Shown: positions 1 through 64,000 of the stretch, in pieces
Layout of the letters: the number at the start of each line of letters is the position of its first letter
Numbering within the stretch: position 1 is the first letter of the stretch
Assembly: GCA_030615855.1 (NCBI GenBank)
Contig: JAUWYL010000001.1
Span: 1 to 64,000 of the forward strand
Direction of reading: 5' to 3'
DNA length: 64,000 bases
Source of the DNA: a bacterium
GTDB taxonomy: Bacteria; UBP18; UBA7526
Program-made: the position numbers and the translations under genes
Notes under the pieces: generated by a model
Seen by the model: only the letters and a program-made list of their open reading frames with translations
Database searches by the model: none
Told to the model about the DNA's origin: nothing

Positions 1-1
1 T

Positions 2-223
2 TACGACCCCTCCCCCGGAAACGAGGTAAGACTTTACATCAACGGTCAATTGGACAACTCAACGAACTTTGCCCACGGACCGATCGACAGTTCAGACAGT
101 ACCTTAACGATAGGAAACAGGATGGGCCAGCATTACTTCGATGGCACCATAGACGAAGTGGCCGTCTACAACAGGGCATTGTCAGCAGAGGAAATTGCTG
201 AGCTCTATGAGACTGGCCTATGA
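2..223 (+). CDS. C-terminal fragment of LamG/concanavalin A-like domain protein (5' truncated by window edge)
   Basis: Open frame from base 2: YDPSPGNEVRLYINGQLDNS...LTIGNRMGQHYFDGTIDEVAVYNRALSAEEIAELYETGL*; typical LamG C-terminal motif (FDGTIDEVAVYNRALSAEEI). Confidence 0.8.
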   Translation, partial: YDPSPGNEVRLYINGQLDNSTNFAHGPIDSSDSTLTIGNRMGQHYFDGTIDEVAVYNRALSAEEIAELYETGL

Positions 224-253
224 TTTGGAATAGTGGGATTGGGATAGGCATTA

Positions 254-561
254 ATGATTAAAAGAAATACTACTATTAATTGCCGGTCTGATTGTCTTGA
301 TCTTGATAGTAGCACTCGCTATCTATAAGCGACCTCTAAAGATAGAGGAGATAGAAAACGCTAAAATTGCCATCCAGAGCGTTAAAGAGGCCGGGGCAGA
401 GGAATTTTGCTCCCCAGAGGCTAAAGATTGTTCAGGACAACCTTCTCAAGGCCCAGAAGACCAGAAAGAAAGAGGAGGCCAGGTCACTCGCCCTTCAGGC
501 CAAAGGGAACACCAAGATTCATGAAAATCTTAGAGGGAAGTGCTCCTCCAGAGAAGGATAA
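254..561 (+). pseudogene. Frameshifted remnant of a small membrane-anchored DUF4398-like protein
   Basis: LLLIAGLIVLILIVALAIYKRP TM segment then ENAKIAIQSVKEAGAEEF continues only after a frame change into APQRLKIVQDNLLKAQKTRKKEEARSLALQAK; start region also out of frame. Confidence 0.5.
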
Positions 562-617
562 AGGCAAGGGACGAGGTCGTTAGGAAGTGACGAGCCATTA
601 GTAGTCCTGTATAGGCT

Positions 618-813
618 CCGGGATGAACATCTACTGACCAATCCATTAGGTCAAGCCCTTGTCCGTTTCTACTATCGCCATAGCCTACCTATATCCAGAT
701 TCATTGAGAGAAAGAAAGCCTTGAAAACCCTGATGAGGGCAGGGTTAAAGCCCATCCTCTGGATAGCCAAAGAAGCCACGAGACCTCCCTACAAATACCC
801 TATCCGGGAATAA
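618..813 (+). pseudogene. Remnant of a CFI-box-CTERM-like C-terminal domain
   Basis: Frame reads VVLYRLRDEHLLTNPLGQALVRFYYRHSLPISRFIERKKALKTLMRAGLKPILWIAKEATRPPYKYPIRE*; resembles the conserved 'LR.FRD.YLLTNP.GRALVR.YYR.SPP...FI' region; no upstream start or CFI motif in frame. Confidence 0.5.
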
Positions 814-919
814 TGAAGAGCAACGAGCAACGTGTCACGAGCAACGAGGGCCGAGAGTCATAAAGAGAAACGATGACAGGGGGAAAGGGAGATAAAGGGA
901 AAGAGTAAAGAGGATTTAT

Positions 920-1756
920 ATGAAACATGAACTGAAAATAGAGGTGGCGAATATCGTCACCTCTTTAGAATTAGATGACTCCTCCTTACTTCAGCAGTTG
1001 AGAGAAACTTTCTCAGAGTTCGAGTCAAACAAATTAGCAGAGATTAACTTAAAAATTAATCTTGTAAACAACTTGGAAGCCCAGGAATTCTTCCCTCTGG
1101 GCCTTTCTTTTTCTGGAGAGGAAGTTATCATTAGGGCGGATGAGTTTTTTGGAAGGATGGATCTCTCAAAGAGAAAGGGAGAGGTAGATCTCCTTCCTCC
1201 TTATGCTAAGGGATCCCTGGCCAACTTCCTAAGAAATATCTATAATATTTTAATTACCAGAGAAGGCGGTTTAATCCTTCACGCTGCAGGAATAGTAAAA
1301 GATAACAGGGCCTATATCTTCTTCGGCCCCTCCCAGAGCGGCAAATCTACAGTTGCCCAGTTATCGAAAGATTATATTATTTTGAGCGATGACCTTATAG
1401 TCATTAAGAGGATTAACGGCTCCTGTAAAGTCTTCGGTACTCCCTACTGGGATAGACTAAAGGAGAGTCAGGGGAAGAGGGGAGTCTTCGAGATCGCTGG
1501 ATTATTCAAATTAGTAAAGGATAATAAAACCTGTTTAAAGAGACTCCCTTATTCTCAGGGATTGGCCGAAGTCCTCACCCTTCCCGGCATCCCTAAAGAA
1601 CATCAACCAATCGCTAAGTTACTAAGCATTTCTTCTCTTCTCATAAGAGAAGCCCCCTGCTACGAACTCCACTTCCTCCCCAACAAATCTCTCTGGAGAT
1701 GCATAGAGGAAGAACTGGCTAACTGGAAAACAATGGGAGTAAAGAATGTCTATTGA
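920..1756 (+). CDS. HPr kinase-like (HprK-related) P-loop protein
   Basis: LHAAGIVKDNRAYIFFGPSQSGKST Walker A, LSDDLIVI Walker B; adjacent to PqqD. Confidence 0.75.
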   Translation: MKHELKIEVANIVTSLELDDSSLLQQLRETFSEFESNKLAEINLKINLVNNLEAQEFFPLGLSFSGEEVIIRADEFFGRMDLSKRKGEVDLLPPYAKGSLANFLRNIYNILITREGGLILHAAGIVKDNRAYIFFGPSQSGKSTVAQLSKDYIILSDDLIVIKRINGSCKVFGTPYWDRLKESQGKRGVFEIAGLFKLVKDNKTCLKRLPYSQGLAEVLTLPGIPKEHQPIAKLLSISSLLIREAPCYELHFLPNKSLWRCIEEELANWKTMGVKNVY

Positions 1757-2021
1757 AAACAAAATCCCCTCTAAATCTCCCCAGACCGCATCCCGCATAG
1801 TAGATGGCGAGGCGGTCATCGTCCTCTTAAAGAAGAGCCGGGTGCACGTCCTGAATGAAGTAGGAAGTCGCATCTGGGAACTCTCCAATGGAAAGAGAAG
1901 CATAAAAAAGATTGCAGACACCATCTTCAAGGAGTTCCAGGTCACCAAGAAAAAAGCCCTCAAAGACACCATAGAGTTTGTAAAAAGTTTAACCAAAAAA
2001 GAAATGATGGTCTTAAAATGA
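1746..2021 (+). CDS. PqqD family peptide chaperone / RRE
   Basis: 91 aa; VIVLLKKSRVHVLNEVGSRIWELSNGKRSIKKIADTIFKEFQVTKKKALKDTIEFVKSL typical PqqD; overlaps both neighbours. Confidence 0.85.
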   Translation: MSIENKIPSKSPQTASRIVDGEAVIVLLKKSRVHVLNEVGSRIWELSNGKRSIKKIADTIFKEFQVTKKKALKDTIEFVKSLTKKEMMVLK

Positions 2022-3049
2022 AGTTAGATTATTATCAAAAAATAGTCAAAAAAACAGTGGATGAGAACATCCCATTCACTGTCCACTTCGACCTCACCTA
2101 TAAATGCAATCTGAAATGTGTCCACTGTTATGTTACCGAAGAGAAAGGAGAGAAAGAACTTTCCACTGAAGAGATAAAATCTATTATTAACCAGCTGGCG
2201 GAAGCAAACACCCTCTATCTCACCTTTAGTGGAGGAGAGATTTTCACTCGTGAGGATTTCTTTGAGATTGCTTCTTATGCCCGAAAGAAGGGTTTTGCCC
2301 TACGTCTCCTCACCAATGGAACCCTGGTCACTCCTCAAATAGCAAATAAAATTAGAGACCTAAATCCTCTATCTGTCAGGATGAGTCTCTATGCTACTGA
2401 TCCTGATGTTCATGACGCCATTACCAGATCAAAAGGCTCTCAGCGAAAGACAGTCAAAGCCTTTTCGCTCCTCAAAGAGAGAGAAATAAAGGTTGCCATC
2501 AACTCTGTTTTAATGAAAGAGAATGTAGGGGAATTTAAGAGATTAAAGGCCTTCGCCCAGGAGATAGATTCTGGCTTTGTCTTTGACCTCGGTATTATAC
2601 CTTGTGATAATGGGTCTAAAAAGCCCCTTACCCATAGACTCACAGAGAATGACCTGATTGATTTTTTCTCTTCAAATAGTAGAACATCGGAGTGGGAACC
2701 AATAGAAATACCAGATGATAGCCCCCTATGTGGTGCCGGACTAAATACCATCTATATCTCCCCTTATGGTGAGGCCTATCCCTGTGTCAGTATACGAGAA
2801 AGCTGTGGTAACCTGACCAGACAGCCTTTAAGCGAAATATGGCAGGCACCCATCCTGAAGAGACTCAGGGCCACCAAATTCTCTGATCTAAAAGAGTGTT
2901 CTACCTGCCCCCTTAAGTCTTATTGCTTCCGCTGTCCCGGCCTCGCTTTATTAGAAGACGGCAACCTCTTCGGTCCTTCACAAGCCGCCTGCACTTTAGC
3001 CCGAGCCCGCAAAACCACCTACGAAAAACCACGAAAAGCCACGGATTAG
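2018..3049 (+). CDS. Radical SAM / SPASM domain peptide maturase
   Basis: CNLKCVHC (CxxxCxxC) and C-terminal SPASM cysteines (CGAGLNTIYISPYGEAYPC...CSTCPLKSYCFRCPG). Confidence 0.85.
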   Translation: MKLDYYQKIVKKTVDENIPFTVHFDLTYKCNLKCVHCYVTEEKGEKELSTEEIKSIINQLAEANTLYLTFSGGEIFTREDFFEIASYARKKGFALRLLTNGTLVTPQIANKIRDLNPLSVRMSLYATDPDVHDAITRSKGSQRKTVKAFSLLKEREIKVAINSVLMKENVGEFKRLKAFAQEIDSGFVFDLGIIPCDNGSKKPLTHRLTENDLIDFFSSNSRTSEWEPIEIPDDSPLCGAGLNTIYISPYGEAYPCVSIRESCGNLTRQPLSEIWQAPILKRLRATKFSDLKECSTCPLKSYCFRCPGLALLEDGNLFGPSQAACTLARARKTTYEKPRKATD

Positions 3050-3490
3050 CACGGATTGAAAAGAATAGATGAGCACAGAAAAAAAGTTGTTATATGAGGA
3101 TTTGACATATAAAATAAGAGGGGCCTTGTATGAGATTCATAAAGCATTAGGTCCGGTGCATAAGGAAACAGTCTACCATAATGCTATAGCCATTGAACTT
3201 AAACATCTAAAAATACCATTTAAAACAGAAAAGGTGCTCAAAGTAACCTATCGTGGAGAAACAGTAGGTATTTATAAACCTGATTTCATCATAGATGATA
3301 AAGTAATCCTTGAGATAAAAGCGGTTCCTGCCATAGCAAAAACAATGCTAGATCAGATTTATTACTATGTTAGAGGCTCAAAGTATAGGCTGGTTCTATT
3401 AGCAAACTTTGGAGCCAGAAGACTGGAAATAAAACGAAAGATCTACGGCTAAATATCCGTGCTAATCAGCCATAATCCGTGCTAATCCGT
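3041..3490. repeat. Inverted-repeat-bounded GxxExxY cassette
   Basis: acggattagcacggatt (3041-3057) is the exact reverse complement of aatccgtgctaatccgt (3474-3490). Confidence 0.8.
3069..3452 (+). CDS. GxxExxY family protein (PDDEXK_3-like)
   Basis: YKIRGALYEIHKALGPVHKETVYHNAIAIEL ... KPDFIIDDKVILEIKAV. Confidence 0.85.
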   Translation: MSTEKKLLYEDLTYKIRGALYEIHKALGPVHKETVYHNAIAIELKHLKIPFKTEKVLKVTYRGETVGIYKPDFIIDDKVILEIKAVPAIAKTMLDQIYYYVRGSKYRLVLLANFGARRLEIKRKIYG

Positions 3491-3612
3491 TTTTAATCAG
3501 TGCTAATCCGCGTATAAAGAAGTTTAACAAAGCATTACAATTAATCATCCGTGCTAATCAGTTATAATCTGTGCTAATCAGTGCGACTAAATCAGTGCTA
3601 ATCCGTGTATAG
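3491..3612. repeat. Degenerate direct copies of 'atccgtgctaatcagt' motif
   Basis: Multiple copies of tccgtgctaatc / atctgtgctaatcagtg between cassette and the next small ORF. Confidence 0.7.
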
Positions 3613-3626
3613 AGGAGGTGAAAAAA

Positions 3627-3776
3627 ATGCCCAAGAAAAAAACCTATCGCAAACCAAAAATCATCTATCAGAAAGAGATAGAGACCTTAGCTGTGGTCTG
3701 CAGTTCTGCCAAGGAACCACCCGATGGGCCTTGTCGTACTTCAGTGCCGGAAGGCTGCACCAACCTGTATAGCTAA
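3627..3776 (+). CDS. Candidate RiPP precursor peptide, 49 aa (not in ORF track)
   Basis: gaggaggtgaaaaaaATG; MPKKKTYRKPKIIYQKEIETLAVVCSSAKEPPDGPCRTSVPEGCTNLYS*; leader-like N-terminus, three Cys in C-terminal half, next to HPrK/PqqD/rSAM/S26. Confidence 0.65.
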   Translation: MPKKKTYRKPKIIYQKEIETLAVVCSSAKEPPDGPCRTSVPEGCTNLYS

Positions 3777-3880
3777 TTTATACCCTACCCAGGGTCCGGC
3801 TTCAAAAGTAACAAGGCCCTGAACTTTAGCAAAAAACTCCCTCAAATCCTTCAACTAATTCTGTTTGTTTATCTCCTTTG

Positions 3881-4155
3881 CACACTTTCATCGACGATCG
3901 TCCCTCATTTTGTGTTATTGACTTAATTTAGCGATTGTACACATTCTTATCGACGATCGTCTCCCAATTTGTGTCATCGATTTAATTGTTTAGTTTACTT
4001 CCTACACACTTCGATCGACGATCGTTCATCAATTTGTGCTTTCGGTTTAACTTGATAGTCTGCACATTTTCATCGACGATCGTCTCTCATTTTGTGTTAT
4101 TGACTTAATTTAGCGATTGTACACATTCTTATCGACGATCGTCCATCAGTTTGTG
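3881..4155. promoter_or_regulatory. Array of five 34-bp palindromic putative operators
   Basis: Sites 3881-3914, 3940-3973, 4005-4038, 4063-4096, 4122-4155; each CACA-N9-ACGATCGT-N9-TGTG; core spacing 58-65 nt. Confidence 0.8.
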
Positions 4156-4251
4156 TCAATGCAATATTTCTAATTATTTTGAGGTATCGGAACTTCAATA
4201 AGCAAAACAAGGTTCTGACGAAGTCAGGTTCTTATATTGGAGGATATAAGG

Positions 4252-5898
4252 ATGTTAAATTCCACGACTAAGGAAGCGGTTGCTCATCTCTTGAGGGAAG
4301 AGATTACATCCGGGAAAGAAGTCTCTTTAAAAGTTGCCCAGGAGAGTATGCGACCTTTGATCAACCCCGGGGATAGGGTAGTGGTCGAAGGCTGCCGAGC
4401 AGAAAACCTTATTCCTGGAGATATCATCCTCTACGAAAAGGAAGGAACTCTTTACACCCATAGGTTCTTGTATCGGAGGGAATTGTTTCTTCTCACCAAA
4501 GGCGACAATGCTCTCTTCCTCGATACCCCCTTTCCTAAAGAGCAACTATTAGGAAAGATAATCACTATTAAGAAGAAATCCAGAACCATTAATCTGAGAA
4601 AGAGATCCTGGAGAATTATCAATTCGGTCTTGGCTATTCTTTTCCTGACCGAAGGTTTGATGTTTGGCATTGCTCGTCGACTAAAGCGAGGTCTTTTTGG
4701 CCACAAAAAGATTCGGAATGATCTTGAAGATAGACTAATCCTTCTCTGTGCCCGAACAAGGATAGATAGCGAAACCAAGGACGAAATCAAGAAGTTACTT
4801 GGGAAAAAATTAAACTGGGATTACTTACTAAAAAGGGCCGAGAGAGAAGGGCTCTCCGGCCTTTTATATTATAATCTAAAGAGATTTAATGAAAGAATTG
4901 TTCCTCCAAGTGTCATGGAGACTTTAGAGGAAAGATATTTCAATATCACTTCTCGCAACCTATTCTTCTTGAAAGAAGTGGGTAGGGTTTTGAAGGCTTT
5001 TAAAGAAGCAGGGATCCCAGCTATGGTCTTAAAGGGCACTTTTCTCATAGAAGAAATCTATAAGAATCCGGGCCTGAGGTCTATGTCCGACATCGATCTC
5101 CTTGTAAAAAGAAAAAACCTTCTCCAGGTCCATGAAGGATTAAAGGGATTGGGCTATACTACCACAGATAACTACTTGGATTATATAGAAAAGCCAATTT
5201 CGGGATATCTCAACAGTCTCTTCTACTACAGAAAAGAAAATGAGGCCTCAATTCCTCTCCACATCCATTGGCATCTGGTAAATTCCAGTGTCCCTAATTA
5301 TATGTTCTCTTCCCGAATCGATATGGGGGGCATCTGGCAAGAGACAGAGAAGATAAAGATAGCGGATGGAGAGGCCTTGAGCTTGGCACCCCATCATCTA
5401 GTTATCTATCTCTCTGAGCATGCCCTGAGGATGAAGCACTCCTTGGATAGGCTCATTCTTCTGTGTGATATCTCTGAGGTGATTGAAGAATATCGTAATG
5501 GGTTGAATTGGGAAAGAGTTATTGAAGATAGTTTCAGGTTCAATCTAGATCGTATGGTCTACTATAACCTATATCTTGTAAGGAAATTTTTAGGGAGGGA
5601 AATCCCTTCTTATGTTTTGAAGAGGCTCAGGCCAGAGAGGCCTGGTTATTTCGAAAGAAAATTCGTATCCTTCATTTCGAAGAACAGGCGCTTTCCAGGC
5701 TTAAGTTATTTACTGTACCTTTCCTTGAATAGGGGACTGTTTGCCAAGGGGAGGTTCGTCTTTAGAACATTCTTCCCTCCCCGCCAGGTAATGGCCCAGA
5801 GGAATAACATCTCCCGAAAAAATTTGACCCCTCTTCCTTACCTACGCCATTTAAGAGAAGTATTAGGCCCTCTTCCCAAATTGATACGCTATCTTTAA
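4252..5898 (+). CDS. S24/S26-type signal peptidase-like domain fused to nucleotidyltransferase family (PF14907-like) domain
   Basis: SMRPLINPGDRVVV ... GDIILYEKEGTLYTHRF ... LLTKGDNALFLD (S26 motifs), hydrophobic segment, then MVLKGTFLIEEIYKNPGLRSMSDIDLLVKR; start moved from 4237 to 4252, preceded by ggagg. Confidence 0.75.
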   Translation: MLNSTTKEAVAHLLREEITSGKEVSLKVAQESMRPLINPGDRVVVEGCRAENLIPGDIILYEKEGTLYTHRFLYRRELFLLTKGDNALFLDTPFPKEQLLGKIITIKKKSRTINLRKRSWRIINSVLAILFLTEGLMFGIARRLKRGLFGHKKIRNDLEDRLILLCARTRIDSETKDEIKKLLGKKLNWDYLLKRAEREGLSGLLYYNLKRFNERIVPPSVMETLEERYFNITSRNLFFLKEVGRVLKAFKEAGIPAMVLKGTFLIEEIYKNPGLRSMSDIDLLVKRKNLLQVHEGLKGLGYTTTDNYLDYIEKPISGYLNSLFYYRKENEASIPLHIHWHLVNSSVPNYMFSSRIDMGGIWQETEKIKIADGEALSLAPHHLVIYLSEHALRMKHSLDRLILLCDISEVIEEYRNGLNWERVIEDSFRFNLDRMVYYNLYLVRKFLGREIPSYVLKRLRPERPGYFERKFVSFISKNRRFPGLSYLLYLSLNRGLFAKGRFVFRTFFPPRQVMAQRNNISRKNLTPLPYLRHLREVLGPLPKLIRYL

Positions 5899-5927
5899 AA
5901 ATGATAATTATCCAATACTCCCTTTGA

Positions 5928-6017
5928 CACAGATCAATCAACGATCGTCCTCTGAAATGTGCACATGTTAAATTGAGCCAATACACAAATCAATCGACGA
6001 TCGTCTCTAAAATTGTG
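5928..6017. promoter_or_regulatory. Two 34-bp palindromic putative operators upstream of PaaX-like gene
   Basis: 5928-5961 and 5984-6017; same CACA-N9-ACGATCGT-N9-TGTG arrangement. Confidence 0.75.
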
Positions 6018-6055
6018 CAAAGGGATAGAAAAAACTCTTCTACAGGAAGTGAGGA

Positions 6056-6847
6056 ATGAAAGGACGAGTCTCTACCACAAAGATTATCCTTTCTCTTTTG
6101 GACGATGCCCTCAGGCTTCATAGAGATCCCATGACTTCTCTTTTGGAAGAGATGGGGAAAACGGCGCGTGCTGCCCAGGTAGCACTCACCAGACTTGAGA
6201 AAAAGGGCCAGATCAAGAAGGTGAATCAGAAGGAAGGAGTCTTCTTCTCTCTGACAGATGAGGGGAGGGCCCAGATTCCGGACAATCCCCATAGGCTGAA
6301 AAGAAAAGAGCGGAGATGGGATGGGAGATGGTATCTAGTGAGCTTCGATATCCCGGAGAAGAATAGAAGGATGAGGAACCTCTTCAGGCGATATCTGGTC
6401 AGCCTGGGATGTGGAAGGATGCAGAAGAGCCTTTGGATATCGCCTTACAATCGTTCTCGAAGAATACAATCCATGATTAACGAAATGGGCCTGGAAAAGT
6501 ATGTGGAGACCTTCTCTGCTCAACATCTGGGAAGAAGTGATAGCAAAACCTTAGCCTCTTGGATCTGGAAACTCGAGGAATTGAATGAACGCTACTCCGA
6601 ATTTATAGACCATTATAATCCTCTACTTTCCAGATTGAAGAGGGAGGCAAGCACTAAAGGCCAAGAGATAGGACTTCTGCATCTCAAGAGAAGAATAGAG
6701 AAAGATCTGGCCCAAATCTTGAGGAACGATCCTCAGCTCCCCAATAATCTCTTGCCTTCCGATTGGAGGGGAGAGAAGGCCTATCAACTCTTTGAAGAAT
6801 ATTATAGCTTAATCCTTAAAAGAATTGAGCCGAGGAGAAAGAAGTAG
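6056..6847 (+). CDS. PaaX-like transcriptional regulator
   Basis: N-terminal winged-helix-like segment (AAQVALTRLEKKGQIKKVNQKEGVFFSLTDEG) and central WDGRWYLVSFDIPEKNRRMRNLFRRYLVSLGCGRMQKSLWISPYN. Confidence 0.65.
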   Translation: MKGRVSTTKIILSLLDDALRLHRDPMTSLLEEMGKTARAAQVALTRLEKKGQIKKVNQKEGVFFSLTDEGRAQIPDNPHRLKRKERRWDGRWYLVSFDIPEKNRRMRNLFRRYLVSLGCGRMQKSLWISPYNRSRRIQSMINEMGLEKYVETFSAQHLGRSDSKTLASWIWKLEELNERYSEFIDHYNPLLSRLKREASTKGQEIGLLHLKRRIEKDLAQILRNDPQLPNNLLPSDWRGEKAYQLFEEYYSLILKRIEPRRKK

Positions 6848-6851
6848 ATTG

Positions 6852-6885
6852 CACAAATCAATCGACGATCGTCGATTGATTTGTG
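6852..6885. promoter_or_regulatory. Perfect 34-bp palindrome, same family as upstream operator array
   Basis: cacaaatcaatcgacgatcgtcgattgatttgtg equals its own reverse complement; lies between convergent genes. Confidence 0.75.
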
Positions 6886-6908
6886 TGAGAAGGGAAATAA
6901 AAGGGGGA

Positions 6909-7718
6909 TCAGTATTGGATGAGACTTCCGTCCCTCTTTGCTTTCTTGATGGCGTAGTTAAAGACCAGGATGCCTAAGGGAAGCAGGATAATGGAGAAGA
7001 TGGCCAGGGCCATTATGTTGGGTAATAAAGTTCCCCAACTGGGGTCTCCTAATAGGGAGTTTCTTATACCCCTTAAGGAGTAGGTGATGGGCAGAAGATG
7101 GGAGAGCCTCTGAAGGGGTTGGGGAAGGATAGTGATGGGGTAGTAGACCCCACCCAAGAGGATGGAGAGGGTGGTGAAGAGCCAGGTTATGGGATTCCCC
7201 CTCTTGAAGACGATGATGAAACCCGCAGCGATGATTCCCAGACTGCTAAAAGAGATAATGGTTAGAATAAGAATAATAAAGGCGGGCAGAAGGTGAGTAA
7301 GGTTTAGACTCACCTTGAATAGGAAGACGCCGAGCAGAAGGTAGATCAAGACATTTAGAGAGGTTCGGATGAAGCTCCAGAGGGAGAGGGAGACGACTAA
7401 TACGCTTATTTTGGTAGGGGTGAGGAGCATGGCCTCTAAGGTGCCCATCATCTGTTCCCTTCTTATGCTACCTGAGAAGCTCTGTAGTCCCACTCCCAGA
7501 TAGGTGGAGAAGGCCAATCCGATTAGAACGAAGGGGAAGTATTCCCCTCCGTAATCCTTGAGATAGGGGGCAGCGCTCTCCCCAAATAGCTTAGAGATGA
7601 AGAAGAAGGTGACCACCCAGAAGAGGATGCTGAAGAGGTTGAGCAGGAAGGAGAAGCGATAACTTATCTCAACAAGAAAATCCCTCTTGATGAAGGCCAA
7701 AGGCTTCCTTAGGAACAA
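6909..7718 (-). CDS. ABC-2 type transporter permease
   Basis: Multi-TM; FSGSIRREQMMGTLEAMLLTPTKISVLVVS, ILLGGVYYPITILPQPLQRLSHLLPITYSL. Confidence 0.85.
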   Translation of the reverse strand: MFLRKPLAFIKRDFLVEISYRFSFLLNLFSILFWVVTFFFISKLFGESAAPYLKDYGGEYFPFVLIGLAFSTYLGVGLQSFSGSIRREQMMGTLEAMLLTPTKISVLVVSLSLWSFIRTSLNVLIYLLLGVFLFKVSLNLTHLLPAFIILILTIISFSSLGIIAAGFIIVFKRGNPITWLFTTLSILLGGVYYPITILPQPLQRLSHLLPITYSLRGIRNSLLGDPSWGTLLPNIMALAIFSIILLPLGILVFNYAIKKAKRDGSLIQY

Positions 7719-7785
7719 TTTATTTCTCCTTTAAAAATGTTAGCCAGTTAACCGGTTAGCCTGTTAGCCAGTTAAAACTGGTAAA

Positions 7786-8577
7786 CTATTTGCTGGTGAA
7801 GTAAGAAAAGATTTCTTCCATAGTAGCCTTGGGGGTCTTCGCCTTTCTTCGTAATTCTGTTAGTGTCCCGCAGGCCTTTATCCTGCCTTGGTCTATGATG
7901 GCGATACGGTCGCAGATTTCCTGGGCCTCGTTCATCTGATGGGTAGTCAAGAAGACGGTCTTCTTCTGTTGAGAGACGAGTTTCTCTCTAATAAAAGTCC
8001 TCAAATTCTTGGCAGCGGTAGGATCCAGACTCTTGGTGGGCTCATCCATAAATAGAATCTGGGGATTGGGCAATAGGCTCCTTGCTAAGGAGAGCCTCTG
8101 CTTCATGCCAGTAGAATATTCCTTAAAGGAGATATTTAGCATCCCTTCTATCTCCAAGAGTCCAGCCACCTCTCCCATTCTCTTCTTTATTTGGGTCGAA
8201 GAGAGATTATAAAGAATAGCAAAGAATTCCAGATTCTGTCTACCAGTCAGTCGCCAGTAGAAGCAGCGCTCCTCACCAGTCACCAGTCCAATGGACTCCT
8301 TAACCCCGGCTTCATCCTTCAGGATGTTATATCCATTGACATAGGCCTCTCCCCTGGTGGGCAATATGAGAGTAGAGAGTAACTTTAAGAGGGTGGTTTT
8401 ACCCGCTCCATTGGGACCCAGAAGTCCAAATATCTCTCCCCTTTTTACCTGGATATTCACCTCTTCTACTGCCTTGACCACTCCCTTTGTCCCGAAGGGA
8501 TGGGCGAGCAATCTCCCCAGGCCAGGGGTAGGAGTGAAGTATTTTGTGAGATTTATGGTTTCTATGGCATAGGGCAT
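7786..8577 (-). CDS. ABC transporter ATP-binding protein
   Basis: GLLGPNGAGKTTLLK Walker A, YSTGMKQRLSLARSLLPNPQILFMDEPT; start at MPYAIETINL preferred over 8670. Confidence 0.9.
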   Translation of the reverse strand: MPYAIETINLTKYFTPTPGLGRLLAHPFGTKGVVKAVEEVNIQVKRGEIFGLLGPNGAGKTTLLKLLSTLILPTRGEAYVNGYNILKDEAGVKESIGLVTGEERCFYWRLTGRQNLEFFAILYNLSSTQIKKRMGEVAGLLEIEGMLNISFKEYSTGMKQRLSLARSLLPNPQILFMDEPTKSLDPTAAKNLRTFIREKLVSQQKKTVFLTTHQMNEAQEICDRIAIIDQGRIKACGTLTELRRKAKTPKATMEEIFSYFTSK

Positions 8578-8702
8578 GACAGCCTCCGATACAATAGGTA
8601 GTTTAACAGATAAGAAATAGGATGTCAAACTCAGATTTGACAATCCATGCAATATAAGATATAATATCAAACAAATTACATAGGGCGTAAAGAGAGGCCA
8701 AA

Positions 8703-10109
8703 ATGGTTAAGGAAAAGAAAGAAAGAGAAGAGATGGGGATGGAAGAAGAGTTAAGAAAGTATCGATTGATAGTGGAGTCTGCTCAGGATGCTATATTCGT
8801 AAAGGATTTGGATGGTCACTATCTCTTGGTCAATCAAAAGTGCTTAGAAGCATTTGGCAAGTCAAAGCAAGAGGAGGTCCTGGGCAAGAGGGATGATGAA
8901 CTCCTGCCCCCAGAACAGGCCAAAATAAATATTGAGGATGACCAGAAGGTTTTTAAAACTGGCAAACTTAAAGAGGTAACTAAGAAGATGACTGTTGGAG
9001 GAAAAGATCGTTGGTTTCAAGCAAAAAAGGTTCCTCTGAGAAATGCCCAAGGGAAGATTATTGGTCTCATTGGCATTGCCCGGGATATCACCGAGCAGAA
9101 GAAGGCGGAGGAGGAGATTAGAAATTCTCAGGGAAAGATTGAAATCCTCATCAATTCCTCAAGCGACCTCATCTTTCTTAAGGATAAGAATTTTAGATAT
9201 TTAATAGCCAATGAATCAATCGGAAAGTTCTATAATAGAAAGATAAAAGACATTATTGGTAAGACAAACTTCGATTTTATGCCAAAAGAAGTTGCTGAAG
9301 AATGTAGGAAAAGTGATGAGGAAGCCTTACAATCCGGGGGTCCTATTAGAAGAGAAGAATATATTGGGGACAGATGCTTCCATGTTATTAAACAGAAAGT
9401 TGTGGACACAAAGGGGAATGTTATTGGTATAGCAGCTGTGATTCGTGACATCACCGAACGCAAGAAAGCGGAGGAAAGGATAAGGGAGTCAGAGAAGAAA
9501 TATAGGGACATGGTAGAGATTACCACCGATTGGGTATGGGAAGTCGATAGGGATGGGGTATATATTTATGTTAGCCCTAAGGTCAAGGATATTTTGGGTT
9601 ACGAAGTCGATGAAGTAATTGGTAAGACTCCCTTTGATTTGATGTCAGAGGATGAGGCAAAAAAGATATCAAAATTCTTCAGAGAGAAGGTAATTAAAAA
9701 AGAACCCTTCTTCGGTTTGGAGAATATAAATAGACATAAGGACGGACATTTGATAGTACTGGAGACAAGTGGCATACCAATAATGGATGAAAGAGGAGAA
9801 CTGGTTGGCTATCGAGGTATTGATAGAGACATCACCGAGCGCAAGAAGATGGAGAAGATGTTGTGGAAAACCGAAGAACAACATAAGAAAGTTATTGAAA
9901 ATATTTTCAAATTTGTCCCAGAAGGTCTGTTAGTTTTTACAGATAAATTAGACTTATATAAAAAAAATAAAGCTTTTCGAGACATCGTTCAAAAATATTC
10001 TGCTAAGCTAAATTATACAGAACAAGAACTGGCAGAAATAATTATTGAAAAGGTAAAAAATAGAATAATCACCGGGAATAATACGGCAATCAGGGTTTCT
10101 AAAAAATAG
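8703..10109 (+). CDS. Multi-PAS sensor protein, 3' end interrupted
   Basis: Three PAS units each ending in DITE(Q/R)KK and a fourth broken after TAIRVSKK*. Confidence 0.8.
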   Translation: MVKEKKEREEMGMEEELRKYRLIVESAQDAIFVKDLDGHYLLVNQKCLEAFGKSKQEEVLGKRDDELLPPEQAKINIEDDQKVFKTGKLKEVTKKMTVGGKDRWFQAKKVPLRNAQGKIIGLIGIARDITEQKKAEEEIRNSQGKIEILINSSSDLIFLKDKNFRYLIANESIGKFYNRKIKDIIGKTNFDFMPKEVAEECRKSDEEALQSGGPIRREEYIGDRCFHVIKQKVVDTKGNVIGIAAVIRDITERKKAEERIRESEKKYRDMVEITTDWVWEVDRDGVYIYVSPKVKDILGYEVDEVIGKTPFDLMSEDEAKKISKFFREKVIKKEPFFGLENINRHKDGHLIVLETSGIPIMDERGELVGYRGIDRDITERKKMEKMLWKTEEQHKKVIENIFKFVPEGLLVFTDKLDLYKKNKAFRDIVQKYSAKLNYTEQELAEIIIEKVKNRIITGNNTAIRVSKK

Positions 10110-11147
10110 GCGTGAGGAAGGAGCAAATAGGCAAAATAATTTTTAGTAAAGTATTGGAGATACCCTTAGCAAAGTATCTCACCTATATTGAGAAAATAAC
10201 AAAGGGATCAATAAAGCCTTTTTCAACCCACAAGTCTGTAAAAAAAAATTATTTTATGCTAAAACAATGATTAAAGATGGAACTCTATGTTTTAAGGTTT
10301 CAGATAAACGTTTAGAAAATATCTATTCGACTCAAAATTGTACTGAGAATAAAATAATATGTTCATTGAAATGGATTAACACCAGAAATAAATTTTCTTT
10401 ACATATTTTAAAAAGCCTCTTCCGTTATCAAAGTAAATATTGGTTTTCTGGCAAAGAGACAGATCTAAAACCTTTGACCTTAAAACAATTCTTATCCTTA
10501 TACCCACTAAAATATCTTGATCAAACTCGACTTTCAAGGTTAATTTCAAATTTATTGGTTATGAATCCTCAAAATCGGGTTATTAATCTTAAAAGTTTAT
10601 TTATATCAAAGAAAAAATATTACTCATACCTTGTTAAAGAATTAGTTAGGGGTAACGAAGATGCCTTGAAAGATAAGGAGATTCAACGCCTATTAGTTCA
10701 AAAAGGAGTACATTTACCCCTTAGAACGATATGTAATTGCAGAAAATTACTTAATATCCCTAACTATAAAGAAAGAACCACTTATTGTTATGAAAAGGAT
10801 ATAACTTTTAGTAATTACATAATGTTATTAAAAAGATATTTAAATAAAATTCCAACTGAAACTGGAACTTATGAATTAAGCATTTCATCAAAAATTAATT
10901 ACCTGAACTACAAAAGTAATGTTATATATATAGGTTCTTCCAAAAATCTGCGAAAGCGGATAACAAACTATTTTGGTAATAAACTAAAAAATAATCGTTT
11001 GAGTAAATTTATCAATAATTACGATGTATTCTTGCGTTTTTGTCTAAACCAAAATTACATCTTAGTAGAAAAAAAGCTCCTTAAGAATTTTAAGAACATT
11101 TATGGAGAGTTACCAAAGGCTAACAGTTTAGGAGGATAATTATGGAA
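10103..11147. mobile_element. AT-rich ~1.05 kb insertion splitting the fourth PAS domain
   Basis: Flanks rejoin as ...AIRVSKKNPEKTGELILQFDSARIFF...ARIVVSLKDITERKK; insert is AT-rich and carries the GIY-YIG gene. Confidence 0.6.
10267..11139 (+). CDS. Sigma-54 (RpoN)-like core-binding/DNA-binding region fused to C-terminal GIY-YIG nuclease domain
   Basis: SLKWINTRNKFSLHILKSLFRYQSKYWFSGKETDLKPLTL and DKEIQRLLVQKGVHLPLRTICNCRKLLNIPN resemble RpoN; GTYELS...NVIYIGSSKNLRKRITNYF is GIY-YIG. Confidence 0.65.
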   Translation: MIKDGTLCFKVSDKRLENIYSTQNCTENKIICSLKWINTRNKFSLHILKSLFRYQSKYWFSGKETDLKPLTLKQFLSLYPLKYLDQTRLSRLISNLLVMNPQNRVINLKSLFISKKKYYSYLVKELVRGNEDALKDKEIQRLLVQKGVHLPLRTICNCRKLLNIPNYKERTTYCYEKDITFSNYIMLLKRYLNKIPTETGTYELSISSKINYLNYKSNVIYIGSSKNLRKRITNYFGNKLKNNRLSKFINNYDVFLRFCLNQNYILVEKKLLKNFKNIYGELPKANSLGG

Positions 11148-11453
11148 AAGAATCCAGAAAAAACAGGAGAACTTATTTTGCAATTTGATTCAGCAAGAAT
11201 ATTTTTTGCAGAAGAAGAAGAAGAAGAAGAAGCCAGGATTGTTGTATCACTTAAAGACATCACCGAGCGCAAGAAGATAATCAGTGATTTGGAGAAGACA
11301 AAGGCGGAACTAACTGCAAAGATTGAAGACCTAAAAAAGTTTGAAAAAGTAACTGTGAACCGGGAATTGAAAATGACGGAATTGAAGAAAAAGATAAAGG
11401 GGTTAGAGAAGCAACTAAAGATGAGTGGAGAAAAATCGGTGGATGAGAGATGA
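11142..11453 (+). CDS. C-terminal half of interrupted PAS protein (PAS remainder plus coiled coil)
   Basis: MEKNPEKTGELILQFDSARIFFAEEEEEEEARIVVSLKDITERKK; aggagga SD upstream supplied by inserted segment. Confidence 0.65.
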   Translation: MEKNPEKTGELILQFDSARIFFAEEEEEEEARIVVSLKDITERKKIISDLEKTKAELTAKIEDLKKFEKVTVNRELKMTELKKKIKGLEKQLKMSGEKSVDER

Positions 11454-12133
11454 GAAGGATAAAATGGTTAGTTATCGGGGGCATCTGGTTTCTCTACTGG
11501 ACCTGGGAAATAGTTGAAGTCCGTCTGGGATTTAAGACCTTTGATCCGGAACACATAATGGAAGGGGTAGTCAAACTATTTCTATGCTCTGGAATAATCT
11601 ACTTCGCCTTCAGGCTGATAGAACGATATCATCAAAAAATAGTTAGTATGAAGAGCTATTATGAGAATATCGTTGAGAATGCGGCCACCGGTATTATTGC
11701 CGTTGACCGAGAAGGAAGAATTACTACCTGGAATAGGTATATGGAGGAAAAGTATAAGATTAAACGCAGAGAAGTAATGGGAAAGAATATCTTTGAATTC
11801 TTCCCCCTTATTCAGACTAATGACATTGGTCAGGGAATAAAGACTGTTTTAAATAGCGATAAACCGCTTATTATAGATAGGGTGAGACATAAGACTAAGC
11901 GGGTAGGAGAGAGAATAATTGATTTCAAAATCTATCCTTTGAAGAATAGCCTGGGAAAGGTTACGGGAATAGTGTTGTTGAACGATGATGTTACTGAGAG
12001 AATAAAGATAGAAGAAGAACTGAAGACAAAGTATGAGGAGTTAGAGAAGTTCAGCAAGGTAACGGTCGGTCGGGAATTGAAGATGATGGAATTGAAGAAG
12101 AGGATAAAAAAGTTAGAAGAGAAATTAAGATGA
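11450..12133 (+). CDS. Membrane-anchored PAS domain protein
   Basis: N-terminal hydrophobic segments then YENIVENAATGIIAVDREGRITTWNRYMEEKY...GIVLLNDDVTERIK. Confidence 0.75.
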   Translation: MRRIKWLVIGGIWFLYWTWEIVEVRLGFKTFDPEHIMEGVVKLFLCSGIIYFAFRLIERYHQKIVSMKSYYENIVENAATGIIAVDREGRITTWNRYMEEKYKIKRREVMGKNIFEFFPLIQTNDIGQGIKTVLNSDKPLIIDRVRHKTKRVGERIIDFKIYPLKNSLGKVTGIVLLNDDVTERIKIEEELKTKYEELEKFSKVTVGRELKMMELKKRIKKLEEKLR

Positions 12134-12226
12134 ATAGAGGAAGTAAAAGAAGAGGAAAAAAACAGGATGCAACTTACTAAGGAAGGGAATGAAAGCATCT
12201 TAGGAGAATAATTTGGGGATTAATTC

Positions 12227-13627
12227 ATGAAGATCAGAAAGAGAGTAGAGAAGAAGACAAAAGAATGGGAAGAAAGCAATAAAGCGCTACAGAGTATCAC
12301 AAAGGTCTTGTCATTGGCCGTTAGTGAAGTACCTCTTAAAAAAATATTGGAGACTTCCATAGTGGCTGCTGTGGAACTAATTGGAGCCGATGCTGGCTCC
12401 ATCGGTATCCTGGATAAGGAGAAAAATATCATTAGATATCCCGTTAACTATAAGATGCCGGATTTTTTGAACCGGGTAACTGCTCCTGCAGGTAAGGGTA
12501 TAGCAGGGTATGTCATGACAAAGAAGAAGCCCATGATTATTGACGATTATCCCTCCATGCCTCAGGCCCTGAAGGAATTTATCAGGGGAGGGCTAAAAAC
12601 GCTAATTGCCGTTCCCCTTATGTATCGAGGTGAGGCCCTGGGAACCTTGGGAGTATTCGGGCTGTCACTAAAAAGAAGGTTTACTGAAGAAGAGTTGGAA
12701 AAGATTCTGGCTATTGCAGATAATCTATCTTTAGCTATCAGCCATACCTCAGCACATATTGAAAGGAAAAAGGCGGAAGAGGATTTAGAAAAATACGCCA
12801 AGGATTTAGAGACCTCGACTAAAGAGCTAATGGATTTCAGGAGGGCGATATTAAATATATTAGAGGATATAACCGAAGCCAAGGGAGAGATAGAGAAGGC
12901 CTATGGAGAACTGAAAGAGACTCAGGAGCAGTTAATCCAGGCGGGGAAGATGGCCTCCACCGGGCAACTAGCTGCAGGAGTAGCCCATGAATTGAATAAT
13001 CCCTTAGTAGGGGTCTTGAATTTCTCCCAACTTCTGCGGGAAAGGATGAAAAAGGACGATCCTAACTCAGAGTATGTGAAGATGATTGAAAAGGGAGCCT
13101 TGCAGTGCCAGAGGATTGTAAGGGGTCTTTTGACTTTCTCGCGTCAAGATAGAGAACCCTTCCAGCCCACAGATGTAAATAAGAGTATCCAGGAGGCCTT
13201 GCTTCTGGCGGAAACTCAAGTGAAACTTCAGAAGATAAAGGTAAAGTGCCATTTCGCCTCTAATCTACCAAAGATAATGGGAAGCGCCAATCAGCTGCAA
13301 CAGATGGCTTTAAATATGATCATCAATGCCCGAGACGCCATGCTTCAAGGAGGGAACCTGACGATTATCACCAGACTTCGCAGTCAGGGATTAAAGAGAG
13401 AACTCATCGAAGTGATATTTCAAGACACAGGAGTAGGAATGACAAGGGAAGAGATGATTAGGGTCTTTGATCCTTTCGTTACTACTAAGAAACCAGGCCG
13501 AGGAACGGGTTTGGGTCTGGCCATTAGTTACGGAATTATAAAGAATCATGGGGGCGATATAAAGGTAGATAGTGGGAGAGGCAAGGGAACCACCTTCACC
13601 ATTATGCTTTCTGTGACAAAGAAATAA
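12227..13627 (+). CDS. GAF domain sensor histidine kinase
   Basis: GAF-like 12.3-12.75 kb; HisKA AAGVAHELNNPLVGVLNFSQLLRERM; HATPase DTGVGMTREEMIRVFDPFVTTKKPGRGTGLGLAISYGIIKNHGG. Confidence 0.9.
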   Translation: MKIRKRVEKKTKEWEESNKALQSITKVLSLAVSEVPLKKILETSIVAAVELIGADAGSIGILDKEKNIIRYPVNYKMPDFLNRVTAPAGKGIAGYVMTKKKPMIIDDYPSMPQALKEFIRGGLKTLIAVPLMYRGEALGTLGVFGLSLKRRFTEEELEKILAIADNLSLAISHTSAHIERKKAEEDLEKYAKDLETSTKELMDFRRAILNILEDITEAKGEIEKAYGELKETQEQLIQAGKMASTGQLAAGVAHELNNPLVGVLNFSQLLRERMKKDDPNSEYVKMIEKGALQCQRIVRGLLTFSRQDREPFQPTDVNKSIQEALLLAETQVKLQKIKVKCHFASNLPKIMGSANQLQQMALNMIINARDAMLQGGNLTIITRLRSQGLKRELIEVIFQDTGVGMTREEMIRVFDPFVTTKKPGRGTGLGLAISYGIIKNHGGDIKVDSGRGKGTTFTIMLSVTKK

Positions 13628-13629
13628 GC

Positions 13630-14180
13630 ACACAGATGATCGCAGATGGAAAGACGTTAATCGGTAACGGTAACGAAGCCCGTATCGGTTAATGGTTAGG
13701 GTAACGTAAAATGGAAGGAAAAAAGAGAATCACGAGCTTTAGAAATTTAGAGGTATACCAGAATACTTATAATGCTATGCTAATTGTGATGAAAGAAATT
13801 GTGCCTAAATTACCTGATAACGAAAAATACGATTTAAAGGACCAATCGAGTCGTGCATGTAAAACAATACCAAGATTAATAGCAGAAGGCTATGCTAAAC
13901 GTCATCAAAAAGCAGGCTTTCAAAAATATATCGATGACGCTATGGGTGAATGTAACGAGATGGTTGTTAGTTTAAGTCAGTGTAGAGATATTTATCCTAC
14001 ATATGTAAATGTAAAACGTTGCGATGAGTTAATTGATGTATATGATAAATCAGGAAGACAGCTTTATAAATTAGGTAACGCTTGGACAAATTTTAAAGAC
14101 GATAGACGTAACCGTAAGACGAAACGGGCATCGTAACCTTAACCGTAAGACGATATTAAAAAATCTGTGATAATCTGTGT
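13630..14180. repeat. Inverted-repeat-bounded four-helix-bundle cassette
   Basis: acacagatgatcgcagat (13630-13647) vs reverse complement of atctgtgataatctgtgt (14163-14180), 16/18; a further inner imperfect repeat (gtaacgaagcccgtatcg / cgaaacgggcatcgtaac). Confidence 0.75.
13711..14136 (+). CDS. Four helix bundle protein (23S rRNA IVS/S23-like)
   Basis: SFRNLEVYQNTYNAMLIVMKEIVPKLPDNEKYDLKDQSSRACKTIPRLIAEGYAKRHQKAGFQKYIDDAMGECNEM. Confidence 0.85.
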   Translation: MEGKKRITSFRNLEVYQNTYNAMLIVMKEIVPKLPDNEKYDLKDQSSRACKTIPRLIAEGYAKRHQKAGFQKYIDDAMGECNEMVVSLSQCRDIYPTYVNVKRCDELIDVYDKSGRQLYKLGNAWTNFKDDRRNRKTKRAS

Positions 14181-14196
14181 ATAAGGGGCTGAATAT

Positions 14197-14712
14197 ATGG
14201 CTAAGGCGAAGATATTAGTGGTAGATGACGAGGCCTATACCAGGGTCTTTTTTTATGAGTTATTAAAAGAAAAGGGATATAGGATTAGCATTGTAGAGGA
14301 TGGGAGAAGAGCAATTGAGACTGCGAAAAAAGGATCCTTTGATCTCGTTTTTTTGGATGTAAGAATGCCGGACATTGATGGGGTAGAGACCTGCAAAGCA
14401 ATTAAGAAGACCAGCCCTAAGACGATCGTCATTATGATGAGCGGCTACCCGGTTGAAGATGAGGTGAGAGAGGCACTCAAATTAGGTGCCTCTGATTATG
14501 TTGCTAAGCCATTTAATCCAGATGAGATAATGGGTATTACCCAGGTGGCGGAATATCTCAATATCCATAGGATGACCCTTTATGACTTGGTCCGAACGAG
14601 AAAAATTCCGGCCTTCAAGGTGGGCGGTCAGTGGCGCTTCAGAAAGGAGTTACTGGAGAAGTGGATTACTACTGAGACTAAGAGGCGGGAAAAGCGTTCT
14701 AAGAAGAAATAA
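14197..14712 (+). CDS. Response regulator receiver fused to excisionase-type HTH
   Basis: ILVVDDEAYTR...FDLVFLDVRMPDIDG...DYVAKPF then VAEYLNIHRMTLYDLVRTRKIPAFKVGGQWRFRKELLEKWI. Confidence 0.85.
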   Translation: MAKAKILVVDDEAYTRVFFYELLKEKGYRISIVEDGRRAIETAKKGSFDLVFLDVRMPDIDGVETCKAIKKTSPKTIVIMMSGYPVEDEVREALKLGASDYVAKPFNPDEIMGITQVAEYLNIHRMTLYDLVRTRKIPAFKVGGQWRFRKELLEKWITTETKRREKRSKKK

Positions 14713-14830
14713 ATCAAATCGTTTAATTTTACTTAACAATTTATAAAAATACTTGACAAAGCAAAAATAGTGTGGTAGATTATTTTTGTATCCTTAAAAA
14801 TTACGAGGGGAAAGGTTCTTGTTTTTTATT

Positions 14831-14990
14831 GTATCGGAATTTGAATAAATTCAATTCCGACCGCCCCTTACCCTTCGGGTCAAGGAGCGGGACTGCGATA
14901 GGCACTAGACCGATACGAACCCAGCCTCTTTGATAAAAGGGGCTGTCCGAAGGGAGATAGAGCATGAGTGAAACGAGTGCCTATCTGGTC
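14831..14990 (+). ncRNA. Candidate structured intergenic element, copy 1
   Basis: Hairpins tcggaatt/aattccga, ccgc-cctt/aagg-gcgg, cagcctcttt-gata-aaaggggctg, closing helix gataggcact/agtgcctatc; homologous to 22210-22412. Confidence 0.55.
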
Positions 14991-15009
14991 TGGATTAGGA
15001 GAAGGGTCA

Positions 15010-15204
15010 ATGGCAGATAAGATAATGACTGTCAAAGAGGTGGCTAAGTATTTAGATATTCATCCCATGACCCTCTATAGGTTAGTTAGAGAAGGAAGGA
15101 TCCCGGCCTTTAAGGTCGGTGGTCAGTGGAGGTTCCAGAAGAGAGCCTTGGACAGATGGGTAGCCCAAAGCATAAATAAAAATTGTACTCCTGAGGGGAA
15201 ATAA
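15010..15204 (+). CDS. Excisionase-family helix-turn-helix protein
   Basis: MADKIMTVKEVAKYLDIHPMTLYRLVREGRIPAFKVGGQWRFQKRALDRWV. Confidence 0.8.
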   Translation: MADKIMTVKEVAKYLDIHPMTLYRLVREGRIPAFKVGGQWRFQKRALDRWVAQSINKNCTPEGK

Positions 15205-16649
15205 TGGTTGAGTTAGCTAATATTTATAAGACAAAGAAAGAGAAAAAAGCCTTTCATCTCGTTTTTTTGGATGTAAGAATGCCGGGCATGGATGGGGTGG
15301 AGACCTGTAGGGCGATAAGGGAGATCGATCCCCGAATAATCATTATTATGATAAGCGCCTATGCGGTAGAGAAAGAGGTGAAGGAGGCTCAGAGGCTGGG
15401 TGCCCTGGACTTTCTCTCCAAGCCCTTTGATGTGAAGAGAATATTCAGTATCGTGGAGAGCGTGCAGAGTAGGAAGGGAATGAAAAGACAGAGGATTTTA
15501 GTGGTGGATGATGAGACCTACACCAGGGTATTCATGAAGGAACTCTTGGAAGGAAAGGGGCATGAGGTTGTCACCGTAGAGGATGGATATAAAGCACTCG
15601 AAGTTCTAAAGGGGGCTGTGACAATAGAGAGAAGGAAAGAGGTGGAGAGAAAGGCCTTAAGTTTTCGGGAAGGGGTCGCCCGGCTGGTGAGGGAGAGGGA
15701 GGAGAGAGAAAAACTCTCCCAGGCCCTCTATGATAAGGCAATAGTAACCGTAAAGAAGGTATTAAAAGAGGCAGAGGAAGGGAATATAGAGAGCGGCCAT
15801 GAGGTTAGCAAGATAGTGGAAGAGATGGTCGATTCCCTCTCTTCAGGAGATAATACCCTGGTCGTCCTGGTAAATAAGAGGACTAGCGAGGAGAACTACC
15901 TCTATACCCACTCAGTAAATGTCGCCATCCTCTCCATTAAGGTCGGTCTAGGATTGGACTATGGGAAGGATAAATTGATTGATTTAGGAGTGAGTGCCTT
16001 CCTCCACGATGTGGGGATGGTGAAGGTCATGGAGATTGCTAAATTACCCAGGAGGTTGACTCCCAGGGAGTATGAGAAGATAAAGAAGCATCCCATATAT
16101 GGGAAAGAGATCTTAGAAAAAGTGAGGGATATCTCAAAGTCAGCCATCCAGACCGCCTATCAGCAGCACGAGAGGCTTAGGGGCCAGGGCTATCCAGAAG
16201 GAATAAGAGCCTGTAAGATAAATGGGTATGCCCAGATCGTGGGCCTGGTGGATGTCTATGAGGCATTGACCCACCCTCGAGTCTATAGGAAGAGGTTCCC
16301 GCCCCATGAGGCCATGAGGATGATTGTTGACTCCTCAAGGGACCTCTTTTCCTTACACATAATAAAGGAATTGATGAGGGAACTGGGCACCTATCCCATA
16401 GGGAGCATAGTGAGATTGGATTCCAGAGAGATCGGGAGGGTCATTGGGGCCAATAAGCGTTTTCCCTTGAGGCCCAGAATACTCATCCTCTTCGACCGGG
16501 ATGGTCAGCGACTGAAGGAGCCCAAGGAGGTCGACTTAGTGAAGAGTGGTCTCCTCCACATAGTAGAGCCCATTGATGAGGAGAAGTTAGAGTCGGAATT
16601 GGGAAGGAGCGATTGGTGGATAAACCTCTGGCGAAGCGTGGGAGAGTGA
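15204..16649 (+). CDS. Rearranged receiver segments plus HD-GYP phosphodiesterase domain
   Basis: Order: back-half receiver HLVFLDVRMPGMDG...DFLSKPF, front-half ILVVDDETYTRVFMKELLEGKGHEVVTVEDGYKALEVL, then HDVGMVKVMEIAKLPRRLTPREYEKIKKHP...HERLRGQGYPEG. Confidence 0.85.
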   Translation: MVELANIYKTKKEKKAFHLVFLDVRMPGMDGVETCRAIREIDPRIIIIMISAYAVEKEVKEAQRLGALDFLSKPFDVKRIFSIVESVQSRKGMKRQRILVVDDETYTRVFMKELLEGKGHEVVTVEDGYKALEVLKGAVTIERRKEVERKALSFREGVARLVREREEREKLSQALYDKAIVTVKKVLKEAEEGNIESGHEVSKIVEEMVDSLSSGDNTLVVLVNKRTSEENYLYTHSVNVAILSIKVGLGLDYGKDKLIDLGVSAFLHDVGMVKVMEIAKLPRRLTPREYEKIKKHPIYGKEILEKVRDISKSAIQTAYQQHERLRGQGYPEGIRACKINGYAQIVGLVDVYEALTHPRVYRKRFPPHEAMRMIVDSSRDLFSLHIIKELMRELGTYPIGSIVRLDSREIGRVIGANKRFPLRPRILILFDRDGQRLKEPKEVDLVKSGLLHIVEPIDEEKLESELGRSDWWINLWRSVGE

Positions 16650-16775
16650 GGTAGACGAATAAGGGAAACGGGGAATGGGTGAATCGGAGAAGGGATGAGT
16701 CATGCGTTGTGAGTTAAAACACAGCATGCAGAACACAAAATAAACTGACGAATTGAATAGAAGGTAGGAGAGATC

Positions 16776-17789
16776 GTGGTGCGGATGGCGGATTACTTCA
16801 AGAAGGCTCGAGGAGAAAAGAAAAAAGTTAAGAAAGAGGAGAAGCCCCCTGAGCCTGGGGTGAGCCTGGCCAAAATAGCCAAGGAGAAAGAGCCGGAAGA
16901 AAGACCAGAGACCATATACGAAGAGGCTCTCTCTTTGATAGAGAGGATATTGAAGGAGGCAGAGGAAGGAAGGATTAAGAGCCATCAGGATATCCCTCCT
17001 CTCATAGGGAAGATGGTCAACTCCCTGTCAAAGGGGAATGATGGCCTGGTTCTCTTGGCGAGCGAGAGGGCCACAGAAGAGAACTACCTCTATGCCCACT
17101 CGGTAAATGTCGCCATCCTCTCCATTGAGGTCGGCCTGGGATTGGGCTATGAGAGGGATAAATTGATTGATTTAGGAGTGAGTGCCTTCCTCCATGACGT
17201 GGGGATGGTGAAGGTCATGGAGATCGCTCAATTACGCAGGAGGTTGACGAAAGAGGAGTATGAAGAGATAAAGAAGCATCCTAAGTACGGGAAAGAGATA
17301 TTAGAAAAGATAAGGGAAATCTCAAAGTCAGCCGTAGAGACCGCCTATCGGCAGCATGAAAGGCTCAGGGGGCAGGGATACCCAGAAGGAGTAAAGGAAG
17401 AAGAGGTACACGAATATGCCCAGATAGTAGGCCTGACAGATGTCTATGAGGCATTAACCCACCCCAGGGTCTATCGCAAGAAAATGCCGCCCCATAAGGC
17501 GCTTGAGATCATTATAGATTATAGCGAGGATTTATTCGCTCCCCAGATGGTGAAGGCCCTTGTGGCTCAACTCTCCCTCTATCCTATTGGGAGCTGGGTG
17601 AGACTCAATACTGGAGAAGTGGGGAGGGTGACAGGAGCCAATAAGGACTCCCCTTCCCGACCAATAATAAATATCATTCTTGGTCCGGATGGTGAGAGAT
17701 TGAAAGAGGCCAAGAGACTGAATCTTCTCCAACATCACTACATATCTATTAAGGAGGCTCTTGATGAGGAAGAATTGGAAGAGAAATAG
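16776..17789 (+). CDS. HD-GYP domain protein
   Basis: HSVNVAILSIEVGLGLGY...AFLHDVGMVKVMEIAQLRRRLTKEEYEEIKKHP...QHERLRGQGYPEG; close paralogue of 15204 gene. Confidence 0.9.
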   Translation: MVRMADYFKKARGEKKKVKKEEKPPEPGVSLAKIAKEKEPEERPETIYEEALSLIERILKEAEEGRIKSHQDIPPLIGKMVNSLSKGNDGLVLLASERATEENYLYAHSVNVAILSIEVGLGLGYERDKLIDLGVSAFLHDVGMVKVMEIAQLRRRLTKEEYEEIKKHPKYGKEILEKIREISKSAVETAYRQHERLRGQGYPEGVKEEEVHEYAQIVGLTDVYEALTHPRVYRKKMPPHKALEIIIDYSEDLFAPQMVKALVAQLSLYPIGSWVRLNTGEVGRVTGANKDSPSRPIINIILGPDGERLKEAKRLNLLQHHYISIKEALDEEELEEK

Positions 17790-20205
17790 TCTTGCCTTAG
17801 GAATATTGATCCTATGCCTCATGCTTTCCCTTTCCCTCTTTGCCCAGAAGAAAGAGATTCACCTCATTACGATTGAAGTCCAGGATATGAGGGAGAAGGC
17901 CGTAGTCTCCCTGGGTTCTGACGGAAGGTTAGCACACCGTGCCTTTCAGTTAAAGGACCCTCCCAGGCTGCGCCTCTACCTACCAGAGACCATCCTCACC
18001 TGGGAAGAGAAGGAGATATCCTATAAAGCGGGCCTGGTGAAGAGGATAGAGGCCGAGCAGTATAGTGAAAAGCCCCTCATCGTCAAGGTTGATATCTACC
18101 TTGCCTATCCCACCTCCTATGCCATAGAGGTGGATGAAGAATTGCTCACCTTAGAACTCGACAAGAGAGGGATCTTCACCCCAAAGGAACAGGCGAGAGA
18201 GGCTAAAAGATATTATAAAGAGGGGAAACGCCATTATAAGAGGAGAGAGTTTGAGGAGGCCATCTCAGATTTTGAGAAGGCACTGGACTTCGATCCTAAG
18301 TTAGTGAGAGCGGAGAATTATATCCAGAAGGCAAAGAAAGGGATGAGGGAAGAGGAGAGATTAGAGAGGGAGAGGCTTGAGCAATTGAAAGCCCAGGAGA
18401 TAGGGAAAGCAAAGAAGAGAGAAGAGGAGAGAAGAAGGGAGACCATTAAGAAGCACTATACCTTAGGGAAGGCCTTCTATCAGGAAGGGAAGCTCCAGAA
18501 GGCCATCTCCCAGTGGGATAAAGTACTAGCCCTAAATCCGAAACATAAGGGCGCCCTAAAATATAAAAGGAAGGCAGAGGAGGAATTAAAAAAGGTTATT
18601 GCTAAAAGGGAGGAAGAAAAGAGGAAGGGAAGGATAGCCCGTTATTTTGAAGAGGGGAGGACTTACTATGAGAAGGGTGAGTTTCCCCCCGCCCTGGCTT
18701 CCTTCGAAAAAGTACTAAAACTCGATCCCAAGAATAAAAGAGCCCTGGAATACCGAGAGAGGTGCAAGGTAGCATTGGCCAGAGAGGCTGAGAAGAGGAG
18801 GCTTATTGAGGCCCGTCTCCAGGAGAGGGAAGAGGCCTACTTAGATAAGACGCGAGAGGAGTTGGAAAGGAAGAGGAAGATAGAGGAACTGAAGGCTGCC
18901 CGAAAGGAAGCGAGAGAGATAGAAGAAGTGAAGATTGCCCGAAGAGTAGACGAGGCGCTTGGCTTGGAGGTAGAAGAGATAGAGGTGAGGGAACTCCCCA
19001 AGGAGACCCAGGTAATCATCATCCCTACGGGAAGAGTAGTCTATTCCTCCTTTGAATTGAAGGATCCTCCAAGATTGGTCATCGATATCCCGGATACTAT
19101 TTTGAAGTGGGAGAAGAAAGAAATGAAGGTAGAGAAAGGGGCCATTCAGAGGATAAGGTGTGGCCAGTTCCAGGAGGAGCCTCCCATCAGCCGGGTAGTG
19201 ATAGACTTCAAGGAGCCAGGAGTCGAATATCGGGTGGGGAGAGAAGAGGATAAGATCCTGGTAAGCATCGCCAAGCCTGAGGCTGAGAGGGAAGAGGTGA
19301 GGGAGAGGAGAGAGGAGGTTGTTCTTCCTATAAAGCCCAAAAAGCCTGAGGAATATATTATTGGGATTGGCGACCTGTTGGATATTTCTGTCTGGGGGTA
19401 TGATGAATTAGCCAAGGAGGTCACGGTGCGCTCGGATGGCAAGATATCCTTTCCCCTGATTGGGGATGTTCAGGCAAGCGGCCTCACCCCCAGTCGATTA
19501 GATAAGAAGATAACTAAAGGATTGACTCTCTATGTCAAGGAACCCCAGGTGACGGTCATTGTCAAGGAGGTGGCGGCTGTTCGACCAGAGGTGGTGAAGA
19601 AGAATAAGGTCTTCATCCTAGGTCAGGTTAAGAATCCAGGGATATATAGGTTCGCTGAGGAAGTGAGTTTCACTGAGGCCATCACCTTAGCAGGTGGGGT
19701 GACCGAGGCGGCCTCCTTTGAGAAGGTGACGGTTACCACAAAGGAAGGGAAGGTCATCCCTATCAACCTCAATCGATTACTCATCCAGGGGGATAAGAGT
19801 GAGGATATCATGCTTCAGGATGGGGATACCATATACATCGCAGAGGCCAAGAAGGTTCTCATCTTAGGTGAGGTTAAGAACCCTGGAGCCTATAATCTGC
19901 CTGAGAAGAAGATCGGAGTCTTAGGGGGGATCGTTGGCCTGGCAGGTAGCTATACAGAGGATGCGGTATTGAAGACCGTGGCCCTCTTGAGATGGAGCCC
20001 GGATCGTCCCCAGATGATCCTGGTCGATATGAAAAAGATCCTGCGCAAGGGAGAACTCCAGAGGGATATCACCCTGGAGCCCGGGGATATTATCTTTGTT
20101 CCCACAAGGGTTATTGCCAGCATCAATTATGTGATAAGACAGATCATGCCTTCTTTGAGGGCGGCAGAATGGATGGAGGAGTGGAGGAGATGGCCAGCAG
20201 AATAA
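17764..20205 (+). CDS. AMIN-TPR-AMIN-Wza/SLBB polysaccharide export protein
   Basis: AMIN-like repeats (DPPRLRLYLPETIL; DPPRLVIDIPDTIL), three TPR-like units, YIIGIGDLLDISVWGYDELAKEVTVRSDGKISFPLIGDVQASG, two SLBB segments. Confidence 0.85.
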   Translation: MRKNWKRNSLALGILILCLMLSLSLFAQKKEIHLITIEVQDMREKAVVSLGSDGRLAHRAFQLKDPPRLRLYLPETILTWEEKEISYKAGLVKRIEAEQYSEKPLIVKVDIYLAYPTSYAIEVDEELLTLELDKRGIFTPKEQAREAKRYYKEGKRHYKRREFEEAISDFEKALDFDPKLVRAENYIQKAKKGMREEERLERERLEQLKAQEIGKAKKREEERRRETIKKHYTLGKAFYQEGKLQKAISQWDKVLALNPKHKGALKYKRKAEEELKKVIAKREEEKRKGRIARYFEEGRTYYEKGEFPPALASFEKVLKLDPKNKRALEYRERCKVALAREAEKRRLIEARLQEREEAYLDKTREELERKRKIEELKAARKEAREIEEVKIARRVDEALGLEVEEIEVRELPKETQVIIIPTGRVVYSSFELKDPPRLVIDIPDTILKWEKKEMKVEKGAIQRIRCGQFQEEPPISRVVIDFKEPGVEYRVGREEDKILVSIAKPEAEREEVRERREEVVLPIKPKKPEEYIIGIGDLLDISVWGYDELAKEVTVRSDGKISFPLIGDVQASGLTPSRLDKKITKGLTLYVKEPQVTVIVKEVAAVRPEVVKKNKVFILGQVKNPGIYRFAEEVSFTEAITLAGGVTEAASFEKVTVTTKEGKVIPINLNRLLIQGDKSEDIMLQDGDTIYIAEAKKVLILGEVKNPGAYNLPEKKIGVLGGIVGLAGSYTEDAVLKTVALLRWSPDRPQMILVDMKKILRKGELQRDITLEPGDIIFVPTRVIASINYVIRQIMPSLRAAEWMEEWRRWPAE

Positions 20206-20234
20206 TCTCTGGGAAGTTTTAAAGGAGAAAAAAG

Positions 20235-22139
20235 ATGCCAAGATATGAGATGAGTTTCTACGATTACTGGAGGATTATCAGGAGGAGGCAGTGGGTCATC
20301 ATCCTATCCTTCATCGCTGTCTTGGGAACGACCATAGCCTTCACCCAGATGCAGATCCCCATCTATCGGGCATCAACGACCATCAAGATTGAGGAGCGCA
20401 AGTCAATGGCTGGCTTGCTTGTTGAATTATTAACCTGGGGCCCGGGGGATACCATGGCCACCTCAGCAGAGATAATCAAGAGTAGACCGATAATGGATGA
20501 GGTAGCTAAGAGGATGGGCCTGGTCACTGAGGCTGCTCCCAAGGAGGAGAGAGATAGGATAGCAAGCAGCCTCCAGGGAGCCGTCTCTGTGAAGAGGGAG
20601 GGAATGACCAATATCCTGCGCATCATGGCTACTACAGACAATCCCCAGAAGGCGATCAGGTTAGCAAACACTACAGTAGAGGCCTTCATCGCCTATAATT
20701 TTGAGGAAAGAAGAAAAGATGCTCGGATGGTGCGGAAGTTCATTGAGGAACAGTTAACAGGGGTGGAGATAAAGTTGAAGAATGCGGAGGAGGCATTGAA
20801 GGCCTTTCGGGAGAAGGGAAAGGGCGCCGGGGTTACTGGTGCCCTGACGGCAAGATTCATTGACCTCCGATTCAAGCTCTCCAGTCTCCTGCGTAGATAT
20901 ACTGAGAAGCATCCCGAGGTGATTAAGATAAAGGAAGAGATGGAAACCCTGGGAAAGGAGCTGAAGCTCGCCCCGGCAGAGGAGATAGAACTCACCAGGA
21001 TTATGAGGGAGGTATCGGCCAATGAGAGCCTCTATCTCATGCTCCAGAAGAAATTCAAGGAGGCCCAGATAAGAGAGGCGGAGAAGGTGGGGACGGTGAG
21101 CATTATCGATCAGGCAGTGGGAGCGAGCCTGGTCAGCCCCAATAAGAAGCTCAACTTCGGAGTGGGAGCAGTTATCGGTCTTATGTTAGGCCTCCTCTTA
21201 GCCTTTGTTACTGAGAGTATAGACACCTCAGTGGGGACCATAGAGGAGGTGGAGGCCTATCTCAAGATCCCGGTCTTAGGGGTCATTCCCCACATCCCGG
21301 AAGCACGGGAGGAGGTCCCCTTCTGGAGGAGGCATCGGGTCAAGGTCAAGGAGAAGGGCACCAGGCTCAGGGAGCAGCTCATCGTCCACTGGAATCCAAA
21401 ATCCACAGTCTCTGAGGCCTATCGGAGCCTCCAGACCAATATCGACTTCACCCGGATGGGGAAGAAGGGGGATACCCTGCTCTTCGTAAGCGCCGAGCCG
21501 AGGGAGGGGAAAACTTTAACCGTCTGTAATTGTGCCGTGGCCTTAGCCCAGATGGGGAAGAAGGTGCTCCTCGTAGAGAGCGACCTGCGCCGTCCGGTAC
21601 TCCATCGCATCTTTGGGCTGAAGAAGGAGCCGGGCCTGACAGACATCCTGATAAAGAAACTCAAGGCACAAGAAGCCATAAGGACTACCACGGATATCAT
21701 ATTGGGTGATCTGAAGATGGAGGAGGTATTGAAGACCCCGGGATTGGATAATCTAAGTGTTCTTACTTCAGGACACCTCCCTCCCAATCCCACAGAACTT
21801 CTGGGCTCTCCAGAGATGAGGGAACTGATAAGCGAATTCAAGACGAAGTATGATGTCATCCTCTTCGATTCCTCCCCCATCCTTCCAGTAACGGATGGCA
21901 CCATATTGGGTGCTCAGGTGGATGGGGTGGTCATGGTCTATCAGGTGGGAAGGGCCGCCCGGGGTGCTCTAAGGAGGGCCAAGGTGCAATTGGATAATGC
22001 CAAGGCCCATATCTTGGGCATTGTTCTTAATGATATCCGGGCAGCGGAGATGCGCCTCGCCCCCCACTACTACTACCGCTACCGATACTATGGAGAGAGA
22101 AAAAGAAGGGGCCTCTTCCGGAGGAGAAAGAAGGGCTAA
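20235..22139 (+). CDS. Wzz/Wzc-like chain-length determinant with BY-kinase domain
   Basis: N-terminal Wzz; SAEPREGKTLTVCNCAVALAQMGKKVLLVESDLRRPVLH; C-terminal Tyr cluster YYYRYRYYGE. Confidence 0.9.
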   Translation: MPRYEMSFYDYWRIIRRRQWVIILSFIAVLGTTIAFTQMQIPIYRASTTIKIEERKSMAGLLVELLTWGPGDTMATSAEIIKSRPIMDEVAKRMGLVTEAAPKEERDRIASSLQGAVSVKREGMTNILRIMATTDNPQKAIRLANTTVEAFIAYNFEERRKDARMVRKFIEEQLTGVEIKLKNAEEALKAFREKGKGAGVTGALTARFIDLRFKLSSLLRRYTEKHPEVIKIKEEMETLGKELKLAPAEEIELTRIMREVSANESLYLMLQKKFKEAQIREAEKVGTVSIIDQAVGASLVSPNKKLNFGVGAVIGLMLGLLLAFVTESIDTSVGTIEEVEAYLKIPVLGVIPHIPEAREEVPFWRRHRVKVKEKGTRLREQLIVHWNPKSTVSEAYRSLQTNIDFTRMGKKGDTLLFVSAEPREGKTLTVCNCAVALAQMGKKVLLVESDLRRPVLHRIFGLKKEPGLTDILIKKLKAQEAIRTTTDIILGDLKMEEVLKTPGLDNLSVLTSGHLPPNPTELLGSPEMRELISEFKTKYDVILFDSSPILPVTDGTILGAQVDGVVMVYQVGRAARGALRRAKVQLDNAKAHILGIVLNDIRAAEMRLAPHYYYRYRYYGERKRRGLFRRRKKG

Positions 22140-22205
22140 GTCGCAGGTCGCAGGTCTTTAGGATTTAATATCTGCTCTAGGACCTGGCGACTTTGCGACT
22201 TTTTT
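22140..22205 (+). terminator. Inverted repeat followed by T-tract
   Basis: gtcgcaggtcgcaggtc ... gacctggcgactttgcgac then ttttttt. Confidence 0.5.
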
Positions 22206-22209
22206 TATC

Positions 22210-22412
22210 GTATCGGAATTTGAATAAATTCAATTCCGACCGCCCCTTGCCCTTTCCCGCAAGGGACCCCGCTAGAGGCGGAGTCCCAACGGGACGCGGC
22301 GGGTCAAGGAGCGGGACTGCAATAGGCACAGAGACGATACGACCCAGCCTCTTTGACAAAAGGGGCTGTCCGAAGGAAGATAGAGCACGAGCAAAGCGAG
22401 TGCCTATCTGGT
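22210..22412 (+). ncRNA. Candidate structured intergenic element, copy 2
   Basis: Same hairpins as 14831-14990, with an extended apical stem (cccgcaagggaccccgctagaggcggagtcccaacgggacgcggcggg). Confidence 0.55.
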
Positions 22413-22453
22413 TGAGGGGAAAGAGATTGATTAAAGAACCTGGCCAGATAAAT

Positions 22454-23791
22454 ATGAGGGCGATACTCTTATTCCTGCTCATCATTCTTCTTGCCCTCTT
22501 CATAGGGAGCAATGTCGTCAAACTTCCTCCCAGGATAATGATCGGCCTGGCCTGTGGGGTAATAATAGGCATCATTACCTTAGTGAGGACGGATATCGCC
22601 TTGGGGATCATAATCTTTAGCATGCTCCTATCCCCAGAATTAGCGGTGGCTGGGGTCCCGGGAAGGGCGGTGGTCATTCGGATAGAGGACTTTTTGCTCA
22701 TTGGGGTCATCTTTACCTGGTTGGCGAAGACAGCCATCAATAAGGAGTTAGGGTTATTGGTCCGCACCCCCTTAAACCTACCCATCATTGCTTATATATC
22801 AGTCTGTGTTCTATTTACTTTGAAAGGAGTGATCATCGGAGATGTGGCCTATCCTAAGAAGAGTCTATTCTATCTTCTGAAGTATAGCGAATACTTCCTC
22901 CTTTACTTCCTAGTAGCGAATAATATCAGAACTAAAAAAGAGGTAAAGAACTTTCTCTTCATCTTTTTAATCGTCTGTTTCATCATCTGCCTCTATGGCT
23001 ACTTCCAGATAGCCCAGGGGGTGACCAGGGTCACCGCTCCCTTTGAGGGACCGAAGGGAGAGCCCAATACCTTAGGGGGGTATCTTCTATTTATGTTCGC
23101 CATTGCTTCTGGCCTCACCCTATATAATCCTTCCCGGATGGGTCGCCGCTGGTCAGGGGCCTTGGCCTGCTTCATGATTCCTCCCTTTCTTTTCACTCTA
23201 TCCCGGGGTTCCTTCTTAGCCTTTCCCTTTATGTTCCTCACCCTTATCCTTCTGACCAGAGAGAAGAGGCTCATCCTCACCATAATATTGGTCTCCCTCC
23301 TCATCCTGAGTCCTATTATCCTTCCTCAGTCAGTAAAGGCGCGTATCGTATCTACCTTTAGAGGAGAGGTGCATACCATCGGACCCTTTCAGGCACCACT
23401 GGCTACCTCTGCCGGAGCGAGGGTGGAGAGCTGGAAGTATGTCTTTAGAATATGGAGGGAGCGACCCCTCTCAGGCTATGGGATCACGGGATTAGGCTTC
23501 ATCGATAGCCAATTTATGCGCACCATTGGGGAACTGGGCCTCATTGGATTACTGGTCTTCATCTGGCTATTGGTAGCCATATTTAGAAGTAGCCTGAGAG
23601 TCTATAGGAGAATTGAGGATCGCTTCTCTCAAGGGTTGACCTTAGGCTTCATCTCTGGCTTCATCGGTCTGGTCATCTTATCGATAACAGCCAATGCCTT
23701 CATCATCGTGCGCATTATGGAGCCCTTCTGGTTTATAGCGGCAATAGTCATGATGCTTCCCAAACTGGGAGAAGAAGAACATTTAGTTTAA
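22454..23791 (+). CDS. O-antigen ligase/polymerase family membrane protein (Wzy_C-like)
   Basis: Multi-TM; LSRGSFLAFPFMF and RERPLSGYGITGLGFIDSQFMRTIGELGLIGLLVF; start at 22454 preferred since 22193-22453 spans the repeat element. Confidence 0.8.
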   Translation: MRAILLFLLIILLALFIGSNVVKLPPRIMIGLACGVIIGIITLVRTDIALGIIIFSMLLSPELAVAGVPGRAVVIRIEDFLLIGVIFTWLAKTAINKELGLLVRTPLNLPIIAYISVCVLFTLKGVIIGDVAYPKKSLFYLLKYSEYFLLYFLVANNIRTKKEVKNFLFIFLIVCFIICLYGYFQIAQGVTRVTAPFEGPKGEPNTLGGYLLFMFAIASGLTLYNPSRMGRRWSGALACFMIPPFLFTLSRGSFLAFPFMFLTLILLTREKRLILTIILVSLLILSPIILPQSVKARIVSTFRGEVHTIGPFQAPLATSAGARVESWKYVFRIWRERPLSGYGITGLGFIDSQFMRTIGELGLIGLLVFIWLLVAIFRSSLRVYRRIEDRFSQGLTLGFISGFIGLVILSITANAFIIVRIMEPFWFIAAIVMMLPKLGEEEHLV

Positions 23792-23855
23792 AATTTTAGG
23801 CAATCTATTTAATCTCTTTGCGATTACATCTGCTTAACAATTGATAGACAACATA

Positions 23856-23903
23856 GTAAAATAATTTTTGTAAAAACATTTCTTTTACAAAATTATTTTT
23901 TAC
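23856..23903. terminator. AT-rich long hairpin, possible bidirectional terminator
   Basis: gtaaaataatttttgtaaaa / ttttacaaaattattttttac, ~7 nt loop, one indel. Confidence 0.45.
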
Positions 23904-23923
23904 AAGGTAGTGTTAAAAATCTT

Positions 23924-24325
23924 ATGAAAACCACTGAAGACACAGAATACACTGAAGATAAATACCCACATTCTGAACTGACCGATAAGATAATTAAATG
24001 TGCTATTGATGTGCATAAAACTTTGGGTCCCGGCTTTTTAGAAAGCATCTATGAGAATGCCTTAATTTACGAACTCAGGCAACAGGGATTGAAAGTTGAA
24101 GAACAGAAGTTAGTATCCATACCTTACAAAGAAGTTATCGTGGGTGAACATCGCCTGAATTTACTCGTTGAGGACTCAGTAATAGTTGAAAACAAAACCG
24201 TCAAACAATTCGATGAAATCCATCAGGCGCAAATTTTATCTTACCTAAAGGCAACGGACAAAAGGATCGGTCTTTTGATAAACTTTGCCAAAACTAAGAT
24301 AGAGATAAAAAGAATGATTTTATAA
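23924..24325 (+). CDS. GxxExxY family protein
   Basis: KCAIDVHKTLGPGFLESIYENALIYELRQQGL...IVENKTVKQFDEIHQAQILSYLKATDKRIGLLINF. Confidence 0.9.
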   Translation: MKTTEDTEYTEDKYPHSELTDKIIKCAIDVHKTLGPGFLESIYENALIYELRQQGLKVEEQKLVSIPYKEVIVGEHRLNLLVEDSVIVENKTVKQFDEIHQAQILSYLKATDKRIGLLINFAKTKIEIKRMIL

Positions 24326-24356
24326 TCTTTCAGTGTTTTCAGTGACTTCTGTGGTT
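23929..24356. repeat. Inverted-repeat-bounded GxxExxY cassette
   Basis: aaccactgaagacacagaatacactgaa (23929-23956) vs reverse complement of ttcagtgttttcagtgacttctgtggtt (24329-24356), 24/28. Confidence 0.75.
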
Positions 24357-24398
24357 AAATATTTGACAATACTTTAAAAAAAGAAGGAGGAAAAGAAG

Positions 24399-25730
24399 AT
24401 GAAGAAAAGTATTAAGAGAACTGAGGTCTTGGAAAGAGCGAGGTATGGTTTAATGGTTGTAGGTCTATTTGCGGTGATGGCTCTGGCTTTTTCCACAGGA
24501 ACTTGGGCTGTTGAGTTGACTGCTGATGAGCATACCGTTGCTCTGTGGCACTTTAATGAGGGTTCTGGGAATATTGTCTATGATGAGAGTGGAAATGACA
24601 ACCATGGAACAATTCACGGCGCAACCTGGGCAACAGGTATGTTCGGCCCTGCCCTTCAATTCGATGGTGTGGATGACTATGTTGAAGTTCCTGCTTCAGC
24701 AAGTTTGGATATTACTGATGCGATTACACTTGAAGCGTGGATATATATGACTGGATGGTCCGAAGTAGGTTCTCCCATTCATAATGTTATCCTTGCAAAA
24801 AGGATACGGACAGCTAACTATCAGTATCATGTAAAAAAAGTTACTGGGCAAGAATATGGTTATTTAGGTTGGTATAGCAGTGCTACAAAAGATTCAACAT
24901 CTGGTACAAAGTTATATCTCAATAATTGGTATCACGTTGCTGCTATATTAGACGATACTAATAACATTTTGAAGTTTTATGTTAATGGTCAGTTGAGTTA
25001 TGAAAATGCCGCTTCTACTGTTACTTTATCTACAAATAACGCACCTTTAACAATTGGAACAGATAATTATTTAATAATGACCATGTTTAACGGCACCGTC
25101 GACGAAATTAGGATTTCGAATGTGGCGAGAACGGCAGAAGAGATAGCAGAAAGTGCTTCTCGGAATAAACAGCCGATTGCAGATGCTGGGAATGACCAGG
25201 TCATCTTTATCAACGAGGGGGTTACTCTTGATGGAACCAATTCCTACGATCCAGAGGGAACACCTCTCACTTACACCTGGTATGAAGACGAAGAGATAAT
25301 CGCTACCGAACCAACTGTAACCCTGACTTACACCGAGGCTGATATTGGCATCCATTACTATCAGCTGGTGGTCAACGATGGAGAACTGGATTCCGAACCA
25401 GATACTGTTACCATTGGCGTGGCTGGAGAGGGAAGACCAAAGCCAAATATGACCTTCAGGCTTAAGCATATGAGCATTAATTGGAAAGAGCATCCAAGAC
25501 TGAAGACCCACGGCCGCCTGAGATTTGAGTTAGAATTGCCAGAAGACTATGATTATCAGTCCATGGATCCTGATGCTGAAACGATCATAACAGTTGAGAT
25601 CCCAACACAGGATGGGGAATATGCTGTTGGCCAGGATAGAATAACCTTCAGGGAATACAGAAACTACTGGCTCTACCACCTATTGCCTGCCCATCCCCCA
25701 AAACCACCGAAACCTCACGGTCGGCGCTAA
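24399..25730 (+). CDS. Secreted LamG plus PKD/Ig-like domain protein
   Basis: Signal-like N-terminus; HTVALWHFNEGSGNIVYDESGNDNHGTIHGATWATGMFGPALQFDGVDDYVEV; IADAGNDQVIFINEGVTLDGTNSYDPEGTPLTYTWYEDE. Confidence 0.85.
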   Translation: MKKSIKRTEVLERARYGLMVVGLFAVMALAFSTGTWAVELTADEHTVALWHFNEGSGNIVYDESGNDNHGTIHGATWATGMFGPALQFDGVDDYVEVPASASLDITDAITLEAWIYMTGWSEVGSPIHNVILAKRIRTANYQYHVKKVTGQEYGYLGWYSSATKDSTSGTKLYLNNWYHVAAILDDTNNILKFYVNGQLSYENAASTVTLSTNNAPLTIGTDNYLIMTMFNGTVDEIRISNVARTAEEIAESASRNKQPIADAGNDQVIFINEGVTLDGTNSYDPEGTPLTYTWYEDEEIIATEPTVTLTYTEADIGIHYYQLVVNDGELDSEPDTVTIGVAGEGRPKPNMTFRLKHMSINWKEHPRLKTHGRLRFELELPEDYDYQSMDPDAETIITVEIPTQDGEYAVGQDRITFREYRNYWLYHLLPAHPPKPPKPHGRR

Positions 25731-25740
25731 GATTTCAACG

Positions 25741-25824
25741 GGTTAACCACTAAATAACAGATTACCCGATATCCATTACTCGTAACCCATTACTCGTAAC
25801 TCGTAACTCGTTACCCATTACTTA
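25741..25824. repeat. Short tandem-like repeat, 'attactcgtaac' family
   Basis: tccattactcgtaacccattactcgtaactcgtaactcgttacccattac. Confidence 0.7.
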
Positions 25825-25843
25825 ATCACTTAAAGGAATTGTT

Positions 25844-25912
25844 ATGGATACTGTACACAGGGTAGCAAGGAATACTGGGGTAATTGTTCGTCTATTTTAT
25901 TTAGGAGCCTAA
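25844..25912 (+). pseudogene. 5' remnant of a flippase gene homologous to 30625 gene
   Basis: MDTVHRVARNTGVIVRLFYLGA* vs MGTVHRVAKNTGVVIAGKS at 30625. Confidence 0.75.
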
Positions 25913-25918
25913 AGAGCC

Positions 25919-27463
25919 TTGAAAGACACTACCTATAATATAAGTATCTCACAGAAGATTATAAGAAATACGATTTTTAATATTATTGGTCGTTTCTGGG
26001 GAATATTAGTTGCTTTAGTTTTAACCCCTTACATTATTGGCCATATTGGAATTGAGAGGTTTGGAATCTGGGCGATTGTTGGGGTGCTTACTGGTTATTT
26101 TGGCCTGCTTGATTTTGGGATAGGAACCTCTTTTGTAAAATATATCTCCGAATTTTATACCAAAAAAGATTATGAAAAGATAAATCAGGTGGTCAACACT
26201 GGTTTTATCTTTTATTCAATATTTGCAGTACTAATTATTACTTTGGCCTTTTTTATTATTAATCCTTTGCTTAATTTCTTTAACATCCCGCAAGAATTGC
26301 ATAACGAAGCATTATTTGTCTTTCTGCTCGGGATTATCCTCTTTGCTATTTCCAATGCTTTAAGTCCCTTTAGAACAGTCCAAACTGGTTTGCAGCGAAT
26401 GGATATTAGTAATAAAGTGGCAATAGCCGTCTCTATACCTATGGTTATTGGAACAATCTATTTTTTAGAGGCAGGATATGGACTACCAGGATTGATGGTT
26501 AATAATGCTATTATACTTGTTATAAGTAGTATAATCAGTATCATTATCGCTTTCAAAATATTACCCGAGTTAAGATTCAATCCGTTTTTATTTAGTAAAG
26601 GGATGTTTAAAAAATTATTCAGTTTCGGATATAAGATCCAGATAACTAAAATTGCTTCATTGTTTCATCTTCATCTTGACAAAATTCTTATAGCATATTT
26701 TTTAAATATTGGATTTGTTGCTTACTATGCCATTGCACAAGGTTTAACATCCAGAATTAGCGAGATACCTTCGATGCTGATATCAGCTATTATGCCTGCC
26801 GCCTCAGAATTAGATGCCAAGAGTGAAAAAGGGAAACTTCAGGAATTGTATTTTCGGTCTATGAAATATCTCATTTTGGTTGGAATACCTACATTTATAG
26901 TAGTTTTTACTTTTGCCCATCCATTCATACGTATCTGGTTAGGTGCTGGTTATGATAGAACTGCTATTACATTACAATTGTTGCTTGTTGCGAGTTTTAT
27001 TAATCTTTTGACAGGTCCCGGGTTTTATATTTTCAACGGTATAGGAAAACCGCAATATGGAATGTATATATCTGTCCTCTCTACGATAATGAAGTTGACT
27101 CTAAGTATTATTTTAATTATCAAATTTGGATATTATGGAACCGTTTTAGGGACTTGTATCTCCTTCATTATTTGTTCAACAATTTTTTTAGTTCTTTTCC
27201 ATAAGATTACAAATATAAGTCTTGTCCAAACTGCAAAAAAGGTTTTCTTCTTGCCTTTTTTGGTTGGGTTAGTTTCTTTATTTATTCCTTTGCTCATATT
27301 TGAGCAAATTGGAAACTATTCACTGGTTTTTATCTGTTTAACAGGAACTCTCTATATGTGCATCTATGGATGGCTAATTTGGAAAAGCGGCTATATTAGT
27401 GTTTCTGATATAGAACTTTGCAAAAAATTACTACCGGCAATAACAAAATACAAGGAGTTTTAA
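25919..27463 (+). CDS. Polysaccharide flippase (Wzx-like)
   Basis: Multi-TM; NTIFNIIGRFWGILVALVLTPYIIGHIGIERFGIWAIVGVLTGYFGLLDFGIGTSFVKYISEFY. Confidence 0.85.
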   Translation: MKDTTYNISISQKIIRNTIFNIIGRFWGILVALVLTPYIIGHIGIERFGIWAIVGVLTGYFGLLDFGIGTSFVKYISEFYTKKDYEKINQVVNTGFIFYSIFAVLIITLAFFIINPLLNFFNIPQELHNEALFVFLLGIILFAISNALSPFRTVQTGLQRMDISNKVAIAVSIPMVIGTIYFLEAGYGLPGLMVNNAIILVISSIISIIIAFKILPELRFNPFLFSKGMFKKLFSFGYKIQITKIASLFHLHLDKILIAYFLNIGFVAYYAIAQGLTSRISEIPSMLISAIMPAASELDAKSEKGKLQELYFRSMKYLILVGIPTFIVVFTFAHPFIRIWLGAGYDRTAITLQLLLVASFINLLTGPGFYIFNGIGKPQYGMYISVLSTIMKLTLSIILIIKFGYYGTVLGTCISFIICSTIFLVLFHKITNISLVQTAKKVFFLPFLVGLVSLFIPLLIFEQIGNYSLVFICLTGTLYMCIYGWLIWKSGYISVSDIELCKKLLPAITKYKEF

Positions 27464-27466
27464 TTT

Positions 27467-28789
27467 ATGAAAGTAACTTTAATTTATCCAGGAATAGGTA
27501 TTAAGGGCTTCGGAAAAACAAAACTATTTCCTCTTGATGGAGAACTACAGTGGATTCAACATGGTATTGCTTCCATAGGGGCATATGCAAAAAGAGAAGG
27601 ATATGAAGTAGATTTAATAGATATGAGAACCTTAAATTCATGGGAACATTTTAAAAACATAATGACTCTCAAAAGTTCAGATGTAATAGGTATCTCTGTA
27701 TCATATCTGGATTATAAGTCAGCATTAAAAGCTTTTGAAGTGATCAAAACAATAAATCCAAAGATAGAAACTGTAGCAGGTGGTATATTTGCTACACTAT
27801 TTCCGCAAGAACTTTTGAAAAATGATAATATTAACTATGTGATTACAGGTGAGGGTGAAATTACTTTTACAAATCTCTTAGATGCTTTAAAAAAAGGAGA
27901 GTCCTTCTCAAGAATATCTAAGGGTATAACTCCTGATTTGGATTTTCTTCCTAATATAGACAGAGAATTATTTGACTATAAAAGAGAACTAAATTGTTAC
28001 TTTGCTCCTCGGCATCCTTTTCCTCATGTAACTATGATTGCCGGAAGGGGTTGTCCATACAACTGTTCTTATTGCCAGCCTGCGGAAAGATCTGTATTCG
28101 GGCGTCATTTTAGAATGAGAAGTGTTGAGAATGTAATTCAAGAATTGCGAGATTTAAGGGGCAAGTATGACTTTAAGAGCATCACATGGTGGGATGATAC
28201 CTTTACGGTTTCTCCCAGTTGGATATATAAGTTCTGTGATGCATATAAGAAAGAAGGATTTAATGCAGAAATGCTTGCTAATAGCAGAGCCGATATAATA
28301 TGTAAAAATGAAGAAATGATAAAAAGACTTTCAGAAGTAGGATTAAATTGGCTTGTAATAGGGTTTGAAAGTGGCAATCAAAGGATCCTTGATCTTCTTA
28401 GAAAAGGAACCACAGTAGAGCAGAATTATAAGGCGGCTGAGATATGTAAAAAGTATAAAATTAAGATATTAGCAACCTTTATGATGGGGCTTCCGACTGA
28501 GACCAAAGAAGAAGTAAAGGATACAATAAGAATGATAAGAACTATAAAACCGGAGCAGCCGGGTCCTTTTTATTTTACACCTATTCCAGGAACAGACATT
28601 TATGATTATTGTATTAAAAATGACCTGTTGTTGAAAGATGATCCTTTTGAGATACAGAGGACAGGAAATTTTATTCCTAAAATTAAAGGAGTGGATTATA
28701 AATTTTTGGATACTTTGAGAGCATCTCTCTCATCTAGGACATTATTGTCGAGGATTGCAAGGAGGATTGCAAGAGCATTATTTGATTAG
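27467..28789 (+). CDS. B12-binding-type radical SAM protein
   Basis: AGRGCPYNCSYCQPAE (CxxxCxxC) with N-terminal cobalamin-binding-like domain. Confidence 0.85.
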   Translation: MKVTLIYPGIGIKGFGKTKLFPLDGELQWIQHGIASIGAYAKREGYEVDLIDMRTLNSWEHFKNIMTLKSSDVIGISVSYLDYKSALKAFEVIKTINPKIETVAGGIFATLFPQELLKNDNINYVITGEGEITFTNLLDALKKGESFSRISKGITPDLDFLPNIDRELFDYKRELNCYFAPRHPFPHVTMIAGRGCPYNCSYCQPAERSVFGRHFRMRSVENVIQELRDLRGKYDFKSITWWDDTFTVSPSWIYKFCDAYKKEGFNAEMLANSRADIICKNEEMIKRLSEVGLNWLVIGFESGNQRILDLLRKGTTVEQNYKAAEICKKYKIKILATFMMGLPTETKEEVKDTIRMIRTIKPEQPGPFYFTPIPGTDIYDYCIKNDLLLKDDPFEIQRTGNFIPKIKGVDYKFLDTLRASLSSRTLLSRIARRIARALFD

Positions 28790-28791
28790 GA

Positions 28792-29766
28792 TTGGAAACT
28801 GACAAAATGACTCCAAAGGTCTTAATTATCATCGTTAACTGGAATGGTAAAGAATATCTCAATGACTGTTTGAGGTCTGTCTTTAACCAATCATATGAGA
28901 ATTTCAAAGTTATTTTGGTTGATAATGGTTCAACGGATGGTTCTATAGAATTTGTTAAAAAAATTTATTCTGATGTGGAAATCATTCCTCTTGATAAAAA
29001 CTACGGATTTGCAAAGGGAAATAATATTGGTATAGAAAAGGCTTTAAAAGACGAAAAGGTGCAATATATCGTTTTGTTAAATAATGATACTAAAGTTGAG
29101 CCACAATGGTTAGAAGAACTTGTGAAAGTGGCAAAATCGGATGAACAGGTGGGTTCCTGCCAGCCCAAAATGCTATCGTTAGCTAATCCGAAGATGATCG
29201 ATGCCCTTGGGATATCGATTACCAAAAATGGTGGGGCTATTCAGGATGGTTATGGAATAGAGGATACCGGGCAATATAATCAAGTTAAGGAAGTGTTTGG
29301 GGCTTGTGCTGGTGCAGCATTATACAAAAGAGAGATGTTATCTCGAATTGGGCTATTTGATGAAGATTTTTTTGCCTATTATGAAGATGTCGATCTCGCA
29401 TTACGAGCTAGATTAGCGGGATGGAAATGTATGTACGTTCCCAAAGCAGTTGCCTATCATAGGCATTCTGCTACTGTTGGAAAAACCTCTTCTTTCAAAA
29501 TATATTTTCTTGAAAGAAATAGATATTACTACATAATCAAAAACTTACCGACAGAGATTGTACTTAAATTTTTAATAAGAAAACCCAAAGCTATTACCAT
29601 AACAATCTTAAGGTGTATTAAAAATAGAGGGTTTCGGTTGCTTGGTTATTATTTAAAATCAAATTTTGATGCAATTAAGAATGTTCCAAAGATGTTCAAA
29701 AAAAGAAAGAAAATATTATCCGCTCGTCTTATTCGGGACGAAGAGCTTAAAAAGTGGTTTAGATAA
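28792..29766 (+). CDS. Glycosyltransferase family 2
   Basis: VLIIIVNWNGKEYLNDCLRSVFNQSYENFKVILVDNGSTDGS. Confidence 0.9.
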   Translation: METDKMTPKVLIIIVNWNGKEYLNDCLRSVFNQSYENFKVILVDNGSTDGSIEFVKKIYSDVEIIPLDKNYGFAKGNNIGIEKALKDEKVQYIVLLNNDTKVEPQWLEELVKVAKSDEQVGSCQPKMLSLANPKMIDALGISITKNGGAIQDGYGIEDTGQYNQVKEVFGACAGAALYKREMLSRIGLFDEDFFAYYEDVDLALRARLAGWKCMYVPKAVAYHRHSATVGKTSSFKIYFLERNRYYYIIKNLPTEIVLKFLIRKPKAITITILRCIKNRGFRLLGYYLKSNFDAIKNVPKMFKKRKKILSARLIRDEELKKWFR

Positions 29767-30614
29767 TGATTTCTATAGTCTGTACCTACAATGATGAAGA
29801 AATTCTAAGAGATTACTTGCTTAAGAGTCTTAAGGATCAAACAGTTGAGTTTGAGTTAATAAAGATAGATAATACCAGAAATAGATTTAAGTCAGCAGCT
29901 GAAGCGCTTAATTATGGCGGGGAAAAGGCAAAGGGCAAGTATATAATGTTTGTCCACCAAGATGTGGATTTATGTTCCAGCACGTGGCTTAAGGATGTAG
30001 AGAGAATCTTAGAATCCATACCTGATTTAGGAATCGCGGGTATAACGGGTATGAATGAAGAGGGCAAGAAACTAAATGTAATAAAACAAAGCATACCCCC
30101 TCGCTGGTTGCCTCATATTCCTATTCAAAAACCAACAAGGGCACAGACAGTCGATGAATGTTTGGTAATAATTCCTAAATCTATCTTTGATATGCTCCCT
30201 TTTGATGAGACTGTTTGTGATGATTGGCACCTCTACGCAGTAGACTACTCTCTCAGCCTAAAGGAATGGGATAAGGGCGTTTATGTAATCCCGGTAGTTA
30301 TACATCACTTATTTAAATCTTACATTAAATATCCTGAATCTGTAGTTGCCCGTATTAAAGACTATTTTCAAACTATTTTATCTCTTGGTTCACTCCCCAC
30401 GGGCTATTACCAAACTTTACCTAAGGTATTAAAGAAACATAAAAAATATTTCAAATGGATTTATACCACCTCTGGGATATGGAATAGTTCCTATCCCTTA
30501 ATTCTGCAGAGAGTTATTATATTGATTAAAGAAGCATTGAAGTATCTCTTGATAAAGCTAGGCGTAAGATATTTATGGAAGAAGTACTTGAAAAAGAAGA
30601 AGAAAGCTATGTAA
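29766..30614 (+). CDS. Glycosyltransferase (GT2-like)
   Basis: MISIVCTYNDEEILRDYLLKSLKDQTVEFELIKIDNTRNRFKSAAEALNYGGEKAKGKYIMFVHQDVDL. Confidence 0.75.
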   Translation: MISIVCTYNDEEILRDYLLKSLKDQTVEFELIKIDNTRNRFKSAAEALNYGGEKAKGKYIMFVHQDVDLCSSTWLKDVERILESIPDLGIAGITGMNEEGKKLNVIKQSIPPRWLPHIPIQKPTRAQTVDECLVIIPKSIFDMLPFDETVCDDWHLYAVDYSLSLKEWDKGVYVIPVVIHHLFKSYIKYPESVVARIKDYFQTILSLGSLPTGYYQTLPKVLKKHKKYFKWIYTTSGIWNSSYPLILQRVIILIKEALKYLLIKLGVRYLWKKYLKKKKKAM

Positions 30615-30624
30615 AGAGATTGCT

Positions 30625-32055
30625 ATGGGGACAGTGCATAGGGTAGCGAAGAATACGGGCGTAGTTATAGCTGGTAAGAGCATCAGTGTATTAATTGCCT
30701 TGATAACAGTAATCTTACTTACCCGTTATCTTGGGGCGCACAACTTTGGAATCTATTCCTTTATCTTCGCTTATTTAGGGTTTTTCGTCATTATTACAGA
30801 TTTAGGGATGAGCCAGATATTAATAAGGGAGATTTCTCGGGATAGAGCAAAGGCAGATAGACTCATTGGCAATGCTATCATTATGAGGATTATTCTCTCC
30901 CTATTTGCCCTTGGCTTGGCCTGTCTCATCATCTCCTTTCTTCAATATTCCTTCAACACAAAGTTATTAGTCTACGTTGCCTCTTTAAATCTTCTCTTGT
31001 CCTTTAGGATGATATACGGCTTGATATTTGAGGTTAATTTAAGGATGGGGTATCCTTATATGGTTGGCATTTTTAGCAAACTTCTGAGGTTGGCTCTATT
31101 CCTTTGCCTTATCTTCTTAAAGGCTCCTATTCTCTGGTTTATAATTGCAGGAATTATTAATATTCTCCCCGAGATTTTTCTTATTCGGCATTTATCAAGA
31201 AGATTTGTCAGACCAAGATTTGAGATTAATTTGGAAATGTGGAGATACCTCTTCAAGGAATCCTGGCCTTTAGCTCTAACAACAGCCTTTATTATGATTT
31301 ACACCAGGATTGACCAACTGATGCTCTTCCAGATGAAAGGTGCCCAGGCAGTAGGTTATTATTCTGCAGCGGTCAGGCTACCAGAAACGTTAGTTATCTT
31401 TCCCTCAGCATTTATGACCTCTGTATTTCCTTTAATGTCACGATATTTTAAGACCTCAAGGCAATCCTTAACTCAAGCATATACATTAAGTTTTAGATAT
31501 ATGTTAATGCTTATCATTCCTATTGCTACGGGAACGACCTTGTTATCCAGACCGATAATCTCTTTAATCTATGGTGAAAGTTTTCTCCCCTCAGTTTCTG
31601 CTTTATCTATTCTAATTTGGTCTGAAATATTTGTTTTTTATGCATTAATCCACTATGAAATCTTGATTTCTGTTAATAAACAGAGGGTATATTTGCTTTT
31701 CGCCGGTACCGGAGCAGTAGTCAATGTGATACTTAATTTAATACTGATACCCAGATATGGGATTGTAGGGGCGAGCATTGCCACCCTTATCTCTTATATC
31801 CTAAGTGCCGGCCTTATTATAGGACATTTATTGCCTGCTACCAGGGTATATAATGTAGTCGGGTGTCAATCTATGCTGAAGCCATTGGCGGCCTCCATTG
31901 TAATGGGGGTCTATGTCTATTATATAAGGTCTCATTTAGCCCTGGCCATTATTGGAGGTGCGATAATCTTTATCCTGACAATGCTCCTTATTCGAGGACT
32001 CAATCGACAGGATATCCAATTGGCAAGGGCTCTCTTTCGTAAAGAAAAAACCTGA
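30625..32055 (+). CDS. Polysaccharide flippase (Wzx-like)
   Basis: MGTVHRVAKNTGVVIAGKSISVLIALITVILLTRYLGAHNFGIYSFIFAYLGFFVIITDLGMSQILIREISR. Confidence 0.9.
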   Translation: MGTVHRVAKNTGVVIAGKSISVLIALITVILLTRYLGAHNFGIYSFIFAYLGFFVIITDLGMSQILIREISRDRAKADRLIGNAIIMRIILSLFALGLACLIISFLQYSFNTKLLVYVASLNLLLSFRMIYGLIFEVNLRMGYPYMVGIFSKLLRLALFLCLIFLKAPILWFIIAGIINILPEIFLIRHLSRRFVRPRFEINLEMWRYLFKESWPLALTTAFIMIYTRIDQLMLFQMKGAQAVGYYSAAVRLPETLVIFPSAFMTSVFPLMSRYFKTSRQSLTQAYTLSFRYMLMLIIPIATGTTLLSRPIISLIYGESFLPSVSALSILIWSEIFVFYALIHYEILISVNKQRVYLLFAGTGAVVNVILNLILIPRYGIVGASIATLISYILSAGLIIGHLLPATRVYNVVGCQSMLKPLAASIVMGVYVYYIRSHLALAIIGGAIIFILTMLLIRGLNRQDIQLARALFRKEKT

Positions 32056-32071
32056 TAAAAAGGGATAGATA

Positions 32072-33148
32072 ATGAAAATTCTATTAGTAGCTCCTCAATC
32101 AAAGGATACAGCATTAGGAACAATCGGTGGCTACTGTAAAAAAGGCTTAGAAAATCTCGGTTATGATTTAGAAGTCTTTGATTTTCGACAAAGTCAGTAT
32201 TTGAAAAGCCCTATAGGCGCCTTTTTTAAAAAAGGTATAAAAAAAATTTCCCCTTTTCCACCTCGGGGAATTCCTTTCATTAATTCTATAGAAAGAGAAA
32301 AGATGAATAAGTCTTTATTGGCAATAACTAAAGAATATCAACCTGATATTGTTTTTTTCTTAATGGCCGGTACCATTTTTCCAATTTTCCTAGAGACTTT
32401 GGGAAAAATTAAAAAATCAAGAATAACGACTGTTAATTGGTTTCATGATACAGTTCTTGCTCCGATATGCAAAGATTATGTCCAAGAAAGCTCCCCATAT
32501 TATGACTATTTCTTTATCATCGATTCTGAAGATGTTTTGAATTATATAAAAATTGGCGCAGGCTGCGTTAAAACCATCCCTTTAGCCTGTGATCCCGAGG
32601 TCCATAAAAGGATAGATTTATCGGAAGAAGAAAAGAGGATATATGGTAACGAGGTTTGCTTTGTGGGAACGCTAAAATATAATCGAGAGAAAATATTGGC
32701 CCAGTTATTAGATTTTGATCTGGGTATCTGGGGTCATTGGTTAAAGAGAAGTCCGAAATTGAAGAGATGCTATCGTAGGCAGCATGTTTACGGAGAGGAA
32801 ACAGTTAAGATATATAATGCTTCAAAGATTATCCTTGATATCCCAATTTCTTATGGAACAGAGGATAAGGCCTTTTATTTCACTCCACGAGTATTTCAAG
32901 TACCAGCTTGCGGAGCATTTCTTTTGACAAATGAAAGTTCATACCTCTCCGATCTATATGAAATCGGCACAGAAATAATCTGTTATAAAGATGAAAAGCA
33001 GTTAAAGGAGATGATAAAACATTATTTAAAGCATCCAGAGGAACGAAACAGAATAGCCCAGAAAGGTCAAGAAAGGGCCTATCGTGACCATACCTATGAG
33101 AAAAGGCTAAAAGAAATATTTTCAATTGTAGGGAAAAAGGAGAGATAA
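32072..33148 (+). CDS. Glycosyltransferase (CgeB-like)
   Basis: C-terminal YFTPRVFQVPACGAFLLTNESSYLSDLYEIGTEIICYKDEKQLKEMIKHYLKHPEERNRIAQKGQERAYRDHTYEKRLKEI. Confidence 0.75.
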   Translation: MKILLVAPQSKDTALGTIGGYCKKGLENLGYDLEVFDFRQSQYLKSPIGAFFKKGIKKISPFPPRGIPFINSIEREKMNKSLLAITKEYQPDIVFFLMAGTIFPIFLETLGKIKKSRITTVNWFHDTVLAPICKDYVQESSPYYDYFFIIDSEDVLNYIKIGAGCVKTIPLACDPEVHKRIDLSEEEKRIYGNEVCFVGTLKYNREKILAQLLDFDLGIWGHWLKRSPKLKRCYRRQHVYGEETVKIYNASKIILDIPISYGTEDKAFYFTPRVFQVPACGAFLLTNESSYLSDLYEIGTEIICYKDEKQLKEMIKHYLKHPEERNRIAQKGQERAYRDHTYEKRLKEIFSIVGKKER

Positions 33149-33152
33149 AAAA

Positions 33153-33503
33153 TTGAAATTATCTATAGTTATTCCTGCGTGTAATGAGGAAAAGACGCTT
33201 GAGAAAGTTGTTAAAGAAATAAAGAAGGTATTACAAAAAGAGAATATTTGTAATGAAATTATCATTATCGATGATAACAGTGTTGATCAAACAGGAAATA
33301 TTGCTGACTGGAAACTGCTTCTTCAACATCTCCTTTTTATTCCCGCAAGGCTCGTTGTTTCACTCTTAAAAGGTAAGATTACTTCTTTGATAGGTTTTAT
33401 TTATGCTTTGAAACATCTAAAGGAAGTAATTAGAAAAAGAAGATCTGAAAAACAATTTGCAAGAATAAATGATAATGAAATTTTTAACCTTTTTAAGGAA
33501 TAA
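33153..33503 (+). pseudogene. GT2 glycosyltransferase with large internal deletion/chimera
   Basis: MKLSIVIPACNEEKTLEKVVKEIKKVLQKENICNEIIIIDDNSVDQTG joined directly to a C-terminal-type tail LLFIPARLVVSLLKGKITSLIGFIYALKHLKEVIRKRRSEK. Confidence 0.65.
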
Positions 33504-33507
33504 TTAA

Positions 33508-34632
33508 ATGATGATAAAAAAGATAAAGGTTGCCTTAGGTATTATTACCAGAAAAGTTCTAACTGGGCCAATAGAGGTTTCGGTTGACCTTACCAGAAAG
33601 TGTACCCTTGATTGTCTTATGTGTTGGTGGTGGAGTCCACTCATAAAGAAACACCCTTCTTCAGAATGGGCAAACCAAGAGATGGATTATGAATTATTCA
33701 GAGAGTTAATTGAGGACTTTAAAAAGATCCAGGTAAAAAGGATTATCCTCGGTGGACAGGGAGACCCATTCCTATATCCCAGGATATTGGATGCTGTCGA
33801 AATAATTAAGAAAGCAGGCATGGAGGTAGCCCTGATTACCTGTGGGGCTTATTTTAATGAAAAGAGAATAAGAACTATTTTTGACTTAGGGGTAGATAGT
33901 TTGGATGTCAGTTTGCAGGCAGCAACCGCAGGAACCTACCTAAAGATACATCCCGGGCAAAAGGAGGAAACCTTTAAGAGAATCAAGAACCAGCTAATTC
34001 TGTTAACCGAACTTAAAAAGACCTTTAATCAGACTGTTCCTAAGGTAAGGATAATACATGTAATTTGTAATCTTAACTACCAAGAGACGGTAAAAATAAT
34101 TGAGCTCGCTAAAGAGGTGGGTGCAGACTCGATAGGTTTTAAAAGGTTAGATGTTATTCCGGAAACAAGAGGGCTTCTATTAACTAAAGAACAATTAGCT
34201 GAATTAAGAGATTTATTGAATGAAGCAGAGAAGAAGGCTATGGAGTTAGAAATAGATACTGCTATTAGCACTTATCGAAAATACATTCTGGAGGGTCTAA
34301 CCACAGGAGTCTATACTACCGATTTCTACTCCCGTATTCCTTGTTATGTAGGTTGGCGTTCGGCAAGAATTCTATCAGATGGAAATGTAATTCCCTGTTG
34401 TGGATGCTACGACCTTATTTTGGGAAATATATTTTATTCTTCTTTTATCACCATCTGGAATTCCGAGAAATATCATAGATTTCGACAGCAAGCAATAGGC
34501 ATAAACAAAGAGACTCTACTTCAGGAGGGATGCAAATGCTACTCTTGTGTAGACTATGGTCCGAATCTGGGAATTTATCGCAAACTGCATCCCATTAAGG
34601 CAAAGAAAATTTCTAAAGAGGTTATAATCTAA
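33508..34632 (+). CDS. Radical SAM/SPASM protein
   Basis: VSVDLTRKCTLDCLMCWWW (CxxxCxxC), VIPCCGCYDLILGNIFYSSFITIWNSEKYHRFR. Confidence 0.85.
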   Translation: MMIKKIKVALGIITRKVLTGPIEVSVDLTRKCTLDCLMCWWWSPLIKKHPSSEWANQEMDYELFRELIEDFKKIQVKRIILGGQGDPFLYPRILDAVEIIKKAGMEVALITCGAYFNEKRIRTIFDLGVDSLDVSLQAATAGTYLKIHPGQKEETFKRIKNQLILLTELKKTFNQTVPKVRIIHVICNLNYQETVKIIELAKEVGADSIGFKRLDVIPETRGLLLTKEQLAELRDLLNEAEKKAMELEIDTAISTYRKYILEGLTTGVYTTDFYSRIPCYVGWRSARILSDGNVIPCCGCYDLILGNIFYSSFITIWNSEKYHRFRQQAIGINKETLLQEGCKCYSCVDYGPNLGIYRKLHPIKAKKISKEVII

Positions 34633-34639
34633 AATCCGT

Positions 34640-35599
34640 ATGGATGAATATACAAAAAGAGCGAAAGAATGGCTTGAGCAAAAATATAAAGCTACCGATG
34701 AAAAGGGAGTCTATAAAAGTTACGCACCTATATATGGATTTAGTAAGGATCATCTTTGTTTAGGCTTATATAAAAACAATTACAATATTTTAAAACAAAT
34801 AAAAAGAGTATCTTTAGAATACAACATAGACAGTTTCTTAGAAGTCGGTTGCGCTGAGGGGTATGCTACGCATTTGGTAAAAGAAATTTTTGGATTTAGA
34901 GTCAATGTTTGTGATTTAAGCCTTGAGGCGGTTAAAAGAGCAAAAGAAATTTATGGCTTCCAAGGTTTTGTTGCAGATGTCCAGAGTATGAGTCATATTA
35001 AAAATGATAGCTTTGATTTAGTTTTGTGCTCAGAAACAATTGAACACGTTCCAAATCCAGAGAAGGCATTTGAGGAGTTAATGCGGATAGCTAAAAAAGT
35101 TTTAATTATTTCTGTTCCGGCGGCAAAAAATAAAAAAGAGGAGGAAGAATTTGTTTCTCCGGAAGGGGAGCAGACCCATTTAAATATTTTTACAAAAGAG
35201 GAGATTAGAAGCTTTACTCGAGGTGGAAAAATAAGGGGAATATCGCTAAATTGGTTAAATAAAATAGAAGGTTTCTTTACAACCTATAATAAAAATGTCT
35301 TTTCTTATAAATCTAAACATTCAATGGCAATTTACAAAGTAGTTAGATTCTTATTTCCGCTAACAAAAAGATGTTACAGCGTTAATATAGCAGAGATATT
35401 TATAAGATTAGATTATTTATTGTGGGGTATATTGCCGGGTAGAGTTTCGACATATATGGTGGTATTTAAAAAAGTACCTCCAGAGTTTAAGAATAAACCA
35501 AAAAAATATAAGAATATTTTGTATTATATGCTTAAAGAAAGTAAGATCAGGCCTTATCTTCTTAAGAGTAAATTGAAATATGATAAAAAAGTCAGATGA
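34640..35599 (+). CDS. Class I SAM-dependent methyltransferase
   Basis: FLEVGCAEGYATHLVKEIFGFRVNVCDLSLEAVKRAKE...FDLVLCSETIEHVPNPEKAFEEL. Confidence 0.85.
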   Translation: MDEYTKRAKEWLEQKYKATDEKGVYKSYAPIYGFSKDHLCLGLYKNNYNILKQIKRVSLEYNIDSFLEVGCAEGYATHLVKEIFGFRVNVCDLSLEAVKRAKEIYGFQGFVADVQSMSHIKNDSFDLVLCSETIEHVPNPEKAFEELMRIAKKVLIISVPAAKNKKEEEEFVSPEGEQTHLNIFTKEEIRSFTRGGKIRGISLNWLNKIEGFFTTYNKNVFSYKSKHSMAIYKVVRFLFPLTKRCYSVNIAEIFIRLDYLLWGILPGRVSTYMVVFKKVPPEFKNKPKKYKNILYYMLKESKIRPYLLKSKLKYDKKVR

Positions 35600-36398
35600 A
35601 ATTAGAGAAAAACTAAAAAGGTATTATCAGTCTGCTGATCAATACGTAAATAGGATAAGTTCCATTGATAGAAGTGCCTATCAAGAATATGTCTCTTTTA
35701 TCTGCCGATATGGCAGAAGGGGTAGTTATCTTCTTGAGTTAGGTTGTGGGCCGGGCTCATCCTCTTTGATGTTAAATCAAAATGGTTTTAGGGTTATGGG
35801 ATTGGATATATCCCCACTTTTTCTTAAAGAGGCGAAGAATAAAAAATGCGAAGGTTTAGAATTTATTGCTGGGGATATATTAGATTTACCTTTTTCTAAT
35901 GATAGTTTCGATATAGTCAGCTGCTTTTTAACTATTGAACATCTTACTGATGTCCCCAGGGCATTAGAAGAAATGGCGAGAGTAACAAAATCACGAGGAT
36001 TGATAATAATTCTTTCTCCTAATCTACTATCCCCTTTCAATCAGTTGAATGCCCTGAAGAATATCCTTCTAAAGAAAAGGAATGAGGTGCTATTCTTGGG
36101 AAAGACAAATCCCTCATTAATCATGGTAGACTTTTTCAGGAATATAGTGATATCTATAATTAAAATATTGTCTTCTCGGCCACACTTTTTATATCGAATG
36201 CCTGTTTTAGAGAATAGGTTTAATTTCATACCGGATATGGATGCGGTGTATCTGGCTAATCCATTGGACTTGAAACACTGGTTCCAAAAGAAAGAGGGCT
36301 TTCAGATCGTAAAATATCAAGGTGAGGGAATTTCGGGCAGATTACTTCCAGATTTTGGTAGTGGGATACATTTAGTAGTGAGAAAAAATGTTTTTTAA
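35580..36398 (+). CDS. Class I SAM-dependent methyltransferase
   Basis: YLLELGCGPGSSSLMLNQNGFRVMGLDISPLFLKEAK...FDIVSCFLTIEHLTDVPRALEEM. Confidence 0.9.
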   Translation: MIKKSDEIREKLKRYYQSADQYVNRISSIDRSAYQEYVSFICRYGRRGSYLLELGCGPGSSSLMLNQNGFRVMGLDISPLFLKEAKNKKCEGLEFIAGDILDLPFSNDSFDIVSCFLTIEHLTDVPRALEEMARVTKSRGLIIILSPNLLSPFNQLNALKNILLKKRNEVLFLGKTNPSLIMVDFFRNIVISIIKILSSRPHFLYRMPVLENRFNFIPDMDAVYLANPLDLKHWFQKKEGFQIVKYQGEGISGRLLPDFGSGIHLVVRKNVF

Positions 36399-36445
36399 TT
36401 TATCGTAAACTTCATCCCATTGAGGCAAGGAGAGTTCATTCATGA
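36397..36445 (+). pseudogene. 3' remnant homologous to the C-terminus of the 33508 radical SAM gene
   Basis: aatttatcgtaaacttcatcccattgaggcaagg (IYRKLHPIEARRVHS*) vs aatttatcgcaaactgcatcccattaaggcaaag (IYRKLHPIKAKK) at ~34574. Confidence 0.75.
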
Positions 36446-37218
36446 ACAAATTATCGGTAATAATTACTACTAAGAATGAAGAGAAAAACATTAGAAATTG
36501 TTTAGAAAATGTTAAATGGGCAGATGAAATCGTAATTGTGGATGATATGAGTAACGATAGAACGGTAGAAATCTGCAAAAAATATACGGAAAAGGTTTTT
36601 TCAAATGACAGCAAAGGCGGTCTTAGTACCAACAGGAATTTAGGAATAGAAAAAAGTACTGGAAATTGGATATTTACCCTCGATGCTGATGAGATGATCA
36701 CTCCTGAACTGGCGAAAGAGATTAGACAAGCAGTAAATAATAGAGCCCACATTGCCTACTATATCTCAAGGAAGAATTATTTTTTAGGGAAATGGATAAG
36801 AGGCTGTGACTGGTATCCAGATTACAGCATAAGACTCTTTAAAAAGGGTATTGCCAGATGGCCTTCAGGTATTCACGATGTAATAAGGATAAAAGAGAAG
36901 AAGAAAGTTGGCTATCTGAAAAATCCCATGATTCATGATAGTTATCAAAGTCTGAATCAATATTTTGAAAAATTTAATCGCAATACCTCACGTCTTGCCC
37001 AGGAGGAATATGATAAAGGAATAAGGATAAGCAAAAAGAATTTCTTTACTTACTTTATGTTGGAGCCGTTATTTTGGTTCTTTCGCAAATATTTTTTATG
37101 GAAAGGCTATAAAGATGGATTTAGAGGCTTCTTCATAAGCCTTTCCTCTGCCCTGGTTATCTTTACTACTTATGCCAAATTATGGGAGAAGCAGAAGGTA
37201 AAGAATGAAATCATTTAA
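36442..37218 (+). CDS. Glycosyltransferase family 2 (WaaE/KdtX-like)
   Basis: KLSVIITTKNEEKNIRNCLENVKWADEIVIVDDMSNDRTVEICKKY...GNWIFTLDADEMITPEL. Confidence 0.9.
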   Translation: MNKLSVIITTKNEEKNIRNCLENVKWADEIVIVDDMSNDRTVEICKKYTEKVFSNDSKGGLSTNRNLGIEKSTGNWIFTLDADEMITPELAKEIRQAVNNRAHIAYYISRKNYFLGKWIRGCDWYPDYSIRLFKKGIARWPSGIHDVIRIKEKKKVGYLKNPMIHDSYQSLNQYFEKFNRNTSRLAQEEYDKGIRISKKNFFTYFMLEPLFWFFRKYFLWKGYKDGFRGFFISLSSALVIFTTYAKLWEKQKVKNEII

Positions 37219-38317
37219 TATCCTATATCTAGCTAATTCTGGAGAGATATTTGGCGGGGGACAAGTAAGCCTGTTGGGACTTCTAGAACGACTCAATAAA
37301 AAGAGATTTAAGCCCCTGGTTGTCTGCCCATCTAAGGGAAGCTTGGTTGATGAATTGAAGAGAACGGGTATTGAAACCGAGATTATTAAGATGGAAACTC
37401 TGCGGGAGTTGAATATCTTCTCCTGGATGAAAACAATTAATAGATTGGTTCGATTGATAAGGAAGGAAAAGATTGACTTAGTCCATAGCAATGGCTCGCG
37501 AGCCACCATTTACGGGGGGATTGCTGCAAGATTGACCAGAACTCCTCTCATCTGGCATGTGAGGATTGCCGACCGTGATAGGTTGCTTGACAAACTCTTA
37601 GCCAAGCTGGCTACTAAAATCGTAGTTATCTCAAAAGCAGTTAGCAAAAGATTTGACTGGTTAAAGAATAAAGGAAAGAAGGTTGTTGTTATCTATAACG
37701 GTATCGATTTAGAAAAATTTAATCCTGCTATCGATGGGGAGAGAATAAGAGAAGAGTTCCGTCTTTCCCCTGAGACACCACTGGTAGGAATCGTGGGTCG
37801 CCTGGATTGGTATAAAGGACACCAGTATTTTTTGCAAGCCGCTAAAAAGGTAACTAAAACTATACCTGAAGCCCGTTTCTTAATTGTAGGTGATGGGGAG
37901 CGCAGAAAGCGACTTGAGAATCTAAGGAAAGAATTAGGTCTTAATAAGAGCGTTATCTTTACTGGAAATCGGAGAGACATCCCGCAGATTTTGGCCAGTC
38001 TGGATCTCTTTGTTCTCTCCTCAGTGAGTGAAGGATTTGGTCGTTCTGCTGCAGAGGCCATGGCTTGTGCTAAGCCAGTTGTAGCTACCAGAGTGGGTGG
38101 TCTTTCTGAGGTGGTTGAGGATAGAGTGACTGGTTTGCTTATTCCTTCCGCAGAGCCGGTGGCTCTATCTCAGGCGATCATTATCCTGCTAAGGGATAAA
38201 GAAAAATCCCAGAGGATGGGCTTGAAGGGAAGAAGACGTGTAGAAGGGTTATTTGATATAAAAGGCCATGTTGAAAAAATAGAAAATTTATATGTAGGAT
38301 TAAAAAATGAAATTTAA
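37205..38317 (+). CDS. Glycosyltransferase family 4
   Basis: LANSGEIFGGGQVSLLGLLERL...VGIVGRLDWYKGHQYFLQAAKKV...SSVSEGFGRSAAEAMACAKPVVATRVGGLSEVV. Confidence 0.95.
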   Translation: MKSFNILYLANSGEIFGGGQVSLLGLLERLNKKRFKPLVVCPSKGSLVDELKRTGIETEIIKMETLRELNIFSWMKTINRLVRLIRKEKIDLVHSNGSRATIYGGIAARLTRTPLIWHVRIADRDRLLDKLLAKLATKIVVISKAVSKRFDWLKNKGKKVVVIYNGIDLEKFNPAIDGERIREEFRLSPETPLVGIVGRLDWYKGHQYFLQAAKKVTKTIPEARFLIVGDGERRKRLENLRKELGLNKSVIFTGNRRDIPQILASLDLFVLSSVSEGFGRSAAEAMACAKPVVATRVGGLSEVVEDRVTGLLIPSAEPVALSQAIIILLRDKEKSQRMGLKGRRRVEGLFDIKGHVEKIENLYVGLKNEI

Positions 38318-39155
38318 ATATGTAGGCTGTAATCTGTGTGGTCAGAATAATTTTAAAATCTTGCAGGCAGACGGACCATTTAAAGTAGTTAAATGTAAAA
38401 ATTGTGGGCTTATCTATACTAACCCTCAGCCAGAAGAAACCAGACTCCTTGAGCATTATAGGCAAGATCCCCATGCTTTATGGCTAAAAAAACAACCTGC
38501 TGCGGTAAAGAAATCGTGGGAAAGGAGGTTCAAAAAGGTACAGGCAAAGAGGTTAAAGAAGGTTCAATCCTTTAAGAGGGCAGGAGCGTTGTTAGATGTT
38601 GGTTGTGGATACGGCTTTTTTTTAAGTGAAGCAAAATTTAATGGTTGGAATGTCTATGGTGTAGAGATATCTGAAGGTGCGGTTAGCTATGCCAAGAATG
38701 TTTTTGGTATAGATGCATTTAAAGGGGAACTTAGAGATGCTCATTTTCCGGATAATTCTTTTGATGTTGTTACTTTTTGGCATTTGTTAGAGCACTCCAT
38801 AGACCCTTTAGGGAATTTAATTGAAGCAAAGAGGATATTAAAACCCGATGGGATATTAGTTGTTGCGGTTCCAAATGTTAGAAATTATATCTATAGGGTT
38901 GCATATATGTTTTTTAAGTTAAAGGCTCCAAAAATTTTTTCCCAAGGACTTAGAAAAATACATCTTTATCATTTTTCTGTTAATACATTAAAGGAAATAA
39001 TTAGAAAAGCAGGTTTTACTCCCATAAAGTTTGATATAGATAAAGAGAGAAGTGCGCTTCCAGAACGTGTTCTTGATACCTTCGCTTGGATTTTGTATAA
39101 AATTTTAAGAATTAATCTTGGTATAGCTTTAGAAGTTTATGCTAGAAAATCGTAA
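38307..39155 (+). CDS. Class I SAM-dependent methyltransferase with N-terminal zinc-ribbon-like motif
   Basis: CNLCGQNNFK...VKCKNCGLIYTNPQPEE; LLDVGCGYGFFLSEAKFNGWNVYGVEISEGAVSYAK. Confidence 0.9.
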   Translation: MKFKYVGCNLCGQNNFKILQADGPFKVVKCKNCGLIYTNPQPEETRLLEHYRQDPHALWLKKQPAAVKKSWERRFKKVQAKRLKKVQSFKRAGALLDVGCGYGFFLSEAKFNGWNVYGVEISEGAVSYAKNVFGIDAFKGELRDAHFPDNSFDVVTFWHLLEHSIDPLGNLIEAKRILKPDGILVVAVPNVRNYIYRVAYMFFKLKAPKIFSQGLRKIHLYHFSVNTLKEIIRKAGFTPIKFDIDKERSALPERVLDTFAWILYKILRINLGIALEVYARKS

Positions 39156-39190
39156 ATTAAAAATAGCAATTGATAAAGGAAGGTGAAAGG

Positions 39191-40321
39191 ATGAAATGTC
39201 TTATTACTGGCGGTGCGGGGTTTATTGGTTCTCACCTGGCAGATGCCTTAGTACAAAAAGGATATTCGGTTAGGGTCTTTGATAGTTTAGAGCCCCAAGT
39301 CCATGGACCAGAAGGGAGGCAACTTAAGAAGCCCCCTGAATATCTCAACCCAGCTGTGAAATTTATCCTGGGCGATGTATTAGATAGAAATGCTCTAAAG
39401 GATGCTATAAAAGGTGTAGAGGCCATCTTCCATCTGGCCTCAGCAGTAGGGGTAGGCCAGTCCATGTATGAAATAAGTCGCTATACCCAAGTCAACTCCC
39501 TGGGTACGGCAAACCTACTGGATATTTTAGCTAACCAGCGACATAAGGTAAAAAAACTCATTGTGGCCTCTTCTATGTCGGTGTATGGAGAAGGCAGTTA
39601 TAGATGTGGGGTATGCGGTATAGTCTATCCTGAATTGAGGTCGGAAGAACAATTAAGAAAAGGGGATTGGAAAATAAGGTGCCCCAGGTGTAAAAGAAGA
39701 GTAACCCCAGTTCCCATAGAAGAGAATAGACCTCTATTTCCAAGATCGGTCTATGCCATTTCTAAAGAATTCCAGGAGCGGATATCCTTAAACGTGGGCC
39801 AGGCCTATAATATACCCACTGTAGCCCTGCGCTATTTCAATGTCTACGGACCTCGGCAGTCTCTATCTAACCCCTACACTGGGGCAGCAGCTATATTTTC
39901 TTGCCGCATCTTAAACAATCGGCCTCCGGTGATATTTGAAGATGGTCTACAAAGCAGAGATTTTATCCATGTCAGCGATATCGTCCAGGCGAGCATCTTG
40001 GCTTTGAGAAAAAGTGAGGCCGATTATGAGGTCTTCAATGTAGGAACCGGTAGACCAACCACAGTTTTAGAGATTGCCAAGCAGCTCATTGAGAAAATGG
40101 ATTCTCAGATTAAGATAGATATTGTAAATCGATTCCGGGAGGGTGATATTAGACATGGCTACGCAGATATAACTAAGATTAAAAAGAGATTGGGCTTTGT
40201 TCCTAAAATTGATTTCAAGGTTGGAGTCGCTGATTTAGTTGAATGGGCCAAGACTCAAAAGGCTGTGGATTACTTTGAAAAAGCCAAAAGGCAATTAGAA
40301 AAGAAGGGTCTTACTAAATAA
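39191..40321 (+). CDS. NAD-dependent epimerase/dehydratase with zinc-ribbon-like insert
   Basis: MKCLITGGAGFIGSHLADAL; YAISK; insert RCGVCGIVYPELRSEEQLRKGDWKIRCPRCKRR. Confidence 0.9.
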   Translation: MKCLITGGAGFIGSHLADALVQKGYSVRVFDSLEPQVHGPEGRQLKKPPEYLNPAVKFILGDVLDRNALKDAIKGVEAIFHLASAVGVGQSMYEISRYTQVNSLGTANLLDILANQRHKVKKLIVASSMSVYGEGSYRCGVCGIVYPELRSEEQLRKGDWKIRCPRCKRRVTPVPIEENRPLFPRSVYAISKEFQERISLNVGQAYNIPTVALRYFNVYGPRQSLSNPYTGAAAIFSCRILNNRPPVIFEDGLQSRDFIHVSDIVQASILALRKSEADYEVFNVGTGRPTTVLEIAKQLIEKMDSQIKIDIVNRFREGDIRHGYADITKIKKRLGFVPKIDFKVGVADLVEWAKTQKAVDYFEKAKRQLEKKGLTK

Positions 40322-40398
40322 ATCCCGCACCTTTAAACCCTTTAATATTTTTGATAACGCGGTATTATTAGCATTTTTGAATAAAAAAGGTGCGGGAT
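40322..40398. repeat. Long-loop inverted repeat
   Basis: atcccgcaccttt ... aaaggtgcgggat in the intergenic gap. Confidence 0.6.
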
Positions 40399-40418
40399 AA
40401 AGGGGAAGGCAGAATAAA

Positions 40419-42161
40419 ATGGATAAGAGGGGAATCATTTTTATCCTGATTTTTATTGCTATTTACTCGGCTTTTGCTCTGGCTTCAATTCATAAACCCT
40501 TGCAGGCAGATGAGATTTTCTTCGCGCTCGATGCCGAGCAGTCACATTACGGTAAGATAGGTATCGGGCATCCGCCGCTCTATTTAGATAGTCTCAGATT
40601 GATGGTGAAATTCTTGGGATTAAGAAGAGAGAATTTGCGCTTCTTCGCTATCCTGTGTTTTATGGTAACCTTATATCTGATTTACCTTATCGGGAAGGAG
40701 ATGACGCCTAATCATAGGAAGGGGCGGAATATTGGACTACTCGCCTCCTTTATCTATGCTACTCACCCCATGGTGATTCAGGGGTCGCTGATCCTTGATA
40801 TCGACAATAGTATTCTCACCCCTCTGCTAACCCTCTTCATACTTTCCTTTCTTAAAGTACGTGATAACCTCACTAGGAAAAGGTGCTTTCTTCTGGGCTT
40901 GCTCTTCTTTACCTGTCTGTGGTCAAAGTTATCCACTCCTCTGGTACTTATCCTGTCCCTATTTCTCTTTTACTTCCTAAAGGGACGAATTAGAGAAGGT
41001 TTAGTTAAGTCACTTCTCATTACTGCTGTGGGAATAGGGCTATTCTGTATTGTTTGGGTAAGCTATGCTTATCTCCATCATCTACCACCGCTGTTCTTAG
41101 TAGCACGTATTGCGCATCCCATCCAGAGGGGATTGGGCAGCATTTTCTCGTCCCTTCTTCCAGAACTAATAAAACGCACCATTAGAATTTCTCTCTGGAT
41201 AAGCCCCTTTCTACTCTTCCTCGGTCTGGGAGCCTTAGCCATGCGCCTCAAAGAGCGTTCCCGGGAGCGAATTACTTGGCCAACAGATTTTTGTCTACTA
41301 TATGTTCTTATCATTTTCTTTGGTTACATCTTGGTGAGTGGCACTATCTGGAGTTTTCCCAAGTATCACTATCCTTTATTAGCCGTTTTAGTACTTGTAG
41401 TGGCAGAAATAATTTATAGATTGAATCTCAAAATCGATAGGAAAAGCTTGATTTTATATGCCGGTCTAACTCTATTCTTTATCCTTTACAATGTAACAGT
41501 TGTTGGTGATTTGCTCTACCTATTTAATTATAACCTCAGAAACTTTCTCATTCTTGCTCCAGAAAAATTGCCTGGGGCGGTCAGGGATTTTCTCTGGCAT
41601 CTCCTCTTTTACTTCGTCCCCATCCCCTTGGCCATTCTGGCCATAAAAGTAAGCCACCGTAATTATAGGCCCTTAAAAGCAGTTATACTATCTCTATTCA
41701 TAGTTCTTATCTCAGCCAACATCTCTCTCAATATCCTTCAAGCCAAGGGGGGTTACAGCACCACTTATTGCTATGGAAGAGATATCAAGAATATGAGGCA
41801 GCTGGAAGAGTTCTTCCGAGAACTCAAAAGCAATAACCCCCAGGGCGTTATCATCGGGCCGGTGGACATAATCTATAATGCTGGCCTAAAACTCCCCCCA
41901 TATACCTACGATGTCATTGGAAAGAGTAGTAAGAAATTTCTTGAAGCAATAAGGGATGAGCGAGTAATCTGTGTCGTTTATGGTATATCTTGGAACAGTC
42001 TCTTCTCCTACCGGAATGTCTTTTCTGATAAATTGGTAAGAGAGAATCTCTTAGAGAATTATGAATGTAGGGAGATGGGGGAATATTCCGTTTGGTTGCG
42101 GAAAAACTTGCTATGGGGAAGAGAGGAAAGTGAGCGAAGAGATGAAGGAAGGCCAATTTGA
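40419..42161 (+). CDS. Glycosyltransferase family 39-type membrane protein (PMT_2-like)
   Basis: LQADEIFFALDAEQSHYGKIGIGHPPLYLDSLRLMVKFLG; many TM segments. Confidence 0.75.
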   Translation: MDKRGIIFILIFIAIYSAFALASIHKPLQADEIFFALDAEQSHYGKIGIGHPPLYLDSLRLMVKFLGLRRENLRFFAILCFMVTLYLIYLIGKEMTPNHRKGRNIGLLASFIYATHPMVIQGSLILDIDNSILTPLLTLFILSFLKVRDNLTRKRCFLLGLLFFTCLWSKLSTPLVLILSLFLFYFLKGRIREGLVKSLLITAVGIGLFCIVWVSYAYLHHLPPLFLVARIAHPIQRGLGSIFSSLLPELIKRTIRISLWISPFLLFLGLGALAMRLKERSRERITWPTDFCLLYVLIIFFGYILVSGTIWSFPKYHYPLLAVLVLVVAEIIYRLNLKIDRKSLILYAGLTLFFILYNVTVVGDLLYLFNYNLRNFLILAPEKLPGAVRDFLWHLLFYFVPIPLAILAIKVSHRNYRPLKAVILSLFIVLISANISLNILQAKGGYSTTYCYGRDIKNMRQLEEFFRELKSNNPQGVIIGPVDIIYNAGLKLPPYTYDVIGKSSKKFLEAIRDERVICVVYGISWNSLFSYRNVFSDKLVRENLLENYECREMGEYSVWLRKNLLWGREESERRDEGRPI

Positions 42162-42825
42162 TAGGGTTGCCAATAAGTACGAAAAGATTATACCCCAACA
42201 CATAATTTTACATTATCTCAATAAAAGGATGGCCTTCATCAAAGGTATTATTAAAGAAGGACTGATTTTAGATGTAGGATGTGGAACGGGTTTATTGGCG
42301 AATAGATTAGAGAAATTGGGATTCAGGGTAGTGGGGCTGGAGCCTTCAAAAGGGATGCTTCAAGAGATGAAGAGAATGAAGAGAGATACTGCAATCTGTG
42401 GAACCTCAGAATCTCTTCCCTTTAAATCAGATAGCTTCGATCTGGTTTTAACCATTGTCACCTTACATCATATCGGTGATAGAAGAAGAATAGTCCAGAC
42501 TCTCTCAGAAATGGTTAGGGTAGTCAAACCAGAGGCAAAAGTCCTTATTTGGGCTCATAACCCCAATAATCCTTATTGGCCAATTTTTATGAGGAAACTT
42601 CCCTGGGACCAGGGGGTCAAGAGACTTATCCCATTAAAGGAGATATTAGAAGATCTTAAGAGAGAAGGGGTAAAAAAGGTAGAGGTCCATAGAAAAGGAT
42701 TTGTTCCAGACTTTATTCCCAGGGTTTTTTTACCCGCAGCAAGACTTTTAGAACTGATTCTGGAAGGTATGCCGATAATCCAAAACTTCTCTGCCCACAA
42801 TATAATTGTTGCTCAGAAAAGATAA
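42142..42825 (+). CDS. Class I SAM-dependent methyltransferase
   Basis: LILDVGCGTGLLANRLEKLGFRVVGLEPSKGMLQEMK...FDLVLTIVTLHHI; start moved from 42061 to 42142. Confidence 0.85.
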   Translation: MKEGQFDRVANKYEKIIPQHIILHYLNKRMAFIKGIIKEGLILDVGCGTGLLANRLEKLGFRVVGLEPSKGMLQEMKRMKRDTAICGTSESLPFKSDSFDLVLTIVTLHHIGDRRRIVQTLSEMVRVVKPEAKVLIWAHNPNNPYWPIFMRKLPWDQGVKRLIPLKEILEDLKREGVKKVEVHRKGFVPDFIPRVFLPAARLLELILEGMPIIQNFSAHNIIVAQKR

Positions 42826-42833
42826 TATAGATA

Positions 42834-44243
42834 ATGAAAACAGTTTTAATTAGGCCGCCCCGACCTATCAGCGATCCTGAGTTTGTTTCGCTACAGTTTC
42901 CTTTGAATCTGGGATATATAGCGAGTTTTCTTCAACAGAAAGGATACCATGTAGAAATATGGGATTATGAAGTAGAAAGGTTTACCGAAGATGGGTTAGG
43001 TAGAAGGATTCTAGAGGTTAATCCGAGTTTGGTTGGCATAACTTGTTTAACGCCGACGGTTATAAGTGCCCATAAGATAGCATCTTTAATAAAAAAGGTA
43101 TCTCCTAACATCCTAATAGTAGCAGGAGGAGCTCATCCTGCAGCCCTACCCATAGAAACCCTAAAGGAGTTCACTAATTTTGATATGGTGGTTATTGGAG
43201 AAGGAGAAGAAACACTGTGGGAAATATTGCGTTGTCTTCAGGAGAAACGGCCCCTTGTCGGTATTCAGGGGGTGGCGTATCGTGAGGAGGACGGGACGGT
43301 TAAAATAGAAAACCCACGTCCTTTCTTTAAAGATTTAAATGTGCTTCCTTTTCCTGCTAGAAATATAGTTGATCAAAATTTATATCGGGGACATCATGTA
43401 AGCAGAGCATTTTCGCGCCAGTTTTTAAAAATATCGGAAATAATAACTACTCGTGGTTGTCCTTATAACTGTATCTTCTGTGCCTCTCATAATCGGACAA
43501 CCCGTTTTCGAGAAATAGAAAATGTTATGGCGGAGGTGGATGAATGTATAAAAAGATATGACACATCACATTTTAGTTTTCTCGATGATACCCTGACCAT
43601 GAATCCTAAACATGTTACTGAATTATGTAAAGGATTAAGGAGATTTAAAAAAATTACTTGGGATTGTTTTGCCAGGGTAGATACTGCATCACTTAAGATC
43701 TTAAGAGAGATGGCCGCCAGTGGTTGTCGAAAGATCTCTTATGGTATTGAATCGGGAAGTCCCCGCATATTAAATCTGATTAAGAAGAAGATTACAGTTG
43801 AGCAGGTAAAGAATGCTTTTACTTGGTCCAAGCAGGCAGGCATCGAATATACTGAGGGGTCATTTATAATTGGCTGTCATCCTACAGAGACAAGGGATGA
43901 TATAAAGATGACCACCAAACTGATTTACGAGATAGAGCCAGATATCCTGATGTTATCGATTATGGTACCTTATCCTGGGACTGAGATATATAAGATAATG
44001 AAAGAAAAAGGATATTTAGATGAAGGAACAAGATGGAATGATTTTGTTTTCTTTAGTTATAAACCTGCTTGGAGAACAGATTATTTTAGCTCAAGTGAAC
44101 TTTTCAATATCTACAGAAATTTACTGCGCGGGTTTTATTTAAGACCTAAATATATCTTTAAGATACTAAAGAAAATAAAGAGTTGGAATGAACTTTTATA
44201 TTGGACAAAGGCAGGAATTGATTTTATAAGAAGAACAACCTGA
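42834..44243 (+). CDS. B12-binding-domain radical SAM protein
   Basis: ITTRGCPYNCIFCASHN; N-terminal cobalamin-binding-like SLVGITCLTPTVISAHKIASLIKKVSPNILIVAGGAHPAALP. Confidence 0.9.
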   Translation: MKTVLIRPPRPISDPEFVSLQFPLNLGYIASFLQQKGYHVEIWDYEVERFTEDGLGRRILEVNPSLVGITCLTPTVISAHKIASLIKKVSPNILIVAGGAHPAALPIETLKEFTNFDMVVIGEGEETLWEILRCLQEKRPLVGIQGVAYREEDGTVKIENPRPFFKDLNVLPFPARNIVDQNLYRGHHVSRAFSRQFLKISEIITTRGCPYNCIFCASHNRTTRFREIENVMAEVDECIKRYDTSHFSFLDDTLTMNPKHVTELCKGLRRFKKITWDCFARVDTASLKILREMAASGCRKISYGIESGSPRILNLIKKKITVEQVKNAFTWSKQAGIEYTEGSFIIGCHPTETRDDIKMTTKLIYEIEPDILMLSIMVPYPGTEIYKIMKEKGYLDEGTRWNDFVFFSYKPAWRTDYFSSSELFNIYRNLLRGFYLRPKYIFKILKKIKSWNELLYWTKAGIDFIRRTT

Positions 44244-44256
44244 AAGGAGAGCTAAT

Positions 44257-44982
44257 ATGTGGAACAATAAAAAGGTATCTGTAATTTTACCCGCATTTAA
44301 TGAGGAAGAAAATATCGCTAAAGCCATAGAAGATTTTTCACTACCTATTGTCGATGAGATAATCGTAATAGATAATAATTCTACAGATGGGACCGTTCAG
44401 GAAGTTTTAAAGACTCAGAAGGCAATATTATTTCATGAGAAAAGGCAAGGCTATGGTTTTACTTTACAGGCAGGTTACAATATGGCCACAGGAGATTACC
44501 TTATCACGGCTGAGCCGGATGGCACTTTTTTAGGAAAAGATATCTTAAAATTATTAGCCTATTCTGAAGATTTTGAAGTAGTATTTGGCACCCGGACAAA
44601 CAAGAGTTTGGTCTGGGAAGGCGCAAATATGCATTTTCTCCTTTTAGCTGGCAATTGGGCAGTAGCAAAGTTGATGGAATTTATGTTTAACACAGCTACT
44701 CTTTCTGATGTGGGATGCACAATGAAGCTTATCCGTCGGGAGGCCCTGCTTAAGATAAAAGACCAATTCACTGTGGGGGGGGACCATTTCTCGCCGGAAG
44801 TTATGCTCTTGGCTATTATCAATAAATTAAGTTTCATTGAGATTCCCGTCAATTATAAATCCCGCGTCGGTACCTCCAAGATAACCGGAAACATAATGAG
44901 GGCAATCGGGGTTGGCTTAAAGATGATTTGCTTGATTCTCAAGTATCGTTTTAAAACTTTATTCCGTGGAGTGAAAAAATGA
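44257..44982 (+). CDS. Glycosyltransferase family 2
   Basis: VSVILPAFNEEENIAKAIEDFSLPIVDEIIVIDNNSTDGT. Confidence 0.9.
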   Translation: MWNNKKVSVILPAFNEEENIAKAIEDFSLPIVDEIIVIDNNSTDGTVQEVLKTQKAILFHEKRQGYGFTLQAGYNMATGDYLITAEPDGTFLGKDILKLLAYSEDFEVVFGTRTNKSLVWEGANMHFLLLAGNWAVAKLMEFMFNTATLSDVGCTMKLIRREALLKIKDQFTVGGDHFSPEVMLLAIINKLSFIEIPVNYKSRVGTSKITGNIMRAIGVGLKMICLILKYRFKTLFRGVKK

Positions 44983-45108
44983 AGCAAGGCAATAAGATTA
45001 AAGCCTCCATATTAGGAATTCGCATAATAATCCTAATCATCTCTTATTGGTTTAGATATAGGTTGGGGCTACTGTAGAAAACAACTGTGCTATGGTCAGG
45101 AAACAGGA

Positions 45109-46227
45109 ATGAAGATTGGCATTGACATTCGGGAGATGGAAAAGGGCAAGATGACCGGGATCGGGAGATACTTGAAAAATCTTCTGGATTATATTGCCCA
45201 GGAAGACCAAAAAAACGAGTATATTCTTTTCGCTAATCAGAAGACAGAATATACTACAACGGTTAAGAATATAAAGATAAGAGTAATAAAAGGGTGGTTT
45301 GCCCCCTTTTGGGATCAAGTTCAGCTTCCCCGAGCTTTGAAAAAGGATAAAATAAATCTTTTCCTTTCCCCCTATTATAAGAAGCCATTTTTTACTCCCT
45401 GTAAATCAATAATAACAATACATGATTTAAATCCTCTCTTTCTTCCCCCAATTTCAATGAAAGGGTGGTTTAAAAATCGACTCTATTTTCGAACATTACT
45501 AAAGCTATCGAGTAGAAAGGTGGATAGGATTATAACTGTTTCACAATACTCCAAAAAGGATATTGTAGAATACTTTCGGGTTCCAGAAGAAAAGATAGAG
45601 GTAATCTGTCACTGTGTAGATGAAAGATACCGCCCCATCAGTTCTAATTCAGAAGAAGTTACCTCTAAATATGGAATTGATAGGAAATTCATCTTCTACT
45701 TTGGCAATTTTAATCCCCATAAAAATGTTAAAGCCTTAATCGAAGCCTATTATAGATTGCCGCAAAAGACAAAGGATAAATATCAGTTAGTGCTTGGGGG
45801 TAGAAGGGATAGATATTGCATGAGTTTAGAAAAAATGGTTAAACATCTAAAAATAGAAGAGCGGGTAGTCTTTACTGGTTTTATTTCTGAAGAGGATTTA
45901 CCCGCGATCTATAGTGCTGCCGAACTTTTTGTCTTTCCCTCTTTACGTGAAGGATTCGGCCTTCCCCCCTTAGAGGCTATGGCCTGTGGCACTCCGGTTA
46001 TTACCTCAAATACTACCTCTTTGCCTGAGGTGGTAGGGGAGGCGGGGATCTTAGTGAACCCTTACAACGTAGATGAGATTAAGGCAGCCATTATCGAAGT
46101 TTTGACCAATTCTACGTTGAGGAACGATTTGATCCAGAAAGGATTGGAAAGATCCCGACGATTTACATCAGAAAAGACAACTAAACAGATCCTGGAAGTT
46201 TTCGCGGAAGTTCAAGGAGAAAAGTAG
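45109..46227 (+). CDS. Glycosyltransferase family 4
   Basis: [28 protein letters not shown]...[21 protein letters not shown]...[38 protein letters not shown]. Confidence 0.95.
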
Positions 46228-46320
46228 GAGAGTAAGAAAGTAAGAAGGTGAGAAAGTGGGCAGGTGAGCAGGTGGGAAAGTGGGAAAGTGAGAAAGTAGG
46301 AAAGTGGGAGTGAAGGTGAG
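46221..46320. repeat. Polypurine short-repeat tract ('gagaaagtggg' family)
   Basis: gtaggagagtaagaaagtaagaaggtgagaaagtgggcaggtgagcaggtgggaaagtgggaaagtgagaaagtagg. Confidence 0.85.
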
Positions 46321-46325
46321 ATAGG

Positions 46326-48275
46326 ATGTGTGGCATCTGTGGAATGGTGGGCTTTAGTGATAAAGATTTACTAAAAAAGATGTGCGATATAATGGAGCAC
46401 CGGGGGCCGGATGATGAAGGAACCTATATCAATGCAAAATGCAAAATGCAAAATGCAAAATGTCAGGTGGGATTGGGGGTGAGGAGGCTTAAGATTATTG
46501 ATTTGGAGACTGGCCATCAGCCGATACATAATGAGGATGAGACTGTCTGGATTGTCTTTAATGGTGAAATCTATAACTATAAGGATTTAAGGATTGATTT
46601 AGAGCAAAAGGGCCACAGATTTTATACTAAGAGCGATACAGAGGTTATTGTTCATCTCTATGAGGAGTATGGCGAGGATTGTGTCAAAAACCTAAAAGGA
46701 ATGTTCGCCTTTGCCATCTGGGATGAGAAGAAAGAAAAACTCTTTCTAGCCCGCGATAGATTAGGCATCAAGCCCCTCTATTATTTTTTTCAGGATGGAA
46801 AGTTATTATTTGCTTCTACCATTAAGTCTATTTTCCAATCTTCGAAGATTGGAAGGAAGGTTAATCTTAAGGCTTTGGACTACTATCTGACCTTTCTCTA
46901 TGTTCCCGCACCAGATACCATGTTCAGAGGGATAAAGAAATTACTTCCCGGCCATACTTTAACCTGGATAAATGGCGAGGTCACTATTAAAGAGTACTGG
47001 GACCTGAAATGCAAAATGCAAAATGCAAAATTCAAAATGCAAAATGAAAAATATTATGCTGAAAGGATTTATGGGATTTTGGAGGAGGCGGTTGAGGAGA
47101 GGCTGATGAGCGAAGTGTCTCTCGGCGCTTTCCTATCCGGCGGAATAGATTCAAGCATCGTGGTTGGTCTGATGAGTAGAATAATGGACCAGCCGGTCAA
47201 GACCTTCTCTATAAGTTATGGAAAGGAGGCCCAGGCATATAACGAACTAAAATATAGCCGTCTGGTGGCAAAGCACTTCAAGACAGATCATCGGGAATTC
47301 ATAGTTGAGCCGAAAGTAATTGAACTCTTACCAAAACTCATTTGGCACCTTGAGGAGCCCTTTGCTGATTCCTCAGCCATTGTAACTTATTTAGTCTCTC
47401 AGGTAGCAAGAGAGCATGTTACCGTTGCCCTCACAGGCATTGGAGGGGATGAGGCCTTTGGCGGCTATCCCAGGTATCTGGGAGCACGCTTCGCAGAAAG
47501 TTACCTAAGGATTCCTGAATTTTTGAGAGAGAAGGTAATATCAAAAATCGTTAATGGATTACCAGAATCAACCAAGGGGAGCCATCTCGCCAATAGGCTG
47601 AAGAGGTTTGTCCGCTTTGCTCCTCTTCCTCCAGAGGAAAGATACATTAGTTGGCTCTCCTTTTTCAATGAACAGGCGAGAAGAGAACTTTATTCTGGGG
47701 CCTATCAGGATACTGATACTATGGGAATCCATAAGTCCTACTTTGAGAAAACGGGGGCAGAGGATTTTTTAAATAAAGTCTTCTATGTAGATGTTAAGAC
47801 CTATCTCCCTGACGATCTCCTCTTTATGGGGGATAGGATGAGCATGGCTAACTCTTTAGAACTGAGGGTTCCCTTCTGCGATCACAGACTCTTAGAATTC
47901 TCTGCTACTATTCCTCAGGGGATGAAGATAAGGGGATGGCATATGAAGTATCTATTGAAGAAATCTATGTCAGAGTTACTACCCCCTACCATCTTAAAAA
48001 GAGGGAAGCAGGGGTTCATGGTGCCTCTTGGTATGTGGTTTCAAAAGGAATTGAAGGATTTTACTTCCCGGATTTTATTAGGTTCCAAGACAACCGAGCG
48101 AGGATACTTTAACTCCAATTATGTGAAAAGGCTACTGGAAGAGCATTATAGCGGAAGAAAAGACAATACCCATCAGATCTGGGCATTGTTGGTCTTTGAA
48201 CTATGGTATAGAACCTTTATTGACCGTGAGGATTTCTCTAAGCCCCCAGAACTGGATGAATTATTGAGAGACTAA
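46326..48275 (+). CDS. asnB: Asparagine synthase (glutamine-hydrolysing)-like amidotransferase
   Basis: MCGICGMVGFSD, HRGPDDEGTYI, WIVFNGEIYNYKDLR, LGAFLSGGIDSSIVVGLM. Confidence 0.9.
   Translation: MCGICGMVGFSDKDLLKKMCDIMEHRGPDDEGTYINAKCKMQNAKCQVGLGVRRLKIIDLETGHQPIHNEDETVWIVFNGEIYNYKDLRIDLEQKGHRFYTKSDTEVIVHLYEEYGEDCVKNLKGMFAFAIWDEKKEKLFLARDRLGIKPLYYFFQDGKLLFASTIKSIFQSSKIGRKVNLKALDYYLTFLYVPAPDTMFRGIKKLLPGHTLTWINGEVTIKEYWDLKCKMQNAKFKMQNEKYYAERIYGILEEAVEERLMSEVSLGAFLSGGIDSSIVVGLMSRIMDQPVKTFSISYGKEAQAYNELKYSRLVAKHFKTDHREFIVEPKVIELLPKLIWHLEEPFADSSAIVTYLVSQVAREHVTVALTGIGGDEAFGGYPRYLGARFAESYLRIPEFLREKVISKIVNGLPESTKGSHLANRLKRFVRFAPLPPEERYISWLSFFNEQARRELYSGAYQDTDTMGIHKSYFEKTGAEDFLNKVFYVDVKTYLPDDLLFMGDRMSMANSLELRVPFCDHRLLEFSATIPQGMKIRGWHMKYLLKKSMSELLPPTILKRGKQGFMVPLGMWFQKELKDFTSRILLGSKTTERGYFNSNYVKRLLEEHYSGRKDNTHQIWALLVFELWYRTFIDREDFSKPPELDELLRD
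46431..46462. repeat. In-frame 'aaaatgc' repeat in asnB, copy 1
   Basis: aatgcaaaatgcaaaatgcaaaatgcaaaatg. Confidence 0.85.
47007..47051. repeat. In-frame 'aaaatgc' repeat in asnB, copy 2
   Basis: aaatgcaaaatgcaaaatgcaaaattcaaaatgcaaaatgaaaaa. Confidence 0.85.
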
Positions 48276-49345
48276 TGAAAGCAAGAAAGAAAGTTTCTTT
48301 AGATAATATTAAAAAAATTTTAGTAATAAAGTTAGCGGGTATTGGTGATCTGATTTTAGCCAGTCCTGCCTTAAGGGCCTTGAGAAAAAGATTTCCCAAA
48401 GCCCATATTGCTCTTCTTACTACACCCAGGGCCAGTGAATTAGCCAGAGAATCTTCCTATATCGATGAACTCTTTTGTTTAAATCCAGCGAGCAAGAATT
48501 TAAAAGAAATAACAAGATTAATCAAGTCTTTACGCAAAAAGCGATTCAATATGGCAATTAATCTCTATAATCTCTTTACTTTGGGAGGAGCCCTCAAGAT
48601 GGCGCTCCTTATGTACTCAATCGGGACCCGATATCGGGTGGGTCGAGATACTGATGGCCGAGGTTTCTTTTACACTATCAAAGTGCCGGATAAGCGATTC
48701 TCTGAAAGGCATGAAGTAGAGTATAATCTGGATGTAATGCAGGCCTTAGGCGCTGATATAAAAGATAAAGGATTGGAGATTCCTATCTCTGATAAAGATA
48801 GAGAATATGTTCGAAAATTCCTTAAGCAGAACGGAATCACTGACGAAGACTTAGTGATCGGCCTCAATCCTGGTGCTTTTCGTCCTTCACGTCGCTGGAA
48901 TAAAGAAGGCTTTGCTCAAGTAGCTGACGAACTGACTGAGAGATATAAGGCTAAAATCCTCATTACTGGTGGACCAGAGGAAATAGAATTAGCCCAGGAA
49001 ATAGCAGATGTAATGAAGGCAAAACCTGCTATTACTATAGGGAAAACGACCATTAGACAATCGGTAGCTCTAGTTAAAAGATGTGATTTATTCATCAGCA
49101 ATAATACTGCGGCTATGCATATTGCAGCTGTCGTGAAAACTCCCTTGGTCGCTTTAATGGGACCCTGTTCTTTACGATACAGCCCTTATGGAAATAAGGA
49201 TAGATTTATTATGGTCAAAAAAGAAGTGGATTGTAGCCCTTGCTATAAGTTTAGATGCAGGAAGCACCTCTGTATGAAATTAATTACAGTTCAAGATGTA
49301 ATGCTGGCAGCTGAAAAACAGCTGGAGAAAATCCGAAAGGAATAG
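48275..49345 (+). CDS. Glycosyltransferase family 9 (heptosyltransferase-like)
   Basis: ILVIKLAGIGDLILASPALRALRKRFPKAHIALLTTPRASEL...LFISNNTAAMHIAAVVKTPLVALMGPC. Confidence 0.9.
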   Translation: MKARKKVSLDNIKKILVIKLAGIGDLILASPALRALRKRFPKAHIALLTTPRASELARESSYIDELFCLNPASKNLKEITRLIKSLRKKRFNMAINLYNLFTLGGALKMALLMYSIGTRYRVGRDTDGRGFFYTIKVPDKRFSERHEVEYNLDVMQALGADIKDKGLEIPISDKDREYVRKFLKQNGITDEDLVIGLNPGAFRPSRRWNKEGFAQVADELTERYKAKILITGGPEEIELAQEIADVMKAKPAITIGKTTIRQSVALVKRCDLFISNNTAAMHIAAVVKTPLVALMGPCSLRYSPYGNKDRFIMVKKEVDCSPCYKFRCRKHLCMKLITVQDVMLAAEKQLEKIRKE

Positions 49346-49347
49346 CA

Positions 49348-50325
49348 ATGCCTGAGAAAGTAAGCTGTAATCTGTGTGGTTTAAACAACTACCAGCTTTT
49401 ACACATTAGGTATTTTGATGATAAAATCCCCATCACTATTGTTAAATGTGATAATTGTGGTTTAATTTATACAAGTCCGAAACTTACTAAGCAAGAAATG
49501 GAAAAATTATATAAAGAGAATTATTATTACTTCCGCAGCAATTATACCTCAACCTATGAAAACCGAGATATCACCAAAGCCCAAGAAATATTCAATAGAA
49601 TCCAGAAGTTTAAAAAGAAAGGTTCGATCTTGGATATCGGATGTGGTAAGGGATGGCTATTAAGGATTGCTCAAGAAAACAACTGGAAAACATATGGCCT
49701 CGAAGTGTCGAGATACGCTTCTAATTATGCTCGAAAGAAACTAGGTCTCAATGTACTTACCGGGACAATAGCAGAAGCGAATTTTCCATCTCAATATTTC
49801 GACATTATTACCATGTTAGATGTTATTGAACACTTAGAAAACCCATTAAATGATTTAATGAAGCTTAATAAAATTTTGAAGAAAGACGGACTATTAATCA
49901 TTGAAACCCCCCATATAGGAAGTATTTATTACAAAATAACCAGAAAATATTGGGTAGGTTTCAATATATTTCATAATTATTATTTTTCTTTAACCACAAT
50001 GAAAAAAATATTGGAAAAGACAGGTTTCAAAGTTATTAAGGCAGTGACACGCCCGGTCAATTTTTTCTCCACGGAAGGGTTATGGAGGTTAGGAATTCAA
50101 GATTTTATTTTACAAACCTTAGATAAATTTGGTAAAGCAAAAAAGATAAAAGAATCGGTCAAAGCGGTAAAAAGCAAGGTAGAGATATCACGTAGTAAGT
50201 TCTTGCTTGTAGTAAATAGATTGAATGTTCTTTTAAATTTTCCAACTAATTGCTTGTTTGCTAAGTTCAATATGGGGGATCAGTTACTCATTTATGCCAA
50301 GAGAGAAGAAGCAGTAGAGGAATAA
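49348..50325 (+). CDS. Class I SAM-dependent methyltransferase with N-terminal zinc-ribbon-like motif
   Basis: CNLCGLNNYQ...VKCDNCGLIYTSPKLT; ILDIGCGKGWLLRIAQENNWKTYGLEVSRYASNYAR. Confidence 0.9.
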   Translation: MPEKVSCNLCGLNNYQLLHIRYFDDKIPITIVKCDNCGLIYTSPKLTKQEMEKLYKENYYYFRSNYTSTYENRDITKAQEIFNRIQKFKKKGSILDIGCGKGWLLRIAQENNWKTYGLEVSRYASNYARKKLGLNVLTGTIAEANFPSQYFDIITMLDVIEHLENPLNDLMKLNKILKKDGLLIIETPHIGSIYYKITRKYWVGFNIFHNYYFSLTTMKKILEKTGFKVIKAVTRPVNFFSTEGLWRLGIQDFILQTLDKFGKAKKIKESVKAVKSKVEISRSKFLLVVNRLNVLLNFPTNCLFAKFNMGDQLLIYAKREEAVEE

Positions 50326-51482
50326 TGTCTAGAATTAAGGTATTGCATGTTCATACCTTACCAGTTGTCAGTGGTTCGGGAATAAATACTTTTCTGACTA
50401 TGAAAGGGCTGGATAGGAATAAGTATCAGGTGGATTTAGCCTGTGCCCCGGGAGGGGCACTGATAGATAAGGTTAAAAAAGAGGGCTTAGGATTCTTTCC
50501 CATAAATCATTTTAGACAGAAGATTAGTCCTTTTCATGACCTCTGGGCCCTATGGGAACTAACTCGTTTAATGAGGCAAAAGAAGTATGATATTGTCCAT
50601 ACCCACAATTCCAAGGCGGGATTTATTGGCCGTTTAGCAGCCAAGATTAGTAGAGTGCCCATAATTGTTCATACCATCCATGGTTTCGCCTTTCACGAAT
50701 ATGAGAGGCCACCCCGGAGGATACTATTCATCTTACTGGAAAGATTCGCTGCCCGGCTTTGTGACAAATTAATCACTATCTCTGAGCCATTAAAAGAGTG
50801 GGGTCTGAGGTTAGGGATTGGCAGACCAGAGAAGTATATTACTATCTATAGTGGCATTGAGGCCGAGAAGTTTAAAATTAATATCAATATCGACGAGAAG
50901 AAGAAAGAATTGGGAATAAAGCCAAAGGAGAAGATAGTTGGTGTGGTAGCCAAACTCTGGGAGGGAAAGGGGCATGAGACCATCTTAGAAGCCGCTCCTC
51001 AGGTTATCAAAGAGATACCAGATGTCAAGTTCCTCTTCGTTGGTGAGGGATACTTGAGAGAAAAGTTGGAGACTCAGGTTAGAGAATTAGGTCTATCTAA
51101 CAACATTATCTTTACTGGATTCAGAGCCGACATTCCAGAGATCACCGCTACCTTTGATCTTGCTTTACTCGTTTCCCTATTTGAGGGAATGGGAAGAGTA
51201 CTCTTGGAGGCCATGGTCATGAGAAAGCCGGTAGTGGCTACTAAGGTGGGAGGCATCGTTGATGTGGTGAGAGATGGCGAGACCGGGATATTGGTTCCAC
51301 CGGGAGATGCAGATGCTTTGGCCAAAGCGATTGTCACTCTATTAAAGGATGAGGAATTAGCCCGAAGGATGGGAGAGGCAGGGAGGAAAAGAATAGATGA
51401 AAGATTTACTGCAAGGACTATGGTAGAGAGAATTACTGAGGTCTATGAAGAACTGATTGAAAGCACAGATGAGCACAGATGA
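50325..51482 (+). CDS. Glycosyltransferase family 4
   Basis: VLHVHTLPVVSGSGINTFLTMKGLDRNKYQVDLACAPGG...SLFEGMGRVLLEAMVMRKPVVATKVGGIVDVV. Confidence 0.95.
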   Translation: MSRIKVLHVHTLPVVSGSGINTFLTMKGLDRNKYQVDLACAPGGALIDKVKKEGLGFFPINHFRQKISPFHDLWALWELTRLMRQKKYDIVHTHNSKAGFIGRLAAKISRVPIIVHTIHGFAFHEYERPPRRILFILLERFAARLCDKLITISEPLKEWGLRLGIGRPEKYITIYSGIEAEKFKININIDEKKKELGIKPKEKIVGVVAKLWEGKGHETILEAAPQVIKEIPDVKFLFVGEGYLREKLETQVRELGLSNNIIFTGFRADIPEITATFDLALLVSLFEGMGRVLLEAMVMRKPVVATKVGGIVDVVRDGETGILVPPGDADALAKAIVTLLKDEELARRMGEAGRKRIDERFTARTMVERITEVYEELIESTDEHR

Positions 51483-51562
51483 TTTAGTTCGGAGTTTACA
51501 GTTCGGAGTTCGGAGACAAATCAGGTTTTCGACCTGATAATTAGAGGTAAGGAGGTATAGAG

Positions 51563-52618
51563 ATGATTAATTATGGAGATGTTCTCTTTACTTTTGTCAT
51601 TGCTCTGGCCCTTTCTTTCTTCTTGACCCCGTTTATGAGAAGAATAGCCATAAGGAAGGGGATTGTTAATCAGCCAGGAGGGAGGAAGGTCCATAAAAAG
51701 CCCATCCCTTATCTGGGTGGGGTGGCCATCTATCTCGCCTTTATCTCTGCTTTATTCTTTGCCTCCTGCCTGGAGAAGTTACTCAGAAGTGAATATCTGG
51801 TGGGCCTCTTCTTAGGAGGAACACTCATCGTAATTATAGGCATGTTCGATGATATCAAAGGAGTGAGACCTTCTTTTAAATTCCTGGGGCAGATATTAGC
51901 GGCCTCTATTCTATTCAAGTATGGGTTTAGAATAGAATACATTCTCAATCCCTTTGCTGGCGGGATCATTCATTTCCCTCTGGCCTTAAGCTTCCTCATC
52001 ACCCTATTGTGGATCGTGGCCCTGACCAACGCCATAAATCTGATAGACGGTCTGGATGGTCTGGCCGCAGGGGTGGCTATCATTGCCTCTTCTATCCTTT
52101 TCATCGTCTCCCTCCAGCGTTTCAACCTCCTGGCTATCTTCATCTGTGTAGCCATTATGGGCTCCAGCCTGGGCTTCTTGAGATATAACTTCCATCCTGC
52201 CCGAATATTCATGGGCGATGCGGGAAGTATGCTCCTGGGCTTCCTTTTAGCTGCTTTGGGAACCATCGGCGTCAGCAAAGGAATGACTGCAGTCACTTTA
52301 ATGGTTCCTCTCGTTGCCCTGGGAATACCGACTTATGATACTCTTTTAGCCATCTTCCGCCGGCTCCTAAAGAGGAAGTCTATCTTCATCGCCGATAAGA
52401 AGCACCTCCACCATCGCCTCTTAGATATGGGCCTATCCCATAGAGAGGCTGTTCTACTTATTTACTTTGTCTCCATCTATCTGGGAATAATGGGCTACCT
52501 CTTCACCCTCATTCCTCTCAGATATGCCTTCATCCTCCTCATTCTGCTTAGTATGGGGACCTTTGCTGGAATAAGAACCCTGGGCTTTATAGAGAGGAGG
52601 ATAAGCAGGAAACGATGA
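51563..52618 (+). CDS. WecA/TagO-like polyprenyl-phosphate GlcNAc-1-phosphate transferase
   Basis: NAINLIDGLDGLAAGVAII, RIFMGDAGSMLLGFLLA, KKHLHHRLLDMGLSHREA. Confidence 0.9.
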   Translation: MINYGDVLFTFVIALALSFFLTPFMRRIAIRKGIVNQPGGRKVHKKPIPYLGGVAIYLAFISALFFASCLEKLLRSEYLVGLFLGGTLIVIIGMFDDIKGVRPSFKFLGQILAASILFKYGFRIEYILNPFAGGIIHFPLALSFLITLLWIVALTNAINLIDGLDGLAAGVAIIASSILFIVSLQRFNLLAIFICVAIMGSSLGFLRYNFHPARIFMGDAGSMLLGFLLAALGTIGVSKGMTAVTLMVPLVALGIPTYDTLLAIFRRLLKRKSIFIADKKHLHHRLLDMGLSHREAVLLIYFVSIYLGIMGYLFTLIPLRYAFILLILLSMGTFAGIRTLGFIERRISRKR

Positions 52619-54108
52619 AATGTAAGCACCTACTTTTCTACTTTCTTACTTTCCTACTCTTTACTTCTTTTTTAATAGGGCCAGCCTTTGCTATAGAATA
52701 TACCTTCGTTCCCGGGGTCATCGGCATTCATACCGATATGGGCACCGGGATTTATTCTTTAGAAGAGATAGTTGAAAAACTTGGAGAAAAAGGTATTCCT
52801 GTAGTAATCGTCACAGAACATGCTCTTATCAGGTGCGAGTATGGGCTCTTTCCCCTGCGCCGGATAGTGAGAAGAGCATTCACAGAGAAATCCTTGTTGG
52901 ACTATGGGGTAGAGAATTACCTCAACTATATATCCCGAATAAATAGTTCCCATCCCAGGATGGTCATCATTCCGGGAACAGAGGTTGCCCCCTTCTACTA
53001 CTGGACAGGAAGTTACTTTAAGACAAAAGATCTGACCATGCATAACTGGCATAAGCAGTTCCTGGCCATTGGACTAAATAAGGCCCAAGATTTTAAGAAT
53101 CTACCCATGGTCTCGAATCCATTCTCAGCCCATTATACCTGGAGAAGCATCTATCTTTTCTGGCCATTTATATCCTTGGTCCTGGGTATTTGGTTAGTCA
53201 GGAAGCGCAAGGTCCAGCGGCTCAGATTTGAGGATCGTTTCTTTACCATTCCGTCTCACCCCCATCGTATTTTGGGGATAATAATAATCATTCTCTCCGG
53301 CTTATTTCTATTCAACAACTTCCCTTTTAAAATCGCCACCTACGACCAATACCATGGAGACCAGGGGGAGGCTCCCTACCAGGGATTGATAGACTATGCC
53401 AATCAGGGAGATGCCCTTACCTTCTGGAGCCTTCCTGAGGCAACTACAGATGTGAAGAGAGGGGAGGTGAGGTCCTATACCCCTCCCTTTCCAGAATCCC
53501 TCTTAGCCACTTGCAACTACACTGGCTTTACCGCTTTTTACGAAGGATGGAGAAAAGTTGCCAACCCAGGTGGAATATGGGATAAAATACTAAATGAATA
53601 CTGTGAAGGAAAGAGGGAGAGGCCAGTATGGGCTATAGGAGAGGTGGACTATCGCTATACCCGGCCGGGCAAGAGGATAGATGATGTTCAAACCGTCTTC
53701 CTTATCTCTCAACTGAACCAAGAAGCAGTACTCGATGCTTTGAGAAAGGGGAGGATGTATGCTCTTGATAACCGCGGGGAGGGAACCCTCTCGTTAGATA
53801 GTTTTGTAATAAAGAATAATGATAGAGTAGCCATAATGGGCGAAACACTCATCTCTCAGAACAAGCCCACAATACAGATTAAAGCTTCCTGTCCCGCCCT
53901 CAAGATAGAAAAAATCAAAGTGAGACTAATCCGAAAAGGAGAGATCATTAAAGTTTTTGATGCCAATAACCCAGCAGAAATCACTTATGAGGATGATTAC
54001 TATAAACCCGGGGAGAAGATCTACTACCGTATAAATATCGCTGCCCCGGGAAGTAAAATAATTTCCAACCCCATATTCGTAAAGTTTACCCCGTTGGAGA
54101 CGGAATAA
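52615..54108 (+). CDS. PHP-domain-like secreted/membrane protein
   Basis: Signal peptide; GVIGIHTDMGTGIYSLEEIVEKLGEKGIPVVIVTEHALIRCEYG; MVIIPGTEVAP. Confidence 0.65.
   Translation: MKCKHLLFYFLTFLLFTSFLIGPAFAIEYTFVPGVIGIHTDMGTGIYSLEEIVEKLGEKGIPVVIVTEHALIRCEYGLFPLRRIVRRAFTEKSLLDYGVENYLNYISRINSSHPRMVIIPGTEVAPFYYWTGSYFKTKDLTMHNWHKQFLAIGLNKAQDFKNLPMVSNPFSAHYTWRSIYLFWPFISLVLGIWLVRKRKVQRLRFEDRFFTIPSHPHRILGIIIIILSGLFLFNNFPFKIATYDQYHGDQGEAPYQGLIDYANQGDALTFWSLPEATTDVKRGEVRSYTPPFPESLLATCNYTGFTAFYEGWRKVANPGGIWDKILNEYCEGKRERPVWAIGEVDYRYTRPGKRIDDVQTVFLISQLNQEAVLDALRKGRMYALDNRGEGTLSLDSFVIKNNDRVAIMGETLISQNKPTIQIKASCPALKIEKIKVRLIRKGEIIKVFDANNPAEITYEDDYYKPGEKIYYRINIAAPGSKIISNPIFVKFTPLETE
52629..52662. repeat. 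Polypyrimidine repeat inside a signal-peptide coding region, inverse orientation of the 46221 repeat
   Basis: ctacttttctactttcttactttcctactcttta; reverse complement taaagagtaggaaagtaagaaagtagaaaagtag. Confidence 0.7.
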
Positions 54109-54112
54109 AATG

Positions 54113-54179
54113 GAGAAAGTGGGCAGGTGGGAAGCTGAGTAAAAAGCTCACTTTCTCACTTTCTCGCCAGCTCGCCTGC
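54113..54179. repeat. Inverted pair of 'gagaaagtgggcaggtgg' repeats
   Basis: gagaaagtgggcaggtgggaagctgag ... ctcactttctcactttctcgccagctcgcctgc. Confidence 0.8.
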
Positions 54180-54193
54180 AAGGGGTTTGCCAG

Positions 54194-56551
54194 ATGAAGG
54201 GAAGGATTCTATTCCGAATAGTGAAGGGAGGGCTCCTTTCTATTATCCTCTATACTCCTCTCATCCATGCCACAAAGGGAATCGGCACCTTAACCACCAC
54301 CTATATCCTCATTCTATTCCTGAGTATGCTCTGGCTCTTGAGGATGAATGGCCAGAGAAGTTTTAGATTCATAAATAGTCCCCTAAATCTTCCCTTGGCA
54401 CTTTTTCTCCTTTTTGCTCTTCTCTCCACCCTTTTCTCTATCAATAAGGGAGCAAGCCTCAGTGAACTCTATAAGGTCATTCTCTTCATTTTACTTTATT
54501 TCCTTTTAATCAATAATCTTAAAGAGAAATATCAATTCAGGTCTCTTTTTCTTGCTATCCTGAGTATAGGAGGCATTGTTGCTGCTTATGGGCTCTATCA
54601 GTATTTTTCCCATTGGCCGAATTTAACTGAAATTTCCTCTACCTTCCCTCCCAATCCTAACTCCTTGGCCGGCTATCTCCTCTTAATCATTCCCCTGGCC
54701 TTTGTCTATGCCCTATTCGCTTCCTCCAAGTGGCTCTCCGGGATGGGCTTTGTTATCACCTTTCTTACTTATTCCTGTCTCTTTGCCACCCATTCTCGAG
54801 GAGGACGATTGGCCCTCTTCGGCTCCCTGATCCTCTTTCTCACCCTCATCTTCAAGTATCTGAGGAGAAAAGAGCTTTTAAGGGCGAGATGGAGATTCTT
54901 AACCTTGGTTCTATTGCTCATCCTTCTCTCGGGAACCCTCTCTTCCCTCCGTCTTATTCCCAAGCCTCCTTCAGCTCAGCAGATTCCTCAGGTAGAGGAG
55001 GCTGGCTCGTCCCCGAGAATCGAGGCCCAGGGCCCAAGATATCCCCTTCGGGAATACTTCCATAGGGGTTTCACCCCTCTGGCGGGGATTTTTCCTGCAA
55101 CAGTTCGGAAAAATTCCCTGTCACCCCTTGAGGGCAAGCAGATTCTTTCCCCCAACCCCCCTAATCCTCAGCATCGGAATTATTCAAATTCCGATGCTTC
55201 AAGCGATATCCTATTGGGAGAACCACTCTCCTTCCGCTCCTTCTCTTTCCAGAGAACCTCGACCAATAAGTTCATCTTCGATAGGCTTAAAATCTGGGGA
55301 AGAACCTTGGAGATCATAAGGGACTATCCCCTTTTGGGTAGCGGGATGGGGACTTACGGGATAATATTCAAGAGGCATAAGATCCCTACCCCCTTGACTT
55401 CCGGAACCATTGCCCGCTATGGTCAATCGGCAAGATTCGCTCATAACGAATATCTTCAGATAGCAGCAGAGACTGGCCTCCCCACCCTAATAATCTTCTT
55501 ATGGATAATAACTCTCATCCTCCGCACCGGCCTAAGGACCTTAAAAGAGTCTCAAGTAGCACAGGAGGTTTACGGTAAACGGTTAACGGTTAACGGTAAA
55601 CCATTTATAACCATCGGCCTCCTCTCTGGCCTAACTGGGGTTCTCCTTCACAGTTTCATCGACTTCGTCCTCCGTCCCCCAGCAACAGATATCTTATTCA
55701 TCTACTTCATTGCTTTCATCATGCTCCAAGCGAAGGCGGGCGACGGACAGACGGACAGACGGACAGACGGACAGACCCATTACCCAGACTCCCTCTTCCA
55801 CCACCTCTACCACAGTCCTCTCATTCGTGGCAGCCTCATCATCTGTGTTGCCTTAATCCTCGCTGGCCAGGCAACTCTTCCCTTGATAGCCTATAGACAC
55901 TATAGAAAAGGGATCGACCATCAAAAGAATAAGGCCTTCGATCAAGCAATATCCTCTTATCTCACCGCTCAGAGATTAGAGCCCACCAACGACCGCTATC
56001 ATAAGAACCTAGGAGACCTCTATCGCCACCTGGCTCTTCTCTTTAAAGAAGAGAGGAGTTTCTGGCTGGAGAAGGCCACTGAGGAATGTGAGAAGATGGT
56101 CAGGTTGAGCCCTCGGGATAATCATTACAGGAGGGATTTAGGGGTCATCTACTGGCTCGCCTCCCAGGGAAGGGACAGGCTCCTGATGAATAAGGCCATC
56201 ACCCAGTTTAAGGAATCTCTGAGGATCGATCCCACCTTCCCATTTTCTTCTTTCGCTTTAGGGGTCATCTATGCTAAGATAGGTTGGGTAGATAAGGCGA
56301 TTGAGAGGTTTGAAAGAGCAGTCTACTACGAGCCAAATTATGCCGAGGCCCACTATAACCTGGCTACCCTCTATGTTTCCCAGGGCTTATTCAAAAAAGC
56401 GATTGCTGAATATCAAGAGATTGTTGAGATAGAGAATAAGAATCTCTTTCCTAAAGTATCCTGTGGTTATGAGAAGGCTCTGCTCAGCTTCGATTACTCT
56501 CTGGCCCATCACGGATTGAGAAGCTCTCTTAAAAAAGTGGCCAAATTTTGA
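54194..56551 (+). CDS. O-antigen ligase-like membrane protein with C-terminal TPR
   Basis: Multi-TM, CLFATHSRGGRLALFG, YPLLGSGMGTYGIIFKRH...AHNEYLQIAAETGLPTLIIFL; C-terminal TPRs YYEPNYAEAHYNLATLYVSQGLFKKAIAEYQEIVEI. Confidence 0.85.
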   Translation: MKGRILFRIVKGGLLSIILYTPLIHATKGIGTLTTTYILILFLSMLWLLRMNGQRSFRFINSPLNLPLALFLLFALLSTLFSINKGASLSELYKVILFILLYFLLINNLKEKYQFRSLFLAILSIGGIVAAYGLYQYFSHWPNLTEISSTFPPNPNSLAGYLLLIIPLAFVYALFASSKWLSGMGFVITFLTYSCLFATHSRGGRLALFGSLILFLTLIFKYLRRKELLRARWRFLTLVLLLILLSGTLSSLRLIPKPPSAQQIPQVEEAGSSPRIEAQGPRYPLREYFHRGFTPLAGIFPATVRKNSLSPLEGKQILSPNPPNPQHRNYSNSDASSDILLGEPLSFRSFSFQRTSTNKFIFDRLKIWGRTLEIIRDYPLLGSGMGTYGIIFKRHKIPTPLTSGTIARYGQSARFAHNEYLQIAAETGLPTLIIFLWIITLILRTGLRTLKESQVAQEVYGKRLTVNGKPFITIGLLSGLTGVLLHSFIDFVLRPPATDILFIYFIAFIMLQAKAGDGQTDRRTDGQTHYPDSLFHHLYHSPLIRGSLIICVALILAGQATLPLIAYRHYRKGIDHQKNKAFDQAISSYLTAQRLEPTNDRYHKNLGDLYRHLALLFKEERSFWLEKATEECEKMVRLSPRDNHYRRDLGVIYWLASQGRDRLLMNKAITQFKESLRIDPTFPFSSFALGVIYAKIGWVDKAIERFERAVYYEPNYAEAHYNLATLYVSQGLFKKAIAEYQEIVEIENKNLFPKVSCGYEKALLSFDYSLAHHGLRSSLKKVAKF

Positions 56552-56830
56552 CCCCGCCCCCATTTGTATTAGAGAAAACTTCTTTTAATTCGGCGCTTGA
56601 GATTGGCAAGCGAGGTTCCATGATGTTTCAATTTTTGCTCACGTTCTCTAGCATCTTTTGGGATACGATAAGCTTCATAATATATCAAAATCCAATTTTT
56701 GTCTTTTGCCCAATGTTCTTGTATCCTCCGTCTCAAATCCGTGGTGGAACCAATATAAATTTTATGTGAAATTCTATTCTGAATAATATAGACGTATGAC
56801 ATAAGAACAAAATGGGGGCGGGGGTTGACA
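56547..56830. repeat. Inverted-repeat-bounded GIY-YIG cassette
   Basis: tttgaccccgcccccatttgt (56547-56567) vs acaaaatgggggcgggggttgaca (~56807-56830), small indels. Confidence 0.75.
56569..56802 (-). CDS. GIY-YIG nuclease (URI-type)
   Basis: MSYVYIIQNRISHKIYIGSTTDLRRRIQEHWAKDKNWILIYYEAYRIPKDAREREQKLKHHG. Confidence 0.9.
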   Translation of the reverse strand: MSYVYIIQNRISHKIYIGSTTDLRRRIQEHWAKDKNWILIYYEAYRIPKDAREREQKLKHHGTSLANLKRRIKRSFL

Positions 56831-56912
56831 AGCATCTTTTAATTTGATATACTATTTATGAATTCTCAATAATTTGAAGATACAAAAAGTCCTTTTAGAG
56901 TAGGAGGAGATA

Positions 56913-57200
56913 ATGAAGGATTTGAGACAGTCCGAGAAGGTCTTTAAGGCTTTAGGGTCCAGGACGCGGCTGAAGCTCTTGAGACTTCTCTGGCAGGAGG
57001 GGGAGTTACCGGTGACCCTCATTGCCCGGAGGTCGGGGATGACCATTGCCCGGGTCTCACGTAACTTGGGGATCCTGGAGAATGTAGGATTGGTGAAGAC
57101 CAAGGAGACCAGAACCTGGGTCTTCTATTCCATCAATACCAATCCCTCGCATCCCTGGCAGGGGCTTTTGCTCAAACTCCTCAAAGAAGGATTTAAATAA
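56913..57200 (+). CDS. ArsR-family HTH regulator
   Basis: SEKVFKALGSRTRLKLLRLLWQEGELPVTLIARRSGMTIARVSRNLGILENVGLVKTKETRTWVFYSI. Confidence 0.85.
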   Translation: MKDLRQSEKVFKALGSRTRLKLLRLLWQEGELPVTLIARRSGMTIARVSRNLGILENVGLVKTKETRTWVFYSINTNPSHPWQGLLLKLLKEGFK

Positions 57201-57208
57201 TAATTAAG

Positions 57209-58297
57209 ATGAAAAGGATAATTCTTGCCCTCATCCTAATAGTTCTATTAGCATCCCTTTTTCTTCTTAGAAAGAGTGCCTTAGAGAGGAGGCTGGAAGG
57301 GAAAGAGAGGCTTTCTTTTCTCATAATCGGTCTGGAGGGGGTAAAGGAACCGCAGAGATTGAAAGATATCTTGCTTATTAACTACCAGCCCAATACTAAG
57401 AGAATAGCCTTGGTAATTATACCACCCCAGACCCTGGTCACTGAATCTATGAAGCTGAGCACCCTTTACCGTCAGAAGGGGTATCTCCTGGTGAAAGAGA
57501 CCCTGGAGGGTCTCTTGGATTTAGAGATCCCTTTCTATGTTGTGCTCGATGACCAAGATATAGTCAGAATTATTAACCTTCTGGGAGGAATAGAAGTAGA
57601 GATCAATCAGCCCCTTTCTTATGGGAATGGCTTTTTAGAGGGGAAGAGGAGGTTATCTGGGAAAGAATGTCTGGCCTACTTGGAGTTTGAGGAACCTCGT
57701 TTTGGCGAGTTCGGCAAATTCTCCCGCTGGCAGAGATTCATCTGGACCCTCATCCAGAGATTTGGAGACTTCCCCCCAGACTCTAAATTAGCACGAGAAC
57801 TCCTCAAAAGTTCCCCCCTTACCAACCTTAAGGTAAAGGATATCCTGGCCCTGGCTCAGGAAGCAGAAAATATAAGAGAGGCCGGGATAGAGGTAAAAAA
57901 GATTCCGGGCAGAACCATTTATAGAGACTGGATGAGCTACTGGCAGGTGGATATTTTAGCCACCTCTCAATTATTCAAGGAACTCAGTAGAGAACTGGGG
58001 AAGGGAAAAGGAATTATCCGGGTTGAGGTCCTGAATGGCTGTGGTAGAGGGGGGATCGCCTTCCAAGTGGCTCAAGACTTAAGAAGAAAGGGCCTGGATG
58101 TGGTAAATATCGGAAATGCCCGGAACTTCAAGTATAGAAAGACGCTCATCTTGAATAGAAGTGGTAAGAAGGGATTGGCTCGGGAGGTAGCCAGGGTAGT
58201 AGGCTGTGGTGAGCCCCAAGATAGGATAGAGAAGAAGGCCCTGGTTGATGTCACAGTCATCATCGGTCGAGATTACCTTGAGCATTATCTACAATAA
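57209..58297 (+). CDS. LCP (LytR-CpsA-Psr)-like protein with LytR_C domain
   Basis: FLIIGLEGVKEPQRLKDILLINYQPNTKRIALVIIPPQTLV...GGIEVEINQPLSY; IRVEVLNGCGRGGIAFQVAQDLRRKGLDVVNIGNA. Confidence 0.75.
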   Translation: MKRIILALILIVLLASLFLLRKSALERRLEGKERLSFLIIGLEGVKEPQRLKDILLINYQPNTKRIALVIIPPQTLVTESMKLSTLYRQKGYLLVKETLEGLLDLEIPFYVVLDDQDIVRIINLLGGIEVEINQPLSYGNGFLEGKRRLSGKECLAYLEFEEPRFGEFGKFSRWQRFIWTLIQRFGDFPPDSKLARELLKSSPLTNLKVKDILALAQEAENIREAGIEVKKIPGRTIYRDWMSYWQVDILATSQLFKELSRELGKGKGIIRVEVLNGCGRGGIAFQVAQDLRRKGLDVVNIGNARNFKYRKTLILNRSGKKGLAREVARVVGCGEPQDRIEKKALVDVTVIIGRDYLEHYLQ

Positions 58298-58300
58298 ATC

Positions 58301-58744
58301 TTTACCACGAGGACACGAAAGAACGGAGACACGAAGATGGGTATAGAATTTGAAGAACTATCAAGCAAAATTATTAAGGCAGCAATAGAAGTACATAAAA
58401 AATTAGGACCAGGATTCCTAGAATCAATATACCAACAAGCCTTGCTAATCCAATTAAAGAAAGATGGGCTGAAAGTTGAAACTCAGAAAGAAGTAAAGAT
58501 ACACTATAACGGTCAAGAGGTAGGGACACATCGACTTGATCTAGTTGTTAATGAAACAATAATTATTGAATTAAAAGCAGTGAAAGAATTTGATGGAAGT
58601 CATATAGCACAGGTAATCTCATATTTAAAAGCCACGGGATTGAAAACTGGGTTGTTATTAAATTTTGCTAAAGCGACTTTAGAAATAAAAAGAGTAGTAA
58701 ATTAAGTTTTTTTGTGTTTTCTTAATTTCGTATTTTCGTGGTAA
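58301..58744. repeat. Inverted-repeat-bounded GxxExxY cassette
   Basis: tttaccacgaggacacgaaagaacggagacacgaa vs reverse complement of ttgtgttttcttaatttcgtattttcgtggtaa (imperfect). Confidence 0.65.
58337..58705 (+). CDS. GxxExxY family protein
   Basis: KIIKAAIEVHKKLGPGFLESIYQQALLIQLKKDGL...IIELKAVKEFDGSHIAQVISYLKATGLKTGLLLNF. Confidence 0.9.
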   Translation: MGIEFEELSSKIIKAAIEVHKKLGPGFLESIYQQALLIQLKKDGLKVETQKEVKIHYNGQEVGTHRLDLVVNETIIIELKAVKEFDGSHIAQVISYLKATGLKTGLLLNFAKATLEIKRVVN

Positions 58745-58756
58745 TGAGGAGAATAG

Positions 58757-59497
58757 ATGGAGAAGACGAGAATCGTCCAATTGAGGAAGATCATTAAAGA
58801 GAAAAAGATTCATACCTTATTCCAGCCCATTGTTTCTTTAAAAGATCAGAAGCTCTTGGGGTATGAAGCCCTGAGTCGGGGACCAGAGGGCATGGCCTTG
58901 GAGAAACCGGCTCTCTTGTTTGAAACAGCAAATGCCAGTAGTATGACTTTAAAATTAGAGAATCTCTGTCACAGGCAGGCCATCAAGAGTGCCCAAAGAC
59001 TTCCTAAAGGACTGAAACTCTTTCTCAATATTGAAACTCCGGTATTGGATAGCCGCCTATACCAGAGGTTGGACTATCTTAGAGAATCAGCCTTGAGGCC
59101 AGAAGATATTGTTCTTGAGATCACAGAGAGAAGTGCAATAAAAGATATCAAAGATTTTAAGAAAAACATGGCCCTCTTTCGCAGGAAGGGTTTTCATTTT
59201 GCTCTGGATGATACCGGAACAGGCTATAATAACATAAAGGTCTTTTGGGAATTGAAGCCAGAATACCTCAAATTACCTGCTTTCCTGATGCGAAATATAG
59301 AGCGGGATCCCCTGAAAGAGAAGTTTATTAGGGTCTTGGTAGACTGTGCAAAGGGGGCAAAGGCAAAGACAATCGCTGAGGCAGTAGAGAGAAGAATAGA
59401 GCTTAAGGTTCTATGTAGGCTGGGAGTAGACTTTGGTCAGGGGTATCTCTTCGCCCGACCAGGGAAGCCCTTTCCCAAGCCCAGGAAGATTCGGTAA
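58757..59497 (+). CDS. EAL domain protein
   Basis: TLFQPIVSLKDQKLLGYEALSRGPEG; LEITERSAI; LDDTGTGYNNI; KTIAEAVERRIELKVLCRLGVDFGQGYLFARPGKPF. Confidence 0.9.
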   Translation: MEKTRIVQLRKIIKEKKIHTLFQPIVSLKDQKLLGYEALSRGPEGMALEKPALLFETANASSMTLKLENLCHRQAIKSAQRLPKGLKLFLNIETPVLDSRLYQRLDYLRESALRPEDIVLEITERSAIKDIKDFKKNMALFRRKGFHFALDDTGTGYNNIKVFWELKPEYLKLPAFLMRNIERDPLKEKFIRVLVDCAKGAKAKTIAEAVERRIELKVLCRLGVDFGQGYLFARPGKPFPKPRKIR

Positions 59498-59519
59498 ACG
59501 GTTACGGTTGCGCAACTCG

Positions 59520-59735
59520 TATCAAATGATATAGCACAATATCAAAAATCAAAGTGCAAAAATCAAAATGACAATGCAAAATGTAAAATTTTAAGTTTTA
59601 ATCTGTAATTTTGATATTTAATTTTCTTATAGGGTGTGTAATTTTAATTTTTGATGTTTACATTTTGATTTTTCTATATGGTTTCATTTTGATATTTGAT
59701 ATTTAATTTTTGATTTTCCTATAACGTATACCGAA
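59520..59735. repeat. AT-rich 'aaaatcaaaatg' repeat element with inverted halves
   Basis: atcaaaaatcaaagtgcaaaaatcaaaatgacaatgcaaaatgtaaaat ... tttacattttgatttttc ... tttaatttttgatttt. Confidence 0.8.
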
Positions 59736-59754
59736 AGACGAATTTCTGAGGAAT

Positions 59755-61395
59755 ATGATGGAGATTAGAGAAAAAATCATTGAGTCTCTTCAAGAGGCTC
59801 TTAAGAAAATTAAGGTGAAGAAGTATCCAGAGGTCCTTCTGGAGAGACCGAAGGAAAGGGGACACGGGGACTTTACCACAAATCTTTCTTTTTCTTTAGC
59901 CAAAGAGTTAAAGAAACCGCCCCAGGAGATTGCCAAAAGTTTGGTAAAACACCTTGAGGCCCGCCCTAAGATAATAGAGAAGGTTGAAGAGGCCAAGGGA
60001 TTCATCAATTTTTTTTTGGCTGAAGAGTTGCTCTTTGAAAATTTAATCCAAATTCTAAGAAAAGAGAAGAATTATGGGAAAAGCGAGACAGGTAAAGATA
60101 AGAGAATCCAGATTGAGATGGTGAGTGTCAACCCCACCGGCCCCTTACATGTCGGCCATGGTCGGGGAGCGGCCTTTGCTGATACCTTAGCCAATATCCT
60201 GGAGGCCTCTGGCTACCAGGTGGAGCGGGAGTACTACATAAATGATATCGGCACCCAGATAGAGAACCTGGGCAAGTCCTTGAGGGCCAGGTATCTGGAA
60301 CTCCTGGGCGAAGAAGTAGAATTCCCAGAGTATGGATACCAGGGAGAGTATCTGATTGAGATGGCCCACAGATTAAAGGATAGAGAGGGCGATAAGCATC
60401 GAAAAGAGAAGATAGAATTCTTCACTCAATATGCCTCTTCAGATATTATAGAGGGAATAAGAAAGGACCTTGAGGATTCTGGAATAAGGATAGACTCCTG
60501 GAAGAAAGAATCCGACCTCCACCGGGAAGGAAAGGTTAAAGAAGTTATCGATAATCTGAAGAAGAAAGGTTATCTCTATGAGAGGGAAGGGGCCCTATGG
60601 TTTAGGTCTTCCCAGTTTGGGGATGAGAAGGATAGGGTAATAAAAAAGAAGGATGGGTCCTCCACCTATTTAGCATCAGATATCGCCTATCATGAGGATA
60701 AGTTTAAGAGAGGATTTGATCATCTAGTAAATATCTGGGGTGCTGACCATCATGGTTATGTGGAGCGCCTCCAGGCAGCAATAAGTGCTTTGGGTCATCC
60801 TAAAGAGAACTTGGACATCATCCTCTATCAACTGGTCAAACTCTCCCGCTCGGGAAAGCCGGTGGCCATGTCCACCAGGAAGGGAGAGTTCATCACTTTA
60901 AGAGAGGTAATGGATGAGGTAGGAAGAGATGTTACCCGCTTCTCCTTCTGTATGCGCTCCTCCTATTCTCATCTGGACTTTGATTTAGAACTGGCCAAAA
61001 AAGAATCCCCGGAGAACCCGGTCTACTATGTAGAGTATGCCCATGCTCGAATCTCGAGCATCTTTAAAAAGGCCAAGGAAAAAAAGGTAAAAAGAAAAAA
61101 GATTCAAGAGATAGATTTAAAATTGCTCAATACCCCAGAAGAGAAAAGTATCCTAAAACTTTTGGCCCTCTTTCCAGATATCGTCACTTCTTGTGCTCAG
61201 AATTATCAGGTTCACAGTATCCCGAATTATCTCAGGGAAGTGGCCAGCGAGTTCCACACTTTCTATAATAGGCATCGGGTCTTGAGTGAGGACGCAGAGC
61301 TGACTCAGGCGAGATTAACCCTGGTGAAAGGAATAAGAATCGTCTTGCGTAATGGTTTGAGACTCTTAGGGATCAAAGCCCCCGAAAGGATGTAG
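59755..61395 (+). CDS. argS: Arginyl-tRNA synthetase
   Basis: VSVNPTGPLHVGHGRGAAFADTLANILEASGYQVEREYYINDIGTQIENLGKSL; MSTRKGEFITLREVMDEVG. Confidence 0.97.
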   Translation: MMEIREKIIESLQEALKKIKVKKYPEVLLERPKERGHGDFTTNLSFSLAKELKKPPQEIAKSLVKHLEARPKIIEKVEEAKGFINFFLAEELLFENLIQILRKEKNYGKSETGKDKRIQIEMVSVNPTGPLHVGHGRGAAFADTLANILEASGYQVEREYYINDIGTQIENLGKSLRARYLELLGEEVEFPEYGYQGEYLIEMAHRLKDREGDKHRKEKIEFFTQYASSDIIEGIRKDLEDSGIRIDSWKKESDLHREGKVKEVIDNLKKKGYLYEREGALWFRSSQFGDEKDRVIKKKDGSSTYLASDIAYHEDKFKRGFDHLVNIWGADHHGYVERLQAAISALGHPKENLDIILYQLVKLSRSGKPVAMSTRKGEFITLREVMDEVGRDVTRFSFCMRSSYSHLDFDLELAKKESPENPVYYVEYAHARISSIFKKAKEKKVKRKKIQEIDLKLLNTPEEKSILKLLALFPDIVTSCAQNYQVHSIPNYLREVASEFHTFYNRHRVLSEDAELTQARLTLVKGIRIVLRNGLRLLGIKAPERM

Positions 61396-61439
61396 CCCCG
61401 CGTAGCGGGATAAATTAAAAAGTATGGTAGTTACTACAT

Positions 61440-61535
61440 CCCGTCAAAGCCGGGATTGTTACTATCGGTTACTACACTTCGTTGTTACTAACGGTTGCTT
61501 TTATTTCCGGTAACTGTTAGTAACCGCTGATAGGG
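61440..61535. repeat. Intergenic 'gttactaacggtt' direct/inverted repeats
   Basis: gttactatcggttactacacttcgttgttactaacggttgc ... ccggtaactgttagtaaccgctgatag. Confidence 0.65.
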
Positions 61536-61543
61536 TGGTCGAT

Positions 61544-62173
61544 ATGAAGATACGCTGGTTTGGTCAGGCCTGTTTTCTCATTGAATCAGAGAAGGGAATA
61601 AGAATAGTCACTGATCCTTTCAATTCCTCTCTGGGGTACAAGATTCCCCCCTTAGAGGCAGATATGGTTACCATAAGCCATGAGCATTATGACCATAACG
61701 CTACGGACCAAGTAAAAGGGAAACCAGAGATAGTAAGAGGAGTAGGCGAGAAGAAAATAAAAGATATCGCGATAAAAGGAGTGGATACCTTTCACGATAA
61801 GGCCCAAGGAGCCCAAAGGGGAAAGAACACCGTCTTTTCCTTTGAGATCGATGGAATGAAGATCGTTCACCTGGGAGACTTAGGTCATATACTCACTAAA
61901 GAACAGATTGGAGCCATAGGAGAGGTAGATATCCTCCTCATTCCCGTGGGAGGAACCTTCACCCTCGATGCCCAGGAAGCTACACAAGTAGTTGGGCAGT
62001 TGAAACCCAAGATTACCATTCCCATGCATTATAAGACCCCGGCCATCGATCTTCCCATAGAAGGGGTAGAAAGATTTCTTTCTGGCAATAAGAATATAGA
62101 GAAGAAAAAAGAGTTGGAGAGCAGAAAAGAAGAACTGCCCAAAGAAGAAAAGATTATAGTTCTGGAGTATTGA
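61544..62173 (+). CDS. Metallo-beta-lactamase fold hydrolase (UPF0173-like)
   Basis: MKIRWFGQACFLIES...DMVTISHEHYDHNATDQVKG...KIVHLGDLGHILTKEQ. Confidence 0.9.
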   Translation: MKIRWFGQACFLIESEKGIRIVTDPFNSSLGYKIPPLEADMVTISHEHYDHNATDQVKGKPEIVRGVGEKKIKDIAIKGVDTFHDKAQGAQRGKNTVFSFEIDGMKIVHLGDLGHILTKEQIGAIGEVDILLIPVGGTFTLDAQEATQVVGQLKPKITIPMHYKTPAIDLPIEGVERFLSGNKNIEKKKELESRKEELPKEEKIIVLEY

Positions 62174-62176
62174 GAT

Positions 62177-62596
62177 ATGAGGAATCTCCTATTTACCATC
62201 TTAGGTATCATTATCATCGCTTCCCTGATCTTTCTCTTAGGTTATCTTGTGGGAAGGGGATATGAGCTAAGAGAGGAGCCCATATCCAAGAGAATCGAGA
62301 AAAAGGAAATGGTCTCTCCACCCCGAATTACTCCTAAGATTCCTCCTTTGAAAGAAGGGCTTCCCTATACGGTTCAGGTCGCCTCTTCTCAAAGTGAGGA
62401 GAAGGCCTTAGCATTAGTCAATAGATTAAAGGTCAAAGAGTATCCCGTTTATATCGAGGAAGTGGAATTAAAAGGGAAGAAATGGTATCGGGTAAGGGTG
62501 GGTTCCTTTCCGCATAAAGAAGATGCTTTAAAATTAGTAACCAGGCTGAAAGAAGAAGGTCTGCTAGATGCCATGGTCTGGAAGAGGGAGAAATGA
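62177..62596 (+). CDS. SPOR domain protein
   Basis: N-terminal TM; YTVQVASSQSEEKALALVNRLKVKEYPVYIEEVELKGKKWYRVRVGSFPHKEDALKLVTRLKEEG. Confidence 0.9.
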   Translation: MRNLLFTILGIIIIASLIFLLGYLVGRGYELREEPISKRIEKKEMVSPPRITPKIPPLKEGLPYTVQVASSQSEEKALALVNRLKVKEYPVYIEEVELKGKKWYRVRVGSFPHKEDALKLVTRLKEEGLLDAMVWKREK

Positions 62597-63876
62597 AAAA
62601 GATTAATATTGGACTGATTGGCTTTGGCACCGTAGGAAGTTCTGTGGTAAAAATTCTCAAAGAGAGAAAGGAACTCATCAAAAGGAAGTTGGGCGCTGAG
62701 TTAGTCATCAAGAGGATTGTCGATAAGGATATCTCTACCCCAAGGAAAGTAAAAGTGCCCGCCAAAATATTAACCAAGAGAATAAATGATGTCCTAAATG
62801 ATCCGGAAATAGATATAGTCATTGAATTGATCGGTGACTCTCCCGTAGCAGAGAAAATCATCATGGGAGCGATCAAGAGGGGTAAGCCAATAGTAACAGC
62901 GAACAAGGCCCTCTTGGCAAAGAAGGGAAGGAGAATCTTTAAGGAGGCAGAAAGGAAGGGAGTGGAGATCTATTTTGAAGCGAGTGTAGGGGGTGGTATC
63001 CCCATCATCAAGGCCCTAAGGGAGGGCCTGGCGGCAAATAGGATCTCCTCTCTCTTCGGGATCATCAATGGCACAGCGAATTACATTCTCTCTGGAATGA
63101 GCCACTATGGATCGAGCTTCAAGGAGGCCCTGAGGGACGCCCGGGCCAAGGGCTATGCGGAAAGGGACCCTTCTTTAGATGTAGAGGGGATAGACTCTGC
63201 CCATAAGTTGACCATTCTCTCTACTTTGGCCTTCGAGGGTTTCGTAGACTTAAAGGATATCTATAGGGAAGGTATTACGAAGATCACTTCTCAAGATATT
63301 CAATATGCCAAGGAGTTCGGCTATGTTGTGAAGCTACTGGCCATTGCCAAGGAGAGCAACGGTTCTTTAGAGGCCAGGGTTCATCCCACCATGATCCCCC
63401 AAGAGCATCTCCTGGCAGCGGTGGATGGGGCCTATAATGCCATCTATGTAAGAGGAGATCTCATAGGGAGGAGTATGTTCTACGGAAGAGGAGCAGGAGG
63501 ATTTCCCGCAGCGAGTGCTGTAGTAGCGGACATCATGGATCTGGTCAAGTCAGGCGGCCGATTCCTATCCTCTAACTTCAGCAAGGGGCCTTTGAAGATT
63601 AAGAATATGGGGGAGGTGGAGACAAGATACTACATTCATTTTACAACCGTTGACCGACCGGGTGTCCTAGCTTCCATCTCTGGGATCCTGGCGAAACACA
63701 GGATTTCTATAGCCAGTGTCATCCAGAAAGAGAGGCGGGAGAAAGGGAAGGTGCCCATCGTTATGATGACTCATGAGGCCAAAGAGTCCTCAATCCAGAA
63801 GGCCTTAAGAGAGATCGATCGACTGAAGGTAGTGAAGGCGAAGTCCATGCTCATCCGGGTAGAAGGGGAACTCTAA
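62593..63876 (+). CDS. hom: Homoserine dehydrogenase with ACT domain
   Basis: INIGLIGFGTVGSSVVKIL; GIINGTANYILSGM; YYIHFTTVDRPGVLASISGILAKHRISIASVIQKE. Confidence 0.95.
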   Translation: MKKINIGLIGFGTVGSSVVKILKERKELIKRKLGAELVIKRIVDKDISTPRKVKVPAKILTKRINDVLNDPEIDIVIELIGDSPVAEKIIMGAIKRGKPIVTANKALLAKKGRRIFKEAERKGVEIYFEASVGGGIPIIKALREGLAANRISSLFGIINGTANYILSGMSHYGSSFKEALRDARAKGYAERDPSLDVEGIDSAHKLTILSTLAFEGFVDLKDIYREGITKITSQDIQYAKEFGYVVKLLAIAKESNGSLEARVHPTMIPQEHLLAAVDGAYNAIYVRGDLIGRSMFYGRGAGGFPAASAVVADIMDLVKSGGRFLSSNFSKGPLKIKNMGEVETRYYIHFTTVDRPGVLASISGILAKHRISIASVIQKERREKGKVPIVMMTHEAKESSIQKALREIDRLKVVKAKSMLIRVEGEL

Positions 63877-64000
63877 GTGGGAGTGATTGAAAGGTACCGG
63901 GATTATCTGCCAATAACAGAGAAGACACCGGTCGTTACCTTAGACGAAGGGAATACCCCTTTAATTAAGGCTCAGAGTTTAAATAAATCCCTGGGATTAG
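63877..64000 (+). CDS. thrC: Threonine synthase, N-terminal fragment (truncated by window end)
   Basis: GTG start: MGVIERYRDYLPITEKTPVVTLDEGNTPLIKAQSLNKSLGL, directly after hom. Confidence 0.85.
   Translation, partial: MGVIERYRDYLPITEKTPVVTLDEGNTPLIKAQSLNKSLGL

Follow-up and report, generated by a model that had tools for sequence, protein, structure and literature searches.

The window, by which we mean the whole 64-kb stretch of DNA analysed here, belongs to a 1.4-Mb genome bin of 45 contigs that is 93.6 % complete. On its forward strand, positions 3627 to 3776 hold a 49-codon reading frame, running from an ATG at 3627 to a TAA at 3774-3776, which encodes the peptide MPKKKTYRKPKIIYQKEIETLAVVCSSAKEPPDGPCRTSVPEGCTNLYS, divided here into a leader and a core as MPKKKTYRKPKIIYQKEIET-LAVVCSSAKEPPDGPCRTSVPEGCTNLYS. 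The frame is preceded by a strong Shine-Dalgarno sequence, AGGAGGTG (3613-3620, forward strand), the equivalent of which in the same-genus genome G004 is GGGAGGTG. A first-pass annotation had singled out this unannotated ORF as a candidate precursor for the nearby radical SAM maturase, situated between a GxxExxY gene and a repeat array; the ORF and its ribosome-binding site read exactly as claimed, and the position agrees (GxxExxY gene at 3069-3452, array at 3879-4155). Six ORFs of 35-100 aa with a GGAGG-type site and an ATG start are found in the window, and among these only the 3627-3776 peptide has both a YxxP leader motif and three Cys residues. Searches of Pfam and NCBIfam with the peptide and with 12 of its homologues gave no family, the one match being to rhodolasso with an E-value of 0.53.

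The window's own phylum is represented by six genomes in the set we searched. G004 carries a 47-aa homologue, MPKKKTYQKPRIVYQKEIETLAGICTSAYEGDWICQTDYGACTKIVT, in the same place (E 3e-12). Over leader codons 1-25 of the two genes, 12 are identical, eight differ synonymously and five nonsynonymously, whereas the core has been rewritten, with little in common beyond Cys and the final hydroxyl residue. A conserved leader followed by a rewritten core is the pattern expected for leader and core and argues against a chance ORF, and we regard the 3627-3776 ORF as almost certainly a real precursor gene.

Upstream of it lie three forward-strand genes. The first (920-1756) encodes an HprK-like kinase of 278 aa, which matches the NCBIfam model HprK_rel_B at 2.4e-8, below the curated cut-off. 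Since a phmmer search of the kinase against the PDB gave nothing significant, an AlphaFold model (pLDDT 87.6, pTM 0.85) was used for a fold search, which matched PEPCK and HprK structures. The residues H121, G136, G141, K142, S143, D157 and D158 are present, and among 68 homologues the His and the Lys are each conserved in 66 and the first Asp in 63; the His, GK[S/T] and Asp thus conserved are those named as essential for lasso kinases. The second gene (1746-2021) encodes a discrete PqqD-type RRE of 91 aa (Pfam PqqD 8.5e-13, lasso_PqqD_Bac 1.7e-12), whose best solved relative is the lasso RRE TbiB1 (5v1u). When it is aligned to 9x8z, its N37, D74 and F78 fall on N33, D70 and F74 of LppB, and of 58 homologues 47 keep the N, 48 the D and 44 the F. 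The third (2018-3049) encodes a radical SAM/SPASM enzyme of 343 aa (Pfam Radical_SAM 7.7e-26, SPASM 3.3e-12), with the CxxxCxxC motif at C30, C34 and C37 and SPASM cysteines at C238, C256, C294, C297, C303 and C306, all in invariant columns. Its best NCBIfam match is the sactipeptide maturase StsB, with a score of 145 bits where the cut-off is 625, and its top solved relative is SkfB, a thioether maturase; the NCBIfam matches of the kinase, the radical SAM enzyme and the PqqD-type protein all fall under the curated cut-offs.

Downstream, also on the forward strand, a single gene (4252-5898) encodes a fusion of a SipW/archaeal-type signal peptidase, a hydrophobic helix at about residues 122-140 and an NTP_transf_5 nucleotidyltransferase (Pfam NTP_transf_5 2.3e-51, Peptidase_S24 6.9e-5; 49.7 bits against the sigpep_I_arch cut-off of 51.85). 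The peptidase residues S32, H70 and D85 are conserved in 46, 49 and 49 of 50 homologues and correspond to S29, H68 and D93 of LppS. The fusion is followed by a PaaX-like regulator gene (6056-6847) and then, convergent with the cassette on the reverse strand, by an ABC-2 permease (6909-7718, Pfam ABC2_membrane 5.1e-18) and its partner ATPase (7786-8634, Pfam ABC_tran 2.4e-27), a layout that is the same in relatives. The kinase and the peptidase/nucleotidyltransferase fusion, which the first-pass annotation did not name, are the decisive partners of the peptide.

Two other features next to the peptide gene do not belong to this set. In the congener the place of the GxxExxY gene is taken by a 23S_rRNA_IVP four-helix protein (L033, 2677-3120), and the other annotated cassettes need neither of the two, so that the slot looks like an insertion site; GxxExxY was accordingly rejected as a cassette partner, being replaced in one genome and dispensable in others. 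The GxxExxY gene stands among degenerate CCGTGCTAATC repeats (3060-3610), and two different hitchhiking ORFs thus occupy one site in the window and its congener; a further 23S_rRNA_IVP four-helix-bundle gene lies in the window at 13711-14136. The second feature is the set of operator-like repeats around CGACGATCGTC, of which five copies (3879-4155) precede the peptidase/nucleotidyltransferase gene and two (5927-6017) precede the PaaX-like gene, with a perfect 34-base palindrome (6851-6885) after the latter. These repeats are probably sites for the PaaX-like regulator; the array has its palindrome in common with the sites on either side of the PaaX-like gene, and may therefore control the gene for the peptidase/nucleotidyltransferase fusion. 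The array also occurs in G004, has so far been seen only in the window's genus, and is not part of the cassette.

To see how far the gene set extends, we scanned 85,462 species genomes with the radical SAM enzyme and annotated the loci found by HMM. The same set of genes, often in the same order, was observed in seven loci from Omnitrophota, three from Elusimicrobia, two from Acidobacteria, one each from Verrucomicrobia and Desulfobulbaceae, and one from genome G042. In gene terms the cassette consists of an HprK-like kinase, a PqqD-type RRE, a radical SAM/SPASM enzyme, a peptide, a Ser-His-Asp signal peptidase and a nucleotidyltransferase, often with an ABC-2 exporter. One Omnitrophota locus, L037, repeats the order of the window throughout (kinase, RRE, radical SAM enzyme, peptide, peptidase, NTP_transf_5 protein and convergent ABC pair), with the peptide starting five bases past the end of the radical SAM match; its kinase has E-E where other kinases have D-D/E. 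All of these loci contain a short reading frame with YxxPx[ILV], or a motif close to it, ahead of a variable, Cys-containing core, whereas two further genomes, G048 and G046, have the enzymes and no recognisable precursor was found nearby. The first-pass annotation had proposed looking for homologous small ORFs beside related radical SAM genes; such ORFs exist in the congener and at over 40 loci besides, conserved in the leader and variable in the core, and the idea of a precursor for the maturase has thus held up. The genomes compared are mostly metagenome bins.

A kinase-first survey of Omnitrophota led to the same neighbourhood, with a radical SAM gene within 6 kb in 38 of 40 kinase loci, and brought up further precursors; taking all kinases, 63 of 65 had a radical SAM/SPASM gene within 6 kb. 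Of the 386 Omnitrophota genomes sampled, 107 had HprK-type kinase matches, namely 12 of the 13 with a precursor match vs. 95 of the remaining 373 (p 1.3e-6), although many of the Omnitrophota loci are related and these counts are not independent.

Several loci depart from the common arrangement. Three genomes from Omnitrophota have a cassette without a precursor next to it, and a peptide of the same leader type (...EINALGCAKC...IRGxKKYS) is encoded elsewhere in the genome, which suggests that these peptides act in trans with the cassettes. Seven loci, including one of those from Elusimicrobia, form a sub-type with two to four radical SAM genes in most clusters; its precursors are of the type KF(R/K)PxITRxKLNPEQAVLxCxCY, have long Gly/Tyr/Trp-rich cores ending in Ser, and often number at least two per cluster. 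The G042 cluster (L034, 10232-14670) also encodes a second radical SAM enzyme, DUF512-like in its tail, as well as an enzyme resembling protein-arginine methyltransferases, which are possible extra tailoring enzymes.

Turning to the peptide itself, the leader was originally described as Lys/Tyr-rich. It is indeed leader-like, but that description is incomplete, as the leader bears an RRE-binding motif, YxxPx[ILV], here Y7-R-K-P10-K-I12 (3645-3662, forward strand; Y and P invariant in A2). Motifs of the YxxP type have been described in lasso, PQQ and LPP leaders (PMC13381572, PMC10368454, PMC12710340). The predicted end of the leader is I18-E19-T20 (3678-3686, forward strand), with cleavage probably after T20 by analogy with the F-E-T of LPP precursors; P-x7-[FIVL]-E-x is found in 22 of about 24 precursors of the window's sub-type.

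The three cysteines noticed in the tail are there, at Cys25 (3699-3701), Cys36 (3732-3734) and Cys44 (3756-3758), all on the forward strand and all predicted targets of the radical SAM enzyme; the C-terminal Ser, which had not been singled out, is equally conserved. That the product carries thioether bonds appears to us rather probable: A2 and A3 without exception have a first Cys 12-22 residues past the RRE motif, and both the top curated match of the enzyme and its top solved relative are maturases of this kind. A competing view, which we hold to be possible though clearly less probable, keeps the phosphorylated, nucleotidylated peptide but has the radical SAM enzyme carry out an epimerisation or form a C-C bond, or has the cysteines serve for disulfides or metal binding, with no cross-linking of Cys by the enzyme. 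It can draw on the scatter of the best scores over the StsB, NirJ2, AhbD, mycofactocin and PqqE models, none of them above its curated cut-off, and on the number of Cys residues, which varies from two to five with different spacing between precursor sub-types; the invariant first Cys and the two closest relatives of the enzyme are what speak for cross-linking instead.

The C-terminal residue, Ser49 (3771-3773, forward strand), was considered in a set of 49 precursor candidates that had been chosen by their N-terminal half and their nearness to a kinase only. The last residue is Ser in 33 and Thr in six of these, giving 39 of 49 against 11.5 expected from shuffled cores, while among neighbouring genes of the kinase cassettes only 31 of 349 end in this way (Fisher p 1.4e-25; the loci are partly related and such p-values overstate their independence, though the cores are very different). 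About three of the 10 candidates that do not end in Ser/Thr are evident chance ORFs. This excess agrees with what lasso HprK-type kinases are known to phosphorylate, and we consider it likely that the C-terminal residue is the kinase site in the window peptide. One could also imagine that the kinase acts on the part of the core that adjoins the leader, as do LppK and BsfK of the LPP and Bsf systems, whose target is core residue 3 (PMC13381572, PMC10368454), and that the C-terminal Ser is kept for recognition by the radical SAM enzyme, export or the like. The window core does have Ser at 26-27, directly after Cys25; however, at the predicted core residue 3 the closest homologues have Val, Gly, Ala or Leu instead of Ser/Thr, and the conserved hydroxyl residue of the precursors is the last one, which makes this placement of the phosphate unlikely.

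Taken together, a conserved leader, a variable core and an adjoining RRE with modifying enzymes are what one looks for in a RiPP precursor. We are quite confident that the window ORF encodes the precursor of a phosphate-tailored radical SAM RiPP. That it is instead a lasso precursor is very improbable: the YxxPxI leader, an RRE closest to TbiB1 and a kinase and nucleotidyltransferase as in the paeninodin and pseudomycoidin clusters all look lasso-like, but the genome gives no match to lasso peptidase B2 (PF13471, Transglut_core3), its Asn_synthase genes are 44 kb distant or sit on different contigs, and all annotated cassettes have the radical SAM enzyme in place of a cyclase, so that the genes present rule out lasso membership, short of a cyclase acting in trans. 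A chance ORF, or a small protein unconnected with the maturase, might be suspected from the small size, the lack of a family match and the 577 bases separating it from the radical SAM gene, yet conservation rules this out, given the constraint on the leader in the congener, the same neighbouring genes in many phyla and the L037 peptide that starts right behind the radical SAM match.

From what was observed, namely a conserved gene, the cassette around it, the motifs, the catalytic residues and the C-terminal Ser/Thr preference, we infer the chemical steps, their order and the export as follows. The PqqD-type RRE would bind the leader at Y7-x-x-P10-x-I12 and present the peptide to the enzymes, after which the radical SAM/SPASM enzyme would modify the core, the most likely reaction being the formation of thioether cross-links at some of its three Cys residues. 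The HprK-like kinase would phosphorylate Ser49, perhaps several times, and the NTP_transf_5 domain would then place a nucleotidyl or sugar group on the phosphate. The signal-peptidase domain would cut off the leader, probably after I-E-T20, to release the core LAVVCSSAKEPPDGPCRTSVPEGCTNLYS, and the convergent ABC-2 transporter may serve for export of the product or for immunity. On balance we lean towards a RiPP class of its own, widespread outside Bacillota, the members of which would be modified by radical SAM enzymes (probably thioether-bridged), phosphorylated at the C-terminus and nucleotidylated or glycosylated.

To our knowledge, an HprK-type kinase, an RRE and a nucleotidyltransferase have previously been seen together only in lasso and LPP systems. 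In the window this tailoring set comes together with a radical SAM enzyme, in a little-known cassette that turns up again in several bacterial phyla which are poorly studied and almost without cultured members, and in genomes of this sort small precursor genes get missed by annotation. If our reading is true, it would unify lasso-type phospho-tailoring with radical SAM chemistry, and it bears on the role of phosphate-bearing RiPPs and of their nucleotidyltransferases. The conserved C-terminal Ser yields predictions at the level of one residue, and with four or five small genes the class is directly testable.

Several known systems share parts of this design. Sactipeptide and ranthipeptide systems such as streptosactin (StsB/StsC) have in common with the window a radical SAM/SPASM enzyme with an RRE, a leader of the W/Y/LxxP type and a Cys-containing core, yet even the best curated match, StsB itself, stays far below its cut-off. 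We know of no report of a kinase, a nucleotidyltransferase or a signal peptidase as parts of such systems. SynChlorMet (ScmC kinase-like, ScmD PqqD-like, ScmE/ScmF radical SAM; TIGR04248-04251) has the same combination of HprK-related, PqqD and radical SAM proteins, and membership was rejected on the weak matches of the three window proteins (28.8, 26.3 and 112 bits against curated cut-offs of 125, 100 and 400). In the open-access journal papers that we searched, no description was found of an HPr kinase in a radical SAM RiPP cluster.

Lasso clusters of the paeninodin type use an HPr-type kinase to phosphorylate the C-terminal Ser, and the attachment of hexoses to the phosphate of pseudomycoidin requires a nucleotidyltransferase (PMC8498205, PMC9266682). 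These clusters (kinases PadeK, ThcoK and PsmK, nucleotidyltransferase PsmN) share with the window a YxxP/WxxP leader, an RRE, the His-Lys-Asp-Asp motif of the HPr-type kinase, a C-terminal Ser as substrate (predicted in the window) and a nucleotidyltransferase; the window differs in lacking a macrolactam cyclase and a B2 peptidase and in having a radical SAM enzyme and a signal-peptidase-type protease.

The closest described system is the LPP family of linear polyphosphorylated peptides, reported in May 2026 from the lpp cluster of Paenibacillus alginolyticus, with a kinase, an RRE, a SipW-like peptidase, an NTP transferase and a transporter, and called restricted to Bacillota in a paper that makes no mention of radical SAM (PMC13381572). 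There the SipW-like LppS cuts RRE-bound precursors with a YxxP leader after F-E-T, and the kinase target is core Ser3 (PMC13381572). Common to both are an HprK-like kinase, a discrete RRE of the PqqD type that agrees in its N, D and F contacts, a SipW-like Ser-His-Asp peptidase, an NTP transferase (in the window by its NTP_transf_5 family match), a YxxP leader ending in a motif of the [F/I]-E-[T/A] type, a variable core and no lasso cyclase. The YxxPx[IV] part of the LPP leader pattern is likewise present, but the spacing is P-x7-[FI]-E in the window vs. P-x9-F-E-T in LPP (YxxPxVLxHQxIxFETxxS, P-x9-F-x-[T/A]). The window core lacks Ser3, has the conserved hydroxyl residue (Ser/Thr) at its C-terminus instead, and contains conserved Cys; the window sub-type has an ABC-2 permease with a separate ATPase where LPP has an MsbA-like exporter; a radical SAM/SPASM enzyme stands in the cassette where LPP has no cross-linking enzyme; and the cassette type occurs outside Bacillota. 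Because leader spacing and Ser3, transporter type and absence of a cross-linking enzyme all set it apart, we do not file the window under LPP; the system would work in the manner of an LPP with a radical SAM step and a C-terminal phosphate site in addition, and in its gene content the system is a radical SAM variant of the phosphorylated lasso/LPP kind.
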